Positions 1-64,000 of a stretch of DNA of 64,000 nt are shown here, piece by piece (the first letter of the stretch is position 1; the number at the start of each line of letters is the position of its first letter). The translations under genes were made by a program, and so were the position numbers. The notes under the pieces were generated by a model. The model was not told the DNA's origin. It ran no database searches and saw nothing but the letters and a program-made list of their open reading frames with translations. The DNA is from Streptomyces sp. 8K308. GTDB taxonomy: Bacteria; Actinomycetota; Actinomycetes; Streptomycetales; Streptomycetaceae. The stretch lies in NCBI RefSeq assembly GCF_004348315.1, contig NZ_SMKC01000006.1, positions 1 to 64,000 on the forward strand, in the 5' to 3' direction.

Positions 1-5
1 GTCGT

Positions 6-752
6 CTACTTGTGGCGGGCCGCCGCTTCCTTTACCAGGGCCTCGGCCTCACGCGTCACCGCGTCCTCCGCCGCCTTCTCCTTCTCCGGGACCACGAAGC
101 GGTAGCCCACGTTCCGCACCGTGCCGATCAGCGACTCGTGCTCGGGCCCCAGCTTGGCCCGCAGTCGACGGACGTGAACGTCCACCGTGCGCGTGCCGCC
201 GAAGTAGTCGTAGCCCCAGACCTCCTGCAGCAGCTGCGCCCGCGTGAAGACGCGGCCCGGGTGCTGCGCCAGGTACTTCAGCAGCTCGAACTCCTTGAAG
301 GTCAGGTCCAGCACCCGCCCCTTCAGCTTCGCGCTGTAGGTCGCCTCGTCGACCGACAGGTCGCCGTTGCGGATCTCCATCGGGCTGTCGTCGCTCGACA
401 GCTGCTGGCGGCCGGTGGCCAACCGCAGCCGCGCCTCGACCTCGGCCGGGCCCGCGGTGTCGAGGACCACGTCGTCGACGCCCCAGTCGGCCGTCACGGC
501 GGCAAGACCGCCCTCGGTCACGATCAGCACCAGCGGGCACCCGGGCCCGGTGGACCGCAGCAGCTGGCAGAGGGAGCGGACCTGCGGCAGGTCCTTGCGG
601 CCGTCGATGAGGATGACGTCGGCGCTGGGGGCGTCCACCAGGGCCGGGCCCTCGGCGGGGGCGACGCGTACGTTGTGGAGCAGCAGCTCGAGTGCGGGGA
701 GGACTTGCGACGAGGGCTGAAGGGCGTTGGTCAGGAGAAGCAGCGAGCTCAT
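6..752 (-). CDS. glnR: GlnR-like nitrogen response regulator
   Basis: 248 aa, complete, transcribed off the left edge. The N-terminal ~120 residues form a receiver-like domain ([12 protein letters not shown] around the usual phospho-acceptor strand). The C-terminal ~100 residues are an OmpR/PhoB winged helix with [15 protein letters not shown] and [10 protein letters not shown]. The start [14 protein letters not shown] and the whole length match what I recall of streptomycete GlnR, the global activator/repressor of ammonium assimilation genes. No kinase gene is adjacent, as expected for this orphan family. The Lys/Glu/Ala-rich tail after the winged helix is variable in the family. Identification rests on remembered similarity, not on a search. 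Confidence 0.82.
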
Positions 753-1032
753 AGCGGGGGCGTTCCTTCCTCAGTCCTGGCGCGGGGACGATTCGAGCGG
801 CTCTGCCCAGAAAACACGGAAGGACCCGGGATGGCGTCAGTGCCCGGATCCTTCTTTCGCGAGCAGCATAGCCGAAACATTTCACCTTGCGCAGGGGCGC
901 GTATCACACTGCCGCCCGCGAGAGCGCGGGCCGGCGCGTGTACCCGTGCGCCCGCACGCGCGCCCGCCGGTCCATCATGGTGCGGCACACCCCGACGGAA
1001 CCCGAGAGACGTGAGAGACGAGGAGAGGCCGG
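753..1032. other. Divergent intergenic region, glnR / moaD-like
   Basis: This 280-base gap separates the divergent glnR and MoaD-like genes. It holds an imperfect inverted repeat at 819-854 (11 of 12 pairs, 12-base loop) inside what would be the glnR leader or promoter. No convincing GlnR box or small gene was found. Confidence 0.4.
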
Positions 1033-1299
1033 ATGGCGAGCGGCACGATCCGTTACTGGGCGGCGGCCAAGGCCGCCGCTGGGACGGCGGAGGAGGCGTA
1101 CGAGGCCGCCACGCTCGCCGGGGCGCTTGAGGCGGCCAGGGCGCGCCACGCCGACCGGCCCGAGTTCGCGCGGGTGCTGACGCGCTGCTCCTTCCTGGTG
1201 AACGGGGAGCAGGTCGGCCCCCGGACCCACGAGACGGTCACGCTGCCCGAGGGCGGCACGGTCGAGGTGCTGCCGCCCTTCGCGGGCGGCGCGCGGTGA
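1033..1299 (+). CDS. MoaD/ThiS-family sulfur carrier-like protein
   Basis: 88 aa with the ubiquitin-like pattern of MoaD: IRYWAAAKAAAG at the N-terminus, CSFLVNGEQV in the middle and LPPFAGG near the end. Carriers of this family are thiocarboxylated on a C-terminal Gly-Gly. Here the Gly-Gly is followed by Ala-Arg before the TGA, so the protein as encoded cannot be adenylylated without trimming. ATG has a good ribosome site (GAGGAGAGG, 1019-1027). The last codons overlap the start of the next gene (GTGA), implying translational coupling. It may serve molybdopterin or another sulfur-transfer pathway; the partner enzymes are not in the window. Confidence 0.8.
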   Translation: MASGTIRYWAAAKAAAGTAEEAYEAATLAGALEAARARHADRPEFARVLTRCSFLVNGEQVGPRTHETVTLPEGGTVEVLPPFAGGAR

Positions 1300-2108
1300 A
1301 GGGGGGTCGGGACGTGAACGGGATGGTGAACGTGCGCGCCGACACGGAGCGGCAGCCGGTGGCGGGGCGGCATCGGGCGCGGTCGCCGATCATCAGCCCG
1401 GGGATCCAGCCGGCGCTGCTGACGGTCGCGCTGTCCGGGCTCTTCGCGGCGACGGCGCCGCTCGGCCGGTGGGCCCTGCTGCCGGCGCTCGTGGTGCTGC
1501 AGGCGGTGACGGCGGCCGGCTGGTTCCGGCTGAACGGGATGTGGCCGGCGCGGCAGGGCATCGCGCTGGCGTTCGCCGGCGGTCTGGCGGCGGACGCGGC
1601 GCTGCTCGTGGTGGACGAGGACCGGCAGCCGGAGGCGCTGCTCGCGGTGCTCGGGGTGTGGTTCCTGCTGGTCCTCGTGCTCCAGCTGCGGCACCGGGGC
1701 TCGGCCGACGAGCGGCTCGACTCGTTGACGGCGACGGCCGCGGCCACTCTGCTCACGGGCGTGGCCACCGGGCACCTAGCCGCCGCGACGGTCTCGGGGA
1801 GCGCGGTGGCGATGACGGCGTGCGGGGTGGCTGCGGCGACGCTGTTCGCGGCGTTGCGCGTGCCGTTCGTCTGGCCGGTGCTGGCGCTCGCGGCCGCGGC
1901 GGGCGCGGGCGCGGTGGCGGAGCCGTTGACGGACCTCGGCACGGACGCGGTCGTGTTCGCGGCGGCCGGCGGCGTCGTGGCGCTGATCGGGCTGCGGGTG
2001 GCCAGCTACGACTTCCCTTCCCGGTTCGTGCACTTCACCGCGGGCGTCGCGCTGCCGCTCACGGCCGCGGCCCCGGCCGGCTATCTGCTCGCGCTCGCAC
2101 TGCTCTGA
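1296..2108 (+). CDS. Membrane protein of unknown function
   Basis: 270 aa, about seven or eight hydrophobic segments separated by very short loops, with one longer polar loop (VVDEDRQPEA, residues ~105-115) and a charged QLRHRGSADERLD stretch near residue 130. The GTG start lies inside the stop region of the MoaD-like gene (GTGA overlap), so the two are probably co-translated. I do not recognise a named family. The arrangement with a MoaD-like gene next to glnR appears conserved in streptomycetes, but no function is inferred. Confidence 0.7.
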   Translation: MKGGRDVNGMVNVRADTERQPVAGRHRARSPIISPGIQPALLTVALSGLFAATAPLGRWALLPALVVLQAVTAAGWFRLNGMWPARQGIALAFAGGLAADAALLVVDEDRQPEALLAVLGVWFLLVLVLQLRHRGSADERLDSLTATAAATLLTGVATGHLAAATVSGSAVAMTACGVAAATLFAALRVPFVWPVLALAAAAGAGAVAEPLTDLGTDAVVFAAAGGVVALIGLRVASYDFPSRFVHFTAGVALPLTAAAPAGYLLALALL

Positions 2109-2244
2109 CGGCGCCGAGGCCGCGTGTAACGGGCGTGCTGCAAGCGTCGGCCCACCCTCCTGCGGATCATTCGCGCGCGCTACGCTCGCGGCACTTCGCA
2201 CCAATGACCGGGTGCACCGATGGACCATGGGGGATCTAGGCCCG

Positions 2245-2964
2245 ATGCGCGCACTGCGAATAAGTCTGATCATCTTGGGCGTGCTCGCCGTGCTCGCCGT
2301 CATCGCCGACCGGGTGGCGGTCCGGGTCGCGCAGAGCGAGGTCGCCTCGCAGGCCAGAAGCACGCTCGGGCTCAGCAGCGAGCCGAGCGTCACCATCAAC
2401 GGCTTCCCCTTCCTCACCCAGGCGCTGGGCCGCCACCTGAACCACGTGACCCTCGGTCTCGACGACTACGAGGCCGAGGTGGACGGCCAGGCGCTGCTGA
2501 TCTCGGAGCTCTCGGCCGACCTGCGGGACGTGGAGATAGCCGGCGACTTCTCGAGCGCCACGGCCGAGCGGGCCGACGGCGAGGGCCTGATCTCCTACGA
2601 GGAGATGACCAGGGCCTACGGCGAGCTGCTGGCCGCCGGCGACAGCGGCTTCGGCGTCGAGTTCGGCTACGCGGGGGACGGGCAGCTGCTGCTGACGCTG
2701 CAGGCGACCGCGTTCGGCCAGACGCTCGACGTGGGCGAGGTGCCGGGCGAGCTGGTGCTCGACGGCGACTCGGTACGGCTCTCGGTGGACGACTCGGACA
2801 TCCCGGACGTCGGCGGGGAGCAGATCCAGGGCGCGATCCGGGAGCAGCTGGACACCGGGCGGACCATCACGGGGCTGCCCGACGGCGTGAACCTGGACTC
2901 GGTGGACCCGACCGAGGACGGGGTGCGGATCACCATCAGCGGCTCGAACATGAGCCTCGGCTAG
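2245..2964 (+). CDS. LmeA-family (DUF2993) phospholipid-binding protein
   Basis: 239 aa. One N-terminal membrane anchor (residues ~3-20, LRISLIILGVLAVLAVIAD) is followed by a soluble lipid-binding fold: VTINGFPFLTQALGRHLNHV, then the two-fold pattern ending GVRITISGSNMSLG. DUF2993 includes mycobacterial LmeA, a periplasmic phospholipid-binding protein needed for lipomannan maturation; here the lipid target is unknown. Upstream in-frame GTG (2212) and ATG (2227) codons exist, but the ATG at 2245 follows a GGGGGA ribosome site and puts the signal anchor at the very N-terminus, so it is preferred. Confidence 0.8.
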   Translation: MRALRISLIILGVLAVLAVIADRVAVRVAQSEVASQARSTLGLSSEPSVTINGFPFLTQALGRHLNHVTLGLDDYEAEVDGQALLISELSADLRDVEIAGDFSSATAERADGEGLISYEEMTRAYGELLAAGDSGFGVEFGYAGDGQLLLTLQATAFGQTLDVGEVPGELVLDGDSVRLSVDDSDIPDVGGEQIQGAIREQLDTGRTITGLPDGVNLDSVDPTEDGVRITISGSNMSLG

Positions 2965-2990
2965 CCCCACGGGAACCGGGGAGACACCGG

Positions 2991-3033
2991 CCGTTCCACA
3001 TGACAGTCACCCATGTCTCAGCATCTGGAACGG
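2991..3033. promoter_or_regulatory. Nested inverted repeat between lmeA-like gene and leader
   Basis: CCGTTCCA (2991-2998) pairs with TGGAACGG (3026-3033), and inside it ACATG (2998-3002) pairs with CATGT (3012-3016). It ends just before the putative -35 region of the sulfur operon, so it may be an operator. It may equally be a weak terminator for the upstream gene. Confidence 0.4.
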
Positions 3034-3035
3034 CG

Positions 3036-3066
3036 GTGACATAACCGGCATCCGACCGGCTACGAT
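3036..3066 (+). promoter_or_regulatory. Putative promoter of the leader/sulfurtransferase operon
   Basis: A GTGACA hexamer (3036-3041) and a TACGAT -10 hexamer (3061-3066) are separated by 19 bases. The -10 ends seven bases before the ATG at 3074, so transcription would begin on or next to the A of that ATG: a leaderless transcript. Confidence 0.5.
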
Positions 3067-3073
3067 CGCCCCC

Positions 3074-3175
3074 ATGACGCGACAGGCTGCGGGCACCCCC
3101 GCCGGGGGCCTCACCAAGCGACGGGCGGTCGACCTCTGCCGCGTCGCCGCCATGCTCTGTCGCCGCGTCGGCTGA
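3074..3175 (+). CDS. Cysteine-containing leader peptide (attenuator ORF)
   Basis: 33 codons, ending TKRRAVDLCRVAAMLCRRVG. Actinobacterial leader peptides upstream of sulfur-assimilation genes share the core VDLxRxAxxLCR; mycobacterial Cys-rich leaderless ORFs are reported to act as cysteine-responsive attenuators. Here two Cys codons (UGC, UGU) lie near the end. The putative -10 (3061-3066) predicts a leaderless start at 3074, and no ribosome site is present. The next gene in the operon is a sulfurtransferase 119 bases downstream, with inverted repeats between. Function by attenuation is inferred from these parallels. Confidence 0.7.
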   Translation: MTRQAAGTPAGGLTKRRAVDLCRVAAMLCRRVG

Positions 3176-3192
3176 CGGCCCACCTCATCCCC

Positions 3193-3240
3193 GTGCGGCG
3201 CCTCTCGCGCTGCGCGCTCTCCCGCGCCCGGGTGCCGCAC
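3193..3240 (+). promoter_or_regulatory. Stem-loop between leader peptide and sulfurtransferase gene
   Basis: GTGCGGC (3193-3199) pairs perfectly with GCCGCAC (3234-3240). The loop is GC-rich and contains further alternating GCGC pairing. It sits after the leader stop (3173-3175) and before the sulfurtransferase ribosome site, where an attenuation structure that masks or exposes that site would be expected. No U-run follows, so translational or Rho-type control is more likely than an intrinsic terminator. Confidence 0.4.
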
Positions 3241-3294
3241 CGCGCCCCGTGCGCCCCGCCCCGCAGGTTCCGCAGATCGCCGAAGGAGAACAGC

Positions 3295-4134
3295 ATGAGC
3301 CGCAGTGACGTCCTGGTGGACGCCGACTGGGTGCAGGAGCACATCGACGACGCGAAGGTCGTGCTCGTGGAGGTGGACGAGGACACCTCCGCCTACGAGA
3401 AGAACCACATCAGGAACGCCGTCCGGATCGACTGGAAGAAGGAGCTCCAGGACCCGGTCCGGCGCGACTTCGTCGACCAGGCCGGCTTCGAGGCGCTGCT
3501 CTCCGCGAAGGGCATCGCCAACGACGACACCGTCGTCCTCTACGGCGGCAACAACAACTGGTTCGCGGCCTACGCCTACTGGTACTTCAAGCTCTACGGC
3601 CACGAGGACGTCCGCCTGCTGGACGGCGGCCGCAAGAAGTGGGAGCTCGACGCCCGCGAGCTGGTCGACGAGGTCCCGACCAGGGCGGCCACCGAGTACA
3701 AGGCCAAGGAGCAGGACACCTCGATCCGCGCCTTCCGCGACGAGGTGGTGGCGGCCATCGGCACCAAGAACCTGGTGGACGTCCGCTCCCCCGACGAGTT
3801 CGTCGGGAAGCTGCTGGCCCCGGCGCACCTGCCGCAGGAGCAGTCCCAGGTGGCGGGCCACATCCCGTCGGCCAGGAACATCCCGTGGTCCAAGTCGGCC
3901 AACGACGACGGCACCTTCCGCTCCGACGACGAGCTGAAGGAGCTGTACCAGGGCGAGGGCGTGGACCTGGGCAAGGACACCATCGCCTACTGCCGGATCG
4001 GTGAGCGCTCGGCGCACACCTGGTTCGTGCTGCACGAGATCCTCGGCGTGCCGAACGTGAAGAACTACGACGGTTCCTGGACCGAGTACGGCTCGCTGGT
4101 CGGCGTGCCGGTCGAGACCGGCCCGGCCAAGTAG
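3295..4134 (+). CDS. cysA: CysA-type thiosulfate/3-mercaptopyruvate sulfurtransferase
   Basis: 279 aa with two rhodanese domains. The first (to ~residue 140) has the inactive-repeat features GHEDVRLLDGGRKKW. The second carries the active-site loop CRIGERS with nucleophile Cys233 and the upstream NLVDVRSPDEF strand. Such enzymes move sulfane sulfur to cyanide or cellular acceptors. ATG at 3295 follows AAGGAGAA; a longer reading frame upstream would run through the leader structure and is not used. It forms an operon with the downstream DUF1416 gene (38-base gap) and is probably controlled by the cysteine leader. Actinobacterial cysA here means the rhodanese, not the sulfate ABC ATPase. Confidence 0.9.
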   Translation: MSRSDVLVDADWVQEHIDDAKVVLVEVDEDTSAYEKNHIRNAVRIDWKKELQDPVRRDFVDQAGFEALLSAKGIANDDTVVLYGGNNNWFAAYAYWYFKLYGHEDVRLLDGGRKKWELDARELVDEVPTRAATEYKAKEQDTSIRAFRDEVVAAIGTKNLVDVRSPDEFVGKLLAPAHLPQEQSQVAGHIPSARNIPWSKSANDDGTFRSDDELKELYQGEGVDLGKDTIAYCRIGERSAHTWFVLHEILGVPNVKNYDGSWTEYGSLVGVPVETGPAK

Positions 4135-4172
4135 GCCCGGCCCCCAAGCCCGAAGTCGAAAGGGAGACAGCG

Positions 4173-4460
4173 ATGTGCGGAGCGAAGGCGGGCGGCCCGG
4201 ACGCCGCCGGGATCAAGGCCGGTGAGACGACCATCCAGGGTTCGGTCACCCGGGACGGCGAGCCGGTGACGGGCTACGTCCGGCTGCTGGACAGCGGCGG
4301 CGAGTTCACCGCCGAGGTGCCGACCTCGGCGACCGGCCAGTTCCGCTTCTACGCGGCGGAGGGCACGTGGACGGTGCGCGCCCTCGTCCCCGGCGCCACG
4401 GCCGATCGCACGGTGGTCGCCCAGCAGGGCGGCCTCGTCGAGGTCGCCATCGCCGTCTGA
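4173..4460 (+). CDS. DUF1416 protein, sulfurtransferase partner
   Basis: 95 aa beginning MCGAKAGGPDA, with a transthyretin-like beta-sandwich pattern (GSVTRDGEPVTGYVRLLD, then TGQFRFYAAEGTWTVRAL). DUF1416 is nearly always found directly downstream of the actinobacterial rhodanese gene, as here. The invariant Cys2 directly behind the initiator Met is suggestive of a sulfur carrier or a modified N-terminus, but that role is not proven. Ribosome site AAAGGGAGA precedes ATG. A strong terminator follows. Confidence 0.85.
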   Translation: MCGAKAGGPDAAGIKAGETTIQGSVTRDGEPVTGYVRLLDSGGEFTAEVPTSATGQFRFYAAEGTWTVRALVPGATADRTVVAQQGGLVEVAIAV

Positions 4461-4488
4461 CCGATCGACGGCACCAGTACGCGACGGA

Positions 4489-4523
4489 GGCCGCGCCCGA
4501 CCCGGGCGCGGCCTTCGCTGTTT
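4489..4523 (+). terminator. Intrinsic terminator after DUF1416
   Basis: A perfect 10-bp GC stem (4489-4498 with 4504-4513), 5-base loop, is followed by a T-containing stretch to 4523. It separates the sulfurtransferase operon from the convergent DsrE-like gene. Confidence 0.85.
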
Positions 4524-4585
4524 CCCCCCGTTGCGTCGGACAGCCCCGCTGTCCGTGAAGTGTCCGTGAAGCTCCGGTCGCAGGT

Positions 4586-4948
4586 TCAGTAGACGAGGGC
4601 CCGTACGCCGCCCGGCATGATCTCGCTCACGAAGACCTGAGCGCCGGCGATCCGCACCCCGTCGAGCACATCCTCCTCCTTGATCCCCCTGCGGGCGGCG
4701 CACTGCGTACACAGAGTGATCCGCCCCCCCGATTGGATACCGGCGATCAGCTCGGGCAGCGGCGCCGCGTGCGGCAGCTCGAACTCCTCCGCACGCCCCG
4801 GGAGCGCGAACCACGCCGACTCCCCGGTCAGCCACAGCGAGACCTCGACCCCGCTGGCGGCGGCCACCGCGGCCACCGTGAAGGCCTGCGAGCAACGCTC
4901 TGGAGCGTCAGCCCCAGCCGTCACCTTGATCACCAGTTTCTCAGCCAT
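4586..4948 (-). CDS. DsrE-family protein
   Basis: 120 aa with the DsrE/F alpha-beta fold: VIKVTAGADAPERCSQAFTVAAVAAASGVEVSLWLTGE, then CTQCAARRGI and a C-terminal GGVRALVY. The paired cysteines in LCTQCAARRG lie where DsrE/peroxiredoxin-like proteins carry sulfur-binding cysteines. It follows the tiny zinc-ribbon gene on the same strand by 26 bases, so the pair may be one transcript. Its position facing the sulfurtransferase operon suggests a role in sulfur trafficking; this is inference. Confidence 0.75.
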   Translation of the reverse strand: MAEKLVIKVTAGADAPERCSQAFTVAAVAAASGVEVSLWLTGESAWFALPGRAEEFELPHAAPLPELIAGIQSGGRITLCTQCAARRGIKEEDVLDGVRIAGAQVFVSEIMPGGVRALVY

Positions 4949-4974
4949 GCCGTCACCGTAACGTGGCTACGGAA

Positions 4975-5058
4975 CTAACGTGACGTACCACAAATTCCGC
5001 AGACCCAGTCTCCCTGTGGGCCCTGATGCATGGTCCCGCCACAGTTCGGACAATTCAT
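4975..5058 (-). CDS. 27-residue zinc-ribbon peptide
   Basis: A very short ORF: MNCPNCGGTMHQGPQGDWVC then GICGTSR. It has two CxxC knuckles (C3/C6 and C20/C23), the minimal four-cysteine zinc ribbon. A good ribosome site (AAAGGA) lies 9 bases before the ATG on the minus strand. It precedes the DsrE-like gene by 26 bases in the same direction. The codons are ordinary for the region and the cysteines are spaced exactly as in a ribbon, so I consider it a real gene. It could bind zinc, act as a small adaptor, or be a sulfur acceptor. Confidence 0.7.
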   Translation of the reverse strand: MNCPNCGGTMHQGPQGDWVCGICGTSR

Positions 5059-5239
5059 GATCACATCCTTTCCACGCCCTTAGACGCACGAAGGCTCAAA
5101 CGCGTTCATCCGCAGTGATCACAAAACGGTCAAGGGAGCACGCAAGAGGCGAGCCCCCTCGGCGTACCCTCACTGAGCTCTACCCGGAGCGGGCTACTAG
5201 ACTCACCTTGCAACGTAACGACCGGCCCAAGGAGGCCCT

Positions 5240-5341
5240 GTGCTCGAGGCATTCTTCATCACCCTGATGGCACTGGTCGTCGTCGGCTCCGCCGCCTTCG
5301 CGGGCCTGGTCGTGAAGAAGCTCTACCAGGGCCAGCGCTGA
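5240..5341 (+). CDS. Single-pass small membrane peptide (33 aa)
   Basis: GTG start with an excellent ribosome site (AAGGAGG at 5229-5235). The product MLEAFFITLMALVVVGSAAF continues AGLVVKKLYQGQR: one transmembrane helix followed by a basic cytosolic tail (positive-inside). The stop is 4 bases before the start of the nitrobindin-like gene, so the two are translationally linked. No family name is recognised. Confidence 0.7.
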   Translation: MLEAFFITLMALVVVGSAAFAGLVVKKLYQGQR

Positions 5342-5345
5342 ACCG

Positions 5346-5924
5346 ATGATCGAGATCCCCACGGACCTCCACCCCTCCCTCGTCCCCCTCGCCTTCCTGC
5401 TCGGCACCTGGCAGGGCGCCGGGGTGGCCGAGGGTTTCGAAAAGCAAGAGGGCCCCGACGCCGAGGCGTGCAACTTCGGCCAGCAGGTCACCTTCGCGCA
5501 CGACGGCCGGGACTTCCTCGAGTACGTCTCGCACACCTGGCAGCTCGACGACGAGGGCAACCGCGTGCGCCCGCTGGAGTCGGAGCACGGCTACTGGCGG
5601 ATCAAGGACCGCGAGGTCGAGGTCGTGATGATCCGCGACCAGGGCGTGGCCGAGATCTGGTACGGCGAACTGGCCGAGGGCAAGCCGCAGATCGACCTCG
5701 TCACCGACGCCGTCGCCCGCACCCCGGGCTCCCCCGCGTACTCGGGCGGCAAGCGCCTCTACGGCTACGTCAACGGTGACCTGATGTGGGTCGGCGAGAA
5801 GGCCACCCCCGACACGCCCCTGCGTCCCTACATGTCGGCGCAGCTGAAGAAGGCGGTGGACCCCCGGGAGTGGGTCGCCGACCTCAAGGACCTCCCGGAC
5901 GACGGCATCGCCTTCTTCCGCTGA
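5346..5924 (+). CDS. Nitrobindin-like beta-barrel protein (FABP-like)
   Basis: 192 aa. The N-terminal FLLGTWQGAGVAEG is the nitrobindin GxWxGxG signature. The C-terminal strand is PLRPYMSAQLKKAVDP. Nitrobindins bind ferric heme through a His near the C-terminus; I see no His in that segment, so this is probably the non-heme subgroup annotated as ferric nitrobindin-like. Starts 4 bases after the small membrane peptide. Ligand unknown. Confidence 0.8.
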   Translation: MIEIPTDLHPSLVPLAFLLGTWQGAGVAEGFEKQEGPDAEACNFGQQVTFAHDGRDFLEYVSHTWQLDDEGNRVRPLESEHGYWRIKDREVEVVMIRDQGVAEIWYGELAEGKPQIDLVTDAVARTPGSPAYSGGKRLYGYVNGDLMWVGEKATPDTPLRPYMSAQLKKAVDPREWVADLKDLPDDGIAFFR

Positions 5925-5941
5925 CCGCTGAGTCGCGCGCC

Positions 5942-6703
5942 TCAGATCGTGCGCAGCGCGCCGCCGTCGACGGGGATGATCGACCCGGTGACGTAGCCGG
6001 CCGCCGGGGAGAGCAGGAAGGCGGCCGTCCGGCCGAACTCGGCGGGCTCCCCGTAGCGGGCGAGCGGGATGGCGGCGACCGCGCGCTCCCTGGCCGCGGG
6101 GCCGAAGGCGGCGTCCAGGTCCCGCATCCGGTCGGTGGCGATCCGCCCCGGCAGCAGGCCGAACACCCGCACCGCGCGCGGCCCGAACTCGTCGGCCAGG
6201 TCCTTGGCCACCATGGCGAGCCCGGGGCGCAGCCCGTTGGAGATACCGAGGCCGGCGATGGGCGAGCGGACCGAGGTGGAGAGCACCAGGCCGACCGCGC
6301 CGCCCTCCTCGCTCTCGGACAGGCGCCTGGCGACCGTGCGCGCGCCGCGCACCGCGCCGAGGAAGACCGTCTCGAACGCCTCCCGCCACTGCTCGTCGGT
6401 GGCGGTCGCGGCCGTGCCGGGCGGCGGGCCGCCGACCGAGAGCAGCGCGCCGTCGAGCCGGCCGAACCGGTCGTGGGCCAGCGCCACGAGGCGCTCGGCC
6501 GCGGAGGCGTCGCCCAGGTCGGCCGCCTCGCCGACCGCGATGTCGGGGCCGAGCCGACCGGCGGCGGCGGCCACGGTCGCCTTGTCCCGGGCTGCGAGCA
6601 CCACCCGCGCGCCGTCGGCGACCAACGCCTCGGCGGTGGCGTAGCCGAGTCCCTTGCTGCCGCCGGTGATGACATAGACCCGCTCACGGAGCCCCAGGTC
6701 CAT
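5942..6703 (-). CDS. SDR-family oxidoreductase
   Basis: 253 aa. Rossmann motif VITGGSKGLG (residues ~10-19), then AALLSVGGPPPG in the NNAG-like position, catalytic-region Ser in VLSTSVRSPIAG, and GYVTGSIIPVDGG near the C-terminus. The expected YxxxK helix reads IAGLGISNGLRPGLA, so the canonical Tyr/Lys pair is not obvious (Asn-Gly at that place); the protein may be an atypical or inactive SDR. ATG at 6703 has a GAAGGGAG ribosome site; an earlier in-frame codon at 6745 lacks one. Confidence 0.8.
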   Translation of the reverse strand: MDLGLRERVYVITGGSKGLGYATAEALVADGARVVLAARDKATVAAAAGRLGPDIAVGEAADLGDASAAERLVALAHDRFGRLDGALLSVGGPPPGTAATATDEQWREAFETVFLGAVRGARTVARRLSESEEGGAVGLVLSTSVRSPIAGLGISNGLRPGLAMVAKDLADEFGPRAVRVFGLLPGRIATDRMRDLDAAFGPAARERAVAAIPLARYGEPAEFGRTAAFLLSPAAGYVTGSIIPVDGGALRTI

Positions 6704-6822
6704 GGGGCCGCTCCCTTCACTCTGGTCCCACCCCGTCCCGGCCATCCTTCCAGGAGCAGGCGTCCTGTGGGAGGCGGGCCGGCAGGACGGGGTCCAGAAC
6801 GCAGGGCCCAGAGCGGCGGGGT

Positions 6823-7728
6823 CTAGAACGCCGCCCGCACCTCGCCCACCGCGCGGCCACCGCCGTGCACGACCTCGGGCGGCACCGCCGAGGCGTCCAC
6901 GCCGAGCCGGCGTAGCGCGGCGGCCAGCACCGGGCCGCGGGCCCGGGCCGCGCCGTCCTCGATCTTGAGCGCGATCGCCCGGCCGTCCGGCAGCGCGAGC
7001 GCCTGCACGCCCTCGGCGCCGGCCTTGGACAGGGCGCCCGGCAGCCCGCGCATCACCAGGGTGTCGAGCCGCCCGGTGCCGGCCACGTACTCGGGGTGCG
7101 CGCGCATCGCGTCGGCCACCCGCCGCTCCGGACTGCCGGGCTCGGCGAGCACGAAGGCGCGGAAGGCGCGGGCCAGGCCGGTCAGCGAGAACGCCAGCAG
7201 CGGCGCCCCGCAGCCGTCCACGGCGACGTGCGCCACCGGCTCGCCGGTGGCGGCCTCGACGGTCTCGGCGACCAGCCGCTGCAGAGGGTGGTCGGGGTCC
7301 AGGTACGACGCGACGGGCCAGCCGCGGGTGACGCAGGCGGCGAGCATGGCGGCGTGCTTGCCCGAGCAGTTCATGGCCACCCTGGTCCGCTCGGGGCCGT
7401 CCTGCGGGCAGCGCAGCGCCTCCTCGTCAAGGCCGTGCTCGGCCAGCAGTTCGCGCACGAGCCGCTGGTGGAAGTCCTCGCCCGCGTGGCTGGCGGCGGC
7501 GATCGCGAGCCGCTCGCCGGCCAGCTCGACGCCGGCCCGCAGCACGGCGGCCGCCTGCATCGGCTTGTTGCTCGACCGGGGGAAGCAGGGCCCGGTGACG
7601 TCGCCCAGGGCCAGCTCGACCGTGCCGTCGGCGGCCAGGACTACCAGCGAGCCGCGGTGCCCGCCCTCCACGAAGCCGGAGCGGACCACCTCGGCCAGCA
7701 CGGGGGCGGTGACTATCTCGGACGGCAT
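6823..7728 (-). CDS. Asparaginase II-family protein
   Basis: 301 aa, typical length for the rhizobial AnsA-type asparaginase II family. Conserved blocks are RSGFVEGGHRGSLVVL, FPRSSNKPMQAAAV, MNCSGKHAAMLAACV and VDGCGAPL. These contain the family Ser and Cys/Lys residues around the active site. It would hydrolyse L-asparagine to aspartate and ammonia in the cytosol. It lies between the SDR and rsiG, same strand, 25 bases from rsiG. Confidence 0.88.
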   Translation of the reverse strand: MPSEIVTAPVLAEVVRSGFVEGGHRGSLVVLAADGTVELALGDVTGPCFPRSSNKPMQAAAVLRAGVELAGERLAIAAASHAGEDFHQRLVRELLAEHGLDEEALRCPQDGPERTRVAMNCSGKHAAMLAACVTRGWPVASYLDPDHPLQRLVAETVEAATGEPVAHVAVDGCGAPLLAFSLTGLARAFRAFVLAEPGSPERRVADAMRAHPEYVAGTGRLDTLVMRGLPGALSKAGAEGVQALALPDGRAIALKIEDGAARARGPVLAAALRRLGVDASAVPPEVVHGGGRAVGEVRAAF

Positions 7729-7753
7729 CGCGGGGGGCCCTTCTCACGGTCGG

Positions 7754-8263
7754 CTAGGAGAGCAGGTCGTCCACCTGCGCCTCGCCCTCACGGTACCTGC
7801 GGGCGATCTCGGCCCCGCAGCCGTCCGCCGTGCGGTGCAGCGCCTGCCGCCGGCGCGACACCTCGGCCTCCCAACGGGCCAGCCTGGCGAGCGCGTCGTG
7901 CAGCACCTCGTCGCTGAGGCCGCCCAGGTTGGACAGCTCGACCTCGCCCAGCATCTCCTCGGCCAACCGCCGGTACTCCTCGCTCGCGGGCGTGGAGAGC
8001 GTCACATGGCGGGCCGAGGAGCGCTGTCGGGACGGCGGGTCGGCGAGGATGCGCGGCAGCTGGTCGATCAGCCCGACCTCGGGGGCGATCCGGCGGCGCC
8101 GCTCCGCCTCAAGGATGTCGATCCGCCCCTGCAACAGCCGCCGGACGAAGCTGAGATCGGCCTCCTCGCGCTGCGCCGAGCGGCGTAGCTCGCGCAGCTC
8201 GGCCAGCCTAAGTGCCCGCAGATCGGGCTGGACGTCACGCCACAGGGCGCCCGGTGTGATCAT
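7754..8263 (-). CDS. rsiG: RsiG, c-di-GMP-dependent anti-sigma factor for WhiG
   Basis: 169 aa, mostly helical. The first long helix contains the exact RsiG c-di-GMP motif ExxxSxxRxxxQxxxD (E34, S38, R41, Q45, D49). A second copy near the C-terminus matches except that His replaces Gln (E132, S136, R139, H143, D147). In Streptomyces venezuelae RsiG uses a motif of this kind on both helices of a coiled coil to clamp a c-di-GMP dimer and hold sigma-WhiG inactive. ATG 8263 has GAGGGGA nine bases upstream; an ATG at 8287 has none. sigma-WhiG itself is not here. Confidence 0.88.
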
Positions 8264-8428
8264 GCGGTTTTGTCCCCTCATCCCCATTTCGGTGCGGTGG
8301 CGCGCGGTACGTACCCCGTGGCACGCATCGTGTCACTGTGTACCCATCGAGCGCAGCGCTTTGGCACCCATCCGGATGGCTCCGGAGCGCGGCGCCCCCG
8401 GGCGGAACGTTCCGGCATGATGGGCGGC

Positions 8429-8854
8429 ATGCGAGCGGTGGTGCAACGGGTCGCCGGGGCGGCCGTCGAGGTGGCCGGCGAGACGGTCGGGGAGATCGTG
8501 GGCGAGGGGCTGTGCGTGCTGGTCGGCGCCACGCACACGGACACCCCGGAGGCGGCGACCAGGCTGGCCCGCAAGCTGTGGACGCTGCGCGTGCTGGATG
8601 GCGAGAAGTCCTGCTCGGACGTGGGGGCGCCGCTGCTGGTGATCTCCCAGTTCACCCTCTACGGTGACGCGCGCAAGGGGCGCCGCCCCACCTGGAACGC
8701 GGCGGCGCCCGGCGAGGTGGCCGAGCCCCTGGTGGCCGCGGTGGTGAGCGAACTGCGCGCGCTCGGCGCGACCGTGGCCACCGGCCGCTTCGGCGCGAAA
8801 ATGCGAGTTGTTCTGACGAACGAGGGGCCGTTCACCGTGCTTTTGGAAGTCTGA
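8429..8854 (+). CDS. dtd: D-aminoacyl-tRNA deacylase
   Basis: 141 aa, the usual DTD length. Start MRAVVQRV, catalytic motif [17 protein letters not shown], and the C-terminal [11 protein letters not shown] carrying the Gly-Pro cis motif that rejects L-amino acids. It removes D-amino acids (and glycine) from tRNAs. Two earlier in-frame ATG codons (8417, 8420) are possible but the family begins at 8429. Divergent from rsiG. Confidence 0.93.
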
Positions 8855-8962
8855 GCCAGCGGCGGGTGCGGCCCGGCGGGACAGCGAGCGGCTGGGCCAC
8901 CGGTTGTCGCGGGCACCCGCCGAGCGCGTCCACGGTCGCTGGCCGGTTCCGCCGGTGCGGTG

Positions 8963-9937
8963 TCAGGGTTCGACGACGATCTCCTGAGCGGCCGGCGTGG
9001 TGCCGGCCAGGAGCTCGGCGTCGGCCGGCACGTTCCGCTTGACCAGGGCGAGCGCGATCGGGCCCAGCTCGTGGTGGCGGGCCGAGGTGGTGACGAAGCC
9101 GAGCTGCCGGCCCTCGGGGCCGTCGGCGGCGAGCCGCACCGGGTCGCCGTGCTCCGGGATGGTCACCTCGCTGCCGTCCAGGTGCAGGAAGACCAGGCGC
9201 CGGGGCGGCCGGCCCAGGTTCTGCACGCGGGCCACGGTCTCCTGCCCCCGGTAGCAGCCCTTGTGCAGGTGCACCGCCGACTCCAGCCAGCCGAGCTCGT
9301 GCGGGATGGTGCGGTGGTCGGTCTCCCGGCCCAGCCGCGGCCGGTGCGCCTCGACGCGCAGCGCCTCGAGCGCCAGCGCCCCGGCCGGCGAGCCGACGCG
9401 CTCGGCGAACGACGCGAGCTCGGGGCGCGGCAGGAACAGGTCGCGCCCGCCCGGCGTCTCCCGCACCACCACCCCGGCCGGCGTCTCGACGATGGAACCG
9501 GCCGGCAGCCACACCACGGCGAACTCGGCCGTGCGGTCGGCGACGTCCACCCGGTAGAAGAACTTCATGCTCTCCAGGTAGGAGACCAGCGCGGCGGCCT
9601 GTCCCGGCTCGGTGTGCAGCCAGGTCGTCTCGCCGTCGTCCACCAGGTAGAGCGCGTGCTCGATGTGGCCCTTGGCCGAGAGGATCAGCGCCTCGGTGGC
9701 GTGCCCCGGCTGGAGCTCGGTGACGTGCTGCGTGATCAGCAGGTGCAGCCAGCTCAGCCGCTCGGGGCCGGCGACGGTCACCACGTCGCGGTGCGAGAGG
9801 TCGACGAACCCCTCCCCCTTGGCGAGCGAGCGCTGCTCCCGGAACAGATCTCCGTAGTGCGCGGCCACCCCCGCGTCGGGACCCTCGGCGGGCACGGCAC
9901 CTGGCAGGGACAGCAACGGGCTGGCGTACGACGACAT
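8963..9937 (-). CDS. ygfZ: YgfZ/GcvT-like folate-binding protein
   Basis: 324 aa. The family signature KGCYRGQE (conserved Cys) is present near residue 230, after an N-terminal GcvT-like domain (DLSHRDVVTVAGPERLSWLH). YgfZ proteins bind tetrahydrofolate and help maintain some iron-sulfur enzymes such as MiaB. The ATG at 9937 has a short GAGGG site. The gene is 20 bases downstream of nur on the same strand, so it may be read through from the nur promoter. Confidence 0.85.
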   Translation of the reverse strand: MSSYASPLLSLPGAVPAEGPDAGVAAHYGDLFREQRSLAKGEGFVDLSHRDVVTVAGPERLSWLHLLITQHVTELQPGHATEALILSAKGHIEHALYLVDDGETTWLHTEPGQAAALVSYLESMKFFYRVDVADRTAEFAVVWLPAGSIVETPAGVVVRETPGGRDLFLPRPELASFAERVGSPAGALALEALRVEAHRPRLGRETDHRTIPHELGWLESAVHLHKGCYRGQETVARVQNLGRPPRRLVFLHLDGSEVTIPEHGDPVRLAADGPEGRQLGFVTTSARHHELGPIALALVKRNVPADAELLAGTTPAAQEIVVEP

Positions 9938-9957
9938 GCCCTCAAGCGTACGACCGG

Positions 9958-10383
9958 TCAGCGGCCGCGGGCCTGGCACTCCTCGCACCGGCCGAAGATC
10001 GCGAAGTGCTTCATGTCGGTGTCGAAGCCGAACCGCTCGCGCAGCCGCGCGGCGAACGGCGCCGCCATGTCCACGTCCGCCTCAATCACCTTCTCGCAGT
10101 CCCGGCACATGAGGTGCATGTGGTCGTGCCGCTCGGCGAGGTGGTAGGTGGGGGCGCCGTGGCCGAGGTGGGTGTGGGACACCAGGCCGAGCTCCTCGAG
10201 GAGCTCAAGGGTCCGGTAGACGGTCGAGATGTTGACCCCGCCGGCGGTGCGCCGCACCTCGGTGAGGATGTCCTCGGGCGTCGAGTGCTCAAGCCTGTCG
10301 ACAGCCTCGAGCACCAGCTGCCGCTGCGGGGTCAGCCGGTATCCGCGGTTGCGCAGATCGGTCTGCCAGTCGGTGCTCGCCAC
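9958..10383 (-). CDS. nur: Nur-type Fur-family regulator (nickel)
   Basis: 141 aa. Winged helix (YRLTPQRQLVLEAVDRLEHS, STVYRTLELLEELGL), then a metal domain: HLGHGAPTYHLAERHDHMHL, CRDC and CEEC. It closely resembles S. coelicolor Nur, which represses sodF and nickel transport when nickel is bound. The GTG at 10383 is chosen because TACACT on the minus strand (10391-10396) ends seven bases before it, so the mRNA is probably leaderless, and because family members start (M)xSTDW. An earlier start would add nine poorly conserved residues. Confidence 0.85.
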   Translation of the reverse strand: MASTDWQTDLRNRGYRLTPQRQLVLEAVDRLEHSTPEDILTEVRRTAGGVNISTVYRTLELLEELGLVSHTHLGHGAPTYHLAERHDHMHLMCRDCEKVIEADVDMAAPFAARLRERFGFDTDMKHFAIFGRCEECQARGR

Positions 10384-10410
10384 GCGACCCAGTGTAGGGC
10401 GACGGATGGG

Positions 10411-10447
10411 CACGGACCCCGCCCGAGGGGAATCGGCGGGGTCCGTG
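10411..10447. promoter_or_regulatory. 13-bp perfect inverted repeat upstream of nur
   Basis: CACGGACCCCGCC (10411-10423) pairs with 10435-10447 across an 11-base loop. It begins 28 bases upstream of the nur start. As a hairpin it could terminate transcription, but no gene enters from either side and no T-run follows. As DNA it could be an operator. Confidence 0.5.
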
Positions 10448-10738
10448 CGAGGAGGCGGTACTCATCGTGCGGCCTCATGCGTCAAGCCACCGTAAGTGCC
10501 TCCGGGGGCCGGTCGCGTCCGCGGCAGCCGTTTTCGGCACCGAGTTCGCCGCCGATCGCGAAGAACCCCCTTCGGCAGCCTAGCCGTTCTCACCGCGTCT
10601 CGACGATCTTCGTGTCACGCCGCGACAGAGCTGTGAACGTATCGGTACGTGACGGGCTTGACAGCCGGCGCCGGCGGGCCGGGCCCCGGACCGAAAACCC
10701 TTGGCCAGGGGTCGGCGGGTCCGCGTAGCCTCGGCCGC
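10448..10738. other. Intergenic region upstream of Eis-like gene
   Basis: This 291-base gap (355 bases counting from the nur start) has no ORF with a ribosome site and plausible composition on either strand. A GTATCG/TTGACA-like pair lies around 10639-10670 and may drive the acetyltransferase gene. Confidence 0.3.
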
Positions 10739-11989
10739 ATGGGTCTGGAGATTCGCGACGTCGCCGACAGTGCCGCCGACCAGGACGCCTGGTTCCGAGC
10801 GGTGTACACCGGGTTCCTGACCGCGGAGCCGCCGAGCGAGGAGCAGCTGGCGGAGCGGCGGGTCCACAGCGACATGAGCCGGGCGCAGGGGGCCTTCGAC
10901 GGGGACCGCTGCGTGGCGACCTTCCGCAGCTTCGACCAGGAGCTGACGGTGCCGGGCGGCGGCGTGGTGAGGGCCGACGCGGTGTCGGGCGTCACGGTGA
11001 CGGCGACCCATCGGCGGCGCGGGCTGCTCAGCCGGATGATGGCGGCGGACCTCGCGGCGGCCAAGGAGCGCGGCGACGTGGTGGCCACGCTGGCTGCCGC
11101 CGAGTTCCGGATCTACGGCCGGTTCGGGTTCGGTCCCGCGGCGCGGAGCGTCGAGTGGCGCGTCGAGAAGCCGCTGGCGGCACTCGACCCGCGGTGGACG
11201 CTGCCGGAGGCCGAGGGCACCGTGGCGTTCGTGGACGGCGCCGAGGCCCGGAAGGAGGGGCCGGGGCTGCACGAGCGCTTCCGGCGCACCAGGGCCGGCG
11301 CGGTCGACAACGTGCCGATGTACTGGGAGCGGCTGACCGGCGCGTTGCGCTGGGGCCCGGACACGTGGAAGGAGCCGTTCTACGTGCTCTTCCGCGACCC
11401 GGCCGGCCAGGCGCAGGGGATCGCGATCTTCGAGGTGCAGGACGCGTGGCGAGACGCGCAGCCGGCCAACGTGGCCAAGGTGCGGAAGTTGTTCGCCGCG
11501 ACGCCGGCCGCCGAGCGCGCGCTGTGGCGGCTCCTGCTCTCCGTCGACTGGGTGACCGAGGTGCGCACCGGCGACGAGGGCGACCCGGACGCGCTGCTGC
11601 CGCTGCTGCTGCCGAACCAGCGGGCGGCGACCACCATCTCCGACGCGGACCTGCTGTGGGTGCGGCCGCTCGACGTCCCCGGCATGCTCACCGCACGTCG
11701 TTACTCGGCCAGCGGTGCGCTCGTGCTGGACATCCGCGACCCCCTGGGGCTGTCTGAGGGGCGCTACTTGCTTGAGGCCTCGGAGGCCGGGGCGAGCTGC
11801 GTGCCGACCACGAGGAGCGCCGATCTGACGCTGGACACCGGCGCGTTGTCCGCTCTTTACCTGGGCGACGCCTCGGCCGCGCGGCTGACAGACGCCGGTC
11901 TGGTCGACGTGCACACGGACGGGGCGCCGGCCCGTGCGGACGCGCTCTTCCGCACGGGCCGACGCCCTTGGTGCCCTGACGTTTTCTGA
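10739..11989 (+). CDS. Eis-family GNAT N-acetyltransferase
   Basis: 416 aa, normal for the family. The N-terminal GNAT domain has the acetyl-CoA motif VTVTATHRRRGLLSRMM (residues ~85-101) and AAEFRIYGRFGFGPA with the conserved Tyr. A second GNAT-like unit and a C-terminal SCP2-like domain follow. The protein ends PWCPDVF; in Eis the C-terminal carboxylate of a terminal Phe acts as catalytic base. Mycobacterial Eis acetylates many amines of aminoglycosides; the natural substrate here is unknown. Monocistronic. Confidence 0.88.
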   Translation: MGLEIRDVADSAADQDAWFRAVYTGFLTAEPPSEEQLAERRVHSDMSRAQGAFDGDRCVATFRSFDQELTVPGGGVVRADAVSGVTVTATHRRRGLLSRMMAADLAAAKERGDVVATLAAAEFRIYGRFGFGPAARSVEWRVEKPLAALDPRWTLPEAEGTVAFVDGAEARKEGPGLHERFRRTRAGAVDNVPMYWERLTGALRWGPDTWKEPFYVLFRDPAGQAQGIAIFEVQDAWRDAQPANVAKVRKLFAATPAAERALWRLLLSVDWVTEVRTGDEGDPDALLPLLLPNQRAATTISDADLLWVRPLDVPGMLTARRYSASGALVLDIRDPLGLSEGRYLLEASEAGASCVPTTRSADLTLDTGALSALYLGDASAARLTDAGLVDVHTDGAPARADALFRTGRRPWCPDVF

Positions 11990-12013
11990 TTCGCTACGCG
12001 ATCCGCATCCTCG

Positions 12014-12199
12014 TCAGACCGCGACCACGAACAGCGTTACCAGCACCGTCGTGCCCACGCATGCGCAGGTGAAATTGCGCTTGCGCAGCCCTGTCCGCAG
12101 GATCAGCAGGCCGATGAGACCCGGCAGACCCCACTGGATGTCGACTGCCCGCTCCACCGCGATGCCGAGGGCAGCCACGGCGACCGTCGAGACGATCAT
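12014..12199 (-). CDS. Small two-helix membrane protein (61 aa)
   Basis: Two hydrophobic segments (IVSTVAVAALGIAV and the C-terminal GTTVLVTLFVVAV) flank DIQWGLPGLIGLLILRTGL and a basic RKRNFTCACV loop. A strong ribosome site (GGAGGAG) precedes ATG 12199. It is divergent from the GntR-family gene, sharing its palindrome-containing promoter region. Function unknown; small hydrophobic proteins beside GntR genes are common in actinobacterial mobile elements. Confidence 0.6.
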   Translation of the reverse strand: MIVSTVAVAALGIAVERAVDIQWGLPGLIGLLILRTGLRKRNFTCACVGTTVLVTLFVVAV

Positions 12200-12250
12200 G
12201 ACTCCTCCTCACATCACGTCAACTCGGGAGAACTTCCCGGAAGTTGTCTA

Positions 12251-12299
12251 AGTTGTACGCCAACTATACGCTTCTTTTCCCCAGTTGGCGGACTACTGG
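12251..12299. promoter_or_regulatory. Candidate GntR operators
   Basis: AGTTG-5-CAACT (12251-12265) and CCAGT-9-ACTGG (12281-12299) lie between the divergent small membrane gene and the GntR-family regulator. The surrounding AAGTTGT repeats make this region distinctly more AT-rich than its neighbours. Confidence 0.4.
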
Positions 12300-12341
12300 A
12301 AACGTCCTCTTTCCAACCTTCCTGATCTGGCCGAAAGTTGT

Positions 12342-13220
12342 ATGGTGTTCGGCGTGAGTCAGGAGATCGCCCCGGCAAGCGAGGCCCCGCAACACCCCGG
12401 TGACCTGCTCTCTCCCGACCACCTGGCGGGGGTGTTGCGTGATCGGATACGCAAGGGGGAGCTGCGACAGCACGAGCGGCTGCCCACTCAACGCGCGTTG
12501 GTGGAGGAGTTCGGCACCAACCGCACCACCGTGCGCCAGGCGCTGGCCATCCTGGAGCGCGAGGGGTACGTCAGCACCCGAGGCCGCGGCGCACCCGCCG
12601 TCGTCTCCGCCCCGAGCCGGGACAGTCCACGACCGGCCAGCGCGGAGGTGGCCGACCGGATCGCCGTCGCCTTCCACGCCGAGGACATCTCGATCGACGC
12701 GTTCTGCCTCACCACCGAGACCCTCAACTCGGCGCTCGCCGCGCCGCTGATCGCGATCTCCGCCGGCGAGTTGACGCCCCGCTCGATCTCCATCCGGGTG
12801 CTGCTGCCCAACCCGGACGCGCCGCTCGCCTACCCCCGGCTGGTCTCGGACCCGTCCGACCGCCGACCCTTGGCCCGGCTGCGGCAGATCACCCGCACCT
12901 TCTCCACCTCGCTGCGCCACCAGCTGACCTCGCTCGGCGAGATGCAGCTGGTGCCCAAGGTGAACGTCGAGATCAGGGCCGTGCCCATCACCCCGGTGCA
13001 GAAGCTCTACCTCCTCAACGGGAGCGAGGTGCTGAGCGCCTACTACCAGGTGGTGCCGCGCGTCGTGGAGTACGAGGACGAGCAGATGGAGATCTACGAC
13101 GTCCTCGGCCTCAGCTCGAAGGTTTTCAGGTCCTCCTCTGACACCGCGTTTGTTGAAGAGTCACAGCAGTGGTTCGAGTCCCTCTGGTCAACGCTTGCCC
13201 AACCGCTCACACTCGGTTAG
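12342..13220 (+). CDS. GntR-family transcriptional regulator
   Basis: About 292 aa. The N-terminal winged helix is clear: LSPDHLAGVLRDRIRKGEL, LPTQRALVEEFGTNRTTVRQ, LEREGYVSTRGRGAP (residues ~25-90). The C-terminal ~190 residues are not a typical UTRA or FCD domain that I can name. Start is uncertain: ATG 12342, or a leaderless GTG at 12354 behind TATGGT; a TTG at 12285 is less likely. The stop is directly followed by the HAD gene with no gap. Probably autoregulates and controls the cassette. Confidence 0.8.
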   Translation: MVFGVSQEIAPASEAPQHPGDLLSPDHLAGVLRDRIRKGELRQHERLPTQRALVEEFGTNRTTVRQALAILEREGYVSTRGRGAPAVVSAPSRDSPRPASAEVADRIAVAFHAEDISIDAFCLTTETLNSALAAPLIAISAGELTPRSISIRVLLPNPDAPLAYPRLVSDPSDRRPLARLRQITRTFSTSLRHQLTSLGEMQLVPKVNVEIRAVPITPVQKLYLLNGSEVLSAYYQVVPRVVEYEDEQMEIYDVLGLSSKVFRSSSDTAFVEESQQWFESLWSTLAQPLTLG

Positions 13221-13913
13221 ATGAGGGGACTCATCAGTAACGCACACTGTGTTCTCTTCGACTTCGACGGCCCGGTGTGCCGCCTGTTCGCGGTCCGATC
13301 GGCGGAGTCGATCGCCCGACGGCTGCGGGACCTCGCGGCCGAGCTGGCCCTGTCGGCGCTGCTGACCGCCGACTTACGGGACTCGCCCGACCCGCACCAC
13401 GTGCTGCGGGGCATCGCCGGGCAGCGCCCGGGCCACGGAGTCGTCCAGCGCCTCGAGGCGGCGCTCACCCACGAGGAGGTCTCCGCCGCCGCCTCGGCCC
13501 AGCCAACTCCCTACGCCGCGGCCCTGATAGCAGCCCTGTCCACGCGCGGCCGGCAGGTGGCCATCGCCACCAACAACTCGCCGCTGGCCGCGGAGCGCTA
13601 CCTCGCGCAACACAACCTCTCGGGATACATCGGCGGCCGGGTGCACGGCCGCACCCGGGACGTCTCCCGGCTCAAGCCGCACCCCGACTCCCTGCTGCGC
13701 GCCCTGGCGTCGACCAGAACCGCGGCGCCCGACGCCCTGATGATCGGCGACAGCGTCGCCGACCTGGCCGCCGCGGAAGCCGCCGGCGTGCCGTTCCTCG
13801 GCTACGCCACCAGTGAGGCGGGCGTCGAGGACTTCAGAACGGCCGGAGCGGAACACGTGGTGACCTCGCTCGAGCAGGTGCTGACGGCGCTGATCACCCC
13901 GTCCTTCGGCTAA
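13221..13913 (+). CDS. HAD-superfamily hydrolase
   Basis: 230 aa. Motif I LFDFDGPV, motif II IATNN, motif III lysine in LKPHPD, and motif IV MIGDSVADLAAA are all in order, so the phosphatase chemistry should be intact. The cap domain lies between motifs I and II. ATG follows the GntR stop immediately (translational coupling). Substrate unknown; the neighbours suggest a small phosphorylated metabolite made by the adjacent kinase-fold protein. Confidence 0.85.
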   Translation: MRGLISNAHCVLFDFDGPVCRLFAVRSAESIARRLRDLAAELALSALLTADLRDSPDPHHVLRGIAGQRPGHGVVQRLEAALTHEEVSAAASAQPTPYAAALIAALSTRGRQVAIATNNSPLAAERYLAQHNLSGYIGGRVHGRTRDVSRLKPHPDSLLRALASTRTAAPDALMIGDSVADLAAAEAAGVPFLGYATSEAGVEDFRTAGAEHVVTSLEQVLTALITPSFG

Positions 13914-14000
13914 ACAGGTCTTTTTGAGCCATCGGCAGCCGAACCGAACGGGGCGTACCGTGCTGCTACTCGTACCAACGGCTCCCGGGGGAAGCACATC

Positions 14001-15110
14001 ATGAGCCAATCGCTGCCACGGCCTACCCTGCGCGGCAACCATCGCGTCTGGCAGGTCGTGGAGGCGGAAGGCGAACTCGCGGCGCTCGGCCGCCTCAAGA
14101 CGGGCCGGACTCGTCCCGGAGTACACCGATTCGACCCGCGCTGCTTCGTGAACGAGGAGGACGTGCTCATCGAGCTCGCCCTCCTCGGCATGCGACGCAT
14201 CGCCCCGGTCTACCGATTGGTGGGCGCCGATGACGAACTCCGGGTCCACGGCTACATCGAGGGCCAGCCGCTGTCCGCCATCCGCCCACCAGGAACCGCA
14301 CTGACCGGATCCGAACTAGGCCAGCTGGTCGATCTGTTCGGCAAGCTGGCCACGATCCGGCCAAGTGCCTTCGCCCTCGTCCACCGCTGCCCGCCGGTGT
14401 TACGCCCGCGCGGCAGCCGACAGTTCCTCCAGACCCTGATCCGGTTCACCCGACGAAGGGTCTACGCCGTCCACCGCCCGCTGATGCGGGACCTCTTCAC
14501 GGCGCTGCGCATCGGCCCCACCGTCCTCTCCGCCACCGGGCCGCTGGCCCGCGAGGCGGCGAAGCTGACGGACCGGCCGTTCTGCCTGCTCCACGGCGAC
14601 CTGCACCGCGACAACCTGATCGTGGCGGAGTCGGACGGCATGCTGTGGACCATCGACTGGGAGCTGGCGCTCATCGGCGACCCGCTCTACGACCTGGCCA
14701 CCCACCTTCACCTGATGCGCTACCCGCCCAAGCAGGAGCACGCGCTGTTGCTGCGCTGGGCCAGGACCATGGACGCCGCCCTGCCGGGCAGCGCGGCCGC
14801 GCTCGCCCGCGACCTGCCGCGCTACCTGGCGTACAAGCGGGTGCAGTCCGTGTTCACCGACGTGATCCGGCAGGCGTACGTGGTGCAGGCCACCCCGCCC
14901 GCGCAGCTGGCCGAGCAACTGCCACGCACCGTCGAGATGGTGCACGGCGTGATGCGGCGGGCCGCGCGGATGCTGGGGCTCGGCCGGGTGCCGAGCCCCA
15001 GGGCCATCGAGGCCGCCTACGCCACCTGGTACGTCAACGCCCCTCCACCGCCAAGTGTGGCAACAGCCGACCAAGCCAGGACGGCAGCCACCAGGCCCGG
15101 CGGCCCATGA
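14001..15110 (+). CDS. Aminoglycoside phosphotransferase-fold kinase
   Basis: 369 aa. Kinase core: LLHGDLHRDNLIV (Brenner motif, His198 region) and TIDWELALIGDPLYDLATHL (DFG-equivalent Asp). The N-terminal lobe lacks an obvious Gly-rich loop, normal for this family. Members phosphorylate aminoglycosides, choline, homoserine or sugars; substrate here unknown, and resistance cannot be assumed. RBS GGGGGA precedes ATG 14001. The last 77 bases overlap the convergent MMPL gene, so its Pro/Ala-rich tail may be a recent extension. Confidence 0.82.
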   Translation: MSQSLPRPTLRGNHRVWQVVEAEGELAALGRLKTGRTRPGVHRFDPRCFVNEEDVLIELALLGMRRIAPVYRLVGADDELRVHGYIEGQPLSAIRPPGTALTGSELGQLVDLFGKLATIRPSAFALVHRCPPVLRPRGSRQFLQTLIRFTRRRVYAVHRPLMRDLFTALRIGPTVLSATGPLAREAAKLTDRPFCLLHGDLHRDNLIVAESDGMLWTIDWELALIGDPLYDLATHLHLMRYPPKQEHALLLRWARTMDAALPGSAAALARDLPRYLAYKRVQSVFTDVIRQAYVVQATPPAQLAEQLPRTVEMVHGVMRRAARMLGLGRVPSPRAIEAAYATWYVNAPPPPSVATADQARTAATRPGGP

Positions 15111-17199
15111 GCCGCATGGCCGCCGGCACCATCAGGCAGCGGATCACCACCGCGTCCACGAAGATCGCCACCGCCATGCCGAAGCCCATCTGCTGCAGCA
15201 TCCGGTCGGCGCTGAGCAGGAAGGAGCCGAACACCACGATCATGATGGCGCCGGCCGCCGTGATCACCGAGCCGGTGTGCGCGAGACCCTCGCGCACGGC
15301 GCGCGCGTGGTCGCCGGTGCGCACCCACTCCTCGTGGATCCGGGAGACCAGGAAGATCTCGTAGTCCATGGAAAGGCCGAAGGCGATGGCGAAGATCATC
15401 ACCGGCAGGAAGGCCTCGACGGGGCCCGGCTCCGCGATGCCGAGCGCGCCCTCCTGGAACACCAGGGTCATCGCGCCCAGCGCGGCGCCGATGCTGACCA
15501 GGTTGAGCAGCGCCGCCTTGAGCGGGATCAGCACCGAACGGAACACCGCCATCAGCAGGACGACCGACACCCCGACGACGATGGCGACGAACAGCGGCAT
15601 CCGCTCGGCGACCTTGGCCGCGTAGTCGTCGACGGCCGCCGTGGCGCCGCCCACCAGGTACTCGGCGCCGGTGCGCCCGGCGAGCTCGGGCAGGACGTCG
15701 TCCCGCAGCTCGGAGACCAGCTCGGCGGTCGCCTCGTCCTGCGGTGCCGAGTCGGGGAAGGCGATCACGGTGGCCACCGCGCCGTCCTCGGTGGGGATGG
15801 GCCCGGCCGCGTGGGCTATGCCCGCAATGTCGTTCAACGTCTCGACGGCGGCGGCCGCCGCCTGCTCGGCTCCTTCACGGCCGCCGTCGGCGACCACCAC
15901 GAGCGGCCCGTTGAAGCCGGGGCCGAAGCCCTCGGCCAGCAGGTCGTACGCCTTGCGGCTGGTGTTGGCCGCCGGGTCGTTGCCGGCGTCCGCGAAACCG
16001 AGGCGCATGCCGAGCGCGGGGGCCGCGAGCGCGCCGAGCGCGACCACGGCCAGCACCAGCACGGCGAGCGGGCGGCGCTGCACGAACTCGCCGAGCCGCC
16101 GCCACGCCCGCCCCTCGGCGGCCCTGCCCTTCGCGGCGCGCTTCGCGGCCTTGGCGGTGAACTGGCGGGCGAAGCGCTTTCCGAAGATCCCGAGCAGCGC
16201 CGGCAGCAGGGAGAGCGCGGCCAGCATCGTCATCAGCACGGTCAGCGCCACGGCGAGCGCGATGCCCTGGAGCGAGCCGAGGCCGAGCGCCACCAGGCCG
16301 AGCAGGGCGACGATCACGGTGCAGCCGGCGAAGAACACGGTGCGTCCCGCGGCGTCGAGCGCGGTGGCGGCGGCGTGCTCCGGGTCGGCGCCGGCGATCA
16401 GCTCGCCGCGGTAGCGGGCGAAGATCAGCAGCGCGTAGTCGATGCCGACGCCGAGGCCGACCAGCATCATCACGTAGGGCGTGTAGTCGGCGACGGTGAA
16501 CAGGTGCGAGGCGAGCACCACCAGGCCGAGCGCGGAGCCGACCGCGAACAGCGCGGTGATCACCGGGAGTCCGGCGGCGATGACCGTGCCGAAGAGGAAG
16601 ACGCAGATCACCAGCGCGGCCAGGATGCCCATGCCCTCGGCGGCGCCGCCGCTCTCCTCGGTGAGCTGCCTGGCCGCGTCGCCGCCGAGCTCCACCTGGA
16701 GCCCTTCGCCCTGGGCGGTGCGGGCGGCGTCGAGCACCGCCTCCGTCTCGGCGAGCTCCATGCTCTCCGACGGCACGTCGAGGACCACGGTGACGTAGCC
16801 GACCGTGCCGTCCTCCGAGATGGCGGTGGCGTCGTCGTAGGGGCTCACCACCTGGGCGACCCGTGGGAGCTCGGCGACCTCGGCCAGCATGTCGGCGATC
16901 CGCCGTTCGACGGCCACGTCGCCCCGCAGCCCGTCGGGGTCGTGCAGCACGATGCTGAGGCTGTCGCCGGCCTGGGTCGAGCCGTGCTCGGCCAGCAGCT
17001 CGGCGGCGCGCTGCGACTCGGTGCCGGGCAGCGAGTAATCCTCGCGGTAGCCGTCGCCGGCGGCCGAGGCGCCGGCCCAGACGCCGACCAGCACCAGGAC
17101 CCACAGGACGAGCGCGAGCCAGCGACGCCGGTAGGAGAAGCCGGCGATCCTGGCGAACACGCCGGGGTCCGCCGAGGGTTGGGATGGGGTGGTGTACAT
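15034..17199 (-). CDS. MMPL-family RND transporter
   Basis: 721 aa. An N-terminal membrane anchor (WLALVLWVLVLVGVWAG) is followed by a periplasmic loop, then the typical 5-helix cluster beginning ALVICVFLFGTVIAAG and containing MLVGLGVGIDYALLIFARYR, and a second half containing FAIAFGLSMDYEIFLVSRIHEEW. The duplicated GxDY motifs (GIDYAL and SMDYEI) are the proton-relay segments. It would export lipids or hydrophobic compounds. It starts 23 bases after the CydX-like ORF, with GAGGAGC as ribosome site, so it probably belongs to the cyd transcript. Confidence 0.9.
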   Translation of the reverse strand: MYTTPSQPSADPGVFARIAGFSYRRRWLALVLWVLVLVGVWAGASAAGDGYREDYSLPGTESQRAAELLAEHGSTQAGDSLSIVLHDPDGLRGDVAVERRIADMLAEVAELPRVAQVVSPYDDATAISEDGTVGYVTVVLDVPSESMELAETEAVLDAARTAQGEGLQVELGGDAARQLTEESGGAAEGMGILAALVICVFLFGTVIAAGLPVITALFAVGSALGLVVLASHLFTVADYTPYVMMLVGLGVGIDYALLIFARYRGELIAGADPEHAAATALDAAGRTVFFAGCTVIVALLGLVALGLGSLQGIALAVALTVLMTMLAALSLLPALLGIFGKRFARQFTAKAAKRAAKGRAAEGRAWRRLGEFVQRRPLAVLVLAVVALGALAAPALGMRLGFADAGNDPAANTSRKAYDLLAEGFGPGFNGPLVVVADGGREGAEQAAAAAVETLNDIAGIAHAAGPIPTEDGAVATVIAFPDSAPQDEATAELVSELRDDVLPELAGRTGAEYLVGGATAAVDDYAAKVAERMPLFVAIVVGVSVVLLMAVFRSVLIPLKAALLNLVSIGAALGAMTLVFQEGALGIAEPGPVEAFLPVMIFAIAFGLSMDYEIFLVSRIHEEWVRTGDHARAVREGLAHTGSVITAAGAIMIVVFGSFLLSADRMLQQMGFGMAVAIFVDAVVIRCLMVPAAMRLMGRRAWWLPSWLGRLLPHLAVEGR

Positions 17200-17222
17200 G
17201 TGAGTGCTCCTCGAACGGTGAG

Positions 17223-17294
17223 TCAGCGCCGCTTGGCGCGGCGGGCGATCAGCGGGCCGACGAACAGGCCGGCGGCGGCGAGTGGGGTGCGCAT
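17223..17294 (-). CDS. CydX/CydS-like 23-residue peptide
   Basis: ATG 17294 with a strong GGGGGAGAG ribosome site, two bases after the cydB stop. Sequence: MRTPLAAAGLFVGPLIARRA, then KRR. A short hydrophobic stretch ends in a strongly basic tail. Proteobacterial CydX and firmicute CydS are tiny single-helix subunits encoded right after cydB and needed for bd oxidase stability. The position, coupling and size match, though the hydrophobic segment is short and no sequence identity to CydX is claimed. Confidence 0.6.
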   Translation of the reverse strand: MRTPLAAAGLFVGPLIARRAKRR

Positions 17295-17296
17295 GG

Positions 17297-18076
17297 TCAG
17301 CTCTCCCCCGGGTGGTGGTTGTGGTGTGCCGTGGTTCTCGCCGTGCGTCCGAGCCACCACTGGGCCGCCAGCAGCAGCGGCAACGCGACGCACGAAACCG
17401 GGAGTTGGAGCAACAGGGCGGTGTCGCTCGCCGCGTGCTCGGTCAGCGGCAGGCGGGCGCCGGCCAGCACCGGCAGGGCGGCCATCACGGCCGGGGTCAG
17501 CAGCCGGGACGCGGCGTCCGTCCGGCTGCCGGCCAACTGTCGTGCGCGCAGCAACGGTTCGCCGACCAGTCGGCGGACGGAGAGGCTCAGTCCGTGGGCG
17601 AGGAAGAGCAGCGCGACGACGGCCGCCGTCAGCGCGCCGGTCACGACCGGCGCGGGCCGGGGCTGTTCGCCACCGACCAGGAGCGAGGCGAGCAACCAAC
17701 CCCAGGAGCCGGCCAACAGCCAACTCCCCGCCACCACCAGGGCGTCGAGCACGGGCGCCGCCGACACCCGCCGCCACCAGAGACCCGCGTCCCGCAGCAG
17801 CCAGCCGGCGAGCAGCGGCACGAGGACCGGCAGCAGCCCGCCGAACAGCTCCCCCTCCAGGGCGGGGAAGCAGCCGGCGAACACCCCCGCGGCGGCGACC
17901 AGCCACACCTCGTTCGCGAAGAACAGCGGCCCGATGCCGGCGGCCAGCACCGAACCCCGCTCGGCCCGGCCCCGGCCGAGCAGCGGCAGCAGCATCCCGA
18001 GGCCGATGTCGGCCCCCGCCAGCACGAAGTAGCCGGCCACGAAGGTCGCGAGCAGCAGCGCGGCAAGCGTTTCCAT
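17297..18076 (-). CDS. cydB: Cytochrome bd oxidase subunit II
   Basis: 259 aa, shorter than the ~330-380 usual for CydB. Starts METLAALLLATFVAGYFVLAGADIGLGMLLPLLGR, the standard first helix, followed by PLFFANEVWLVAAAGVFAGCFP. Several helices expected in the second half are compressed, consistent with a short actinobacterial form. Ribosome site GGAGGGGA before ATG 18076, 10 bases after cydA. With CydA it forms the quinol:oxygen oxidoreductase used at low oxygen. Confidence 0.85.
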   Translation of the reverse strand: METLAALLLATFVAGYFVLAGADIGLGMLLPLLGRGRAERGSVLAAGIGPLFFANEVWLVAAAGVFAGCFPALEGELFGGLLPVLVPLLAGWLLRDAGLWWRRVSAAPVLDALVVAGSWLLAGSWGWLLASLLVGGEQPRPAPVVTGALTAAVVALLFLAHGLSLSVRRLVGEPLLRARQLAGSRTDAASRLLTPAVMAALPVLAGARLPLTEHAASDTALLLQLPVSCVALPLLLAAQWWLGRTARTTAHHNHHPGES

Positions 18077-18086
18077 GGTCCCCTCC

Positions 18087-19337
18087 TCACCCGACGCGGA
18101 GGTCCGCGTGGCGCGGCCCCCGGGCGGCGGCACGCAGCAGCAGCCACCAGTTGACGGCGATCAGCGCGGCGAACAGCGGCACGAAGACGGCGAGCGACAG
18201 GCGCATCTGGACCGCGGACACCTGCGAGACGGCGTCCTCAGTGCGCAGCAGCCCGTACACCACCCACGGCTGCCGGCCGGCCTCCCGGAACACCCAGCCG
18301 GCGATCATCGCCACGTAGGGCAGCGGCACCAGCGCCATCAGCGTCAGGTGCCAGATCCGCAGCCGCCGCACCGCCCACGGCCACAGCGCGAGCAGCCCGC
18401 TGGCCAGCAGCGGCAGCGTCAGCAGCGCGAAGGCGAGCAGCATCGTGAGCCCCGCGCCCCTGGTCACCGCGGCGTCAGGCAGGTAGTCGCCCGGGCCGAA
18501 GCGCGCCACCATCTCGGCCTGCACGCGGGCGAGTTCGGCGGTGTCGTGGTCGAACGTGGCCGCCTTGGCCGGCTGCCACTCGCGGATCGCCGCCATCTGC
18601 GTGCCGCCGAAGACGACGGTGACGAACAGCGCCGGCAGCGCCGTGAAGACCCCGACGCGCAGCGACCGCCGGAAGAAGCCGTCCGGCTCCTCGCCACCCC
18701 TGAACAGGTGGTAGGCGCTCACCCCCGCCATGAACACGGCCGCCGTGAGCAGCGCCCCCGCCGTGATGTGCCCGAAGGCCAGCAGCGTGTTGGGGTTGGT
18801 CAACAGCGCGACCGGCTCCGCCAGTTCGAGCCGCCCTTCGGCCGTCTCGGCGTGCCCGCGCGGGTGGTTGAGGAAGCCGTTGGCGACGAGGATCCAGTAG
18901 GCGGACAGGTAGGCGGTGAGGGTGACCACCCACAGCGTCGCCAGGTGCACCCAGCGGTTGAACCGGTCCCAGCCGAGCAGCCACAGTGCGAGGAACGTCG
19001 ACTCGACGAAGAACGCCAGCACGGTCTCCAGCGCCAGCGAGGCCCCGAACGCGTCGCCCGCGTAGTGCCCGAGCCCGGCCCAGGCCATGCCGAGCTGGAA
19101 CTCCATGAGGATGCCGGTGACGATGCCGACGCCGTAGTTGATGACGTAGAGCCGCCCCCAGTACCTGACCACGCGCAGGCGCGTCTCGCCGCCACCGCGC
19201 ACCGTCGCCCACGTCTGGAGCACCGCCAGGATGGTCGCGAGACCGAGGGTCAGCGCCACGAACAGGAAGTGCCCGCCGGCGGTCAGGGCGAACTGCCACC
19301 GGGCCAGGTCAAGGGTCTCCGCTTCCACGTCCCCCAC
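18087..19337 (-). CDS. cydA: Cytochrome bd oxidase subunit I
   Basis: About 416 aa. LDLARWQFALTAGGHFLFVA carries the high-spin heme His; GHITAGALLTAAVFMAG carries the low-spin heme His; GRQPWVVYGLLRTEDAVS is the conserved segment near the end. The Q-loop is the short type. Start is a GTG at 19337 or 19328; neither has a good ribosome site, and upstream frame extensions are not conserved. No Rex-type palindrome (TTGTGAA half-sites) is visible in the 97-base gap upstream. First gene of cydA-cydB-small peptide-mmpL. Confidence 0.88.
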   Translation of the reverse strand: MGDVEAETLDLARWQFALTAGGHFLFVALTLGLATILAVLQTWATVRGGGETRLRVVRYWGRLYVINYGVGIVTGILMEFQLGMAWAGLGHYAGDAFGASLALETVLAFFVESTFLALWLLGWDRFNRWVHLATLWVVTLTAYLSAYWILVANGFLNHPRGHAETAEGRLELAEPVALLTNPNTLLAFGHITAGALLTAAVFMAGVSAYHLFRGGEEPDGFFRRSLRVGVFTALPALFVTVVFGGTQMAAIREWQPAKAATFDHDTAELARVQAEMVARFGPGDYLPDAAVTRGAGLTMLLAFALLTLPLLASGLLALWPWAVRRLRIWHLTLMALVPLPYVAMIAGWVFREAGRQPWVVYGLLRTEDAVSQVSAVQMRLSLAVFVPLFAALIAVNWWLLLRAAARGPRHADLRVG

Positions 19338-19434
19338 GGTCGCGGCACGACATGGCGGCCCGCGTCCCCCGCCGGCTGACACCGGGCGTACCCCAGCGGT
19401 TGCGGCCGGGCGTGGCGCCGTACCACCCGGGTTG

Positions 19435-20094
19435 TCAGTGGTGTGGGTGCGCGGGCTCCGGGTTCTCGCACCACGGGTCCTGGCAGTGGGTGACGTACTC
19501 CTCCCGCGTGGGCGTGTCGAGGCGCCGCCCACCGAGGTCGCCTGCGGTCCAGCTGACGCGACCTGGCCGGTCGCCGGTTCGGGAACGGCAGAACTCCGTC
19601 ACGGCGGCACGGAGGAGGCCGACCGGCAGGGTGCTGCGCCGATGGTGGTAGCGCGGAACGCAGGGGTCGGCGACGACCTCGGGATCGACCGACGGCGGCG
19701 TTGGGTTGTCCGAGATCCACACCTGGTCGGCGACGCTCGGATCCAGCCGCGCCGTGGAGCCCTGCGGAACGAGCCAGGTGAGGGCGCCGTGGCCGGTCCT
19801 GGCGTTCACCACGACGCGCAGCAGGCTGACGAACCCGCCCAGGTGGTCGGCGGCGCCGGGCTGCCGAGCGGCGAAGCCGAACTCGGCCGTCACCCCGCCG
19901 TACGGCCGGTCAAGGGCCGGCAGGCCGGCGAGCACCGCGCGCAGCCCCGTCGCGACGTGCTCAGGCACGGCCTCCGCCACGGGGCGCGGTTCCGGGATCG
20001 GGCTGTTCTCGATCAGCTCGGTGATCAGCCGCTCCGTCTCCGACCACGAGGCCGGCCGGCGCCATCGGCCGTGCAGGAAGACGTACAGGTCCAC
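19435..20094 (-). CDS. Hypothetical protein
   Basis: 219 aa, soluble, acidic/aromatic (MDLYVFLHGRWRRPASWSE at the start). It ends in a His-rich HCQDPWCENPEPAHPHH, which with the preceding Cys could bind a metal. GTG start is 9 bases after the LuxR-type regulator stop on the same strand. Central LVPQGSTARLDPSVADQVWISDNPTPPSVDPEV is reminiscent of actinobacterial immunity-like proteins, but no family is claimed. Confidence 0.55.
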   Translation of the reverse strand: MDLYVFLHGRWRRPASWSETERLITELIENSPIPEPRPVAEAVPEHVATGLRAVLAGLPALDRPYGGVTAEFGFAARQPGAADHLGGFVSLLRVVVNARTGHGALTWLVPQGSTARLDPSVADQVWISDNPTPPSVDPEVVADPCVPRYHHRRSTLPVGLLRAAVTEFCRSRTGDRPGRVSWTAGDLGGRRLDTPTREEYVTHCQDPWCENPEPAHPHH

Positions 20095-20103
20095 GGTCAG
20101 GCC

Positions 20104-20787
20104 CTAGCTCAGCCAGCCCGGCGTGATCATGCCGGACTCGTAGGCCAGGATGACCAGTTGGGCCCGGTCGCGGACGTCGAGCTTCGTCATGACGCGGCTG
20201 ACGTGCGTCTTGGCGGTCGCCGGGCTGAGGACGAGCCGGCGCGCGATCTCGTCGTTGGTGAGCCCCGCCCCCACCAGACCCATCACCTCGCGCTCCCGCT
20301 CGGTCAGCGCGTTGAGCCGAGGGCTCGGCTCCGGCTGGCGCGCCCTGCGGCTGGCGAACTCCGCGATCAGCCGGCGGGTGATCGCCGGCGCGATCAGCGC
20401 GTCGCCGCGCGCGCAGACCCGGATCCCGTGCAGCAGCTCCATGGGCTCGGTGTCCTTCACCAGGAACCCGGACGCCCCGGCGCGCAGCGCGCCGTACACG
20501 TAGTCGTCCACGTCGAACGTGGTGAGGATGACGACCCGCACGTCCGCGAGACGCTCGTCCGCGACGATGGCCCCGGTGGCCGCGAGACCGTCCATCTCCG
20601 GCATCCGGATGTCCATCAGCACCACGTCCGGGCGGGTTTCCCGCGCCAGCGCCACGGCCTCCGTCCCGGTGGCCGCCTCGCCGACGACCTCGATGTCGTC
20701 CTCGTCCTCCAGGATCGACCGGAACCCGGCCCGAACGAGCCGCTGGTCGTCGGCGAGCAGGACACGGATGCGGTTGGTCGCGGTCAT
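20104..20787 (-). CDS. NarL/LuxR-family response regulator, orphaned
   Basis: 227 aa. Receiver domain RVLLADDQRLVRAGF, phospho-acceptor Asp in VVLMDIRMPEMDG, Lys in LVKDTEP; then a LuxR helix-turn-helix LTEREREVMGLVGAGLTNDEIARRLVLSPATAKTHVSRV. Family members pair with HisKA_3 kinases normally encoded next to them. No kinase is present: immediately upstream is a truncated DUF4097 gene and then a LysR gene. The long frame upstream of 20787 is an antisense shadow. Confidence 0.9.
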   Translation of the reverse strand: MTATNRIRVLLADDQRLVRAGFRSILEDEDDIEVVGEAATGTEAVALARETRPDVVLMDIRMPEMDGLAATGAIVADERLADVRVVILTTFDVDDYVYGALRAGASGFLVKDTEPMELLHGIRVCARGDALIAPAITRRLIAEFASRRARQPEPSPRLNALTEREREVMGLVGAGLTNDEIARRLVLSPATAKTHVSRVMTKLDVRDRAQLVILAYESGMITPGWLS

Positions 20788-20849
20788 GCCGGCCAGCGTA
20801 AACGGGCCGGCTGTCGGGCCGGCGGCCACCGAGGCCATCGTCGCGGCGC

Positions 20850-21209
20850 TCAGAGGCTGCGGGCGGTGACGTCGCCGTGCGAGGTGGTGGCGCGGATGTC
20901 GAGTTCGGCGGTGCCGTCGTTCCTGAGGGCGTTGCTGACGCGGCCGTAGCCGGTGCCGGCGTCCAGGGCGGCCGAGACGCCGGCGGCCGCGGTGACCGAG
21001 ATGTCGCCGGACTGGGTGGTCAGCGTCACCGTGCCGCGCGTGGCCTCGGCGATCCGGATGTCGCCCCGCGCGGTGCTGAGCTCCGCGGGGCCGCCCAGCC
21101 GGCCGACCTCGACGGTGGTGTCGGCGCGGTCGGCGGTGATGGACGGGACGCGCCCGGCGGGGATGTCCAGGATGGCGACACTCCCGTTGCAATCGATCGA
21201 AAGCGAACG
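20850..21209 (-). pseudogene. C-terminal remnant of a DUF4097 (adhesin-like beta-helix) gene
   Basis: Reading leftwards in frame gives a repeated beta-strand pattern: ILDIPAGRVPSITADRADTT, VEVGRLGGPAELSTARGDIR, TQSGDISVTAAAG, TSHGDVTARSL and a TGA at 20850-20852. The SGDI/RGDI/HGDV turns are diagnostic of DUF4097. The frame is open back to the TAG at 21210-21212, which is also the stop of the LysR gene, and no start codon with a ribosome site lies between. Full DUF4097 proteins are ~250-300 aa, so more than half the N-terminus is missing. Confidence 0.75.
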
Positions 21210-22109
21210 CTACGCGCGAGACGGCGGACGGCCGGCCGAGGAGACCTGCTGGCACCAGGCGGTGAGGCGTTCCGCGAGGGGGTGCCAGGGGCGGTCGGAC
21301 GGGCCCGTCAGGGAGAGGTGGCGGGAGACGGTGCGGGTGAGCGGGACCATGGTCAGCCGGTGGTCGAGCAGCGTCGCCAGCAGCCCCGGCACCACGGAGA
21401 CGCCGACGCCGCCGCGCACCATGGCGAGCAGCGTGCCCATGTCCCGCACCTCGTGCGCCCATTGGAACCGGGCGCCGGCCAGCCGGTAGGCGCGCTCGAT
21501 GTAGGGCTGGCAGCCGCCGGTGGAGAGGATGAAGGGGTCGTCCTCCAGGTCCACGAGGTCGATCACCGGCTCGGCGGCCAGCGGGTGGTCGCGGCGCAGC
21601 AGCGCCTGGAAGGTGTCGGTCGCCAACGAGACTCCGGGGGGCGGCTCCTGGCCGACGAGGATGGCGAGCTCCACGACGCCGTCGCGCAGCCACTCCCCCA
21701 CCTCGTCGTCCTCGCCCTCCAACACCTCGACCCGAACGCCGGGGAACGCGTCCTTCCAGCCCTCAAGCAGCGCCGGGACCACGCCGAGACAGGCCGACAG
21801 CGTCGCGGCGAGCCGCATGGTCCCGGCCGGCTCGCCGCGGGCGCCGGCGGCCAGCTCGCAGACGGTGGCGTGCGCGTCGACGGCCTGGCGGGCCGGGGTG
21901 AGGATCCGCTCGCCGAACGCCGTCGGCCGGGGCCGGCCCGGGCCGCGCACCAACACGGGTACGCCGAGGGCGCGTTCGAGCGCGGCCACCGAGTGGGAGA
22001 TGGCCGACTGGCTGATGCCGAGCTCGTCGGCCGCGCTGCCGAAGCCGCCGTGGTCGAGGACAGCGAGGAAGGCCCGCAGGTGGGTGATGCCGACGTTCAT
22101 CCCACTCAT
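21210..22109 (-). CDS. LysR-family regulator
   Basis: About 299 aa. N-terminal helix-turn-helix HLRAFLAVLDHGGFGSAADE, LGISQSAISHSVAALERALG; C-terminal ligand-binding domain with ACLGVVPALLEGWKDAFPG and GGVGVSVVPGLLATLL. ATG at 22109 or 22100. Divergent from an EamA-type transporter with a T-N11-A palindrome between them, so it almost certainly regulates that gene. Its stop codon abuts the DUF4097 remnant in the same frame, marking an insertion or deletion junction. Confidence 0.88.
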   Translation of the reverse strand: MSGMNVGITHLRAFLAVLDHGGFGSAADELGISQSAISHSVAALERALGVPVLVRGPGRPRPTAFGERILTPARQAVDAHATVCELAAGARGEPAGTMRLAATLSACLGVVPALLEGWKDAFPGVRVEVLEGEDDEVGEWLRDGVVELAILVGQEPPPGVSLATDTFQALLRRDHPLAAEPVIDLVDLEDDPFILSTGGCQPYIERAYRLAGARFQWAHEVRDMGTLLAMVRGGVGVSVVPGLLATLLDHRLTMVPLTRTVSRHLSLTGPSDRPWHPLAERLTAWCQQVSSAGRPPSRA

Positions 22110-22165
22110 GGTCCGCGCCCACCCGGAGCGTCGCAACGACTTTGCGCCGTGCGGCGCCGGTAGGT

Positions 22166-22182
22166 CATGAGCGGCGCTCATG
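22166..22182. promoter_or_regulatory. LysR box between lysR and eamA genes
   Basis: CATGAGC-GGC-GCTCATG is a perfect 7+7 palindrome whose ATGAGC...GCTCAT core satisfies T-N11-A. It lies 56 bases from the regulator start and 88 bases before the transporter start. A second palindrome, GCCGGCA-4-TGCCGGC, is at 22221-22238. Confidence 0.7.
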
Positions 22183-22270
22183 GGGGCCGCGCGCCGCTTG
22201 TTGGCGACTCGCGCCGGCGCGCCGGCAGCATTGCCGGCACGACGCTGACGAGAGGGCGAGAGGGGCGGTT

Positions 22271-23230
22271 GTGGAGCGGCGCGACGAGACGCGGTGGCTG
22301 CCGGGCTTTCTGGGCCTGTCACTGATGTGGGGGTCGAGCTTCGCGCTGATCAAGGTCGCGGTGGACGCGGACGTGCCGCCGGTGTGGGTGGCGCTGTGGC
22401 GTTGCCTGTTCGGGGCGTTGGCGCTGGCCGCCATCACGGCGGCGCGGCGCGACGCGTTCCCGCGTTCGCCGGCCACCTGGGGCCACGCCCTGGTGGTGGC
22501 GCTGATGCTGAACTCGGTGCCGTTCGCGCTGCTCGCCTACGGCGAGACCCGGGTCAGCTCGGTGCTGGCCGGGATGATCAACGCGGCCACGCCGCTGTCC
22601 ACGCTGCTGTTCACCCTGGCGCTGGTGCCGGGCGAACGGCTGACGCGTGGCCGGCTGGCCGGCCTCGCCACCGGCTTCTGCGGGGTGCTGGCGATGCTGG
22701 GCGGCGACATCGGCGGCGTCGGCGACGTGACGCTGGCCGGCGCCGCCGCCTGCCTCGGCTCGACCCTCTGCTACGGCGCCGGCTTCGCCTACACGCGCCG
22801 CTTCTTCGCCGACCGGCCCGGCTCGGCCGCCGCGCTCTCCACCAGCCAGCTGACGTGCGCCACGGCGCAGTTGGCGCTCGCCGCCCCGCTGCTGGGCGGC
22901 CCGCCGTCGTGGCCGGGGTGGTCGGCGGCGGCCGCGCTCGTCACCCTCGGCGCGCTGGGCACCGGCGTCGCCTACATCCTCAACCTCCGCGTCATCCGCG
23001 AGGCGGGGCCCACCGTGGCGTCGACCGTCACCTACCTGATCCCGCTGTGGTCCACGCTGCTCGGCATGCTGCTCCTCGCGGAGCCGCTGGGCTGGCGAAC
23101 GGCCGCCGGCGCGCTGCTGGTGCTCGCCGGGGTCGCCCTGACGCGGGCGCGCGGCGCGGGCGGTGGGAAGCTGGACCATGCCCGTGACGAACCCATGGCT
23201 GGCCGGCCCGGCGCCCGACCGCAAGCTTGA
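22271..23230 (+). CDS. EamA-family drug/metabolite transporter
   Basis: 319 aa, ten predicted helices in two EamA repeats. FLGLSLMWGSSFALIKVAV and AYGETRVSSVLAGMINAATP in the first; LGALGTGVAYILNLRVIREA and VTYLIPLWSTLLGMLLLAEP in the second are family hallmarks. GTG 22271 follows GAGAGGGG. Would export amino acids, nucleosides or toxic metabolites; substrate unknown. Its last 53 bases overlap the next gene in another frame. Confidence 0.88.
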   Translation: MERRDETRWLPGFLGLSLMWGSSFALIKVAVDADVPPVWVALWRCLFGALALAAITAARRDAFPRSPATWGHALVVALMLNSVPFALLAYGETRVSSVLAGMINAATPLSTLLFTLALVPGERLTRGRLAGLATGFCGVLAMLGGDIGGVGDVTLAGAAACLGSTLCYGAGFAYTRRFFADRPGSAAALSTSQLTCATAQLALAAPLLGGPPSWPGWSAAAALVTLGALGTGVAYILNLRVIREAGPTVASTVTYLIPLWSTLLGMLLLAEPLGWRTAAGALLVLAGVALTRARGAGGGKLDHARDEPMAGRPGARPQA

Positions 23231-23687
23231 CCGCGCGCGTCTCGAGGAGCGCGTCCTCAACCTCCTGTCGTCGCAGAACATGTGCGTCGTGGCGACGACC
23301 GGCCCGAACGGGCCACTGGCCACGCCCGTGCGCTACTTCCACCTCGACTTCACGCTGCTGTTCACGGCCGTGGCCACCTCGCCGAAGATGCGGAACATCG
23401 CGGCCGACCCCCGCGTCTCGCTCGGAGTGTTCGCGCCGCTGGTCGGCCAGGCCAGCAGCCGTGGCGCACAACTCTTCGGCCGCGCCAGGGTGTTGGCCCC
23501 GGAGGATCCGGAGTTCGACCACTACTGGCCGGCCTACCGCTGGCAGTCGGACCACGTCGAGCGCTCCCGCCCGCTGGACGAGCCACCGACCGCCCCGCTG
23601 GTGGTGGTCGAGGCCGAGCGGATCGTGTACACGGAGCACTGGCTGCGGCGCGAGGGCTACGCGCCACGGCAGTTCTGGCGGCGGTAG
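23178..23687 (+). CDS. Pyridoxamine 5'-phosphate oxidase-family flavoprotein
   Basis: 169 aa. Split-barrel fold signature: LLSSQNMCVVATTGPNGPLA, TPVRYFHLDFTLLFTAVATS, KMRNIAADPRVSLGVF. ATG 23178 with GGGAAG ribosome site, inside the end of the EamA gene. Family members bind FMN or F420 or heme; which one cannot be told. The overlap suggests co-expression with the transporter. Confidence 0.8.
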   Translation: MPVTNPWLAGPAPDRKLDRARLEERVLNLLSSQNMCVVATTGPNGPLATPVRYFHLDFTLLFTAVATSPKMRNIAADPRVSLGVFAPLVGQASSRGAQLFGRARVLAPEDPEFDHYWPAYRWQSDHVERSRPLDEPPTAPLVVVEAERIVYTEHWLRREGYAPRQFWRR

Positions 23688-23725
23688 GGCTGGCGCGCCG
23701 GGCCGAAGCATCCCCGACCCGGGCG

Positions 23726-24361
23726 TCAGGTCCTGGCGACGCCGTGGTGCCAGGCCCAGGCGGCGATGCCGACGCGGTTACGAACGCCGAGCTTCGCCTG
23801 GATGTGCGCGACGTGGGTTTTCGCCGTGCCCGCGCTGATGAACAGTTCGCCGCCGATCTCGGCGTTGGTCAGGCCCCGGGCGACCAACGCCGCGATCTCG
23901 GTCTCGCGTTCGGTGAGGGGGGCGACTGCCGGTGCCGTCGGGGTGGCGGGGGTGGTCAGGCTGCTCAGCAGCCGCACGGTCAACTGCGGACTGATGAGGG
24001 TGTCGCCCGCCATCGCCGCGCGCACGCCCTCGATCAGCAGGGTGGGTCCTGAACGTTTGAGCAGGAAACCGCACGCGCCGTCGCTCAGCGCGGTGTGCAC
24101 ATACTCGTCCAGGTCGAAGGTGGACACGACGACGACCCGGGTCACCGCCGCCAGTCGCCTGGTGACCTCCAGGCCGTCAAGCCCCGGCATGCGGACGTCG
24201 GTGACCAGCACGTCCGGCTTCAACGAGCGGGCCAGTTCGACGGCGGCGAGGCCGTCGGCCGCCTCGCCGACGACCGACATGTCGGGCTGGGAGTCCAGCA
24301 CCATGCGGAAGCCGCCCCGGATGTCGTCCTGGTCGTCCGCCAGCAGAACGCGTATCGTCAC
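23726..24361 (-). CDS. NarL/LuxR-family response regulator
   Basis: 211 aa. Receiver: IRVLLADDQDDIRGGF, Asp in VLVTDVRMPGLDG, Lys in LLKRSGP. HTH: LTERETEIAALVARGLTNAEIGGELFISAGTAKTHVAHI. GTG 24361 lies four bases after the kinase stop, so the pair is coupled. Candidate target sites are the repeated elements upstream of the genes at 25748 and 26541. Confidence 0.9.
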   Translation of the reverse strand: MTIRVLLADDQDDIRGGFRMVLDSQPDMSVVGEAADGLAAVELARSLKPDVLVTDVRMPGLDGLEVTRRLAAVTRVVVVSTFDLDEYVHTALSDGACGFLLKRSGPTLLIEGVRAAMAGDTLISPQLTVRLLSSLTTPATPTAPAVAPLTERETEIAALVARGLTNAEIGGELFISAGTAKTHVAHIQAKLGVRNRVGIAAWAWHHGVART

Positions 24362-24365
24362 CGGC

Positions 24366-25583
24366 TCATGATCCCGGAGCGTCGCGGAGAGCGGGAAACG
24401 AGGCGACGACCCGCCAGCCGTGCCGGCCGGCACCGGCGTGGGGACCCGCGGTCAGCTCGCCCCCCGCCACGGTGACGCTCTCCCGCAGGCCGACGAGCCC
24501 GTGGCCGCCGTGGCGGCGGGTCCCGGGGATGCACCCGCGCCCGGGGTGGTCTCCGGTGACCTCGTCGACCACCTCGACCTCCACCCGTCCCCTCGCTCCC
24601 CACCGCACGGCGACGGTCACCGCCGCGGCGGCGGTCGCGTGCCGGCGGACGTTGGTCAGTGCCTCGCTGACCACCCGGTAGCCCACGGCCTGTGCCTCCC
24701 GACCGAGCGCGCCGGACGCCTCCGGGTCGGCCGCCAGACGGACGGGCGTCCCGTCGGCCAACTGGAACCGGCGGACCAGGTCGGGGAGATGCCCCAGGTC
24801 GTGGGGGGAGGACGTGGTGGGCCGGGCGCCGTCCGCCTCGCGCAGCGCCTGGACCGTCCGGTCCATGGTCTCCAGCGCGTGCAGGCCGGCCGACTCGATG
24901 CGTTCCAGGGCGGGCAACGCCTGGCCCGGATCCGTGTCCGCGACGAACCGTGCGGCCTGCGCCTGCGCGACGATGGCGCTCACGTCGTGCGCGACGAAGT
25001 CGTGGAGGTCCCGGGCCAGTTGCAGCTGCTGACGCCGCCTCGCCGCGGCGACCACGCGGCGGGTGCGGCGGGCCAGCCGCCGTGGGTAGGCCCCCAGCCC
25101 AACGGCGACGCACACCGGCAGGAGCCAGGTCGCGGCCGCCCCCACGCGTTCAAGCCACGACACCGGCCCGTCAAGCAGGACGGCCGGCCACAGGGCGCAG
25201 GCGGCGCCTGCCGGCAGCGCGGCGAGAACCGCCTCCCGGGCCGGCGCCCACCGTGCCGTCGCCGCCAGCAGGGCCAGCAGCGCGCCCACTTCGGCGAGCT
25301 TCCATCCGGCGGCGGCCTCACCGACCGGGCGCGGCTGTGCGAGCGTCGCGGTGAGGGACAGCGTCGACGCGGCCGCGAGCAGCCAGCCGAGGCGGGCGCG
25401 GACGGCTCGGTGCCGGATCGCGACGGCCGTCCACAGGGTGAGGCAGACGGTGACGGCGGCCGGAACGGTGTGCCACGGACCGGTCTCCCCCGCGAGGGTC
25501 ACGGCCGCGACCGCCGCTGACGCCAGGGCGACGGCAGCGGCCGTCTCAAGGACCGGCACGCGGCCAGGGCACAGGGGTGACAT
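24366..25583 (-). CDS. HisKA_3 sensor histidine kinase
   Basis: 405 aa. About six hydrophobic segments in the first ~200 residues, then phospho-acceptor helix LQLARDLHDFVAHDVSAIVAQ and ATPase motifs SEALTNVRRHA (N box) and GGHGLVGLRESVTVAGGEL (G box). The short ATPase domain is typical of actinobacterial NarX-type kinases. ATG at 25583; upstream frame rejected because it lies within the divergent promoter region. Operon with the response regulator. Confidence 0.9.
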   Translation of the reverse strand: MSPLCPGRVPVLETAAAVALASAAVAAVTLAGETGPWHTVPAAVTVCLTLWTAVAIRHRAVRARLGWLLAAASTLSLTATLAQPRPVGEAAAGWKLAEVGALLALLAATARWAPAREAVLAALPAGAACALWPAVLLDGPVSWLERVGAAATWLLPVCVAVGLGAYPRRLARRTRRVVAAARRRQQLQLARDLHDFVAHDVSAIVAQAQAARFVADTDPGQALPALERIESAGLHALETMDRTVQALREADGARPTTSSPHDLGHLPDLVRRFQLADGTPVRLAADPEASGALGREAQAVGYRVVSEALTNVRRHATAAAAVTVAVRWGARGRVEVEVVDEVTGDHPGRGCIPGTRRHGGHGLVGLRESVTVAGGELTAGPHAGAGRHGWRVVASFPALRDAPGS

Positions 25584-25621
25584 GGCGCGAGCGTACGTCC
25601 ACCGCCGGGGCGGGCGTATCC

Positions 25622-25676
25622 GCCGTTCGGCAGGGACCCGGCACCGTGCCAGGCCCGGCGCGTCTGCCGAAACGCC
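25622..25676. promoter_or_regulatory. Composite repeat element, copy 1
   Basis: Contains GCCGTTCGGCAG (25622-25633), CCCGGCACCGTGCC (25637-25650) and CTGCCGAAACGCC (25664-25676). It lies between the divergent histidine-kinase gene and the membrane-protein gene at 25748. The same three parts recur at 26400-26457. Confidence 0.5.
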
Positions 25677-25747
25677 GATGTGGCGGGGCGGGAGGCGGCG
25701 GGACGCTGAGCCGGTCACGCCACGCCGGTTCCGAAGGGATCCCGACC

Positions 25748-26365
25748 ATGACCTCGCCCCTCAAGCCCCTGCCCGCTCCGCCGAGTCGGCGGGTCCGCGC
25801 CAGCTCCGGCGGCCCGTCCGTTCCGGTCTCCCGACCCGTCCGCTGGGCCGCGCACGCGGCGGCGCTCACCCTGGTGCCCTCCGGCCTGTGGCGGGTGGCC
25901 GTCGCGTTGGGGGTGCCGTCCGGCTTCGCCGAGGGGAGCGGTCTCGGCCCGGACAGCTTCCCGGGCCCGTTCTCGTTCTACCTGATCGGGCTGAGCATCG
26001 TGGCGGAGGCGCTCGGCCTCCTCGCCCTCGGTCTGGTGCGGCCGTGGGGCGAGGTGGTACCTGGCTGGGTGCCGTGGCTGGGCGGGCGCCGGGTGCCCGT
26101 CCGGGCGGTCGTGATACCAGCCGGGCTCGGCGCGCTGGTGGTCACCACCGCGGCGGTGCTGGGCGCGATCGGCTGGAACGGGTCGGAGAACATGGCGCAC
26201 CCGGACGCCCCCGACGGCGCCGCGTACTGGGTGATGACAGCCGCGTACGCCCCGCTGCTGCTGTGGGGACCACTGCTCGCGATCGTCACCGTCGCCTACT
26301 ACCGGCGCCGCACCCGCCCGCGGCGACAAGCCGGCGGCACCGCGTGGCAGGGGCTGCCCGCCTGA
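25748..26365 (+). CDS. Four-helix membrane protein, unknown
   Basis: 205 aa. Pro-rich cytosolic N-terminus, then four hydrophobic segments: AAHAAALTLVPSGLWRVAVA; YLIGLSIVAEALGLLALGLV; VVIPAGLGALVVTTAAVLGA; YAPLLLWGPLLAIVTVAYY. Ends in an Arg-rich tail. ATG follows GAAGGGAT. Divergent from the two-component system and probably its target, given the shared element. Resembles small actinobacterial membrane proteins next to TCS genes; no name assigned. Confidence 0.7.
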   Translation: MTSPLKPLPAPPSRRVRASSGGPSVPVSRPVRWAAHAAALTLVPSGLWRVAVALGVPSGFAEGSGLGPDSFPGPFSFYLIGLSIVAEALGLLALGLVRPWGEVVPGWVPWLGGRRVPVRAVVIPAGLGALVVTTAAVLGAIGWNGSENMAHPDAPDGAAYWVMTAAYAPLLLWGPLLAIVTVAYYRRRTRPRRQAGGTAWQGLPA

Positions 26366-26399
26366 CTCCCGTGCCGGCGCGGCGTCCACCGAGCGGCGT

Positions 26400-26457
26400 C
26401 TGCCAAACGGCATACGAGACACGCCCGGCACCATGCCTCTTTCCTGCCGATCGGCAG
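26400..26457. promoter_or_regulatory. Composite repeat element, copy 2
   Basis: CTGCCAAACGGC (26400-26411), CCCGGCACCATGCC (26424-26437, one mismatch to copy 1) and the perfect 14-base palindrome CTGCCGATCGGCAG (26444-26457). It ends 83 bases before the start of the secreted-protein gene. Confidence 0.5.
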
Positions 26458-26540
26458 ATGGTTCCCGGCCCGCGCGGGGACGAGGCTTCAACCACCGATC
26501 AGGCCGGCCCAAGGGGGCGGAGAGCCAAGGGAGTTCAGCC

Positions 26541-27206
26541 GTGTCCCCCAACACCAACCGTCGCCGTCTCACCCCGCGCCGGGCCGCCGCGGTGGCAGCG
26601 CTGCTCGCGCTGGCCACGGCGACGGGTTCGCACGCGTCCGCGACGACGCCAGGCGGCGCCCCGGAACGGGCGCACCGGGATCGGGCGTCCGACAACGCCC
26701 GCGTGCGGGGATCAGCCGACATCCACTACGCCTTCTCGCCGAACGACACCATCCACTTCACCGTCAACGCGGTCGCCGACCCGTTCTCGCGCCCCTACCC
26801 CGGTCCGGACGGCACACAGCCCGGCCTGCCGACCGACGCCCACGGCACCATCAGCTGGTCGCACCGCGTGGCGTCCACCGGGGAACTGATGGAGTCCGAG
26901 GCGGCGGTCGACTGCCTGGTGACCGGCGGCCGCACAGCCACCGTCACGGCCGTCGTCACCGCGGTCAACGACGAGAGGCTGAACGACACCATCGGCCAAC
27001 GCGTCGGCATCAGCGTCCAGGACGGTGGGCCCGGCCCAAGGCATGACCGCCTCGGGTTCTCCTGGGGCGTGGGGAACCTCGACATCGACGACGACGGCAA
27101 CCTGACGGCCGGACGTACCGGCACCTGCATGGCACCGGCGCCGTTCGCGCCCGTGATCCACGGCGGCTACACCGTCCACCACTCCGAGCTCCCCACGTCC
27201 CCCTGA
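26541..27206 (+). CDS. Secreted protein of unknown function
   Basis: 221 aa. Signal peptide: RRRLTPRRAAAVAALLALAT with a likely cleavage after SHASA. The mature part is a soluble beta-rich domain: IHYAFSPNDTIHFTVNAVAD, then LVTGGRTATVTAVVTAVND and a single pair of cysteines (DCLV, GTCM) that may form a disulfide. GTG 26541 has AAGGGAG. Followed directly by a terminator. Predicted to belong to the regulon of the adjacent two-component system. Confidence 0.7.
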   Translation: MSPNTNRRRLTPRRAAAVAALLALATATGSHASATTPGGAPERAHRDRASDNARVRGSADIHYAFSPNDTIHFTVNAVADPFSRPYPGPDGTQPGLPTDAHGTISWSHRVASTGELMESEAAVDCLVTGGRTATVTAVVTAVNDERLNDTIGQRVGISVQDGGPGPRHDRLGFSWGVGNLDIDDDGNLTAGRTGTCMAPAPFAPVIHGGYTVHHSELPTSP

Positions 27207-27235
27207 GGACGCGGCGTTGGCCGGTCGCCGCGTCC
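27207..27235 (+). terminator. Terminator hairpin after secreted-protein gene
   Basis: Perfect 10-bp stem (27207-27216 with 27226-27235), 9-base loop, starting at the base after the stop codon. No T-run, as is common for streptomycete terminators. Confidence 0.75.
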
Positions 27236-27312
27236 GCACGGGCGTCGCCCACATGGTCGATCGCACGGCCGCCCTACGGGGACCGTGGCGCCGACCGTGA
27301 TAAGCGCGTGCC

Positions 27313-29286
27313 ATGACGAAACCCACGCGTATCGGTGCGAAGCCGGCGCCTACTCGGTGGCCGCTGGCCGCCGTGGCGGCCGGCTTCGCGGCGCTGTCCC
27401 TGCTGCTGGTGCCGCCGTCGCTGGCGCTGGGCTGGGACGAGATCGTGTACGTCAGCCAGTGGCCGTCCTTCGGCCCGACCGCGCCGTTCAGCGCGCCGCG
27501 GTCACGCGGGGTGCCGCTGCTGGTGGCGCCGGTGGCGGCGGTGACGGACTCGGTGGTGGCGCTGCGCTGCTGGCTCGCGGCGGCGGCCGGTCTCGCGCTC
27601 TACCTCGGCTATCTGCCGTGGCTCGCGCTCCTCCCGGGGCGACGCGCGCTGGTGCCGGTCGCGGCGGCGGCGTACGGCACGCTGTGGTTCGCGCTCTTCT
27701 ACGGCGGCTCGGCGATGCCGAACCACTACGTGGCGATGGCCGCGGTCGGCGCGGTGGGCGCCTTCGCCCGGCGCCGCTGGCTGGCGCTGGCCGCGGCGGT
27801 GACGGCCGCGGGCCTGATGCGGGCCAGCGACGCGTTCTGGCTCGCCCTGCCGCTGCTTTTCTGGCCAGCCGCAGCGGGCCTGGCGGTCCGCGTGGCGACG
27901 GCCTCCGGCGGCGCGAGGTCCCCCGTGAACCCACGGGATCGCTGCGCGACGGCCCCAGCCGACCGGCAAACGGGCATGGCGCGTCTGGCGGCCCGCGTGG
28001 CGACTGCCGCCGGACGGCCGCGCGTAGCGGGCCTCGCGGCCCGCCTGCGGGGCCGCCGCGCGGCGGCCTCAGCGGCCGGAGAGGCCGGAAGTCGGCGGCG
28101 CCCGCACGGCGCGTGGCAGGCCACGACGAACGCCCGCGCCGACGCGGGCAGCGTCCGGGCGACGACCGCGCCGGACGGCGCGGACGACGCCACGGTCCCT
28201 GCCCCGCCGGACGGCGCACGCAGCGCCGCGGTCCCGCCCACGCCGAACGGCCCGCGCGACGCCGAAGCCCCGGCCGCCCCAGACGGCACCTCGTCGCCGC
28301 GCCGCAGCCACGCGACGACCGCGCCGGACGACACGGCCGATGCCGGAGCCACGACCACGCCGCACGGCGCCACCTCCGCCGCGCCGCACGGCGCCCGGTG
28401 GTCGCGCCGCGTGTGGGCCGCCGTCTCAGCCCGCGCGGCCAGCGCCCTCGCGGTCGTCGCCAGGCCTGACACGGCCAGCGCCCGCGCGGTCGTGGTGGGG
28501 TTGGTGGCCGGTGTGGGGCCGTGGGTGGTGGAGGCGGAGGCGCGGTTCGGTGGAGTGTGGGAGAGGCTGCGGGAGGCGAGTGAGATCCAGGGTGGGGCGG
28601 GGCTGACGTTCTCGTTGCCGGCGCACGCCGCCGCGCTCGACGGACCGTTGCTGTGTCGGCCGTGCGAGGGGGATCCCGTGGTGTGGCCGCTGCTGGCGTG
28701 GTGGCTGGCGCTGCCGCCGCTCACCGCCGTCGGTCTGTACGTCGGCAGGCGGCTGCCGGCCGCGAACGCCCTGTGGCTCGCGGTGGTCACCGCGGGCTCC
28801 CTCTCCTTCACCTACCTGTTCCTCATCGACTACGCGGCCACCCGCTTCCTGCTGCCGGTCTACGCGCTGCTGGCGATCCCGGCGATGTTGGGCGCGCGGG
28901 ACCTGGCCCGTCGGTTGCCGTGGCGGGCCGGTGCCGTCAACGCGGTCGTCGCCGTCGTCGTGTTGGCCCACCTGGCGCCCCAACTGGCCGCCCTGCGCGC
29001 CCACGCCGGGATTCAGCGGCAGGCCCGAGCGGACTTCGCGCGCGTCGCGGCGGTGCTGCGCGGGCACGGCGTCGGGCCGCCGTGCGCGCTCGGCGGCGGG
29101 CAGGCGATCCCGGTGGCGCACGCGCTCGGCTGCCGCACGGCGGGCCGGGACGAGACGCCGACCGCGCTGGTGCTCAGGGACGAGGAGCCGCCGCGCGAGG
29201 CACGGGAGTGGACGGTGGCCGACGTGCCGGACACCTACAACGCGGGCTGGCGCGTCGCCGTCCCGCCGGCGGCCGGGGCGGGGTGA
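27313..29286 (+). CDS. Membrane protein, GT-C glycosyltransferase-like, with disordered insert
   Basis: 657 aa. The N-terminal third has about seven helices with an early DE pair in LALGWDEIVYVSQWP, the place where GT-C enzymes keep a catalytic acid. Residues ~200-385 form a hydrophilic, Ala/Arg/Thr/Pro-rich insert with imperfect repeats P(D/N/H)G-x9-10 (PDGADDATVPAP, PDGARSAAVPPT, PNGPRDAEAPAA). The remainder returns to helices (LLAWWLALPPLTAVGLYVG, FLIDYAATRFLLPVYALLAI) and a soluble C-terminus. Start ATG lacks a good ribosome site. Convergent 52-base overlap with the next gene. Confidence 0.65.
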   Translation: MTKPTRIGAKPAPTRWPLAAVAAGFAALSLLLVPPSLALGWDEIVYVSQWPSFGPTAPFSAPRSRGVPLLVAPVAAVTDSVVALRCWLAAAAGLALYLGYLPWLALLPGRRALVPVAAAAYGTLWFALFYGGSAMPNHYVAMAAVGAVGAFARRRWLALAAAVTAAGLMRASDAFWLALPLLFWPAAAGLAVRVATASGGARSPVNPRDRCATAPADRQTGMARLAARVATAAGRPRVAGLAARLRGRRAAASAAGEAGSRRRPHGAWQATTNARADAGSVRATTAPDGADDATVPAPPDGARSAAVPPTPNGPRDAEAPAAPDGTSSPRRSHATTAPDDTADAGATTTPHGATSAAPHGARWSRRVWAAVSARAASALAVVARPDTASARAVVVGLVAGVGPWVVEAEARFGGVWERLREASEIQGGAGLTFSLPAHAAALDGPLLCRPCEGDPVVWPLLAWWLALPPLTAVGLYVGRRLPAANALWLAVVTAGSLSFTYLFLIDYAATRFLLPVYALLAIPAMLGARDLARRLPWRAGAVNAVVAVVVLAHLAPQLAALRAHAGIQRQARADFARVAAVLRGHGVGPPCALGGGQAIPVAHALGCRTAGRDETPTALVLRDEEPPREAREWTVADVPDTYNAGWRVAVPPAAGAG

Positions 29287-29972
29287 GGCGGCCACGGGCC
29301 GAGGTCGGGCAGCCCGGCGGCGGCCGTGGGCGGGATGGTGGGCGCGCGCCCGGCCAGCCAGGCCGCCAGGTCGCGCAGCCGGCCGGTCACCACGACCACG
29401 ACCGCGCCCGCGCCGCCGTCGACGGACCACTCGCGCGGCACGTCCTCGGCGCGGAGGCGGGTGCCCGCCGGCAGCCGGCCGAGCAGGAAGTCGACGGCGT
29501 GCGCGGCCAACTCCGCGGGCCAGTCGTCGGGCCGCACGCCGAGGTCCAGGTCCACCGCGTGGATCCAGGACTCGCGCCAGCGCGCGAAGACCGTCGTGCC
29601 GATCGAGCCGTTGCGGAAGGTGACGGGACGGGACCAGTCCGCCTCGCGGACGCGGTCCCAGACCGCCGTCAACCGCGCGGTCTGGCGAGCGAGTTCGGCG
29701 CGGTGCTCGGCGGCCGAGCGCCCGGCCGCGGCCTCGATGATCGCGTCGCGCTCGGCCATGCCGCCGTCATAGGTCGGCACGAGCTCGCCGCGCAGGGCGT
29801 GTTCCGCGAGGCGGGCGAACATCCGCGCGTTGTCGGTGAGGTGCGCGAGCACGTGGCCGCGCGTCCAGCCGGGCAGCGGGGACGCCGCCCCGACCTGCGC
29901 GTCGGTGAGCCCGGCGACGAGCGCTTCCAGGGCGCGGTGGCCTTCGAGCACCGCGGTGACGGGAGGTCGCAT
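29235..29972 (-). CDS. Maleylpyruvate isomerase-family (DinB-like) protein
   Basis: 245 aa. Four-helix DinB/MDMPI N-domain: ALVAGLTDAQVGAASPLPGW, GHVLAHLTDNARMFARL with the conserved His, and RWRESWIHAVDLDLGVRPDDW with another. The C-terminal MDMPI domain ends GRLRDLAAWLAGR. The histidines bind a divalent metal and the family uses mycothiol as cofactor. Substrate unknown. Shares a strand and an 11-base gap with the upstream aminotransferase gene. Confidence 0.82.
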   Translation of the reverse strand: MRPPVTAVLEGHRALEALVAGLTDAQVGAASPLPGWTRGHVLAHLTDNARMFARLAEHALRGELVPTYDGGMAERDAIIEAAAGRSAAEHRAELARQTARLTAVWDRVREADWSRPVTFRNGSIGTTVFARWRESWIHAVDLDLGVRPDDWPAELAAHAVDFLLGRLPAGTRLRAEDVPREWSVDGGAGAVVVVVTGRLRDLAAWLAGRAPTIPPTAAAGLPDLGPWPPHPAPAAGGTATRQPAL

Positions 29973-29983
29973 GGGTCTTCAGC

Positions 29984-31168
29984 CTAGGACGCGATGGCCA
30001 GGGCGGCGATCGTCTCGACGGCGCGGTCGAGTTCGGCCTCGGTGTTGTAGTAGTGCGGGGAGAGCCGCACCAGCGGGTGCACGCCCCGGTCCTCGGTGTC
30101 GAACTGGGTCTGCTCGGGGTGTGTGGTGGTGACATTGATCCCCCGCGCCGCCAGCGCGGCGGCCACCTCGGCCGTGGGCACGCCGTCGACCTTGGCCGTG
30201 ACGATCGCGCAGCGGCGCTCGCCCTGGTCGTGCACGCTGACGCCCGGCAGTTCGGCCAACCGGGCGCGGAGCGTGGCGCCGAGCGCCAGCGCCCGCTCGC
30301 CGACGGCGTCAAGGCCGAGGTCGAGCGCCTGCCGTACGGCCGAGCCGAGGCCGAGGACGGCGGCGTAGTTCTTCTCCCAGGTCTCGAAGCGCGCGGCGCC
30401 CTCGTGCCAGGTGAAGCCGCGGCCACCGTCCCAGGTGGCGGAGGCGATCTCGGTGACGAAGGGTTCGACGCGCTCCAGCGTCTCGGGACGCACCCACAGG
30501 AAGCCCGTTCCGCGTGGCCCGCGCAGGAACTTGCGGCCGGTGCCGGTGAGCAGGTCGCAGCCGATCTCGGCGACGTCGACCGGGAACTGGCCGACCGACT
30601 GGGTGGCGTCCAGCAGGAACGGCACGCCCGCCGCCCGCGTGATCCGGCCGACCTCGACGACCGGATTGACCAGGCCGCCGCCGGTGGGCACATGGCTGAG
30701 GCCGACCAGCCTGACGCGCTCGTCCATCAGCTCGGCGAGCGCCGCCACGTCCAGCTGCCCGCTGGCGTCGTTGGGCACGACGACGACCTCCACGCCGGCG
30801 CGGCGCGCGAGCTGGAGGTACGCCAGCACGTTGCTGCCGTACTCGGCGCGCCCTGTCAGGATCCGGTCCCCGGGGCGGAAGGAGAACGCGAGGGAGTAGA
30901 AGCCGGCCTGCCAGGCGCGCGTCGAGTTGTCGAACAGCGCGATCTCCGTCGGCCGCCCGCCCACCAGCTCGGCGACGTCGGCGTGGACCCGCTCGATCCG
31001 CTCCCGCTCGCGATCGGCCGCCTCGTACCCGCCGATCTCCGCCTCGAGCTCCAGGTGCTCGGTCATCGTCCGCAGCGTGCGGCCCGAGAGAAGGCCGGCC
31101 CCCGCGTTGTTCAGGTGCGTCCGGCGCTCGACCCCGGGGGTCGCCCTGCGCAGTGCCTCGATGTCCAT
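29984..31168 (-). CDS. Class V aminotransferase / cysteine desulfurase-like PLP enzyme
   Basis: 394 aa. THLNNAGAGLLS at the start, LFDNSTRAWQAGFYSLAFSF, PLP-binding LLDATQSVGQFPVDV and the Schiff-base Lys in TGTGRKFLRGPRGTGFLWV. Closest groups by pattern are isopenicillin-N-epimerase-like and EgtE-like enzymes (C-S lyases or epimerases) rather than IscS: no catalytic Cys loop near the C-terminus. ATG at 31168. Divergent from a LysR regulator. Confidence 0.82.
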   Translation of the reverse strand: MDIEALRRATPGVERRTHLNNAGAGLLSGRTLRTMTEHLELEAEIGGYEAADRERERIERVHADVAELVGGRPTEIALFDNSTRAWQAGFYSLAFSFRPGDRILTGRAEYGSNVLAYLQLARRAGVEVVVVPNDASGQLDVAALAELMDERVRLVGLSHVPTGGGLVNPVVEVGRITRAAGVPFLLDATQSVGQFPVDVAEIGCDLLTGTGRKFLRGPRGTGFLWVRPETLERVEPFVTEIASATWDGGRGFTWHEGAARFETWEKNYAAVLGLGSAVRQALDLGLDAVGERALALGATLRARLAELPGVSVHDQGERRCAIVTAKVDGVPTAEVAAALAARGINVTTTHPEQTQFDTEDRGVHPLVRLSPHYYNTEAELDRAVETIAALAIAS

Positions 31169-31203
31169 GGCTCCACGCTGCCGGGCCACGTCTCGACAGT
31201 AAA

Positions 31204-31224
31204 GTGAATCTTTCCGGTGTTCAC
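31204..31224. promoter_or_regulatory. Candidate LysR operator
   Basis: GTGAA-N11-TTCAC, a 21-base interrupted palindrome in the 92-base gap between the divergent aminotransferase and LysR genes. Confidence 0.5.
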
Positions 31225-31260
31225 CCGTCAGAGATGGTGATGAATGGGGGTGGCGCGTCC

Positions 31261-32175
31261 GTGTACAACCTGCGCCGGCTCGAGATCCTGCGGGAGCTGC
31301 GGCACCGCGGCACGCTGGCGGCCGTAGCCGCGGCCCTCTCCTACAGCCCGTCCGCCGTCTCCCAGCAGCTGTCGCAGCTGGAGCGTGAGGTCGGCGCGCC
31401 CCTGCTCGAGCCGCACGGCCGCCGGGTGCGGCTGACGCCGCAGGCCGAGATCCTGGTCGCCCACACCGAGGCGGTGCTGCGGCGGCTCGACCGGGCGGCG
31501 GCCGACATCGCCGCGTCGCTGGCCGAGGTGACGGGGACGCTGCGGGTGGCCGGGTTCCAGACGGCCGCGCTCGCGCTGTTGCCGTCCGCGCTGAGCTGGC
31601 TGCGCGAGACCCACCCGGGGGTGCGGCTGACGTTCACGCAGGCCGAGCCGGACACCGCGCTGCCCGCGCTGCTCGCCCGGGACTGCGACCTGGTCGTCGA
31701 CGAGGTCTTCCCCGGCCGGCCGCAGGCCCGCGCCGCCGAGGTCGAGCACCGGCCGCTGTGGCGCGACCCGATGCGTCTTGCCACGCGGGGGCCGGCGGAT
31801 CTCGCGGCGCTCGCCGGGCGGCCGTGGGTGATGGAGCCGGTGGGCACGCCCGCGCGGGAGTGGACGACGGCCGTGTGCCGGGAGGCCGGGTTCGAGCCGG
31901 ACGTCGTGTTCGAGAGCGCCGACATGCTGGTGCACGCGGAGCTGGTGGCGGCCGGCCACGCGGCGGCGTTCCTGCCCGACCTGCTGTGGTACGACCGCCG
32001 GCCGCCGGTCGCGCTGCGCCACCTGGCGGCCGACCACTACCGGGACGTGCTGGTCACCGTGCGCTCCGGCGCGGCCGAACACCCCCTGGTGCGGGCGGTG
32101 TTGACCGCGCTCTCGGCTGCGGCCGACACCGCGAGGGGCAAGGTGCGCCGACGCCTGGCAGAGCAATACAACTAG
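31261..32175 (+). CDS. LysR-family regulator
   Basis: About 304 aa. HTH: LRRLEILRELRHRGTLAAVA, ALSYSPSAVSQQLSQLEREV. Effector domain: GFQTAALALLPSALSWLRE, HPGVRLTFTQAEPDTALPAL. GTG 31261 behind a GGGGG site is preferred; ATG 31234 and 31240 would extend it. The stop codon overlaps the first base of a MITE-like repeat, so the C-terminus may have been altered by that insertion. Confidence 0.85.
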   Translation: MYNLRRLEILRELRHRGTLAAVAAALSYSPSAVSQQLSQLEREVGAPLLEPHGRRVRLTPQAEILVAHTEAVLRRLDRAAADIAASLAEVTGTLRVAGFQTAALALLPSALSWLRETHPGVRLTFTQAEPDTALPALLARDCDLVVDEVFPGRPQARAAEVEHRPLWRDPMRLATRGPADLAALAGRPWVMEPVGTPAREWTTAVCREAGFEPDVVFESADMLVHAELVAAGHAAAFLPDLLWYDRRPPVALRHLAADHYRDVLVTVRSGAAEHPLVRAVLTALSAAADTARGKVRRRLAEQYN

Positions 32176-32319
32176 GTCCTGTCCTGTCGAGCTTGTCGGA
32201 TCTGCCCGCGGCGTCAGACGCGGTGCTCCCCCAGGCTTCGTCCGGGTGGGGGCACCCCCACCCAGGCCGCCAGGCCTGAGGGAGTCGCGGGCCCGAAGAA
32301 GATCGGCAGGACAGGGCCC
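32175..32319. mobile_element. MITE-like element with ~30-bp terminal inverted repeats
   Basis: The left end GGTCCTGTCCTGTCGAGCTT and the reverse complement of the right end (GGGCCCTGTCCTGCCGATCT) match over about 30 bases with few differences. The 145-base element has no ORF. Internally GGGTGGGGG/CCCCCACCC (32244-32263) forms a tight hairpin, a repeat type common in streptomycete intergenic DNA. No clear target duplication. Confidence 0.6.
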
Positions 32320-32360
32320 AGACCGGGGGCCTCCGCCTCGACCGGCCTGGTGCGGCGGCC

Positions 32361-32457
32361 GGCGCCCCGGGATCTCGATCTCGACGACGTCGCCGGGGCG
32401 CAGGGCGCACCGGCGGTACTGGACCACGGGACCACGGCGGACACCCAGTCCCGGAGC
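32361..32457 (-). pseudogene. Possible FAH-family C-terminal remnant
   Basis: One minus-strand frame reads GLGVRRGPVVQYRRC then ALRPGDVVEIEIPG. The LRPGDVVEIEI string is the conserved near-C-terminal strand of fumarylacetoacetate hydrolase-family proteins. It has no start and is bounded by the kinase gene on one side and the MITE-like element on the other. Short match, so tentative. Confidence 0.3.
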
Positions 32458-32526
32458 GACGGCCGGACAGGAACGGCCAGGGCAAGAACGGCCGGGCCGG
32501 CCGACCGGCCGAACACCGGCTCGCCG

Positions 32527-33732
32527 TCACGCCCGCGGTAGCGGTAGCGGCAGCCGGGCGCTGACCCGGAAGCCGGCGGCCGCTTCGCGGTTGGCGGCGG
32601 TGAGCTCGCCGCCGAGCGCACGGGCCCGGGCGGCCATGCCGGAGATGCCGCTGCCCAGCGCGCCGGCATCGGGCGCACCGGCGCCGTCGTCGTCCACGCG
32701 CAGCCGCAACTCGCCCGGCGCGTAGTCGAGGTGCACCTCGGCCGTGGTGGCGCCCGCGTGCCGGGTGACGTTGGTCAGCGACTCCTGGACGATCCGGTAG
32801 GCGGCCAGCGATATCTGCGCCGGCACCACCGGCGGCTCGCCCTCCGTGGTGACCCGCACCCGCAGCCCACCCACCGAGGCGCGCTCGGCGAGCTCCGCGA
32901 TCCGCTCAAGACCCGCGGGCGCCGGCTCGGTCGGCGCGGCCTCGTCGACCTGCCGCAACACCCCGAGGGTGGCGCGCAGTTCGCGCAGCGCCTCCTTGCT
33001 GGCGTCCCGCACGAACTCCAGCGCCGTCACCAACTCGGCCGTCTCACCTGGGCGTTTGGCGCTACGGTGCAGGGCAGCCGCCGACTGCACGTTGATCAAC
33101 GAGATGTTGTGGCCCAACACGTCGTGCAGCTCGCGGGCGATCCGCAGCCGCTCCTCGGTCGCCGACTGGCGCGCCCGGCCGTCACGCTCCCGCTCGGCGG
33201 CCAGCATCCGCTGCTCCACCTCGTGCTGGTAGGCGGCGCGCACCCGCATGGAGTGCCCCAGCGCGATCAGGCTCACCACCCAGCCGCTGAGCATCACCAG
33301 CGCCACGTCGTCCACGTGCCGCACCCCGCCGTCCGCCAGCGTCTCGCCGTAGGCGACGCACAGCACGGCGATCCCGGCCAGCGTGACGGCGGCGGCCAGC
33401 TGGCCGGCCCTGGCCACGGTGTAGAGGGCGACGACCAGGGCGATCATCGGCGTGGCGCCGTCGGCGACGGACAGCGGGTAGTAGACGAAGCAGGCCAGCA
33501 GCGTGCCGGCGGCTACGGCCACCGGCCACCGGTGCCGCACCCCGAAGGCGACCCAGCAGGCGGCGCGCAGCGCGATGTCGCCGAGCAGCGCGAGCGGGGC
33601 CAGGTCCAGGTCCCGGAGGAACATCGCGCCGGTCTCCGCCAGCGCCACCAGGCCGAGCAGGACCATGAGGGTGTCCACCCGGAACCACGTCTCGGCCGCG
33701 CCAAAGGACCTGCGGGGGAATGTGAGGGCCAT
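32527..33732 (-). CDS. HisKA_3 sensor histidine kinase, orphaned
   Basis: 401 aa. Five or six hydrophobic helices, coiled segment YQHEVEQRMLAAERERDGRA, phospho-acceptor RIARELHDVLGHNISLINVQ, ATPase QESLTNVTRHAGA and GSGISGMAARARALGGELTA. Such kinases are nearly always followed by a LuxR-type regulator; here the downstream DNA holds only the FAH-like remnant and the MITE-like element. ATG at 33732. Confidence 0.88.
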   Translation of the reverse strand: MALTFPRRSFGAAETWFRVDTLMVLLGLVALAETGAMFLRDLDLAPLALLGDIALRAACWVAFGVRHRWPVAVAAGTLLACFVYYPLSVADGATPMIALVVALYTVARAGQLAAAVTLAGIAVLCVAYGETLADGGVRHVDDVALVMLSGWVVSLIALGHSMRVRAAYQHEVEQRMLAAERERDGRARQSATEERLRIARELHDVLGHNISLINVQSAAALHRSAKRPGETAELVTALEFVRDASKEALRELRATLGVLRQVDEAAPTEPAPAGLERIAELAERASVGGLRVRVTTEGEPPVVPAQISLAAYRIVQESLTNVTRHAGATTAEVHLDYAPGELRLRVDDDGAGAPDAGALGSGISGMAARARALGGELTAANREAAAGFRVSARLPLPLPRA

Positions 33733-33811
33733 GCCGGCCAGAGTACGTAGGCTTGGGCCAAGCAGCGCGGTTCCGCTCCCGCCTGCGGTTTCAAACCGAG
33801 GAGGCGTCCCC

Positions 33812-34228
33812 ATGACCGGCCCCGCACCGGAGAGCAACGAGCCCGCGCACGACCCCGAGGTGCTCCAGCTCGCCGCCAAGGTCTTCGACCTGGCCCGGCA
33901 GGGCGACACCGACACCGTCGCCGCCTACGTCGACGCGGGCGTGCCGGCGAATCTCAGCAACGACAGGGGCGACACGCTGCTGATGCTGGCCGCGTACCAC
34001 GGGCACGCGGACACGGTGCGGGCGCTGCTCGAACGCGGCGCCGACGCCACGCGGGTGAACGACCGCGGCCAGACGCCCATCGCGGGCGCCGTCTTCAAGG
34101 GCGCCATCGACGTCGTCCGCACCCTCCTGGACGCCGGCGCCGACCCAGCGGCCGGCCAACCCTCCGCCATCGACACGGCCCGCATGTTCGGCCGCACGGA
34201 GCTTCTGGCCCTCTTCGGAACGGAATAG
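33812..34228 (+). CDS. Ankyrin-repeat protein
   Basis: 138 aa. Three ankyrin units: RGDTLLMLAAYHGHADTVRA, RGQTPIAGAVFKGAIDVVRT, and a final SAIDTARMFGRTELLALF. Ribosome site GAGGAGG before ATG 33812. Ankyrin proteins of this size in streptomycetes often sit near catalase or stress genes; here it is alone and divergent from the kinase. A protein-interaction role is likely. Confidence 0.85.
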   Translation: MTGPAPESNEPAHDPEVLQLAAKVFDLARQGDTDTVAAYVDAGVPANLSNDRGDTLLMLAAYHGHADTVRALLERGADATRVNDRGQTPIAGAVFKGAIDVVRTLLDAGADPAAGQPSAIDTARMFGRTELLALFGTE

Positions 34229-34508
34229 CCTGCGGCCGGCCCGACCACACCGCGAAACGCCCACCGCCACGCGGCGAAGCGGAGACGCCGCGAAGCGGCA
34301 ACCCGACCACCGTACGGCCACCACGCCGCGCGGTGGCGCGGAACCGGGCGGCGCGAACCGCCAGCGGTCCCGTCCACGCCTGCCACCACGCAGGCGGGCC
34401 CAGCGGTGTGGCGCAGCCGGCCGCAGGCGGCCGCATCGGGCGAGCGTGCTGTCGGCCGAAGGTTGACAACCGCCGCGAGACGGCGCGCAGCGCCGTCGGC
34501 CGCGCCGC
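34229..34508. other. Intergenic region without a gene
   Basis: This 280-base gap between convergent genes is very GC-rich with short imperfect direct repeats (GCGGCGAAGCGG / GCCGCGAAGCGG near 34273-34306). I see no ORF with a ribosome site and no clear terminator. Confidence 0.3.
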
Positions 34509-35621
34509 TCAGGCGCCCCGCAGGCCGTAGAGGCGGCGCGCGTTCCCGCCGGCGATCAGCGCGGCGACGCGCGCCGCGTCGGCCGGCGCCCAGGAGCCGT
34601 CCTTGACCCAGCCGTCGAGGAGTTCGCCGAGCCCGGCGGTGAAGGCGCGGGAGCCCACCAGGTAGAGCTCGGGCAGCCCGTAGGCGTCGGTGGAGAACAG
34701 CAGCTTGCCGAACGGCGTCAGTTCGAGCGCCTCGGCGAGCACGGCCCGCGCCCGGGCGCCGGTGTGGCCGAGGGTGAGGCCGAGGTCCGCGTAGACGTGC
34801 GGGTGGACGGCGGCCAGGTATCCGGCGCCCCGGTGGTAGGGGTAGCAGTGCAGCAGCACCAGGCGGCAGCCGGTGGGGCGGACGGCCCGGATGAAGTCGG
34901 TGAGCAGCAGAGGGTCGGCGTCGGGCAGCCGCAGGTCGGGGTCACCGAAGCCGGTGTGGATCTGGAGCGGCAGCCCGCTCTCGGCCGCCGACCACAGCAG
35001 GTGGCGCAGCAGCACCGGGTCCGTGAGCCGGTCGCCGGTCCCGCGGTCGGCGAGCCAGCGGCCGGCGGCGGACCGGAGTTCGGCGGCGGACGGCGGGGCC
35101 GGGTCGAGGGCGAGGCCGTGCCGGTAGGCGGCGATGGACTTGAACGCGACGGCGGTGCGGGCCGCCTCGGCGACGGCCTCGGCGAGCCGGCCGGGGAACG
35201 CGGCGGCGTCCGGGCCCAGGTCGGCCACCGTCTCGGCGAGCGTCTCGAGCCGGACGACCTCGCGCGCGGGCGCGCCGGCGGCCTCGGCGAGCTCGGCCGG
35301 GGTGAGCAGGTCGCCTGGAAGCCCGGTGTCGACAAGGAGAGCAGTGAGGCCGGCGGCGCGCAGCAGCCGGCGGGTGACCTCCGGGGTGCCGAGCTCGCGG
35401 CGCCGCGAAAGGTAGTCGTCGGGTGGGCAGTTGGCCGGCAGGTCGAGGACGGGGGCGCACCAGCGGCGGACGGCGAAGCCGAGTTGGCTGTCGAAGTGGC
35501 TGGTACCGGGCGCGGGCGGCGCGTCGGACTCGGTCAGCAACGCGCCGAAGTGGGCGGTGTCGACGGGGCCTTGGCGCAACACGCCGTGGCAGTGCTGGTC
35601 GACGAGGTCCATGCTGCTCAT
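34509..35621 (-). CDS. Amidohydrolase_2-family protein (FluG N-domain-like)
   Basis: 370 aa. TIM-barrel metal enzyme: DQHCHGVL (HxH), LPLQIHTGFGDPDLRL (His on strand 5), LVLLHCYPYHRGAGYLA and FSTDAYGLPELY (Asp of strand 8). Fungal FluG fuses this domain to a glutamine synthetase-like domain; here the two are separate genes two bases apart. It probably hydrolyses an amide or decarboxylates the product of its neighbour's pathway. Confidence 0.82.
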   Translation of the reverse strand: MSSMDLVDQHCHGVLRQGPVDTAHFGALLTESDAPPAPGTSHFDSQLGFAVRRWCAPVLDLPANCPPDDYLSRRRELGTPEVTRRLLRAAGLTALLVDTGLPGDLLTPAELAEAAGAPAREVVRLETLAETVADLGPDAAAFPGRLAEAVAEAARTAVAFKSIAAYRHGLALDPAPPSAAELRSAAGRWLADRGTGDRLTDPVLLRHLLWSAAESGLPLQIHTGFGDPDLRLPDADPLLLTDFIRAVRPTGCRLVLLHCYPYHRGAGYLAAVHPHVYADLGLTLGHTGARARAVLAEALELTPFGKLLFSTDAYGLPELYLVGSRAFTAGLGELLDGWVKDGSWAPADAARVAALIAGGNARRLYGLRGA

Positions 35622-35623
35622 CA

Positions 35624-36967
35624 CTAGTACCGCTCCCTGGTGGCGGCGGCGATCTCCTCGGGGGTGGCGGTGGCGAACAGGGCGACCTCGCCCTGCCGGA
35701 CGGCGAGGATCGCGCCGTACAACTCCTCGCCGAGCGCGGTGCGCAGCACGGTGGCGGACTCCAGGTGGTCGAGGGCGGCCGGCAGCGACTCGGGCAGCCG
35801 GGGCGGCGGGGCGACGCGGCGTTCGGCCGGGTCGCCGGCGACGGGCTGCGGCAGGGTGAGCCCGTCGGCGACCCCGGCGAGACCGGCGGCGATGACGGCG
35901 CCGGTCACCAGGTACGGGTTGGCGGCGCCGTCGAAGCACTTGATCTCGGCATTGGCGGCGTCCTGGTCGTCGGGCGCGCCGGTGACGAAGCGGACGGCGG
36001 CCTCGCGGTTCTCCAGGCCCCAGCACTGGAAGGCGCCGGCCCAGACGGAGGGCCGCAGCCGCAGGTAGCTGGCGGGGCTCGGGGCGCCGATGGCGAGCAG
36101 CGCGGGCAGTTCGCGCAGCACGCCGGCGAGGAACGCCTCGCAGACCGCGCTCATGCCGAACGGGCCGTCGCCGTCGCGGCAGGCGTTCTTGCCGCCGCGC
36201 CACAGGCTGAGGTGCAGGTGGCGGCCGTTGCCGAGGCCCGCGGTGTCGACGACGGGGGCGAAGGAGGCGGCGAGGCCGTGCCGCTGGGAGACGGCGCGCA
36301 CGGTCTCCCGGACCAGCACGGCGTCGTCGGCGGCGGTGACGGGGGCGGCGGGTCTGGCGGAGATCTCGAACTGTCCCGGCGAGTACTCGGGGTGGAGCTG
36401 GAGCAGCGGCAGCCCCTGGGCGGCGAACGCCTCGGCGAGGTCCCGGAGGTAGTCGGAGCTCTCGACGAGCCGGCTCATGCCGTAGGCGGGCCCGGCGCCG
36501 CCCGCCGGCACCCGCGCGTCCCCGAGATCACCCGGACGTGTGACGACCCATTCGGTCTCGAAGCCCATCCGCAGTTCGAGACCGTGCTCGGCGAGCGCCC
36601 GCTCGGCCTGCCGGCGGACGAACCGGCGCTGGCAGGCCGCGTAGGGGGCGCGGGTCTGCTCGTAGCGGTCGGCGGGCGCCCAGGCCCAGCCGGGTTGGGC
36701 GGCGAGCACGGTGAGCCGGTCGAGGTCGGGGACGAGCCGCAGGTCGCCGTCGGGGCCGCCGATCCTGGGGCTGCTGGTGATGGAGTCGTCGACGAGGAAG
36801 ACGTCGAAGACGGGCGACATCCCGACGCCGCGCCGCACGGCTTCCGCGAGCCGGGACACGGGGACCGCCTTGACGCGGGTGAGCCCGGCGTTGTCGACCC
36901 AGGTGAGGGCGACGGCGCTGACCTTGGCGGCGTTGAGGCGCTGCATGAGCTGCTGTTCCGGCTCCAT
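35624..36967 (-). CDS. Glutamine synthetase-family ligase (gamma-glutamyl-amine type)
   Basis: 447 aa. MGFETEWVV (ExE metal site), QLHPEYSPGQFEISARPA, NGRHLHLSLWRGG and NAEIKCFDGAANPYLVTGAVIAAG are GS active-site blocks; the EIKCFD replaces ExR-type substrate strands of true GlnA. The type III-like length and the paired amidohydrolase point to a gamma-glutamyl-amine or anilide synthetase (like GlnA3/GlnA4 or FluG) used to detoxify or catabolise an amine. Biosynthetic GlnA is unlikely. RBS AAGG before ATG 36967. Confidence 0.85.
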   Translation of the reverse strand: MEPEQQLMQRLNAAKVSAVALTWVDNAGLTRVKAVPVSRLAEAVRRGVGMSPVFDVFLVDDSITSSPRIGGPDGDLRLVPDLDRLTVLAAQPGWAWAPADRYEQTRAPYAACQRRFVRRQAERALAEHGLELRMGFETEWVVTRPGDLGDARVPAGGAGPAYGMSRLVESSDYLRDLAEAFAAQGLPLLQLHPEYSPGQFEISARPAAPVTAADDAVLVRETVRAVSQRHGLAASFAPVVDTAGLGNGRHLHLSLWRGGKNACRDGDGPFGMSAVCEAFLAGVLRELPALLAIGAPSPASYLRLRPSVWAGAFQCWGLENREAAVRFVTGAPDDQDAANAEIKCFDGAANPYLVTGAVIAAGLAGVADGLTLPQPVAGDPAERRVAPPPRLPESLPAALDHLESATVLRTALGEELYGAILAVRQGEVALFATATPEEIAAATRERY

Positions 36968-37020
36968 GCGCGCACCTTGCCGTCGCGGGGGGCTTGGCGC
37001 AACCGGCCCGCCACGGCGTG

Positions 37021-37905
37021 TCACGGCACGGAGGGTCCCGAGAGGTAGGTGCCGTTCTCGTCGTGGGGCCAGGCGTTGGCGACGCAGCCGTCCAGGCCCC
37101 TGATCTGCTGCATCATCGCGGGGGCCGGCGCGCCGGGCTCCGGGCAACCCTCGTGGCCGTGGCCGAGGTAGTGGCCGACCTCGTGGTTGATGATCAGCGC
37201 CCGGTACTCCTCGACGGGGCCCGGGAACTGCGGCGAACCCTCCACCCAGCGGCGGAGGTTGACGACGACGGTCTGGGCGACGCTGCAGTTGACCTCGCCG
37301 CCGGTGTCGAGGCCGTACTGGCCGCAGATGTCGTCGACGGTCCCCGGGGTGGCGATCTGGACGACGAAGTCCGCCGGCCCCTCGCCGACCAGGTGGAAGC
37401 CGGTGTCGCCCTCGGCGGTCCAGCCGCGCGGGTCGGCGAGGATGTCCTGGACCTCGGTGGCGGCCTCGTCGGGGGCGATCTCGATGCCGTCCTCGACCTC
37501 GAGACGGTAGGTGAGGACGGTGTCGCCCCCGACCGGCTCGCCGCCACCCCGCGCGACGCGGAAGGTGCCGGGGCCGGTCTCGGGAACGGGTATCCGCTCC
37601 TCGTCGGTGGGCTCGGAGTCGGGTGCCGGCTCCGAGTCCTGCTCCTGCTCCTGCTCCTGCTCGGGCTCGGGCTCAGGCGGTGTGGGGTCGCCGGCGGCGG
37701 GGATCTCGGCGACCGGCGGCGGTTCGGCTTCCGGGCGCGTCTCGGCCAGCACGTCGTCCCGCATCACGATCCGCAGCGTCACCACCGCGACGGCGAGCAC
37801 GACGAGCAGCGCGGCGCCCCTGACGACGCGGGCCGCGCGGCCGGTGCGTCTGCGGCGTCGCGTGCGCCGTCTCGACGAATGGGCACGACGGGCTCGGGTG
37901 CCCAT
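37021..37905 (-). CDS. DUF3152 secreted/anchored protein with metzincin motif
   Basis: 294 aa. Arg-rich N-terminus, one membrane helix (GAALLVVLAVAVVTLRIVM), an acidic Pro/Glu/Gln linker containing EQEQEQEQ, then the DUF3152 domain. The domain carries HEVGHYLGHGH (HExxHxxGxxH) followed 15-16 residues later by Met-Met, a Met-turn. Four cysteines (DICGQ, VNCSV, GCPEP, GCVAN) could form disulfides outside the cell. The zinc ligands and Glu are intact, so protease activity is plausible. Confidence 0.82.
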   Translation of the reverse strand: MGTRARRAHSSRRRTRRRRRTGRAARVVRGAALLVVLAVAVVTLRIVMRDDVLAETRPEAEPPPVAEIPAAGDPTPPEPEPEQEQEQEQDSEPAPDSEPTDEERIPVPETGPGTFRVARGGGEPVGGDTVLTYRLEVEDGIEIAPDEAATEVQDILADPRGWTAEGDTGFHLVGEGPADFVVQIATPGTVDDICGQYGLDTGGEVNCSVAQTVVVNLRRWVEGSPQFPGPVEEYRALIINHEVGHYLGHGHEGCPEPGAPAPAMMQQIRGLDGCVANAWPHDENGTYLSGPSVP

Positions 37906-37965
37906 GGTGGTTCCTCTCCGTGGTGCTTGTGATGCTGTCGTGACCCCCGTGCGTCGGAGATCAGA

Positions 37966-38757
37966 TCATGACGCCATCGCCTGGGCCAACTCGGCACCCT
38001 CCAGTAGGAGTTCGCGCGCCTCCTGGCTCTCGGCCAGGGCCGCCAGGTCGGCGGAGTCCACCGGCACCGCGCTGCCCGTGCCCGCGTCGGCGGCCACCCC
38101 GATCGTGGCCACGACGCCACCGAAGGCGAAGCGCGCCCAGAGATCGAAGACCGTCCCACCCGCCGAGTTCTCGTTCACGGCGAGGGGGGTTCCGTCGGAG
38201 AGTCGCACCTCGGTGCAGCGGCCGGGGGCCGCGTTCTCGTCGCAGCGGCCGGCGTCGGGGTCGATGTCCGCGCGGGTGGCCGAGAAGGTGACCAGCGAGT
38301 CGACGCCGTTCTCGGCCGAGGCCCGGTAGCCGGCGATGTCGTAGTCGGTCGTCGAGACGGCGCCGAGTTCCTCGGGCAACTGCTCGCTCAGCATCGCGAC
38401 GACGCGGGCGCGGTAGTCGACGGCGCGCTCGTGGTAGTCCTCGGCGTCCTCGGTCGGGACCGGGGTGGCCAGGGTCGGGCCCACCGGCCCCGGCTCGGCC
38501 ACGGTGGACGTGGGCGGCTGGGCCCTCGCGTCGTCGTCCCGCGGCACGAAGCCGATGACCAGGACCGTGGCGAGCGTCGCCGCGGCGACGCCGCCGCCGG
38601 CCGTGGCCAGCCGGACCCTCGCCGCCCGGCGCCGCCGGCCCAGCGCGAGCGCCGCGGGCACCAGGTCGACGGGGGGCGCCAGGCCACCGACCGCCTGTTC
38701 CATCGCCCGCCTGAGCTCTGGCTCCTCGGCGTGGAAGTCGTGCACGGTCGTCCCCAT
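37966..38757 (-). CDS. Anti-sigma-like membrane protein
   Basis: 263 aa. Cytosolic N-terminus (ELRRAMEQAVGGLAPPVDLV), one membrane helix (LATAGGGVAAATLATVLVIG) after RRRRAARVR, then an extracytoplasmic domain with two cysteines (GRCDENAAPGRC). This layout follows SigE-family sigma genes in streptomycetes and is read as sensor/anti-sigma. ATG 38757 is 38 bases after the sigma gene stop, same strand. Confidence 0.7.
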   Translation of the reverse strand: MGTTVHDFHAEEPELRRAMEQAVGGLAPPVDLVPAALALGRRRRAARVRLATAGGGVAAATLATVLVIGFVPRDDDARAQPPTSTVAEPGPVGPTLATPVPTEDAEDYHERAVDYRARVVAMLSEQLPEELGAVSTTDYDIAGYRASAENGVDSLVTFSATRADIDPDAGRCDENAAPGRCTEVRLSDGTPLAVNENSAGGTVFDLWARFAFGGVVATIGVAADAGTGSAVPVDSADLAALAESQEARELLLEGAELAQAMAS

Positions 38758-38795
38758 TCGTTGTCTGTCCTGTTCGTGATGTTGCGCTGTTCGTC

Positions 38796-39329
38796 TCAGT
38801 GGTGCGGCTCGGCGCCGAGGCTCGCGTAGAAGTCGGCATAGGGCTCGGCGCGCAGCTCGGCGTCGTCGAGGCGGTCGCGCAGCAGCGCGAGGGAGCGGGA
38901 GCAGGTGCTTCTGACGGTGGACTGGCCGCACCGCATAAGGCCGGCCACGGTCGCCACGCTCAGGTCCTCCCAGTAGCGCAGGATGAGCATCGCCCGCGCC
39001 CTCGGCGGCAGTTCGCCGAGCGCGGCGAGCAGCGTCACGCGCAGCGCCGGGTCGCCGGGCGCGGTGGGGTTGTCCTGGACCGCGTGCGCGCGCCGGCTGA
39101 GCAGTCCCCTCCGCTGCTCGGCCAGGAACGTGCGGGTGAGCACCGCGCGCGCGTAGGCGTCGATGTTGTCCGCGCGCATCGCCCGCGGCCAGTAACGCAG
39201 CAGCCGTACCAGGGTGTTCTGGACGAGGTCCTGCGCCCCGTGGGTGTCGCCGCACAGCAGCACCGCCGTGCGGTAGAGCCGGCTCTGGCGGGCGCGCGCG
39301 TACTCCTCGAACTCCTGGTAGTAGCCCAT
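38796..39329 (-). CDS. SigE-family ECF sigma factor
   Basis: 177 aa. Region 2: ARARQSRLYRTAVLLCGDTH, AQDLVQNTLVRLLRYW. Region 4: LPPRARAMLILRYWEDLSVA, GLMRCGQSTVRSTCSRSLAL. RBS GGAGAG before ATG 39329. Two-gene operon with the anti-sigma-like protein. The usual -35 target (AAC type) cannot be assigned with confidence upstream of the operon. Confidence 0.9.
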   Translation of the reverse strand: MGYYQEFEEYARARQSRLYRTAVLLCGDTHGAQDLVQNTLVRLLRYWPRAMRADNIDAYARAVLTRTFLAEQRRGLLSRRAHAVQDNPTAPGDPALRVTLLAALGELPPRARAMLILRYWEDLSVATVAGLMRCGQSTVRSTCSRSLALLRDRLDDAELRAEPYADFYASLGAEPHH

Positions 39330-39431
39330 CCACTCTCCGTCTCGAAGCGCTGCGCCCTTCTCGCGCCTGTCACTCACTACTGAGTCGCCGAGGGCGGCAG
39401 AAGGCTGAGTAACGATCGCATAACGCACGGA

Positions 39432-39470
39432 CGCCCGCGCGCTCCCGGAGGTTTGGGGAGCACGCGGGCG
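39432..39470. terminator. Long GC hairpin
   Basis: 15-bp stem with one mismatch (39432-39446 with 39456-39470), 9-base loop. It lies between the sigma-factor gene start and the distant end of the DHA2 exporter, so it would terminate leftward transcription from the exporter. Confidence 0.55.
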
Positions 39471-39745
39471 CGACGTACGGCAACCGCCGTCGAGCGGGCG
39501 AGCGGCGGCCGGACATCGGGGGCGGCCCGCCACCGACCGACGGCCGAACCGCCGCCTCCGGCCACCGGCAGCGCGGACCGCGCGGTGCGGCCCGCACCGT
39601 CCGGCGCCCCCTCGAACCGGTAGGCCGGCAGTCCGATCGGGCCGGCCACCCATCAGACCAACAGGCCACGCCGACCCAGCCGGCCACCCTTCGAACCGGT
39701 AGGCCGGCAGGCCGATCCGGCAGGCCGATCCGGCAGGCCGTGACG
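39471..39745. repeat. Repeat-bearing intergenic region downstream of the exporter
   Basis: The string TCGAACCGGTAGGCCGGCAG occurs at 39612-39631 and again at 39691-39710. After the second copy a 13-base unit GCCGATCCGGCAG is repeated in tandem to about 39738. No ORF fits the region. The repeats are too short and irregular for CRISPR and look like replication slippage products. Confidence 0.6.
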
Positions 39746-41311
39746 TCAGACGCGCTCGACGACCGGCCTGTCCTCGTCGGACGGCCCGTCGCCCGGGCCG
39801 CCGCGCAGCGGGACCTCCTCGACGAACAGCGCCAGCGCGAACGCCGCCACCGCGATCAACCCGCCGACCAGGAAGGCGATACTGGTGCCGGAGGCCACCG
39901 CGTGCTCGTACGCCGCACGCACCTGGTCGGGCAGCGCGGCCAGGCTCGACGCGTCGAGCGCCGCCGACTCCTGGGTGGCTCCGCCGGCCGCCGCCCCGCT
40001 GGCGGCCATCTCGTCGTTCACCCGGGAGGTGAACAGCGCTCCCATGATGGCGACGCCGAACGAGCTGCCCACGGTGCGGAAGAGGGTGGAGGTGGAGGAG
40101 GCCACGCCCATGTCCTTGAGCTCCACGCTGTTCTGCGCGACCAGCATGGTGGTCTGCATCAGGAAGCCCATGCCGGCGCCGAGCACCGCCATGTAGAGAC
40201 CCGAGGCCAGCCGGCCGGTGTCGGTGTCCATGGTGGAGAGCAGCAGCAGGCCGAGCACCATCAGCGCGCCGCCGACGATGGGAAACATCCGGTAGCGGCC
40301 GGTCGCGGTGGTGGCGCGGCCGGCGACCATGGAGACCGCCATCATCGACAGCAGCATCGGGAGGAGCTGGAGCCCGGAGTTGGTGGCGGAGGCGCCCTGC
40401 ACGGCCTGCTGGAACAGCGGCAGGTAGAGCGTGGCGCCGAACATCACAAAGCCGACGAGGAAGCCGATCAGCGCCATCAGCGTGAAGTTGCGGCTGCGGA
40501 AGATGTGCAGCGGCATCACCGGCTCGGCGGCCCTGGTCTGGGACCAGACGAAGGCGACCAGCGCGAGCACGCCGAGCACGGTGAGGCCGACGATCTGGGC
40601 GGAGGCCCAGTGGTACTCGGTGCCACCCCAGGTGGTGACCAGCACGATCGAGGTGATGCCGACCACCAGCAGCGCGGCGCCCAGGTAGTCGATGCGGTGC
40701 GGGGAGCGCCGCTTGGGCAGGTGCAGCACCAGCGCCAGCATGACGAGGACGGCGCCGCCGAGCGGCAGGTTGATGTAGAAGGTCCAGCGCCAGCCGAGGT
40801 GGTCGGTGATCAGGCCGCCGAGCGAGGGGCCGCCGATCATCGCCAGCGCCATCACGCCGGCCATCATGCCCTGGTAGCGGCCGCGCTCCCGGGGCGGCAC
40901 CAGGTCGCCGATGATCGCCATCACGCCGACGAGCAGGCCGCCGGCGCCCAGGCCCTGGACGGCCCGGAAGGCGATCAGCTGGCCCATGTCCTGGGCGAGC
41001 CCGGAGAGCGCCGAGCCGACGAGGAAGATCACGATGGAGGTCAGGAAGGAGCCCTTCCTGCCGTACATGTCGCCGATCTTGCCCCAGATCGGCGTGGCGG
41101 CGGCCGTGGCCAGCGTGTAGGCCGTGACCACCCAGGACAGATGCTCGGTGCCGCCGAGTTCGCCCACGATGGTGGGCATGGCGGTGCCGATGATCATGTT
41201 GTCCAGCATCGCGAGCATGATCGCGATCACCAGGGCCAGGACGACCGGCGTCAGGTTGCGCTGCGCCGCCCCCTCGACCTGCCCCTGGTCTACGACCCGT
41301 TCCTGGGACAC
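39746..41311 (-). CDS. DHA2-family MFS multidrug exporter
   Basis: 521 aa, 14 helices. Motif A GKIGDMYGRKGSF, motif C GPSLGGLITDHLGWRWTFYIN, first helix ALVIAIMLAMLDNMIIGTAMP with the D/N pair typical of proton antiporters. GTG 41311 with GAGAGAGG. Divergent from a TetR gene, with two matching operators between. Exports hydrophobic drugs or an endogenous metabolite. Confidence 0.92.
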   Translation of the reverse strand: MSQERVVDQGQVEGAAQRNLTPVVLALVIAIMLAMLDNMIIGTAMPTIVGELGGTEHLSWVVTAYTLATAAATPIWGKIGDMYGRKGSFLTSIVIFLVGSALSGLAQDMGQLIAFRAVQGLGAGGLLVGVMAIIGDLVPPRERGRYQGMMAGVMALAMIGGPSLGGLITDHLGWRWTFYINLPLGGAVLVMLALVLHLPKRRSPHRIDYLGAALLVVGITSIVLVTTWGGTEYHWASAQIVGLTVLGVLALVAFVWSQTRAAEPVMPLHIFRSRNFTLMALIGFLVGFVMFGATLYLPLFQQAVQGASATNSGLQLLPMLLSMMAVSMVAGRATTATGRYRMFPIVGGALMVLGLLLLSTMDTDTGRLASGLYMAVLGAGMGFLMQTTMLVAQNSVELKDMGVASSTSTLFRTVGSSFGVAIMGALFTSRVNDEMAASGAAAGGATQESAALDASSLAALPDQVRAAYEHAVASGTSIAFLVGGLIAVAAFALALFVEEVPLRGGPGDGPSDEDRPVVERV

Positions 41312-41330
41312 GATGAGACACCTCTCTCAC

Positions 41331-41398
41331 TTACTTGCCGCCCGGCAAGTTGGGTACCCTGGAGACGCTAGAGCGGCTACTAGCCGGCCGTCAAGTAA
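41331..41398. promoter_or_regulatory. Pair of TetR operators in opposite orientation
   Basis: Operator 1 (41331-41352) contains ACTTGCCG-CC-CGGCAAGT, a perfect 8+8 palindrome. Operator 2 (41377-41398), read on the minus strand, matches the same TTACTTGnCGnCCGGCnAGT pattern. Centres are about 46 bases apart. One covers each of the divergent promoters. Confidence 0.75.
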
Positions 41399-41424
41399 GT
41401 AATGAGTAAAGTGGGAGCAGAACG

Positions 41425-42015
41425 ATGAACGGCACGCGCCCTTCGCGCCGGTCCGACACCCGGCAGCGCATCCAGGAGGTCGCCCTGGAACTCTTCGCCG
41501 AGCAGGGCTACGAGAAGACCTCACTGCGCGAGATCGCCGAGCGCCTCGATGTCACCAAGGCCGCGCTGTACTACCACTTCAAGACCAAGGAAGACATCAT
41601 CAGCAGCATCTTCGAGGACCTGACCAGGCCCGTCGACGAGCTGATCGGCTGGGCGCGCGAGCAGCCCCGCACGCTGGAGACCAAGCACGAGGTCCTGCGC
41701 CGCTACGGCGCGAACCTGGCCGCCGCACAACCGCTCTTCCGCTTCATGCACGAGAACCAGGCCACCGTGCGCGACCTCCAGATCCGCGACGCCCTCAAGG
41801 TACGGATGGGCGACATGCTCGGCCTGCTCGTCCCCGAGGGCGCCCCGCTCCCCGCCCGGCTCCGCGCCGTCACCGCCTTCATGAGCCTGCACGCCGCCGT
41901 CTTCGCCCTCGACGCGCTCGACGTGGTCGACGCCACGGTCGACGAACGCCTCGCCACCGCCCTCGAACTCGCCAACGAACTGATCGAGTCGGCCGACGCC
42001 CTCGCGACGAACTGA
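41425..42015 (+). CDS. TetR-family repressor
   Basis: 196 aa. HTH: RQRIQEVALELFAEQGYEKT, SLREIAERLDVTKAALYYHF. The ligand domain is helical. ATG 41425 follows GGGAGCAGAACG. The shared operators indicate that it represses both itself and the DHA2 exporter, released by an exporter substrate. Confidence 0.9.
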   Translation: MNGTRPSRRSDTRQRIQEVALELFAEQGYEKTSLREIAERLDVTKAALYYHFKTKEDIISSIFEDLTRPVDELIGWAREQPRTLETKHEVLRRYGANLAAAQPLFRFMHENQATVRDLQIRDALKVRMGDMLGLLVPEGAPLPARLRAVTAFMSLHAAVFALDALDVVDATVDERLATALELANELIESADALATN

Positions 42016-42101
42016 CCGCCGCGCTCGCCGACGCCGTCTTGACCTTCACGCCGGCGGCAGGGTGAACGCTCGCTCCCTCCCCGCCCGCGCGGCCTGAACC
42101 G

Positions 42102-42905
42102 TCACCGGGTGACCGGCGGAGCCGGCGGGAGCGTCCCGAAGTCGAGGGCGACACGGGCGGCGACGGAGCGGGGCCCGTGCCGCAGCGCCCATGCGAGAAC
42201 CTTGTAGCGCCGGCTCGGAATGCTGGTGATCCTGCCCGCGCGCAGGTCACGGAGCGCGTCGCGGACGAGCCGCTCGGCGGACAGCCAGCGCCAGTCGGGC
42301 GTGGTCGAGTCGGGGATTCCCGCCCTCGCGTTGAACTCCGTGCGGGTGTCCCCGGGCAGAAGCGCCATCAGGCGGACTCCGCTGCGCCTGACCCGCGCGC
42401 TGTAGGCCAGGGACTCGGTCGCCGCCAGCAGGTACGCCTGGCTGGCGCCATAGGTGGAGTCGAGCCAGGCGGGACCGAGCGCGGCGACCGATGACACGTT
42501 GACGATCTCCCCGCTCCCCCGGCCGCCCATCGCGCGCAGGGCGTGCAGCGTGAGCTCCAGCTTCGACCGGGCGTTGATGTCGAGGAGATACTCCTCCCGC
42601 TCGAAGGTGTTCGACGTGGTGGGCACGGAGTACCCCATTCCGGCCGCGTTGATGAGCAGGTCGACGGGCGTCGCCTGATCGGTGAGCCGGTCGATGACGC
42701 GCCGCCGGTCGGCGGGCACGGTCAGGTCGGCGGCGATCACCTCGGCCTCCGTCGCGTGGTGGTCGCGGAGTTCCCCGGCGAAGGCGTCCAGGATCGCCGC
42801 CGAACGTGCGACGAGGACCAGTCGGTGTCCCCCTTGGGCGGCGAGGTGCCGAGCGAACGCACGCCCGATTCCGGCGCTGGCCCCCGTGACCAGTGCGATC
42901 CGCAT
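42102..42905 (-). CDS. SDR-family protein with altered catalytic motif
   Basis: 267 aa. Cofactor loop VTGASAGIGRAFARHL, NAAG in INAAGMGY, Ser in NVSSVAALGP. The catalytic tetrad residue is changed: the helix reads STYGASQAYLLA, so YxxxK has become YxxxQ (codon CAG at about 42440). The Lys binds the ribose and lowers the Tyr pKa, so activity should be poor or different. RBS GGAGGAGAGG before ATG 42905. Confidence 0.85.
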   Translation of the reverse strand: MRIALVTGASAGIGRAFARHLAAQGGHRLVLVARSAAILDAFAGELRDHHATEAEVIAADLTVPADRRRVIDRLTDQATPVDLLINAAGMGYSVPTTSNTFEREEYLLDINARSKLELTLHALRAMGGRGSGEIVNVSSVAALGPAWLDSTYGASQAYLLAATESLAYSARVRRSGVRLMALLPGDTRTEFNARAGIPDSTTPDWRWLSAERLVRDALRDLRAGRITSIPSRRYKVLAWALRHGPRSVAARVALDFGTLPPAPPVTR

Positions 42906-42986
42906 ATCGGCCTCTCCTCCGGGCGACACCCGTAACGGAACGTATCATCGTGACCACCCAGAGCACCCTGCGGGTGATCGGCCGAC

Positions 42987-43250
42987 TCAGGCGGCCAGGT
43001 GCCAGGAGATCGTCGAGTCGTTCGCGGCCAGCGCCGCCAGCAGGGCCAGGTCGGCGGCGCCGAGCGCCGCGCCGGCCAGCGCGCGGCCTGGCCGCCCCGT
43101 CCCGCCGGTCAGCGCCAGCGCCCCGAGCTCCAGCGCCAGCGGGCCGAGCACGATGTTGAACACCAACAGGCCGACCAGGCCGCAGACGAACGACCACAGG
43201 GCCATCGAGTCGGCGGTCTCGACGTCCCGCGCCACATCCCGGGTGCTCAT
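42987..43250 (-). CDS. Small DUF4190-like membrane protein
   Basis: 87 aa. Two hydrophobic segments: MALWSFVCGLVGLLVFNIVL with GPLALELGALALTGGTGRPG, and AGAALGAADLALLAALAAN. The GxxGxxxxNIVLGPLA turn resembles DUF4190 proteins. It lies downstream of the ABC pair on the same strand only if transcription passes the 97-base gap. Start ATG 43250 has a purine-rich leader but no perfect ribosome site. Confidence 0.6.
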   Translation of the reverse strand: MSTRDVARDVETADSMALWSFVCGLVGLLVFNIVLGPLALELGALALTGGTGRPGRALAGAALGAADLALLAALAANDSTISWHLAA

Positions 43251-43347
43251 CGCCGCGCCCCCGCCCCGGCGCGCCGCCGCTCCCCGACCGCGAGAACCAC
43301 GAGCACACCCGAGCAGGGCGTCAGGGCTTGAACACCGACGTCGCGGC

Positions 43348-45063
43348 TCACTCCCGCGCCGCCGGTGCCAGGGAGATGTGCCAGTAGTCGGCGTAGTCGC
43401 CACCCAGGCGCAGCAGCTCGTCGTGGCTGCCCGCCGCCACGATTCGGCCGCCGTCCAGGAAGACGACGCGGTCGGCGCGGCGCACGGTGCGCATCCGGTG
43501 CGCGACCATCACCACCGTCCGGCCCGCCATCAGGCGCTCGACCCCCTCGTGGACGGCCGCCTCGTTCACCGGGTCGAGCGCGGAGGTCACCTCGTCGAGC
43601 AGCACGATGGGCGCGTTCTTCAGCAGGGCCCGCGCGATCGAGACGCGCTGGCGCTCGCCACCCGACAGCAGCGCCCCGCCCTCGCCGACGTTCGTCGCCC
43701 AGCCGCCGGGCAGGCGCTCGATCACCTCGTCAAGCCGGGCCGCCCTCGCCGCCGCCCGCACCTCGGCCTCGTCGGCGTCGGGGCGGCCGAGCCGCACGTT
43801 CTCCTCGATCGTGCCGTCGAAGAGGTAGACGTCCTGGAAGACGATCGCGACGCGTTCCATCAGCGCCTCGGTGCTGATCTCGCGCACGTCGACACCCCCC
43901 ACGCGCACCGCGCCCGCATGCACGTCGTGGAACCGGGCGAGCAGTTGCAGCAGGGTGGTCTTGCCCGCGCCCGACGGGCCGACGACGGCGAGCCGCTGCC
44001 CCTCGGGCACGGACAACGACAGCCCGTCGAGCACCGTGCGGCCCCCGTGCCGGAACACGACGGACGCGAACTCCAGGTCATGGCCCACCGGTTGGACCGG
44101 CTCCTGGGCCTCGGGCAGCGGCTCGGTGCGCAACACCGTGTCGAGTCTCGCCAGCACGGAGCGCGCGGCGCGGAGCTTGCCGGCCATGTCCGACAGCGAC
44201 AGCAGCGGGTCCGCGCAGCGCGCGGCGAGCACCAGGATCGCCAGCACCTCCGCCACACCGGTGTCACCGTCGAGCGCGAGGTGGGTACCGAGCACCAGGA
44301 GACCGGTGAACACCGCCTGGACCGTGAGCGTCAGGCCAAGCACGCCGGGCAGCGCCGCCAGCGTGGACCTGCGGGACGCGCGCTGGACCTCGCGCAGCGA
44401 CTCGTCGAGCAGCCGGAAGCGTTCGCCGGTACGACCGCCGGCGCGCAGCACCGGCTGGGCCTGGACGTACTCCATGACCCGCCCGGCTGCCTCGTGGTCG
44501 CGTTCGGCGCGCTCCGCGTCCTCGGCGGCCATCGAGCGTCCCGCCAGGGCCTGGATCAGCGCCACGACCGGCGCGGCGAGCAACGCGGCGAGCCCCATCC
44601 GCCAGTCGAAGGCGCACATCACGACGACGGTCGTCAGGGGCGTCACACAGGCCGCTACGAACGGCGCCAGCAGGTGCGCGATCACGCCCATCGCCTGCAG
44701 GACGCCGCCGCTGGCCAGGACGGACACCTCGCCGAGGCGGCCGGCGCCGTACCAGCCGATCGGCAGCCGGGCCAGATGGTCGCCGAGCCGGTGGTACATG
44801 CCGCGCAACAGCGTGCCCCCGACGCGGAAACCGGACAGGTCGCCGACGTAGCGCAGCGTCGCGTAGCCCGCGACCGCGGCCCCGAACGCGAGCAGCCAGG
44901 GCCAGGCATCCCCGGGGGTGTCCCCGAACAGTGCCCGCAGCACGGGCACCAGCAGCGCGTAGGACAGTCCCTCGGCCACCGAGGTCGCCGTCATCAGGGC
45001 CACGGTGCGACGCACCGGCCGGGCGTACTCAGGTCCCAGCACGCGCAGCAGCATGCGGATCAT
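43348..45063 (-). CDS. ABC exporter-type subunit, membrane plus ATPase (second gene)
   Basis: 571 aa. Six helices, then ATPase with Walker A VGPSGAGKTT, signature LLSGGERQRVSIARALL, Walker B IVLLDEVTSALDP. Half-transporter that pairs with the upstream gene (ATGA overlap at 45060-45063). Actinobacterial pairs of this kind next to an AraC gene resemble IrtAB/YbtPQ siderophore importers that use an exporter fold. Substrate here is inferred only. Confidence 0.88.
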   Translation of the reverse strand: MIRMLLRVLGPEYARPVRRTVALMTATSVAEGLSYALLVPVLRALFGDTPGDAWPWLLAFGAAVAGYATLRYVGDLSGFRVGGTLLRGMYHRLGDHLARLPIGWYGAGRLGEVSVLASGGVLQAMGVIAHLLAPFVAACVTPLTTVVVMCAFDWRMGLAALLAAPVVALIQALAGRSMAAEDAERAERDHEAAGRVMEYVQAQPVLRAGGRTGERFRLLDESLREVQRASRRSTLAALPGVLGLTLTVQAVFTGLLVLGTHLALDGDTGVAEVLAILVLAARCADPLLSLSDMAGKLRAARSVLARLDTVLRTEPLPEAQEPVQPVGHDLEFASVVFRHGGRTVLDGLSLSVPEGQRLAVVGPSGAGKTTLLQLLARFHDVHAGAVRVGGVDVREISTEALMERVAIVFQDVYLFDGTIEENVRLGRPDADEAEVRAAARAARLDEVIERLPGGWATNVGEGGALLSGGERQRVSIARALLKNAPIVLLDEVTSALDPVNEAAVHEGVERLMAGRTVVMVAHRMRTVRRADRVVFLDGGRIVAAGSHDELLRLGGDYADYWHISLAPAARE

Positions 45064-46886
45064 CGGGGCTCGTCTCCTCGGGGTGCGTCGTCGTCGGCTT
45101 GGGTCTCGTCGGCCACCGCGGACCGGTGGGATCGCCAGAAGGCGGCGAATCTCCCGTTCCGCGCCAGCAGTTCGGCGGGTCTGCCGCGCTCGACGATCGC
45201 CCCGTCGGCCAGCATCACGACGGTGTCGGCGTCCGCGACCGTCTCCAGGCGGTGGGCGATCACCAGCACCGTCCGATCGCCCGCCGGCGTCGCCAGGGCC
45301 CGGCGCACCGCCTGTTCGGTCCGCGGGTCGGCGAAGGAGGTCGCCTCGTCGAGGACCAGCACGGGCGCGTCGGCGAGCAGCGCGCGGGCGATCGCGATCC
45401 GCTGCGCCTCACCGCCGGAAAGACCGGCCTCCTCCCCGATCACCGTGTCGTAGCCGCGCGGCAGTTCGAGCACGCGCTCGTGGATCTGGGCGCGCCTGGC
45501 GGCGCGCACCACGGCGTCGCGGTCGGCGTGTGGGGCGGCCAGCGCGATGTTGTCCGCGACCGAGGCGCGCAGCAGGCGCACGTCCTGGAAGACGAAGGAG
45601 ACGTTCCGGTAGAGCTCCCGGCTGCCGAGCTCGCGCAGGTCGACACCGCCCAGGCGGATCGATCCCCGGGTCGGGTCGAAGAACCTCGGCAACAGTTTGA
45701 CCAGCGTTGACTTCCCGCTGCCCGACGGCCCGACGACCGCGGTGACCGTCCCCGGCTCGAGCACCAGATCGATCCCGCGCAGCACCTCGCGTCCGCCCTC
45801 GTAGCCGAACCAGACGTCACACAGCTCCACCCGGTGCCCCCGGGGCGCGACCGGTCGTGCGGGCTCCGGCAGCGGCGGCACCGCGAGCACGTCACGGATC
45901 CGGCCGACCGCGGCCCGGGCGGTCCGCAGGTCGTCGAAGCCATGGCCGAGGGCCGCCACCGGAGCGGTCAGGCCGAGGCCGAGCAGCAGGAAGGGCAGCA
46001 GGTCGGCCGGGGCCAGGCGGCCGGTCGTGATCAGCGTCGCACCGCCGATGAGCACGACCAGCAGCACGAACGGCGGCGACAGCGCCGTCTGCATCCCCGC
46101 GGCGACGCCGGAGACGCCACGCACCCACCGGTGGAAGGTGTCGACGAAGGCGTCCGCGGCCGTGCGGAACTCTCGGTGGGCTCGCCCGGCGCCGCCGAAC
46201 GCCTTGACCACCGAGATGCCCTGCACGAACTCGACCACGGAGTGCGAGATCCGGCCCATGGCGGCGTCGAACTCGGTCTGCTCCCGCTGCCTGGCCGGGG
46301 TCATCAGCAGCGGGACCAGCGCCACCGCGAGCAGCATCGGGATCAGCGTGATCAGCGTCAGCCGCCAGTCGATGGTGACCAGGTAGGCCAGCGATACCAG
46401 CGGCACCACGAAAGCGGAGACGAGTTCGCCCGGGGTGTGGGCGATGACCGGGTGCACGGCGCTGACGTCGTCCCCCACCACCTTCGCCAGCTCGCCGGTC
46501 CTGCGGTGGGAGAACCAGCCGATCGGCACCCGCCCGAGCCGCGCGGCCAACTGCCGGCGGAACGCCAGTTGCACCCGGCCGTCGAGCAGGTGACCGACTC
46601 CGGACGACGCGGCCGTGAACAGCAGCCTGACCAGTAGACCGGCCGCGCCGGCGAGCACGACGGTCCAGACGTGCCCGCGATCGACCGGGCCGGGCGACAG
46701 CAGCGCGCGGCCCAGTTCGACGACCGCCAACAGCGGCGCAAGACCGGCGACGGCGCCGATCACCCGCAGGACGACGACGGCCGCGAAATCCCGTCCGTGG
46801 GGCCGCAACAGCCCCGCGACGCTCGGTCCCGTCGTCTCTCCGTGCGCGGCGTGCGGGCCAGGAGGACTCAGTGGGTCGTTCACCAT
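45060..46886 (-). CDS. ABC exporter-type subunit, membrane plus ATPase (first gene)
   Basis: 608 aa. Starts MVNDPLSPPG; six helices from VVLRVIGAVAGLAPLLAVVE on; ATPase with Walker A VGPSGSGKST, signature GLSGGEAQRIAIARALL, Walker B VLVLDEATSFADP. The residue after the Walker B Glu region (SFADP rather than SALDP) is unusual but not inactivating. Coupled to the second half-transporter. A long upstream reading frame is rejected because it runs antisense through the AraC gene. Confidence 0.88.
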   Translation of the reverse strand: MVNDPLSPPGPHAAHGETTGPSVAGLLRPHGRDFAAVVVLRVIGAVAGLAPLLAVVELGRALLSPGPVDRGHVWTVVLAGAAGLLVRLLFTAASSGVGHLLDGRVQLAFRRQLAARLGRVPIGWFSHRRTGELAKVVGDDVSAVHPVIAHTPGELVSAFVVPLVSLAYLVTIDWRLTLITLIPMLLAVALVPLLMTPARQREQTEFDAAMGRISHSVVEFVQGISVVKAFGGAGRAHREFRTAADAFVDTFHRWVRGVSGVAAGMQTALSPPFVLLVVLIGGATLITTGRLAPADLLPFLLLGLGLTAPVAALGHGFDDLRTARAAVGRIRDVLAVPPLPEPARPVAPRGHRVELCDVWFGYEGGREVLRGIDLVLEPGTVTAVVGPSGSGKSTLVKLLPRFFDPTRGSIRLGGVDLRELGSRELYRNVSFVFQDVRLLRASVADNIALAAPHADRDAVVRAARRAQIHERVLELPRGYDTVIGEEAGLSGGEAQRIAIARALLADAPVLVLDEATSFADPRTEQAVRRALATPAGDRTVLVIAHRLETVADADTVVMLADGAIVERGRPAELLARNGRFAAFWRSHRSAVADETQADDDAPRGDEPR

Positions 46887-46992
46887 GTGCCCACCGTCCG
46901 GGATCCGGCCGGGCCCGGTCTTGGACGAATGTCCGGGCGGGGCCACCCGGCTCTCCCCCGGGTCCGCCGAGTGCGGTTCGTAGCATGGGGTC

Positions 46993-47868
46993 ATGCGGCC
47001 CGCCAGAGAGAAGCCCGCCATGTTCGCCCTCGTGCCGCCGTCGCGCCCCAGCCGGCTGCGGGGCGTCAGCATGGCGGGCTTCCACGACCAGGGCCCGGAG
47101 CCGGTCGTCATGCGGGCGGTGCCGCATCCGGCGGTGAACCTCTCCTTCGACCTGAGCCCCGGCGCGCTCCTCGTCGACGGCGGGACCGGCAGCCGGCAGG
47201 GGAACCTCGTCGCCGGTCCCGCGCTCGGCGACCTGCGAGTGAGCGGCCGGGGCGTCGAGATCGTGCGGGTGCGGCTGTCGCCCGTCGTCGCGTACACCGT
47301 GCTGGGCACCTCCCCCGCGGAGGTGGCGGGCGCCCTGGTCGACCTCGACGAGCTGTGGGGCCGGGACACCGCACGGCTGTGGGAGCGGTTGCGGCAGGCC
47401 CGCTCGTGGCAGGACCGGTTCGCGCTGACGGACGACCTCGTCGCCCGTCGGTACGAGGCGGGACGCGAGGGCCGGTCCGTGCCCCACGAGGTGACCCGGG
47501 CCTGGGGCCTGATCGTCCGGAACGGTGGCCGGATCCGGGTGGAGGCGCTGGCGGCCGAGATCGGTTGGAGCCGCAAGCGCCTGTGGTCCAGGTTCCGGGC
47601 GCACATCGGCCTCACCCCGCACCGCGCGGCGAAGCTGGTCCGCTTCCACCACGCGGCCCACCGGCTGGCCGGCGGCCAGAGCCCCGCCCGTGCCGCGGCC
47701 GACTCCGGCTACTACGACCAGTCCCACCTCCACCGGGATGTGCGGGCGTTCACGGGGGACACACCGGTCGCCCTGGCCGGCGAGCCCCTCCTGGCGGTGG
47801 ACGACCTCGCCTGGCCGGCGGGGCCGCGTGACCGCGAGGCGTCACGCGCCATGCCGGCCCGCCGGTAG
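46993..47868 (+). CDS. AraC-family regulator
   Basis: 291 aa. N-terminal sensor (PHPAVNLSFDLSPGALLVDG) and C-terminal double HTH: RIRVEALAAEIGWSRKRLWS, RFRAHIGLTPHRAAKLVRFH, ARAAADSGYYDQSHLHRDVR. TAGCAT at 46981-46986 ends six bases before ATG, so the mRNA may be leaderless. Divergent from the ABC pair, its likely target. Confidence 0.88.
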   Translation: MRPAREKPAMFALVPPSRPSRLRGVSMAGFHDQGPEPVVMRAVPHPAVNLSFDLSPGALLVDGGTGSRQGNLVAGPALGDLRVSGRGVEIVRVRLSPVVAYTVLGTSPAEVAGALVDLDELWGRDTARLWERLRQARSWQDRFALTDDLVARRYEAGREGRSVPHEVTRAWGLIVRNGGRIRVEALAAEIGWSRKRLWSRFRAHIGLTPHRAAKLVRFHHAAHRLAGGQSPARAAADSGYYDQSHLHRDVRAFTGDTPVALAGEPLLAVDDLAWPAGPRDREASRAMPARR

Positions 47869-47883
47869 CCGGCGCCCATCTGT

Positions 47884-49737
47884 TCAACCGTCGAGGCCGG
47901 GATCGGGTGCCAGATGGGAGGCGGGAGCCCGAGACTCGCCGTGCGCCGGCGGCGCGGCGGCCGACGTGACCGGAGCCGGCTCTTCTCCGGCGTGCCAACG
48001 CCGGTCCGGCGCGGCGGCCGACGCGGCCGGTGCCGGCTCCTCTCCGGCGTGCAGACGCCGGCTCGCCAGGTCGGAGAGGGCGAGGCCGCCGGCCACCACC
48101 AGCACGCCGCCGACCACGTCCAGCAGGTAGTGGTTGGCGGTGCCCATGATGACGACCGTGGTCAGCAGCGGGTAGGCGAAGCCGGCCACCCGCAGCCAGC
48201 GGTACGGCGCGTGCCGCCACAGCATCACCGCACACCACAGGGACCAGCCCACGTGCAGCGACGGCATGGCCGCGTACGGGTTGGTGATGCCGGTGAGATG
48301 GCCGTAGCGCGGGTCGTTCAGGTCCTGCACGCCGTTGGCCGTGTCGATGTAGCCGAGGCCCGGCATCAGCCGGGGCGGAGCGAGCGGGTAGAGCCAGAAG
48401 CCGACGAGCCCGAGCAGCGTGGTGAACGCCAGCGCCCGGCGACCGGCCCGGTAGGCGGCCGGGTGGTTGACCAGCAGCCAGCCGAGGATGGTGAGCGGCA
48501 CCGCGAAGTGGAAGGTGGCGTAGGCGAAGTCCATCGCGTCGGCCAGCCAACCGACGTCCGCCACCGCCTGGTTGAGCGCGTACTCGACGTCGATCCGCAA
48601 CGCGCGCTCGAGATCGAGGAGTTGGTGGCCGTGCGCCTCGGCCGCCTCCCGGTCGCCCCTGGCCTGGCCGCGCACCCAGGAGTAGATGAAGTAGCCGACG
48701 CGGATCAGCAGCAGTTCGAGCAGCAGGTTCGGCCGGCTCGCCTGGCCGGCCCGCACCGGCCGCTCCCACAGCGGCGAGGAGCGCGGCAGGAAGCGGACGA
48801 CGCAGGCCGCCGCCAGGGCGGCGAGCAACGGGACGTTCTCGCCGATCGGGGCCAACGACTCCAACTTCGGCACCAGCGCGTCGCCGTCGAAGACCAGCGT
48901 GAGCCCCAACAGCACCGGCCAGACCGGGCGGTCGGCGGTGCGGCGCCCCACCCGGCCGGCGAGCGCGGCCACCAGCCACAGGTGGCCGGCGGCCCAGGCG
49001 ACCGGCGTGACGGCGAGGGTGGCGCAGCCCAGCACGGCGGCGGCGAGCAACGGCTGTTCGTCGCGCGCGAGGCGGGCCGCGCGGCGCAGCGCGAGGGCGC
49101 AGACGGCGGCGGTGAACAGCAGCAGGAGCGCGATCTCGGCCGGCCCGCGCTGGCCGAGGCGGAGGAGCGCGCCGTGCAGGGACTGGTTGGCGAGGGCGTC
49201 CGCCGCGACCCCGGACGACCAGGGGGCGTCCGAGCCGGCCACCCCGGCGAACGCGGCGCCGGCGACGAACGCGGCGCCGGCGGCGTAACCCGCGCCCCGC
49301 CGCCCGGTGAGCCACAGCAGCGCGCCGAACAGCAGCAGCGCCGGCTGGAACACGGCGCCGAGGCCGACGAGTCCGCCGCCCCGCCGGCCGCCCCACAGCC
49401 AGCCGGCCAGCGTCAACACCACCGGCAGCGGCCCGGGATCGGCGAGCTCCCACGCCTCCCAGGCAGGGCGGGCGGCGGCGAGCAGCGTCAGCACCGCGGG
49501 CGCCACCCACCGCCCGCCGCCGGGCAGGGCGCGCGCCACCAGCAGCCCGAAGGCGAGCAGCAGCACCGTGCTGGCGACCAACTCCCCCACGGATTCTGGG
49601 GGTTGGTCGGCGGCGCGGGCCACGAGCCGCCAGCCCGTCGCCACGCCAGCCGACGCCCACCACAGGCCCGGGACCCACCAGGTCCCGGGCCGCTCCCGCG
49701 TGTCCGCGCCTTCGGCCACCCGCCGCCCCTGTGCCAT
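47884..49737 (-). CDS. GT87-like/PAP2-family bifunctional membrane protein
   Basis: 617 aa. The N-terminal half has many helices of the mannosyltransferase GT87 type. The C-terminal half is an AUR1-like PAP2 domain: FAYATFHFAVPLTILGW, PLAPPRLMPGLGYIDT, MPSLHVGWSLWCAVM with catalytic His, GTANHYLLDVVGG with the second His. A cytosolic tail of ~75 residues holds a duplicated HAGEEPAPxxSAAAP unit. The domain order is that of annotated bifunctional glycosyltransferase/phosphatase proteins of actinomycetes. Confidence 0.8.
   Translation of the reverse strand: MAQGRRVAEGADTRERPGTWWVPGLWWASAGVATGWRLVARAADQPPESVGELVASTVLLLAFGLLVARALPGGGRWVAPAVLTLLAAARPAWEAWELADPGPLPVVLTLAGWLWGGRRGGGLVGLGAVFQPALLLFGALLWLTGRRGAGYAAGAAFVAGAAFAGVAGSDAPWSSGVAADALANQSLHGALLRLGQRGPAEIALLLLFTAAVCALALRRAARLARDEQPLLAAAVLGCATLAVTPVAWAAGHLWLVAALAGRVGRRTADRPVWPVLLGLTLVFDGDALVPKLESLAPIGENVPLLAALAAACVVRFLPRSSPLWERPVRAGQASRPNLLLELLLIRVGYFIYSWVRGQARGDREAAEAHGHQLLDLERALRIDVEYALNQAVADVGWLADAMDFAYATFHFAVPLTILGWLLVNHPAAYRAGRRALAFTTLLGLVGFWLYPLAPPRLMPGLGYIDTANGVQDLNDPRYGHLTGITNPYAAMPSLHVGWSLWCAVMLWRHAPYRWLRVAGFAYPLLTTVVIMGTANHYLLDVVGGVLVVAGGLALSDLASRRLHAGEEPAPAASAAAPDRRWHAGEEPAPVTSAAAPPAHGESRAPASHLAPDPGLDG
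47951..48060. repeat. 57-bp tandem duplication in the PAP2 gene tail
   Basis: Two 53-base units (47951-48003, 48008-48060) with few differences and a 4-base spacer, period 57 = 19 codons. They encode the two copies of HAGEEPAP(A/V)(A/T)SAAAP. Confidence 0.8.
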
Positions 49738-49780
49738 GACCCGCCGATGTCGGCGGGATGAACAAACCGACGACAGAAAG

Positions 49781-51001
49781 CTACCGCTCGATTACCGCAC
49801 CTTCGGGAACGAACGCCGCGTGCCGGTCGGCGAACACCAGCTCGTTGAAGCGCTCGCCGATGCGGCGGTGGGTGGCGGCGTCCGGGTGCAGCCCATCGGG
49901 CAGCGGCAGTTCGGCGAAGTCGGCCTCGCCGTAGAGCTCGCGCCCGTCGAGGTGACGCAGGTGCGGGTCCCCGGCCGCGCGCCGCGCCACGATCCCGGCC
50001 AGCTCGTCCCTGATGACGCCGAGCGTCAGCTTCCCGGCGGCGCGCTCGGCGGGGTCGCCGGTGGCCACGAACCGCAGCCGGCCGGCGGCGAGGGCGTCAA
50101 GGTCGAAGGCGCCGGGCCCCGGGGTCTCCTCGTGGAGGGGGCAGTGGAGGGGCGAGACGACGAGCAGCGGAGTGTCGGGGTGGCCCTCGCGGATCGTGTC
50201 GAGGAAGCCGTGGACGGCCGGTCCGAAGGCGCGCAGCCGCATCAGGTCGGCGTTGACCAGGTTGATGCCGATCTTGACGCTGATCAGGTCGGCCGGGGTG
50301 TCCCGGATCGCGCGGGCGGTGAACTGGTCGAGCAGGGCGCCGCCGCCGAAGCCGAGGTTGATCAGCTCCACTCCGCCGAGCGCGGCGGCGATCGCCGGCC
50401 AGGTGGTGGTCGGGCCCGCGGCGTCCGAGCCCTGGCTGATGGAGCTGCCGTGGTGCAGCCACACCGGGCGCCCGCGCGCCGGCGCCGGCTCGACGGGGGC
50501 ATCGGTGCGCAGCGCGACCAGCTCGGTGGTCTCGTTGTGCGGCAGCCAGATCTCGACGTCCTTGGCCTTGGCGCGACCGGGCAGCTCGGCGAAGCGGAGG
50601 GTCGCGACCGGTCCCGGCTCCTTCGTCGCGGTCCCGGTGGCCAGGTCGACGGTCAGGACGTCCCCGCCGGTGGCGGTGGCCCGCCCGGCGGGGCGGCCGT
50701 CGACGAGCAGCTCGTAGACACCGTCCGGGCGCGGCGGGGCGCCGACATAGACCCGCCTGGTGGGCAGCGTGTCCAGCTCGACGACGGTGGCCCGGGTGCG
50801 GAACGCCAGCCGCACGCCGGACGGCTGGGACTCGGCCATGGCGAGCTGGCCGTCGGCGCACTGGGCGCGGGCCGCGGCGGGCAGCCGGTGCGGCAGCAAG
50901 CCGCGCCCGGTCGGCTCCAGGTCGAGGGCGCCGCGCAGCAGTTCGGCGGTGATGGGAGTGGTGAGGGTTGTGAGGGTGGCGAGATGCGCGGCGTCGTTCA
51001 T
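49781..51001 (-). CDS. SGNH/GDSL-type hydrolase
   Basis: 406 aa. A jelly-roll-like N-terminal domain (~180 residues) precedes an SGNH domain: block I LHHGSSISQG, block II NLGFGGGALL, block III KIGINL, block V LPDGLHPDAATH. No signal peptide, so cytosolic. GSSIS replaces the usual GDS but the Ser nucleophile is present. Four bases after the TetR gene in the same direction. Probably an esterase acting on an acylated sugar or toxin. Confidence 0.82.
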   Translation of the reverse strand: MNDAAHLATLTTLTTPITAELLRGALDLEPTGRGLLPHRLPAAARAQCADGQLAMAESQPSGVRLAFRTRATVVELDTLPTRRVYVGAPPRPDGVYELLVDGRPAGRATATGGDVLTVDLATGTATKEPGPVATLRFAELPGRAKAKDVEIWLPHNETTELVALRTDAPVEPAPARGRPVWLHHGSSISQGSDAAGPTTTWPAIAAALGGVELINLGFGGGALLDQFTARAIRDTPADLISVKIGINLVNADLMRLRAFGPAVHGFLDTIREGHPDTPLLVVSPLHCPLHEETPGPGAFDLDALAAGRLRFVATGDPAERAAGKLTLGVIRDELAGIVARRAAGDPHLRHLDGRELYGEADFAELPLPDGLHPDAATHRRIGERFNELVFADRHAAFVPEGAVIER

Positions 51002-51005
51002 GTCG

Positions 51006-51587
51006 TCAGTCCGTGGGAGGGGTGGGGGGCCAGTTCCGCAGCAGGGCGTCGAGGGCGTCGAGAATCCGGGACCAGCTCTCCGCCGGGTCCGGCGCGCTGT
51101 GGTCGAATCCGCCGGCGAGCTCCAGGTCGACGTAGCCGTGGAAGACGCTGCCGAGCATCCGGACGGCGTGCGTCTGCTCCGGCTCGGGCACCTCGTAGCC
51201 GCGCAGGATCGCCCGCGTCATCCGCGCGTGCCGGGGCCCGGAGCTGGCGGCGGCCGCCGCCGGGCCGAGCCGGAACCGGGCCGCCGCGTAGCGGCCCGGA
51301 TGCTCCCGGGCGTAGTCCCGGTAGACGTTGGCGAACGCCGCGAGCGCGTCCTTGCCCGACCGCCCGGCCAGCGCCTCGGCGGCCCGGTCGGCGAGCTCCT
51401 CGAGCGCGAGCAGCGCGATCCTGACCCTGAGGTCGTGGGAGCTCCTGACGTGCGAGTACAGGCTGGCGACCTTGACGTCGAACCGCCTGGCCAGCGCCGA
51501 GACGGTCACCTGCTCGAAGCCGACCTCGTCGGCCAGCTCCGCCCCCGCCCGCGCCAACCGCTCGGCGCTGAGCCCCACGCGTGCCAC
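51006..51587 (-). CDS. TetR-family repressor (WHG-domain type)
   Basis: 193 aa. HTH: GAELADEVGFEQVTVSALAR, RFDVKVASLYSHVRSSHDLR. The C-terminal part has the FHGYVDLELAGGF signature of the WHG domain. GTG start. In one operon with the SGNH hydrolase. Candidate operators are the palindromes just upstream at 51618-51652. Confidence 0.88.
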   Translation of the reverse strand: MARVGLSAERLARAGAELADEVGFEQVTVSALARRFDVKVASLYSHVRSSHDLRVRIALLALEELADRAAEALAGRSGKDALAAFANVYRDYAREHPGRYAAARFRLGPAAAAASSGPRHARMTRAILRGYEVPEPEQTHAVRMLGSVFHGYVDLELAGGFDHSAPDPAESWSRILDALDALLRNWPPTPPTD

Positions 51588-51599
51588 GGCTCTCCTTCC

Positions 51600-51652
51600 G
51601 CCTGCCTGCCTGCCTGCCTTAACAGATTAAGCATCTACCTAAAGACTTTAGG
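51600..51652. promoter_or_regulatory. Tetranucleotide repeat and two palindromes upstream of tetR
   Basis: (GCCT)x5 at 51600-51619, then CTTAA-4-TTAAG (51618-51631), then CCTAAAG-A-CTTTAGG (51638-51652). The AT-rich palindromes stand out in GC-rich DNA and probably bind the TetR protein. The GCCT tract can slip and would change promoter or leader spacing. Confidence 0.65.
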
Positions 51653-51811
51653 CAAGCGGCGAAGGAGTCTCGCCCGCTACGGTCCCGGCCGGCGACGCCG
51701 TTCCCAGGCCACTGACCAGGTCGGCCGTGCCGAGCAGCGGCAGCCCGACCGTGACGCACAGGGCGACGGTGGCCTCGCCGCGCCCGGCTCGGCTGGCGGC
51801 CGCGTGTCGGC

Positions 51812-53014
51812 TCAGCGCAGGTTCTCGTTACCGCGTGCGCTCCAGACCGCGAGCGTGGCCGCCAGGGCGCAGGCGCCGCCGAGCCACAGCGCGCCCTGGA
51901 GGGAGAGCGAGTCGACGACGAGGCCGCCGGTCAGCGCGCCGAGGCCGATCGACAGGTTGAAGACCGCCACCCACAGTGCGGAGGCCGCCTCCACGGCGTG
52001 CGGCGCCGCCTTGATCATCCAGGTCTGCAGGCCGACCGACGCCCCGCCGAAGGCCAGGCCCCAGGCGATCAGCAGCGCGACCCCGCCGACCGGTCCCCGG
52101 CCGAGCAGCACGTAGAGCGGCATCGCCGCCGCCAGGGCCACGGCGATGACCAACACGGTCCGGTGCGGGGAACGCGCCAGCGCGGCGCCGGCGACGAAGT
52201 TGCCGACCATGCCGGCCGCGCCGAAGCCGAACAGCAGCGGGCCGACGAGCCGTTCGTCGATCCCTGACAGTTCCTGGAGCGCCGGGCTCACGAAGGTGTA
52301 GGCGGCGAAGTGCCCGGTCACGATGAGGAAGGTCGCGAGGATGCCGACGCGGACGCCCGGGTCGCGGAACTGTTCGGCGAGCAGCCGCGGCCGGACCGGC
52401 CGGGCGGCGGTCAACGACGGCAGCACGGCGAGCAGGGCGAGCAGCGCGACGAGCGCCAGGGCGCTCAGCGTCACGAAGGCGACGCGCCAACCGGTGAACT
52501 CGCCGACCAGGGTGCCGAGCGGGACGCCGAACACGTTCGCGGCGCCCACGCCGCCGAAGACGACCGCGGTGGCCCGTGGCACGTTCGCCGGGGCCACGAG
52601 CCGGACGGCCAGGCCGCTGGCGATGGCCCAGAAGCCGCCGATCGCCACCCCGACCAGCACGCGGGAGGCCACGAGGACGGCGAAGTTCGGCGCCAGGGCC
52701 GAGGCCACGTTGGCGAGGGTCATCAGACCCATGAGCCCGAGCAGCAGGAGCCGCCGGTCCATCCCGCCGACGAGCACTGGGACCAGCGGCGCCGCGACCG
52801 CGGCGACCAGGCTCGGCACGGTCACCATCAGCCCCGCGGTCCCCTCGGATACCGCCAGCGCCGAGCCCACCGAGGTCAGCAGGCCGATCGGCAGTTGTTC
52901 GGCCGTCACCAGCAGGAACGTCCCCAGGGCCACGGCGGCGACCGCCGGCCAGTGGTTCCGCTGTGGGGCCCGCGGGTCGTCCGCCCGGGCGGCGGTCTGT
53001 TCCGTGGTCGTCAC
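51812..53014 (-). CDS. MFS transporter (12-helix, arabinose-efflux type)
   Basis: 400 aa. AAVALGTFLLVTAEQLPIGL, PVLVGGMDRRLLLLGLM, SRVLVGVAIGGFWAIASGLA, GWRVAFVTLSALALVALL are typical of the AraJ/PbuE-like drug-efflux group. GTG 53014 follows GAGGAGGAGGA. Divergent from a TetR gene with paired operators. Between its stop and 51652 lies ~160 bases without a gene. Confidence 0.88.
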   Translation of the reverse strand: MTTTEQTAARADDPRAPQRNHWPAVAAVALGTFLLVTAEQLPIGLLTSVGSALAVSEGTAGLMVTVPSLVAAVAAPLVPVLVGGMDRRLLLLGLMGLMTLANVASALAPNFAVLVASRVLVGVAIGGFWAIASGLAVRLVAPANVPRATAVVFGGVGAANVFGVPLGTLVGEFTGWRVAFVTLSALALVALLALLAVLPSLTAARPVRPRLLAEQFRDPGVRVGILATFLIVTGHFAAYTFVSPALQELSGIDERLVGPLLFGFGAAGMVGNFVAGAALARSPHRTVLVIAVALAAAMPLYVLLGRGPVGGVALLIAWGLAFGGASVGLQTWMIKAAPHAVEAASALWVAVFNLSIGLGALTGGLVVDSLSLQGALWLGGACALAATLAVWSARGNENLR

Positions 53015-53037
53015 GGATCCTCCTCCTCGAATCTTTC

Positions 53038-53096
53038 GGGAGCGACCGCTCCCAAATCAACGCGGAGGGGACCCTAGTACGGGAACGATCGCTCCA
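53038..53096. promoter_or_regulatory. Paired TetR operators
   Basis: GGGAGCGACCGCTCCC (53038-53053, perfect 7+7 palindrome) and GGGAACGATCGCTCCA (53081-53096) match at 13 of 16 positions, centres 43 bases apart. One lies beside each divergent promoter. Confidence 0.75.
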
Positions 53097-53118
53097 CAAG
53101 TCGGCTAGACTCGCCGCC

Positions 53119-53721
53119 ATGGCACGCCCCCGACAGTTCGACGAGCAGGACGTCGTCGCCAGGGCCACCGACCTGTTCTGGCGCCGCGGCTACCACGCCA
53201 CCTCGGTGCGCGACCTGGGCGAGGAGCTCGAGCTCACGCCCAGCAGCATGTACCGGACGTTCAAGGACAAGCACACCCTGTTCCTCCGCGCGCTCGACCA
53301 CTACCGGGCCACCGAGTCCGCCGAGGCCGAGCAGCGCCTCGGCGCCGCCGACCGCCCGGCCCGCCAGGCCCTGCGGGACTGGCTGCTGTGGCTGGTCACC
53401 TGCCCGACCGGCGACGAGCCGGCCCGCGGCTGCCTCGTCGTCAACACGGCCACCGAGCTCGGGACCACCGACGCCCTCGTCCACCAGCGGACCGAGGCCG
53501 CCTTCGAGGTCACCCGAGAGGCGCTGCGATCGCTGCTGACCGAGGGCCGCGCCCAGGGCGAACTCCCCGCCGACCTCGACCTCGACGCCGCCGTGGAGCT
53601 CCTCTTCACCACGGTGCTCGGGCTGCGGGTACGGGAGCGCGCCGGCCACGACCACGCGCGCCTGACCACCGCCGTCGACGCCGCGATCCGAGCCCTGCCC
53701 ACGGCCGCGGGACCCGCCTGA
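53119..53721 (+). CDS. TetR-family repressor
   Basis: 200 aa. HTH: VARATDLFWRRGYHATSVRD, LGEELELTPSSMYRTFKDKH. The C-terminal domain has ARGCLVVNTATELGT, typical of the TetR_C group controlling quinone or electrophile responses; the Cys in GCLVVN could be redox-sensitive. ATG 53119. Divergent from the MFS gene and controlled by the same operators. Confidence 0.88.
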   Translation: MARPRQFDEQDVVARATDLFWRRGYHATSVRDLGEELELTPSSMYRTFKDKHTLFLRALDHYRATESAEAEQRLGAADRPARQALRDWLLWLVTCPTGDEPARGCLVVNTATELGTTDALVHQRTEAAFEVTREALRSLLTEGRAQGELPADLDLDAAVELLFTTVLGLRVRERAGHDHARLTTAVDAAIRALPTAAGPA

Positions 53722-53748
53722 CCACCGGCGCGCACCGGGCGCGCGGGC

Positions 53749-54418
53749 TCAGGTGATCTCGAGGTTGGCCATCATCCCCATGTCCTCGTGTTCCGCGTTG
53801 TGGCAGTGGAAGAGATAGCGGCCGCGGTAGCCGTCGAAGCGGGTGATGATCTCCGCGGACTCGCCCGGCCGCAGCGACACGGTGTCCTTGAGGCCCGCGT
53901 CGTGCGGCAGCGGCGGCCGGCCGCCGCGCGAGAGCACCCGGAAGCCGACCAGGTGCAGGTGGACGGGATGGTGGACGTCGGCGACCAGCCGCCACACCTC
54001 GACGTCGCCGAGCCGGGTGGTGACGTCGGAGCGCGCGGGGTCGAACGGCAGCCCGGCGATGAGCCAGCCGTGGCCGCCGCGCATCCGCCCGGCCCGGAAG
54101 GCGAAGTCCCGCACCCGCGTGGCGTCCGACCGGCGCCACGTCGGCAGGTCCGCGGAGAGGACACGCGGCACGCGGCTGTCGTCGGCCGCGCGGCGTGCGA
54201 CGCGGAAGGCCAGCACGTCGCGGGTGCGCCCGGAGCCGAGCCGGTTGACGATCCTGACGCGGCCGCCCACTGGGACTCGCGCGAAGTCGACGATCACGTC
54301 GTAGCGCTCGGCCGGCGCCATCGGCAGGTGCCGGTGGGTGACCGGCGCCGCCAGCAGCCCCTGGTCGGCGCCGATCTGGACGAGGTCGAGCCGGCGCCCG
54401 TCGTCGAGCGCCCTGCCC
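53749..54418 (-). pseudogene. C-terminal remnant of a multicopper oxidase
   Basis: Homology runs from RALDDGRRLDLVQIGADQG to the stop at 53749: PMAPAERYDVIVDFARVP, then copper ligands HPVHLHLVGFRV and YLFHCHNAEHEDMGMMANL (type 1 and trinuclear site). All N-terminal cupredoxin domains (~250 residues) with their HxH pairs are missing. The frame continues upstream to 54543 but the protein there is unrelated. The break at about 54418 is the edge of an inserted or deleted segment. Confidence 0.8.
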
Positions 54419-54419
54419 C

Positions 54420-54764
54420 ATGTGCTGGGGAGCGATGGTGGTCGCCCGCGTCGGGACAGTCCACGTCGGGTCTGAGGACCCGACCTGGCTGGGCATAGAA
54501 GGGCTGCCGAAGCTGAACTCGGAGGTGTGGCGCCGCTGGCCACGAACCAGCGGGCCGCTGACCGGGCCGCTCGGCCAGTTCGCCGCCATCCTGCCCTGCC
54601 TCAACACCTCCGGATCCCTGGTCCGAGCCATGGAAACCGTCGCACCCGAGCGCGCCCAGCTGGCACGGGCAGCGGCCCTGCGCATCGCGGGATCAAACGA
54701 ACCAGCCGAGACCGCCGAACGAGCCATTGAGCTGCTCTGGGACCTGCTCACCGAGTGTCGCTAG
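54420..54764 (+). CDS. Unrecognised ORF at the break point
   Basis: 114 aa, starting two bases inside the break of the oxidase remnant. Core LPKLNSEVWRRWPRTSGPLT, GQFAAILPCLNTSGSLVRAM, and a helical C-terminus ending AIELLWDLLTECR. Codon use looks coding. No ribosome site. It ends inside the tail of the TnsA-like remnant. It may be a cargo-gene or element fragment. Confidence 0.35.
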   Translation: MCWGAMVVARVGTVHVGSEDPTWLGIEGLPKLNSEVWRRWPRTSGPLTGPLGQFAAILPCLNTSGSLVRAMETVAPERAQLARAAALRIAGSNEPAETAERAIELLWDLLTECR

Positions 54765-55086
54765 TCAACTTCTGGACAACGCGGCCCCGTTGCTGGAGAT
54801 GATCAGGCCGCGGCGGGCGTCGCGCTCGCGCCGCGACCGCGACGACGTCTGGCTCGGAGTCCAGCCGCATCAGATGGTCCCGCTCGACCCATGACTCGTA
54901 GCCCACGAGCGTGGCCCTCCTCACAGCCCAATACCAACCGGGGAAATTCCGCTGCCCGCGATAGGACGGAAACGCCCACACCTGCCCCGCCTCCTCGAAG
55001 CGGGCCGACCACATCACCTCAAGCGGTCCCCGACGCAGCTCACCCCGAATATCGACGTACTCAAGCCAGAAGTCCTCCGCGTCCAC
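54748..55086 (-). pseudogene. Truncated TnsA-like transposase endonuclease subunit
   Basis: GTG 55086 with GAGGGTGG. The first ~80 residues have the pattern of streptomycete TnsA-like heteromeric transposase subunits: WLEYVDIRGELRRGPLEVMW, FPSYRGQRNFPGWYWA, LVGYESWVERDHLMRLDSEP. After VVAVAA the sequence becomes Arg/Pro-rich and unlike the family, and the catalytic core is absent. No tnsB or tnsC is present. Confidence 0.65.
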
Positions 55087-55231
55087 CCACCCTCACTCGC
55101 CGCTGACCAGGTGCGACGACCGTGGACGGCGAGAGCGGCCAGTACGTCGCGTTGATCAAGACAACACCGAAGATGCCCGAAGTCGACTGAGATGTGAGAC
55201 CAGTTGCCTCGCTTTCCCTGCGACAGGTCAA

Positions 55232-55262
55232 AGACTGGCCAGTTCTCTGCTCAGACTGGCCA
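55232..55262. repeat. Spaced direct repeats, possible transposon-end sites
   Basis: AGACTGGCCA at 55232-55241 and 55253-55262, 21 bases (two helical turns) apart, upstream of the TnsA-like start. TnsB-binding sites in Tn7-like ends have this kind of phasing. Alternatively an operator of the XRE gene. Confidence 0.4.
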
Positions 55263-55320
55263 ACGCCTCTGGAAAGTGGCCCACCAGCGTGAACAGTCAC
55301 ACCGCGCCGCGATTACTGTC

Positions 55321-55337
55321 GCAAGCAGGTCGCTTGC
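55321..55337. promoter_or_regulatory. Inverted repeat before XRE regulator
   Basis: GCAAGC-5-GCTTGC, followed by TTGCAATCGTTAGCAA half-sites, ends 31 bases before the XRE start. Likely autoregulatory site and promoter. Confidence 0.55.
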
Positions 55338-55368
55338 AATCGTTAGCAAGGTGCGGCACGCTGGGCGC

Positions 55369-55770
55369 ATGGCCTCACTCGGTGTCGGCAATCTCGGCGA
55401 GTTCCTGCGGGAGCAACGCCGGCAGGCGCGGCTGTCGTTGCGGCAGCTCGCCGAGGCGGCCGGGGTGTCGAACCCGTACCTGAGCCAGATCGAGCGCGGG
55501 CTGCGCAAGCCGAGCGCCGAGATCCTGCAGCAGATCGCCAAGGGGCTGCGGATCTCGGCCGAGACGCTGTACGTCCAGGCCGGCATCCTCGACGAGCGCG
55601 CCGAGGGCGGCGCGGACGGCGAGCGGGCCGCCGGCGGCGGCGTGCCGGAGGCGGTGCGGGCGGATCCCCATCTCACCGAGCAGCAGAAGCAGGCGCTGCT
55701 CCAGATCTACGACTCGTTCCGCCGGGAGCACCAGCAGGAACACACGCAACACAGGGAGAACCCTCGATGA
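55369..55770 (+). CDS. XRE-family helix-turn-helix regulator
   Basis: 133 aa. HTH: LGEFLREQRRQARLSLRQLA, EAAGVSNPYLSQIERGLRKP, SAEILQQIAKGLRISAETLY. The C-terminal part is a helical HLTEQQKQALLQIYDSFRRE tail, common in streptomycete members of this group. No ribosome site; start is chosen by family length. Its stop overlaps the HBHA-like start (ATGA). Confidence 0.88.
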   Translation: MASLGVGNLGEFLREQRRQARLSLRQLAEAAGVSNPYLSQIERGLRKPSAEILQQIAKGLRISAETLYVQAGILDERAEGGADGERAAGGGVPEAVRADPHLTEQQKQALLQIYDSFRREHQQEHTQHRENPR

Positions 55771-56198
55771 CCATCACGGACGACCTCAGGAAGACCCTGA
55801 CCAGCTCCACGCCCGTCTACGTGGCCGCCGGCACCGCCGACCTGGCCGCGCAGAAGCTGCGCGAACTGCCGGCCACCTTCGAGCGGCTGCGTGAGCAGGC
55901 GCCCGAGCGGCTGCCGAAGCTGCGGGAGCAGGCCCAGCAGGTGGCCATGCAGGGCGTGGGCATCGCCCTCGAGTACGCCGTGAAGGCCCGCGAGACCTAC
56001 GACGGCCTCGCCGAACGCGGCCGCTCGGTCGTGGAGCGGCGCCGCGCCGACTCCGGCGAGGAGCCGGTGGTCGTCGTGGAGCGCGCCGAGCCGGAGCCGG
56101 TTCGCGAGCCCGCGCCCGAGGCGGAGGCGGAGGCGCCGAAGCCGCGCAAGACCACGGCCCGCAAGACGACCGTGAAGAAGACGCCCCCGCGGCCCTGA
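55767..56198 (+). CDS. HBHA-like (heparin-binding hemagglutinin-type) protein
   Basis: 143 aa. Long helical N-terminal part (LAAQKLRELPATFERLREQA, PERLPKLREQAQQVAMQG) and a basic Lys/Thr/Ala/Pro tail (KPRKTTARKTTVKKTPPRP). This is the layout of mycobacterial HBHA, though with far fewer Lys-rich repeats. Coupled to the XRE gene. Envelope- or membrane-associated role assumed from the family only. Confidence 0.75.
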   Translation: MTITDDLRKTLTSSTPVYVAAGTADLAAQKLRELPATFERLREQAPERLPKLREQAQQVAMQGVGIALEYAVKARETYDGLAERGRSVVERRRADSGEEPVVVVERAEPEPVREPAPEAEAEAPKPRKTTARKTTVKKTPPRP

Positions 56199-56322
56199 CC
56201 GACAGCCCACGAAGCGGCTGGCCGAGGGCCGGGCCCGCCTGGCCAGCCGCCCAGCGCCCGCCGGCGCGGTCAACGTCATCCAGGCGGAGGCCGGCCAGCG
56301 AGGACGTGACCCCACCCAGGCC

Positions 56323-56354
56323 GGCCGGGCTGGCCCGGCCGGGCCAGCCCGGCC
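56323..56354. terminator. Perfect 14-bp hairpin
   Basis: GGCCGGGCTGGCCC-GGCC-GGGCCAGCCCGGCC. It lies 124 bases after the HBHA-like stop and 80 before the DUF2516 start; most likely a terminator of the XRE operon. Confidence 0.65.
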
Positions 56355-56434
56355 GCGCGCGACCATTACCGGGTGACGGGTCTGGCCAGTACCGTGGATG
56401 TGAACCTCGCGATGACCAATTGGTGGTGGACAGC

Positions 56435-56776
56435 ATGCTCCTGTCAGGCTTCAGCTCTCTGCTCAGCTTCATCTTTCTGGGGCTGCTGCTGCTCAGCATC
56501 TTCGCGCTGGTGCACGCGGCGCTGCAGCGGGAGGACGCCTACCGGGCGGCGGACAAGCAGACCAAGCCGTTCTGGCTCATCATCCTCGGCATCACGGTCG
56601 CCGTGCAGCTGGTCCTCCCCATGATGCTGCTGGTGCTCGCCGGCGCCGTGGCCACCATCGTCTACCTGGTGGACGTGCGGCCGGCGCTCCAGGCGGTCAC
56701 CGGGCGCGGCCGGGGCGGTGGCGGCGGCTGGAGCAGCAGCGACGGACCTTACGGCCCGTACAACGGCAACCGGTGA
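56435..56776 (+). CDS. DUF2516 membrane protein
   Basis: 113 aa. Two helices: FSSLLSFIFLGLLLLSIFAL and FWLIILGITVAVQLVLPMML, which continues into VLAGAVATIVYLVDVRPAL. The intervening QREDAYRAADKQTKPFW is the DUF2516 signature, and the tail is Gly-rich. ATG 56435 with GGTGGA. Conserved near XRE and phosphate genes in streptomycetes; function unknown. Confidence 0.85.
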   Translation: MLLSGFSSLLSFIFLGLLLLSIFALVHAALQREDAYRAADKQTKPFWLIILGITVAVQLVLPMMLLVLAGAVATIVYLVDVRPALQAVTGRGRGGGGGWSSSDGPYGPYNGNR

Positions 56777-56868
56777 CAGACCACCCCGCACCCCCACACA
56801 TGGCCCTGGCTGGATTCTGCCTCTAGCATCGGCGGGGACACCCGCCGATGAACGCCAGAGGAACCGTA

Positions 56869-57489
56869 GTGCGATTTCGCCTGACCCCGAGGGAGACCAG
56901 CTTCTACGAACTGTTCGCCACGGCCGCCGACAACGTTCTCAGCGGCTCGAAGCTGCTCATGGAGCTCCTGGGGTCCGACGCCACCACGCGCGTCGAGATC
57001 GCCGAACGGATGCGTGCCGCCGAGCACGCCGGCGACGACGCGACGCACGCCATCTTCCACCGGCTGAACTCCTCGTTCATCACCCCCTTCGACCGTGAGG
57101 ACATCTACCGGCTCGCCTCCACCCTCGACGACATCATGGACTTCATGGAGGAGGCCGTCGACCTGGTCGTCCTCTACGAGATCGACGAGCTGCCCAAGGG
57201 TGTCGAGCAGCAGATAGAGGTGCTCGGCCGGGCCGCCGAGCTCACCGCCGAGGCCATGCCCAGGCTGCGCACCATGGAGCAGCTCAGCGAGTACTGGATC
57301 GAGGTCAACCGGCTCGAGAACCAGGCCGACCGGATCCACCGCAAACTGCTCGCCCACCTCTTCAACGGCTCGTACGAGGCCATAGAGGTGATGAAGCTCA
57401 AGCAGGTCGTGGACGTGCTGGAGGAGGCGGCCGACGCGTTCGAGGCCGTCGCCAACACGGTGGAGACCATCGTGGTCAAGGAGTCCTGA
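56869..57489 (+). CDS. DUF47 PhoU-like phosphate transport regulator
   Basis: 206 aa, all helical. VRFRLTPRETSFYELFATAA, NSSFITPFDREDIYRLASTL, DIMDFMEEAVDLVVLYEI and WIEVNRLENQADRIHRKLL carry the conserved E/D residues that bind metal ions in PhoU folds. GTG 56869 with AGAGGA is preferred over ATG 56848. Paired with the Pit transporter 8 bases downstream, the usual arrangement. Confidence 0.9.
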   Translation: MRFRLTPRETSFYELFATAADNVLSGSKLLMELLGSDATTRVEIAERMRAAEHAGDDATHAIFHRLNSSFITPFDREDIYRLASTLDDIMDFMEEAVDLVVLYEIDELPKGVEQQIEVLGRAAELTAEAMPRLRTMEQLSEYWIEVNRLENQADRIHRKLLAHLFNGSYEAIEVMKLKQVVDVLEEAADAFEAVANTVETIVVKES

Positions 57490-57496
57490 GCCCACC

Positions 57497-58492
57497 GTGG
57501 ACACGCTCGGCCTGATAGCCGTCGTCGGCACGGCGCTCTTCTTCACCTACACCAACGGCTTCCACGACTCTGCGAACGCCATCGCCACCTCCATCTCGAC
57601 CCGGGCCCTGACCCCCCGGGTGGCGCTCGGCATGGCCGCGCTGATGAACCTGGCCGGCGCCTTCCTCGGCAGCGGCGTGGCCGAGACCGTCAGCGAGGGC
57701 ATCATCGAGACGCCGAGCGGCGACAACGGGATGGCCATCCTGTTCGCCGCGCTGCTCGGGGCGATCGTCTGGAACATGGTGTCCTGGTACTTCGGGCTGC
57801 CGTCCTCCTCCTCGAACGCGCTGTTCGGCGGCATGATCGGCGCCGCGCTCGCCGCCACCTCGGCCGTGCACTGGGACGGGGTGCTCACCAAGATCGTCAT
57901 CCCGATGTTCGTCTCGCCGCTGATCGGCCTGGTGCTCGGCTACCTGGTGATGGTCGGCATCCTCTGGATGTTCCGGCGGGCCAACCCCCACCGCGCGCAG
58001 CGCGGCTTCCGCATGGCGCAGACGGTCTCGGCGGCCGGCATGGCGCTCGGCCACGGCCTGCAGGACGCGCAGAAGGCGATGGGCGTGGTGGTGCTCGCGC
58101 TGGTCATCGCGGACGTGCAGGACGAGTCGGACGGCATCCCGGCGTGGGTCAAGCTGGCCTGCGCCGGCATGCTGTCGCTCGGCACCTACGCCGGCGGCTG
58201 GCGGATCATGCGCACGCTCGGCCGTGGCATCATCGAGCTCGACCCGCCGCGCGGCTTCGCCGCCGAGACGACGGCGGCCTCGGTGCTCTACTCCGCCTCC
58301 TACGTCTTCAACGCGCCCATCTCGACGACCCAGGTGATCACCTCGGCGATCACGGGCGTGGGCGCCACCCAGCGGATCAGCGCGGTCCGGTGGCGGGTGG
58401 CGCAGAACATCGTGGCCGGCTGGTTCATCACGATGCCGGCGGCCGGCGCCGTGGCCGCGGCGACCTACGCGGTGATCCACGTTCTGGTCTGA
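57497..58492 (+). CDS. pitA: Pit-family low-affinity phosphate transporter
   Basis: 331 aa. Two PHO4 signatures: FTYTNGFHDSANAIATSIST and the C-terminal YVFNAPISTTQVITSAITGV. GLPSSSSNALFGGMIGA is the first repeat's partner. Metal-phosphate:proton symporter in the membrane. GTG 57497 coupled to the DUF47 gene. Confidence 0.92.
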   Translation: MDTLGLIAVVGTALFFTYTNGFHDSANAIATSISTRALTPRVALGMAALMNLAGAFLGSGVAETVSEGIIETPSGDNGMAILFAALLGAIVWNMVSWYFGLPSSSSNALFGGMIGAALAATSAVHWDGVLTKIVIPMFVSPLIGLVLGYLVMVGILWMFRRANPHRAQRGFRMAQTVSAAGMALGHGLQDAQKAMGVVVLALVIADVQDESDGIPAWVKLACAGMLSLGTYAGGWRIMRTLGRGIIELDPPRGFAAETTAASVLYSASYVFNAPISTTQVITSAITGVGATQRISAVRWRVAQNIVAGWFITMPAAGAVAAATYAVIHVLV

Positions 58493-58762
58493 CCCCTGAC
58501 GGGGCACGGCCCCGAAGGCACTCCGGTGCCACGACCGGCCCGGACACGCGGTCACCCGCACGGCGAGGCACCGGGCCGGCGAAGGCCGGCCGTCCCGTGC
58601 CGGCGCCGCCAGGCGCCCGGCCGGCTCGGCCAGCACCAGCCCGCCCGCACACCAAATCCTCACGTGTTCCACACAGGCGACGACGCAGCGCGATGGCCCC
58701 CTCAGCGCCTCTTATCTCTTGGGGCCACTCAGAGCCCCGCACTCATCTAGCTAGGGGGCCAG
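58493..58762. other. Intergenic region upstream of the subtilase
   Basis: This 270-base gap holds several GC hairpins near the pit end (GGCAC-3-GTGCC at about 58519) and then an AT-richer stretch (58685-58762) that presumably contains the subtilase promoter, ending in a CTAGCTAGGGGG ribosome site. No gene seen. Confidence 0.35.
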
Positions 58763-61700
58763 TTGAGAAAGCGAACCAAGCGCTCGCGCGCGGCGGTCGT
58801 CGTGGCGTGCGCCGCGGTTGTCGCCACCCTGACCGGGGGGTTAGCCACGGCGGCCGAGATACCGGCCGGGGACACGTTCGGCAGCGCCGAACGGGGCCGC
58901 GAGCGGATCGCACTGATCACGGGGGACCAGGTCGTCCTCGATGCCGACGGCACGGTGGCCGGCCTGATCCGCGCCGAGGGCCGGGAGGACGTCCCGGTCC
59001 GGGTGATGGAGATCGACGGCGCCACCCACGTCATCCCGGCCGACGTGCAGGCGCTGATCGCCGACGGCACGCTCGACCGCCGGCTGTTCAACGTCACCGA
59101 GCTCAGCCGCGAGCAGTACCGGCAGCGCGACGGCCTCGGCGTGATCGTCACCTACGCCGGCGAGCGGCAGGCGGGCCTGCTCAGCGCCCAGGACGAGGCG
59201 GCCACCACGCTGGAGGCCATCAACGGCGAGGCGCTGGTCGTCGCCGAGGACGAACTCGCCGGGCTGTGGAACGACCTGACCGCGCCGGCCGGCGACGAGA
59301 TGAGGCTGGCCGCCGCGCCCCAGATCGAGTCCATCGCCCTGGACGCCCGGGTTCAGGCGTCGCTCGACACCAGCGTCCCGCAGATCGGCGCGCCCGAGGC
59401 GTGGGAGGCCGGCTACGACGGCGAGGGCATCACCATCGCCGTGCTGGACACCGGCATCTCCGACGACCACGAGGACGTCACCCCGCAGGTGGTCGCCGAG
59501 CAGAACTTCTCCGACGCGACCGACGCCGAGGACCACTTCGGCCACGGCACGCACGTCGCCTCCATCGCCGCCGGCACCGGCGCCCACTCGGACGGCACCT
59601 ACACCGGTGTCGCGCCCGGGGCCCGGCTGCTCGACGGCAAGGTGCTCGACGACAGTGGCGGCGGCTGGGACTCCGGGATCATCGCCGGCATGGAGTGGGC
59701 CGTCGAGCAGGGCGCCGACATCGTCAACATGTCCCTCGGGGGGTGGGCCACGACGGAGGTCGACCCGCTCGAGGAGGCGGTCGACGCCCTCTCCGCCACG
59801 TCGGACACGCTGTTCGTGATCGCGGCGGGCAACGACGGCCCGTTCGAGAACTCCATCGGCACCCCGGGCACCGCCGAGTCGGCCCTGACCGTGGGCGCGG
59901 TCGACAAGCAGGACCAGCTCGCCGACTTCTCGTCCGTGGGCGGCCGGCTGCGGGACGCCGCGGTCAAGCCCGACCTGACAGGGCCCGGCGTGGACATCGG
60001 CGCGGCCGCCGCCCCCGGCAGCGTCATCGCGCAGGAGGGCACCCCGGTCGCCGACGGCTATGTGGCGATCTCCGGCACCTCCATGGCCACCCCGCACGTG
60101 GCGGGCGCCGCGGCGATCCTCGCCCAGGCGCACCCCGACTGGACGGGCGAGCAGCTCAAGGCCGCGCTCACCGCCTCCACCCAGCGCGCCGACGGCTACA
60201 CCCCGATGCAGCAGGGCACCGGCCGCGTCGACATCCCGGCCGCCCTGACACAGAGCGTGATCGCCGAGACCACGTCGCTGACCTTCGGCGTCGTGCCGTT
60301 CCCGCACGACGACGCGGAGCCGATCACCCGGGAGCTCACCTACCGCAACCTCGGCGACGCGGACGTCACCCTCGACCTGACCGCGGAGGCCCTGGCCCCC
60401 GACGGAACCACGGCCCCTGAGGGCGTCTTCACCCTCGGCGCGGACCAGGTCACCGTCCCCGCCGGCGCCACCGCCACCGTGCCGGTCACCGCCTCCACCG
60501 CGGCTGGTGACCAGTACGGCGCCTACACCCTGTGGGTCACCGCCACCGGCGGCGAGCCGGGCCAGACGGTGCGCACCTCGGGCTCCGTCCTCCGCGAGGA
60601 GGAGATGTTCGACCTGACCATCGAGGTCACCGACCGCTCAGGCCAGCCGGCCGAGAGCTGGGAGACCTACGTCCAGGGTCTGGACGACTTCTCCGAGGGC
60701 GCCTACCTCGCCCCCGGCGAGGACGGCACGACCTCGACCCGGCTGCCCGAGGGCCGGTACCAGCTGGACACCACCATCTACTACTTCGAGCCGGACTCGG
60801 AGGAGCTGACGGCCGCGGACTGGCTGCTCCAGCCGTCCCTTGAGCTGACCGAGGACACCACCCTCACCGTCGACGCGTCCGACGCCCGCCGCATCTCACT
60901 GACGGGCCCGGACTACTCGGCCGAGGAGGTCGGCGTCGGTGCGAGCTTCGCCCTGGACAACGAGGACTCCGGCATGGGCATCGGCATCGGTTTCGGTGCC
61001 CTCCCGGACGGCTTGCACACCGCGCAGGTCGGGGACGTGCCGGACGGCTGGACCCTGAACTCGAGCGCCAGCTCCGACTGGGTGAACGACGACCGCGAGT
61101 ACCACCTGCAGGACACCAGGGAGGGCTCCTTCTACACCGGCCTGCGCAAGCGGGTCAGCGCCTACGAGCTCGCCCGGATCACCACCCACCAGGGCGCCTC
61201 GCTGGCCGACCGCGAGGGCTTCCTGCTCACCTCGTCGGACACGGGAGGTGGCGGCGGCGCCATCGCGCGGCCGATCCCCAACACCACCGAGGTGTACGTG
61301 CAGGCGGCGGCCGGCGCCTGGTCCCAGGAACTCCTCCAGCTGGACGCCGAGGGCAACGTCGAGACGGACTACTGGAGCGGCTACGAGACCTACGAGCCGG
61401 GCGAGACCTACGAGACGACCTTCAACGTGGGCGTCTTCGGGCCAGCCATCAACGAGGGCGAGGGCCTGTTCCTGTGGGGCAGCACGCTCCTCGGCGTCGT
61501 CAACCCGTTCGGCGACGGCGCCAGCCACACCGGCGACAGCGTCTTCGACTCCGCCTCCACCACCCTCTACCGGAACGGGGAGGAGTACGCCACCGCGGAC
61601 GGCGACTACCTGGACTGGGTGAGCTTCGACCTCCCGGCCGGCGAGGCCGAGTACGAGCTGGTCACCACGGCCAGCCGGGACGGGGTCGGCGCCAACGTGA

Positions 61701-62065
61701 CCACGGAGGTCACCGCCTCCTACACGTTCACCGCGGCCCCGGTCAGCGAGGATGAGGAGCTCGCGCTGCCGGCCACCGCCATCCGGTACACCCCGGAGCT
61801 GGCGCTGGACAGCACGGGCCCGGCCGGCGAGACCGTCCAGGTGCCGGTCACCGTCCAGGGCACGGGCGCGGACGGCAACCTCCAGTCGCTGACCGTCTCC
61901 GTCTCCTACGACGGCGGTGAGACCTGGGCCGAGACCCCGGTGGAGGACGGCGCGCTGACCGTCACCAACCCGGAGGCCGGCGGCAGCGTCTCCTTCCACG
62001 CCGAGGCCGTCGACGGCCAGGGCAACACCACGACCCAGACCATCATCGACGCCTACCGCACGTAG
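58763..62065 (+). CDS. Secreted S8 subtilisin-like peptidase, 1100 aa
   Basis: TTG start with AGGGGG ribosome site. Signal peptide RSRAAVVVACAAVVATLTGG, pro-region, then the catalytic triad Asp229 (VLDTGIS), His261 (GHGTHVAS) and Ser440 (GTSMATPHVAG), with the oxyanion Asn in AAGNDGPFE. The C-terminal ~600 residues are beta-sandwich repeats (FN3-like) including a run of YEPGETYETTF. Likely an extracellular protease of broad specificity. Monocistronic, ended by a perfect terminator. Confidence 0.92.
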   Translation: MRKRTKRSRAAVVVACAAVVATLTGGLATAAEIPAGDTFGSAERGRERIALITGDQVVLDADGTVAGLIRAEGREDVPVRVMEIDGATHVIPADVQALIADGTLDRRLFNVTELSREQYRQRDGLGVIVTYAGERQAGLLSAQDEAATTLEAINGEALVVAEDELAGLWNDLTAPAGDEMRLAAAPQIESIALDARVQASLDTSVPQIGAPEAWEAGYDGEGITIAVLDTGISDDHEDVTPQVVAEQNFSDATDAEDHFGHGTHVASIAAGTGAHSDGTYTGVAPGARLLDGKVLDDSGGGWDSGIIAGMEWAVEQGADIVNMSLGGWATTEVDPLEEAVDALSATSDTLFVIAAGNDGPFENSIGTPGTAESALTVGAVDKQDQLADFSSVGGRLRDAAVKPDLTGPGVDIGAAAAPGSVIAQEGTPVADGYVAISGTSMATPHVAGAAAILAQAHPDWTGEQLKAALTASTQRADGYTPMQQGTGRVDIPAALTQSVIAETTSLTFGVVPFPHDDAEPITRELTYRNLGDADVTLDLTAEALAPDGTTAPEGVFTLGADQVTVPAGATATVPVTASTAAGDQYGAYTLWVTATGGEPGQTVRTSGSVLREEEMFDLTIEVTDRSGQPAESWETYVQGLDDFSEGAYLAPGEDGTTSTRLPEGRYQLDTTIYYFEPDSEELTAADWLLQPSLELTEDTTLTVDASDARRISLTGPDYSAEEVGVGASFALDNEDSGMGIGIGFGALPDGLHTAQVGDVPDGWTLNSSASSDWVNDDREYHLQDTREGSFYTGLRKRVSAYELARITTHQGASLADREGFLLTSSDTGGGGGAIARPIPNTTEVYVQAAAGAWSQELLQLDAEGNVETDYWSGYETYEPGETYETTFNVGVFGPAINEGEGLFLWGSTLLGVVNPFGDGASHTGDSVFDSASTTLYRNGEEYATADGDYLDWVSFDLPAGEAEYELVTTASRDGVGANVTTEVTASYTFTAAPVSEDEELALPATAIRYTPELALDSTGPAGETVQVPVTVQGTGADGNLQSLTVSVSYDGGETWAETPVEDGALTVTNPEAGGSVSFHAEAVDGQGNTTTQTIIDAYRT

Positions 62066-62139
62066 CGGCTCCGCGTAAGGGCTCCGCCGGTTCGGCGACT
62101 GACGGCGGAGGGCGCCGGTCACGCCGGTTGACCACCGCC

Positions 62140-62173
62140 GGCCCCGTCGTGGCAGACATGCCACGACGGGGCC
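62140..62173. terminator. Bidirectional terminator between subtilase and pstB
   Basis: Perfect 15-bp stem (62140-62154 with 62159-62173), 4-base loop, between convergent genes. The remaining gap to 62324 holds only short CCGGCCA-type repeats and no gene. Confidence 0.85.
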
Positions 62174-62324
62174 GGTGGCCTGCGGCCGGCTGCCACGACG
62201 ACGCCGGCCAAACAACCGGCCGGCCACAGCCGAACACACGGCTCAGCCCCGGCCAGACACCGGCCCGCCAGCCAACAACACCAGCCACCGCCGGTCACGC
62301 CGCTCAGCCGCCGGCAGGCAACTG

Positions 62325-63104
62325 TCAGCCGAAGCGGCCCGAGATGTAGTCCTCGGTCGCCGGCACGGAGGGGTTGGAGAATATCTTCGCCGTCGAGTCC
62401 ACCTCGACGAGCCGACCGGGCTCCCCCACCGCCGCCAGGTTGAAGAACGCCGTCCGGTCCGAGACCCGCGCCGCCTGCTGCATGTTGTGGGTGACGATGA
62501 CGATCGTGTACTCGGCCTTCAGCTTGTCGATCAGGTCCTCGATCGCCAGCGTGGAGACCGGGTCGAGCGCCGAGCACGGCTCGTCCATCAGCAGCACGTC
62601 GGGCGCCACCGCCGTGGCCCTGGCGATGCAGAGCCGCTGCTGCTGGCCGCCGGAGAGGCTGGAGCCCGGCCGGTTCAGCCGGTCCTTCACCTCGTTCCAC
62701 AAGTTGGCGCCGCGCAGCTCCCGCTCCACCACCGCGTCGAGCTCGGACCTGCGCATCCGGCCGCCGTTGAGCCGGAGGCCGGCCGCCACGTTGTCGTAGA
62801 TCGACATGGTGGGGAACGGGTTGGGCCGCTGGAAGACCATGCCGACCGTGCGGCGCACCGCCACCGGGTCGACGCCTGGACCGTACAGGTCCTCGTTGTC
62901 CAGCAGCACCTTCCCCTCGACCCGGCCGCCTGGCGTCACCTCGTGCATCCGGTTGAGGGTGCGCAGGAACGTCGACTTGCCGCAGCCCGAGGGGCCGATG
63001 AAGGCCGTGACCGCCTGGGGTTCGACGTGCAGCGAGATGTCCTCGATCGCCTTGTGGGCGCCGTAGTACGCGGTCAGCCCGCTGACGTCGATGCGCTTGG
63101 CCAT
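62325..63104 (-). CDS. pstB: Phosphate ABC transporter ATPase PstB
   Basis: 259 aa. Walker [21 protein letters not shown], PstB-specific [15 protein letters not shown], signature [15 protein letters not shown], Walker [14 protein letters not shown], switch His in [10 protein letters not shown]. Drives high-affinity phosphate uptake. 28 bases after pstA on the same strand, part of pstSCAB. Confidence 0.95.
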
Positions 63105-63132
63105 GTGCGGGGCGTCTCCCTTCCGTCTTCCG

Positions 63133-64000
63133 TCAACGATCGGTCCTCGGCGCCTTCCACCGCGCCACCGCGCGCGCCGCCAGGTTGAGGACCATGACGA
63201 ACGCGATCAGCACCAGCGCCGCCGCCCACGCCCGGTCGTAGGACGACTCGGTGCCGGCGCCCCACTGCTCGTAGACGTAGAGCGGCAGCGAGGACTGGGC
63301 ACCCTCGAACGGGTTGCCGTTGATCATCGCGTTGCCGAAGACCAGCAGGATCAGCGGCGCCGTCTCACCGGCGATCCTGGCCAGCGCCAGCATCACCCCG
63401 GTGGTGATCCCGCCCAGCGCGGTGGGCAGCACCACCTTCACGATAGTGCGCCACTTCGGTACCCCGAGAGCGAGCGACGCCTCGCGCAGCTCGTCGGGCA
63501 CCAGCTTCAGCATCTCCTCGGTGGACCGCACCACGATCGGCAGCATCAGCACGGCCAGCGCCATCGCACCCGCGAAGCCCGAGTAGCCGAAGCCGAGCGT
63601 CATGATCCACAGGCTGAGGACGAAGAGACCGGCCACGATCGATGGGATGCCGGTCATCACGTCCACGAAGAAGGTGATCGCCCGCGACAGCCGCCCCGGC
63701 CCGTACTCCACCAGGTAGACGGCGGTCATCAGCCCTATCGGGATGGCGAGCGCCGACGCCAGCAGCACCTGCTGCACCGTGCCGAGCAGCGCGTGGTAGA
63801 CGCCGCCGCCCGACTGCCAGCTGAGCACCCCGTTCATCGAGTGGGTGAGGAAGTACCAGCTGACGCCCGGCACGCCGCGCGAGACGGTCTCCCAGACCAG
63901 CGCCGCGAGCGGCAGCACGGCGACCGCGAAGCAGGCCCACACCAGCAGCGCGGCGAGCCGGTCGACGGCCCGGCGCCTGCCCTCTATCCGGTAGGTCAGC
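63133..64000 (-). CDS. pstA: Phosphate ABC transporter permease PstA (partial)
   Basis: The last ~289 codons, the start lies beyond 64000. The coding frame is open to base 63999 ([20 protein letters not shown] at the edge). Permease signature [20 protein letters not shown] and [20 protein letters not shown] (EAA loop) are present. Six helices expected. Downstream of pstC/pstS outside the window. Confidence 0.93.

Follow-up and report, generated by a model that had tools for sequence, protein, structure and literature searches.

A Tn7-Like Remnant beside an XRE-Type Regulator Gene

The window analyzed here (64,000 nucleotides of Streptomyces sp. 8K308, positions 1 to 64,000 of contig NZ_SMKC01000006.1) contains a wrecked locus that we read, with a probability of about 0.9, as what is left of the right end of a Tn7-like transposon, one belonging to an actinobacterial clade in which the more complete elements have tnsA, tnsB, and tnsC together with a TniQ-like gene and insert before an XRE-type regulator gene. 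From left to right, the locus combines fragments of four genes with a single transposon end: a C-terminal multicopper oxidase piece without its head (53749–54378, minus strand); a junction zone bounded by the limits of the two flanking protein alignments (54379–54413); a C-terminal piece of a dCMP/cytidine-type deaminase (54414–54764, plus strand); 30 bp without assignment, which had no match in searches against relatives (54765–54794); a scrap of tnsC (54795–54833, minus strand); the N-terminal ~86 of ~258 residues of tnsA (54829–55086, minus strand); and a right end with degenerate TnsB-type repeats (55087–55262, minus strand). The regulator gene follows (55369–55770, plus strand; Pfam HTH_3, 57 bits); its region was matched in all 61 genus genomes, and its product may resemble Rv0474, whose gene adjoins hbhA in mycobacteria. 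tRNA and Rfam scans of the window returned nothing. Judged by its sequence, the window copy is a remnant and not a working Tn7-like member, since it retains only the N-terminal part of TnsA, 39 bp of tnsC, and a right end that has decayed. The first-pass annotation had proposed an internally deleted, once complete heteromeric (Tn7-like) transposon, a proposal that is well supported by the elements found at the same site in related genomes.

Fuller Relatives before the Same Gene in Other Streptomyces

The frame reading inward from 55086, previously described as a truncated TnsA-like gene, has 112 codons with a GTG start and matches NF033179 (TnsA_like_Actin) with 78 bits over profile positions 3–66 of 212, which bears out that description. 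Its score lies under the family cut-off of 110 bits because two thirds of the protein are missing; the full TnsA of locus L043, to which the fragment is 73% identical, scores 292.6 bits. Relatives with a homologous TnsA do carry fuller tnsA-tnsB-tnsC-tniQ elements at this position in other Streptomyces, as seen when positions 53700–56300 were used to query 61 genus genomes. In three of these (G007, G009, and G049), tnsA, the right end, and the regulator gene align with the window as one block, with the 39-bp tnsC piece matching about 2.9 kb away, and the genes there run tniQ-tnsC-tnsB-tnsA-right end-regulator (tnsB of G009 is split over two frames); at the level of loci, the homology of tnsA, right end, and regulator is contiguous with L043, L044, and L045. 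The TnsA, DDE transposase TnsB, and AAA+ TnsC of a Tn7-like transposon are all present in L043: its TnsA matches Pfam TnsA_N (27.8 bits, cut-off 26.5), its TnsB matches Mu-transpos_C (39.4 bits, cut-off 21.7), rve (32.1 bits, just below the cut-off of 32.6), and the TnsB of Tn6677 (E 5.3e-16), and its TnsC matches TniB (61 bits), AAA_22 (51 bits), and ShTnsC (E 6.5e-5).

Regulator loci could be examined in 59 of the 61 genus genomes (the window's own included, G008 and G050 left aside), some of them ending at contig ends and that of G022 after ~460 bp upstream. Genes of the tns set lie at the regulator in eight of the 59, namely G000, G003 (~3 kb), G007, G009, G021, G025, G032 (a fragment), and G049; in G028 the same place holds a tniQ-like scrap of ~40 residues. 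Uniform placement of the 94 TnsA matches listed would put 0.09 within 4 kb of the regulator, versus the eight observed (P about 1e-13, a value that assumes independence and counts the window among the eight).

Two arrangements among these relatives may be recorded here. S. pyxinicus (L049, L179, and L190) has two different Tn7-like elements in tandem at the regulator, with tnsA starts ~6.4 kb apart. A gene for an NmrA-like reductase, 91% identical in the two elements, is located inside L046, separating tnsA from the right end (5502–6407), and just outside the left end in L043 (4143–5054).

The Regulator 5′ Flank as a Recurrent Landing Site

A wider TnsA search, from which the best 78 of 93 relatives' loci were kept (mostly Streptomyces), points to one attachment site used many times over. 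The regulator gene is present in 25 of the 78 loci, in a single orientation in all 25; of the 53 loci without it, at least eight have 520 bp or less upstream. Homology to tnsA, tnsB, tnsC, and tniQ is found in 18 of the 25, one of which is truncated where its contig stops; six are broken (L189, L193, L210, L240, L245, and L250), and L242 is cut by a contig end. The right end lies 86–110 bp before the regulator ATG in the 19 of 25 loci where it was measured (the other six being L182, L188, L190, L203, L217, and L245), with a second candidate end at 115 bp in L198. These 19 ends stand 38–62 bp from a palindrome, GCAAGC-N5-GCTTGC (55321–55337 in the window), which is present before the regulator gene in 59 of the 62 regulator loci of the genus-genome set and in 24 of the 25 of the 78-locus set, and which may be an operator or a recognition landmark. 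In the genus-genome set, L043, L044, L045, L046, L049, and L050 have their ends 85–109 bp before the ATG (L050 at 85), and L092 has its end at 160 bp. L182, L186, L190, and L201 come from the same genomes as L046, L045, L049, and L175, respectively, so that each such pair should be counted only once.

The regulator-site relatives have TG.. termini with several transposase-type repeats and a 5-bp target duplication. Their right ends read ..GAGAC.GG[TA]CA toward the host and their left ends TG[TA]CC.GTC.., with inner repeats such as GTCTCGCTCAA.CTGAGG. Exact 5-bp duplications flank L046 (CCCGG), L050 (CGACT), and L092 (CACGG), as well as L189, L191, L196, L198, L202, L203, L229, L238, and L243, giving 12 loci, eight of them at the regulator gene; in L043 and L044 four of the five bases agree, with one mismatch. 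The right end of L202 was accepted with two mismatches for having its clade's spacing, while right-end candidates in L222 and L235, with two mismatches, were dropped. No matching left end was found by the end pattern in the remaining loci of the 78, often because the available stretch of sequence stops.

We read this recurrent position as site-specific homing to conserved 5′ flanks, probably by TniQ. The fuller elements stand with their tnsA-side end toward the regulator 5′ flank, mostly 85–110 bp before the ATG; TniQ would select the site by binding near the regulator promoter or start, and TnsA and TnsB would cut and paste the element. It is unlikely that the position reflects merely a permissive intergenic gap, or one old insertion spread by recombination, with no target recognition. 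L043 and L044 share 94% identity along a 6.4-kb block that extends into the regulator gene, so some copies could indeed have been spread by recombination, and the insertion distances vary over ~25 bp. However, elements at this one gene differ in their duplications and in their distance from it, which points to separate insertions; the orientation is the same in all 25 loci, the site is used by diverged tns sets (55%–95% TnsA identity), and in L189 and L198 the end has end-like fragments next to it, which suggest repeated arrival.

Other Landing Sites and the Candidate Target Selector

Homing of this kind may extend beyond the regulator gene. In a TnsA tree of 74 rows (five of 79 with fewer than 100 residues were left out, and the window row fills 32% of the columns), the window clusters with 14 rows from the regulator site and three others (18 rows in all, support 100/96), and lies in a wider group of 33 rows comprising 23 regulator-site, three acnA-site, and six other rows besides the window; rows of this wider clade without the regulator gene include L200, which has only 122 bp upstream. 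Seven loci lie before the aconitase gene (L199, L202, L208, L209, L252, L255, and L257; Pfam Aconitase, 562 bits in L208), and this acnA site is found in two separate TnsA clades. Five others share a PadR-gene flank (L214, L221, L229, L238, and L243; PadR checked in L214, 77.5 bits), and nine share another flank by the right end (L215, L216, L224, L226–L228, and L230–L232). In the acnA elements examined, either several TniQ-related frames are present or the TniQ-related frame differs. On balance we favor the view that different groups of the lineage are directed to the 5′ flanks of different conserved genes (the XRE regulator, acnA, PadR, and the fourth flank), with acnA appearing in two clades as if target choice were an exchanged module, and that the palindromic promoter region of the regulator is a new attachment site.

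The gene downstream of tnsC is likely TniQ, an assignment that we regard as soft. It encodes ~300 residues, among which C98, C101, C125, and H128 are invariant. Pfam TniQ matches fall below the cut-off, with eight of 15 candidates at E ≤ 0.01 and a best value of 5.8e-4; phmmer gave no match against the PDB and Foldseek none at E ≤ 0.001. In a VIA-align comparison with 296 chains, TniQ-containing CAST entries took ranks 2, 3, and 5, weakly (Z 4.5, rmsd 4.8, 117 aligned; Z 3.9, 7.2, 168; and Z 3.5, 5.5, 184), values too low to stand alone.

Streptomyces sp. NBC_01549 has identical TnsA rows L197 and L198, one at the regulator site and the other on another contig, of 843 kb; the pair may hint at a second target pathway.

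Relationship to Tn7 and Its Relatives

Tn7 (tnsABCD, glmS site) has a separate TnsA endonuclease together with a DDE transposase TnsB, an AAA+ TnsC, and a TniQ-type protein, as well as end repeats, a 5-bp target duplication, and a tnsA-side end placed toward a conserved gene, all of which recur in the elements described here, the TniQ-type protein as a likely assignment. They differ in where the target lies. TnsD of Tn7, a protein with a TniQ domain, binds the attachment site and brings in TnsC together with the transposase (PMC10293859; PMC11406308) and recognizes the coding sequence at the 3′ end of glmS (PMC11406308), whereas the elements here stand at the 5′ flank of the regulator gene, which their TniQ would presumably recognize. 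Benler et al. (2021) described a Tn7-like clade dominated by Actinobacteria, which has its host phylum in common with the elements here; in the part of that paper available to us, no member is experimentally characterized and no attachment site is named for the clade (PMC8649781). The window fragment and its relatives match NF033179, a protein family name that is silent on the site used. We found no attachment site given for Streptomyces Tn7-like elements in a literature search that included the accessible parts of PMC10293859, PMC8649781, and PMC11406308 and had preprints and most subscription papers outside its range. The present comparison provides a landing place for an actinobacterial Tn7-like group, together with its ends and duplications and the narrow range of positions in which it inserts. 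Target choice thereby becomes directly testable, and the site could yield a defined insertion point for Streptomyces genetics; insertion before conserved genes, in contrast to insertion behind one as for Tn7 at glmS, would be the point for Tn7 specialists to examine.

The Decayed Right End of the Window Copy

A profile of 18 right ends from relatives matched the window at 55084–55226 in an nhmmer search (profile positions 25–167, E 8.2e-22); since the alignment starts at profile position 25, part of the right end must lie beyond 55226. Sequence comparison thus makes the right end secure to about 55226, and its outer part and terminus less so. A corresponding profile of 10 left ends gave nothing credible in the window (best E 0.42). 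When the full ends of 21 relatives were scored against every terminus from 55190 to 55344, the best was 55262 (summed score 1916), followed by 55230 (1836.5), and one of 60 shuffles of the outer flank scored as high as 55262. We assign the terminus to 55262 with moderate confidence, as a decayed and uncertain end. On the outward strand it reads TGGCCAGTCTGAGC, compared with TGACCTGTCTCTGC in relatives. A terminus at 55262 gives a spacing of 176 to tnsA (relatives 166–169 or 181–196), 106 to the regulator ATG, and 58 to the palindrome, values within or between the ranges of the relatives; one copy of the 5-bp duplication would then fall at 55263–55267, a site defined by position only, its partner being lost.

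Two other positions were considered. A terminus at 55230, with the AGACTGGCCA pair outside the element, would fit the terminus motif (55220–55230) and put the end 138 bp from the ATG, but the scan and the distances in relatives prefer 55262. Position 55299 is supported by base-1 alignments in eight of 18 relatives, but has a lower whole-end score.

The two AGACTGGCCA copies reported in the first-pass annotation are present at 55232–55241 and 55253–55262 (plus strand), and their interpretation there as TnsB-type sites receives moderate support from the terminus scan and from repeat comparisons; they are probably part of the right end. On the basis of the end alignments, the inner copy is probably a degenerate transposase-type repeat and the outer copy probably the decayed terminus, reading outward TGGCCAGTCT versus TGACCTGTCT in relatives. 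No exact AGACTGGCCA occurs in the 400 bp before the regulator at any of the 61 other loci of the genus-genome set. A single copy with one mismatch lies upstream in five relatives' loci (L046 and L182, from one genome, L184, L217, and L245) and also in L082, a locus without tns matches. A 128-bp query around the repeats gave short matches only, in 24 of 150 genomes at E ≤ 0.1, its own included. The best of these lie in a dioxygenase-like frame, presumably pcaH; in several genomes a part of that frame shares ~80% identity with positions 55258–55310 (53 bp, overlapping the outermost repeat and the flank), a likeness that may be chance or a scrap.

Decay of the Window Copy

The window copy lacks tnsB and tniQ, almost the whole of tnsC, and its left end. 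The loss of tnsB and tnsC had been noted from the sequence. For tnsB this is borne out, and for tnsC it is true of nearly all the gene, with a 39-bp scrap surviving at 54795–54833 beside tnsA: neither the TnsB nor the TnsC of L043 found a match in the draft genome, in a search whose TnsB query matched all three carriers used as controls (G003, G009, and G021) and did not match G000 or G037. The scrap corresponds to about residues 92–104 of tnsC and is 95% identical over its 39 bp to L043:7827–7865 and L044:8949–8987, inside tnsC. Its abutting tnsA marks an internal deletion of ~2.9 kb, equivalent to 7866–10740 in L043 coordinates, running from tnsC codon ~104 to tnsA codon ~87.

The multicopper oxidase is a remnant, as had been proposed: only a C-terminal piece, readable up to 54378, aligns with the oxidase in L006 (67% identity to residues 344–551 of 552; Pfam Cu-oxidase_2, 77 bits). 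The neighboring piece of 114 residues is 62% identical to residues 100–213 of a 215-residue relative (L106:1198–1845) that belongs to Pfam PF00383 (dCMP_cyt_deam_1); Pfam gave no match to the piece alone. This deaminase piece changes the earlier picture in two respects. The TGTGCTGGGG at 54421, proposed as the transposon (left) end, supplies codons of ..CPMCWGA.. in the truncated deaminase and is ruled out as an end. The idea that the element's own deletion took away the oxidase head finds no support, since the deaminase piece separates the oxidase piece from the scrap of transposon. Nor did the missing oxidase N terminus turn up elsewhere in the genome, where the only match was another oxidase, at 37%–44% identity. 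Neither piece was found in the 86 searched loci (the 78 TnsA loci and L043–L050, of which L047 is an empty site), and the deaminase is therefore not usual cargo. The left neighborhood was also rejected as the regulator's ancestral neighbor, because in the closest match, G037, its counterparts are on other contigs.

In the history that we propose, an internal deletion in this genome would have joined tnsC codon ~104 to tnsA codon ~87, and a further rearrangement would have taken the left half and placed the deaminase and oxidase pieces alongside, leaving a dead copy. Other loci show comparable losses: tnsA is joined at codon ~80 to tnsC in L250 and to the end of tniQ in L249, and L189 (7834–10648, ~2.8 kb) keeps both ends and an exact duplication without tnsB and tnsC, beside another end-like fragment. 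The wreck has decayed in an ordinary way and is one dead copy among several; the interest lies in the landing site. We consider it very unlikely that a faulty assembly of this 703-contig draft genome created the oxidase/deaminase/tnsC/tnsA mosaic: three unrelated gene pieces do lie within 0.7 kb, and among the matches listed for 53700–56300 in the 61 genus genomes none spans the joints of the wreck, but these joints lie within a contig at least 64 kb long, and wrecks with other internal deletions are known in L250, L249, and L189. That the TnsA-like frame is instead a small gene in its own right, encoding a stand-alone nuclease or a fusion protein, and no transposon remnant, as its uninterrupted 112 codons and GTG start might suggest, is scarcely credible, given that homology is limited to the N-terminal third, the last ~26 codons cross the tnsC scrap and flank outside the tnsA alignment, relatives have a full tnsA with tnsB and tnsC behind and transposon ends before it, and other wrecks break at different codons; among the 78 loci no conserved TnsA-like protein of such short length was noticed.

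The draft genome of 8K308 contains a single TnsA match. NF033179 was matched in 44 of the 61 genus genomes, in 29 above the cut-off, and in none of 14 control genomes, and a TnsA profile gave one weak match in the PDB (E 0.013). Several TnsA-like matches lie a few kb to about 100 kb from both ends of long contigs (G047, G058, G180, G187, and G240), and are perhaps within terminal repeats of linear chromosomes.
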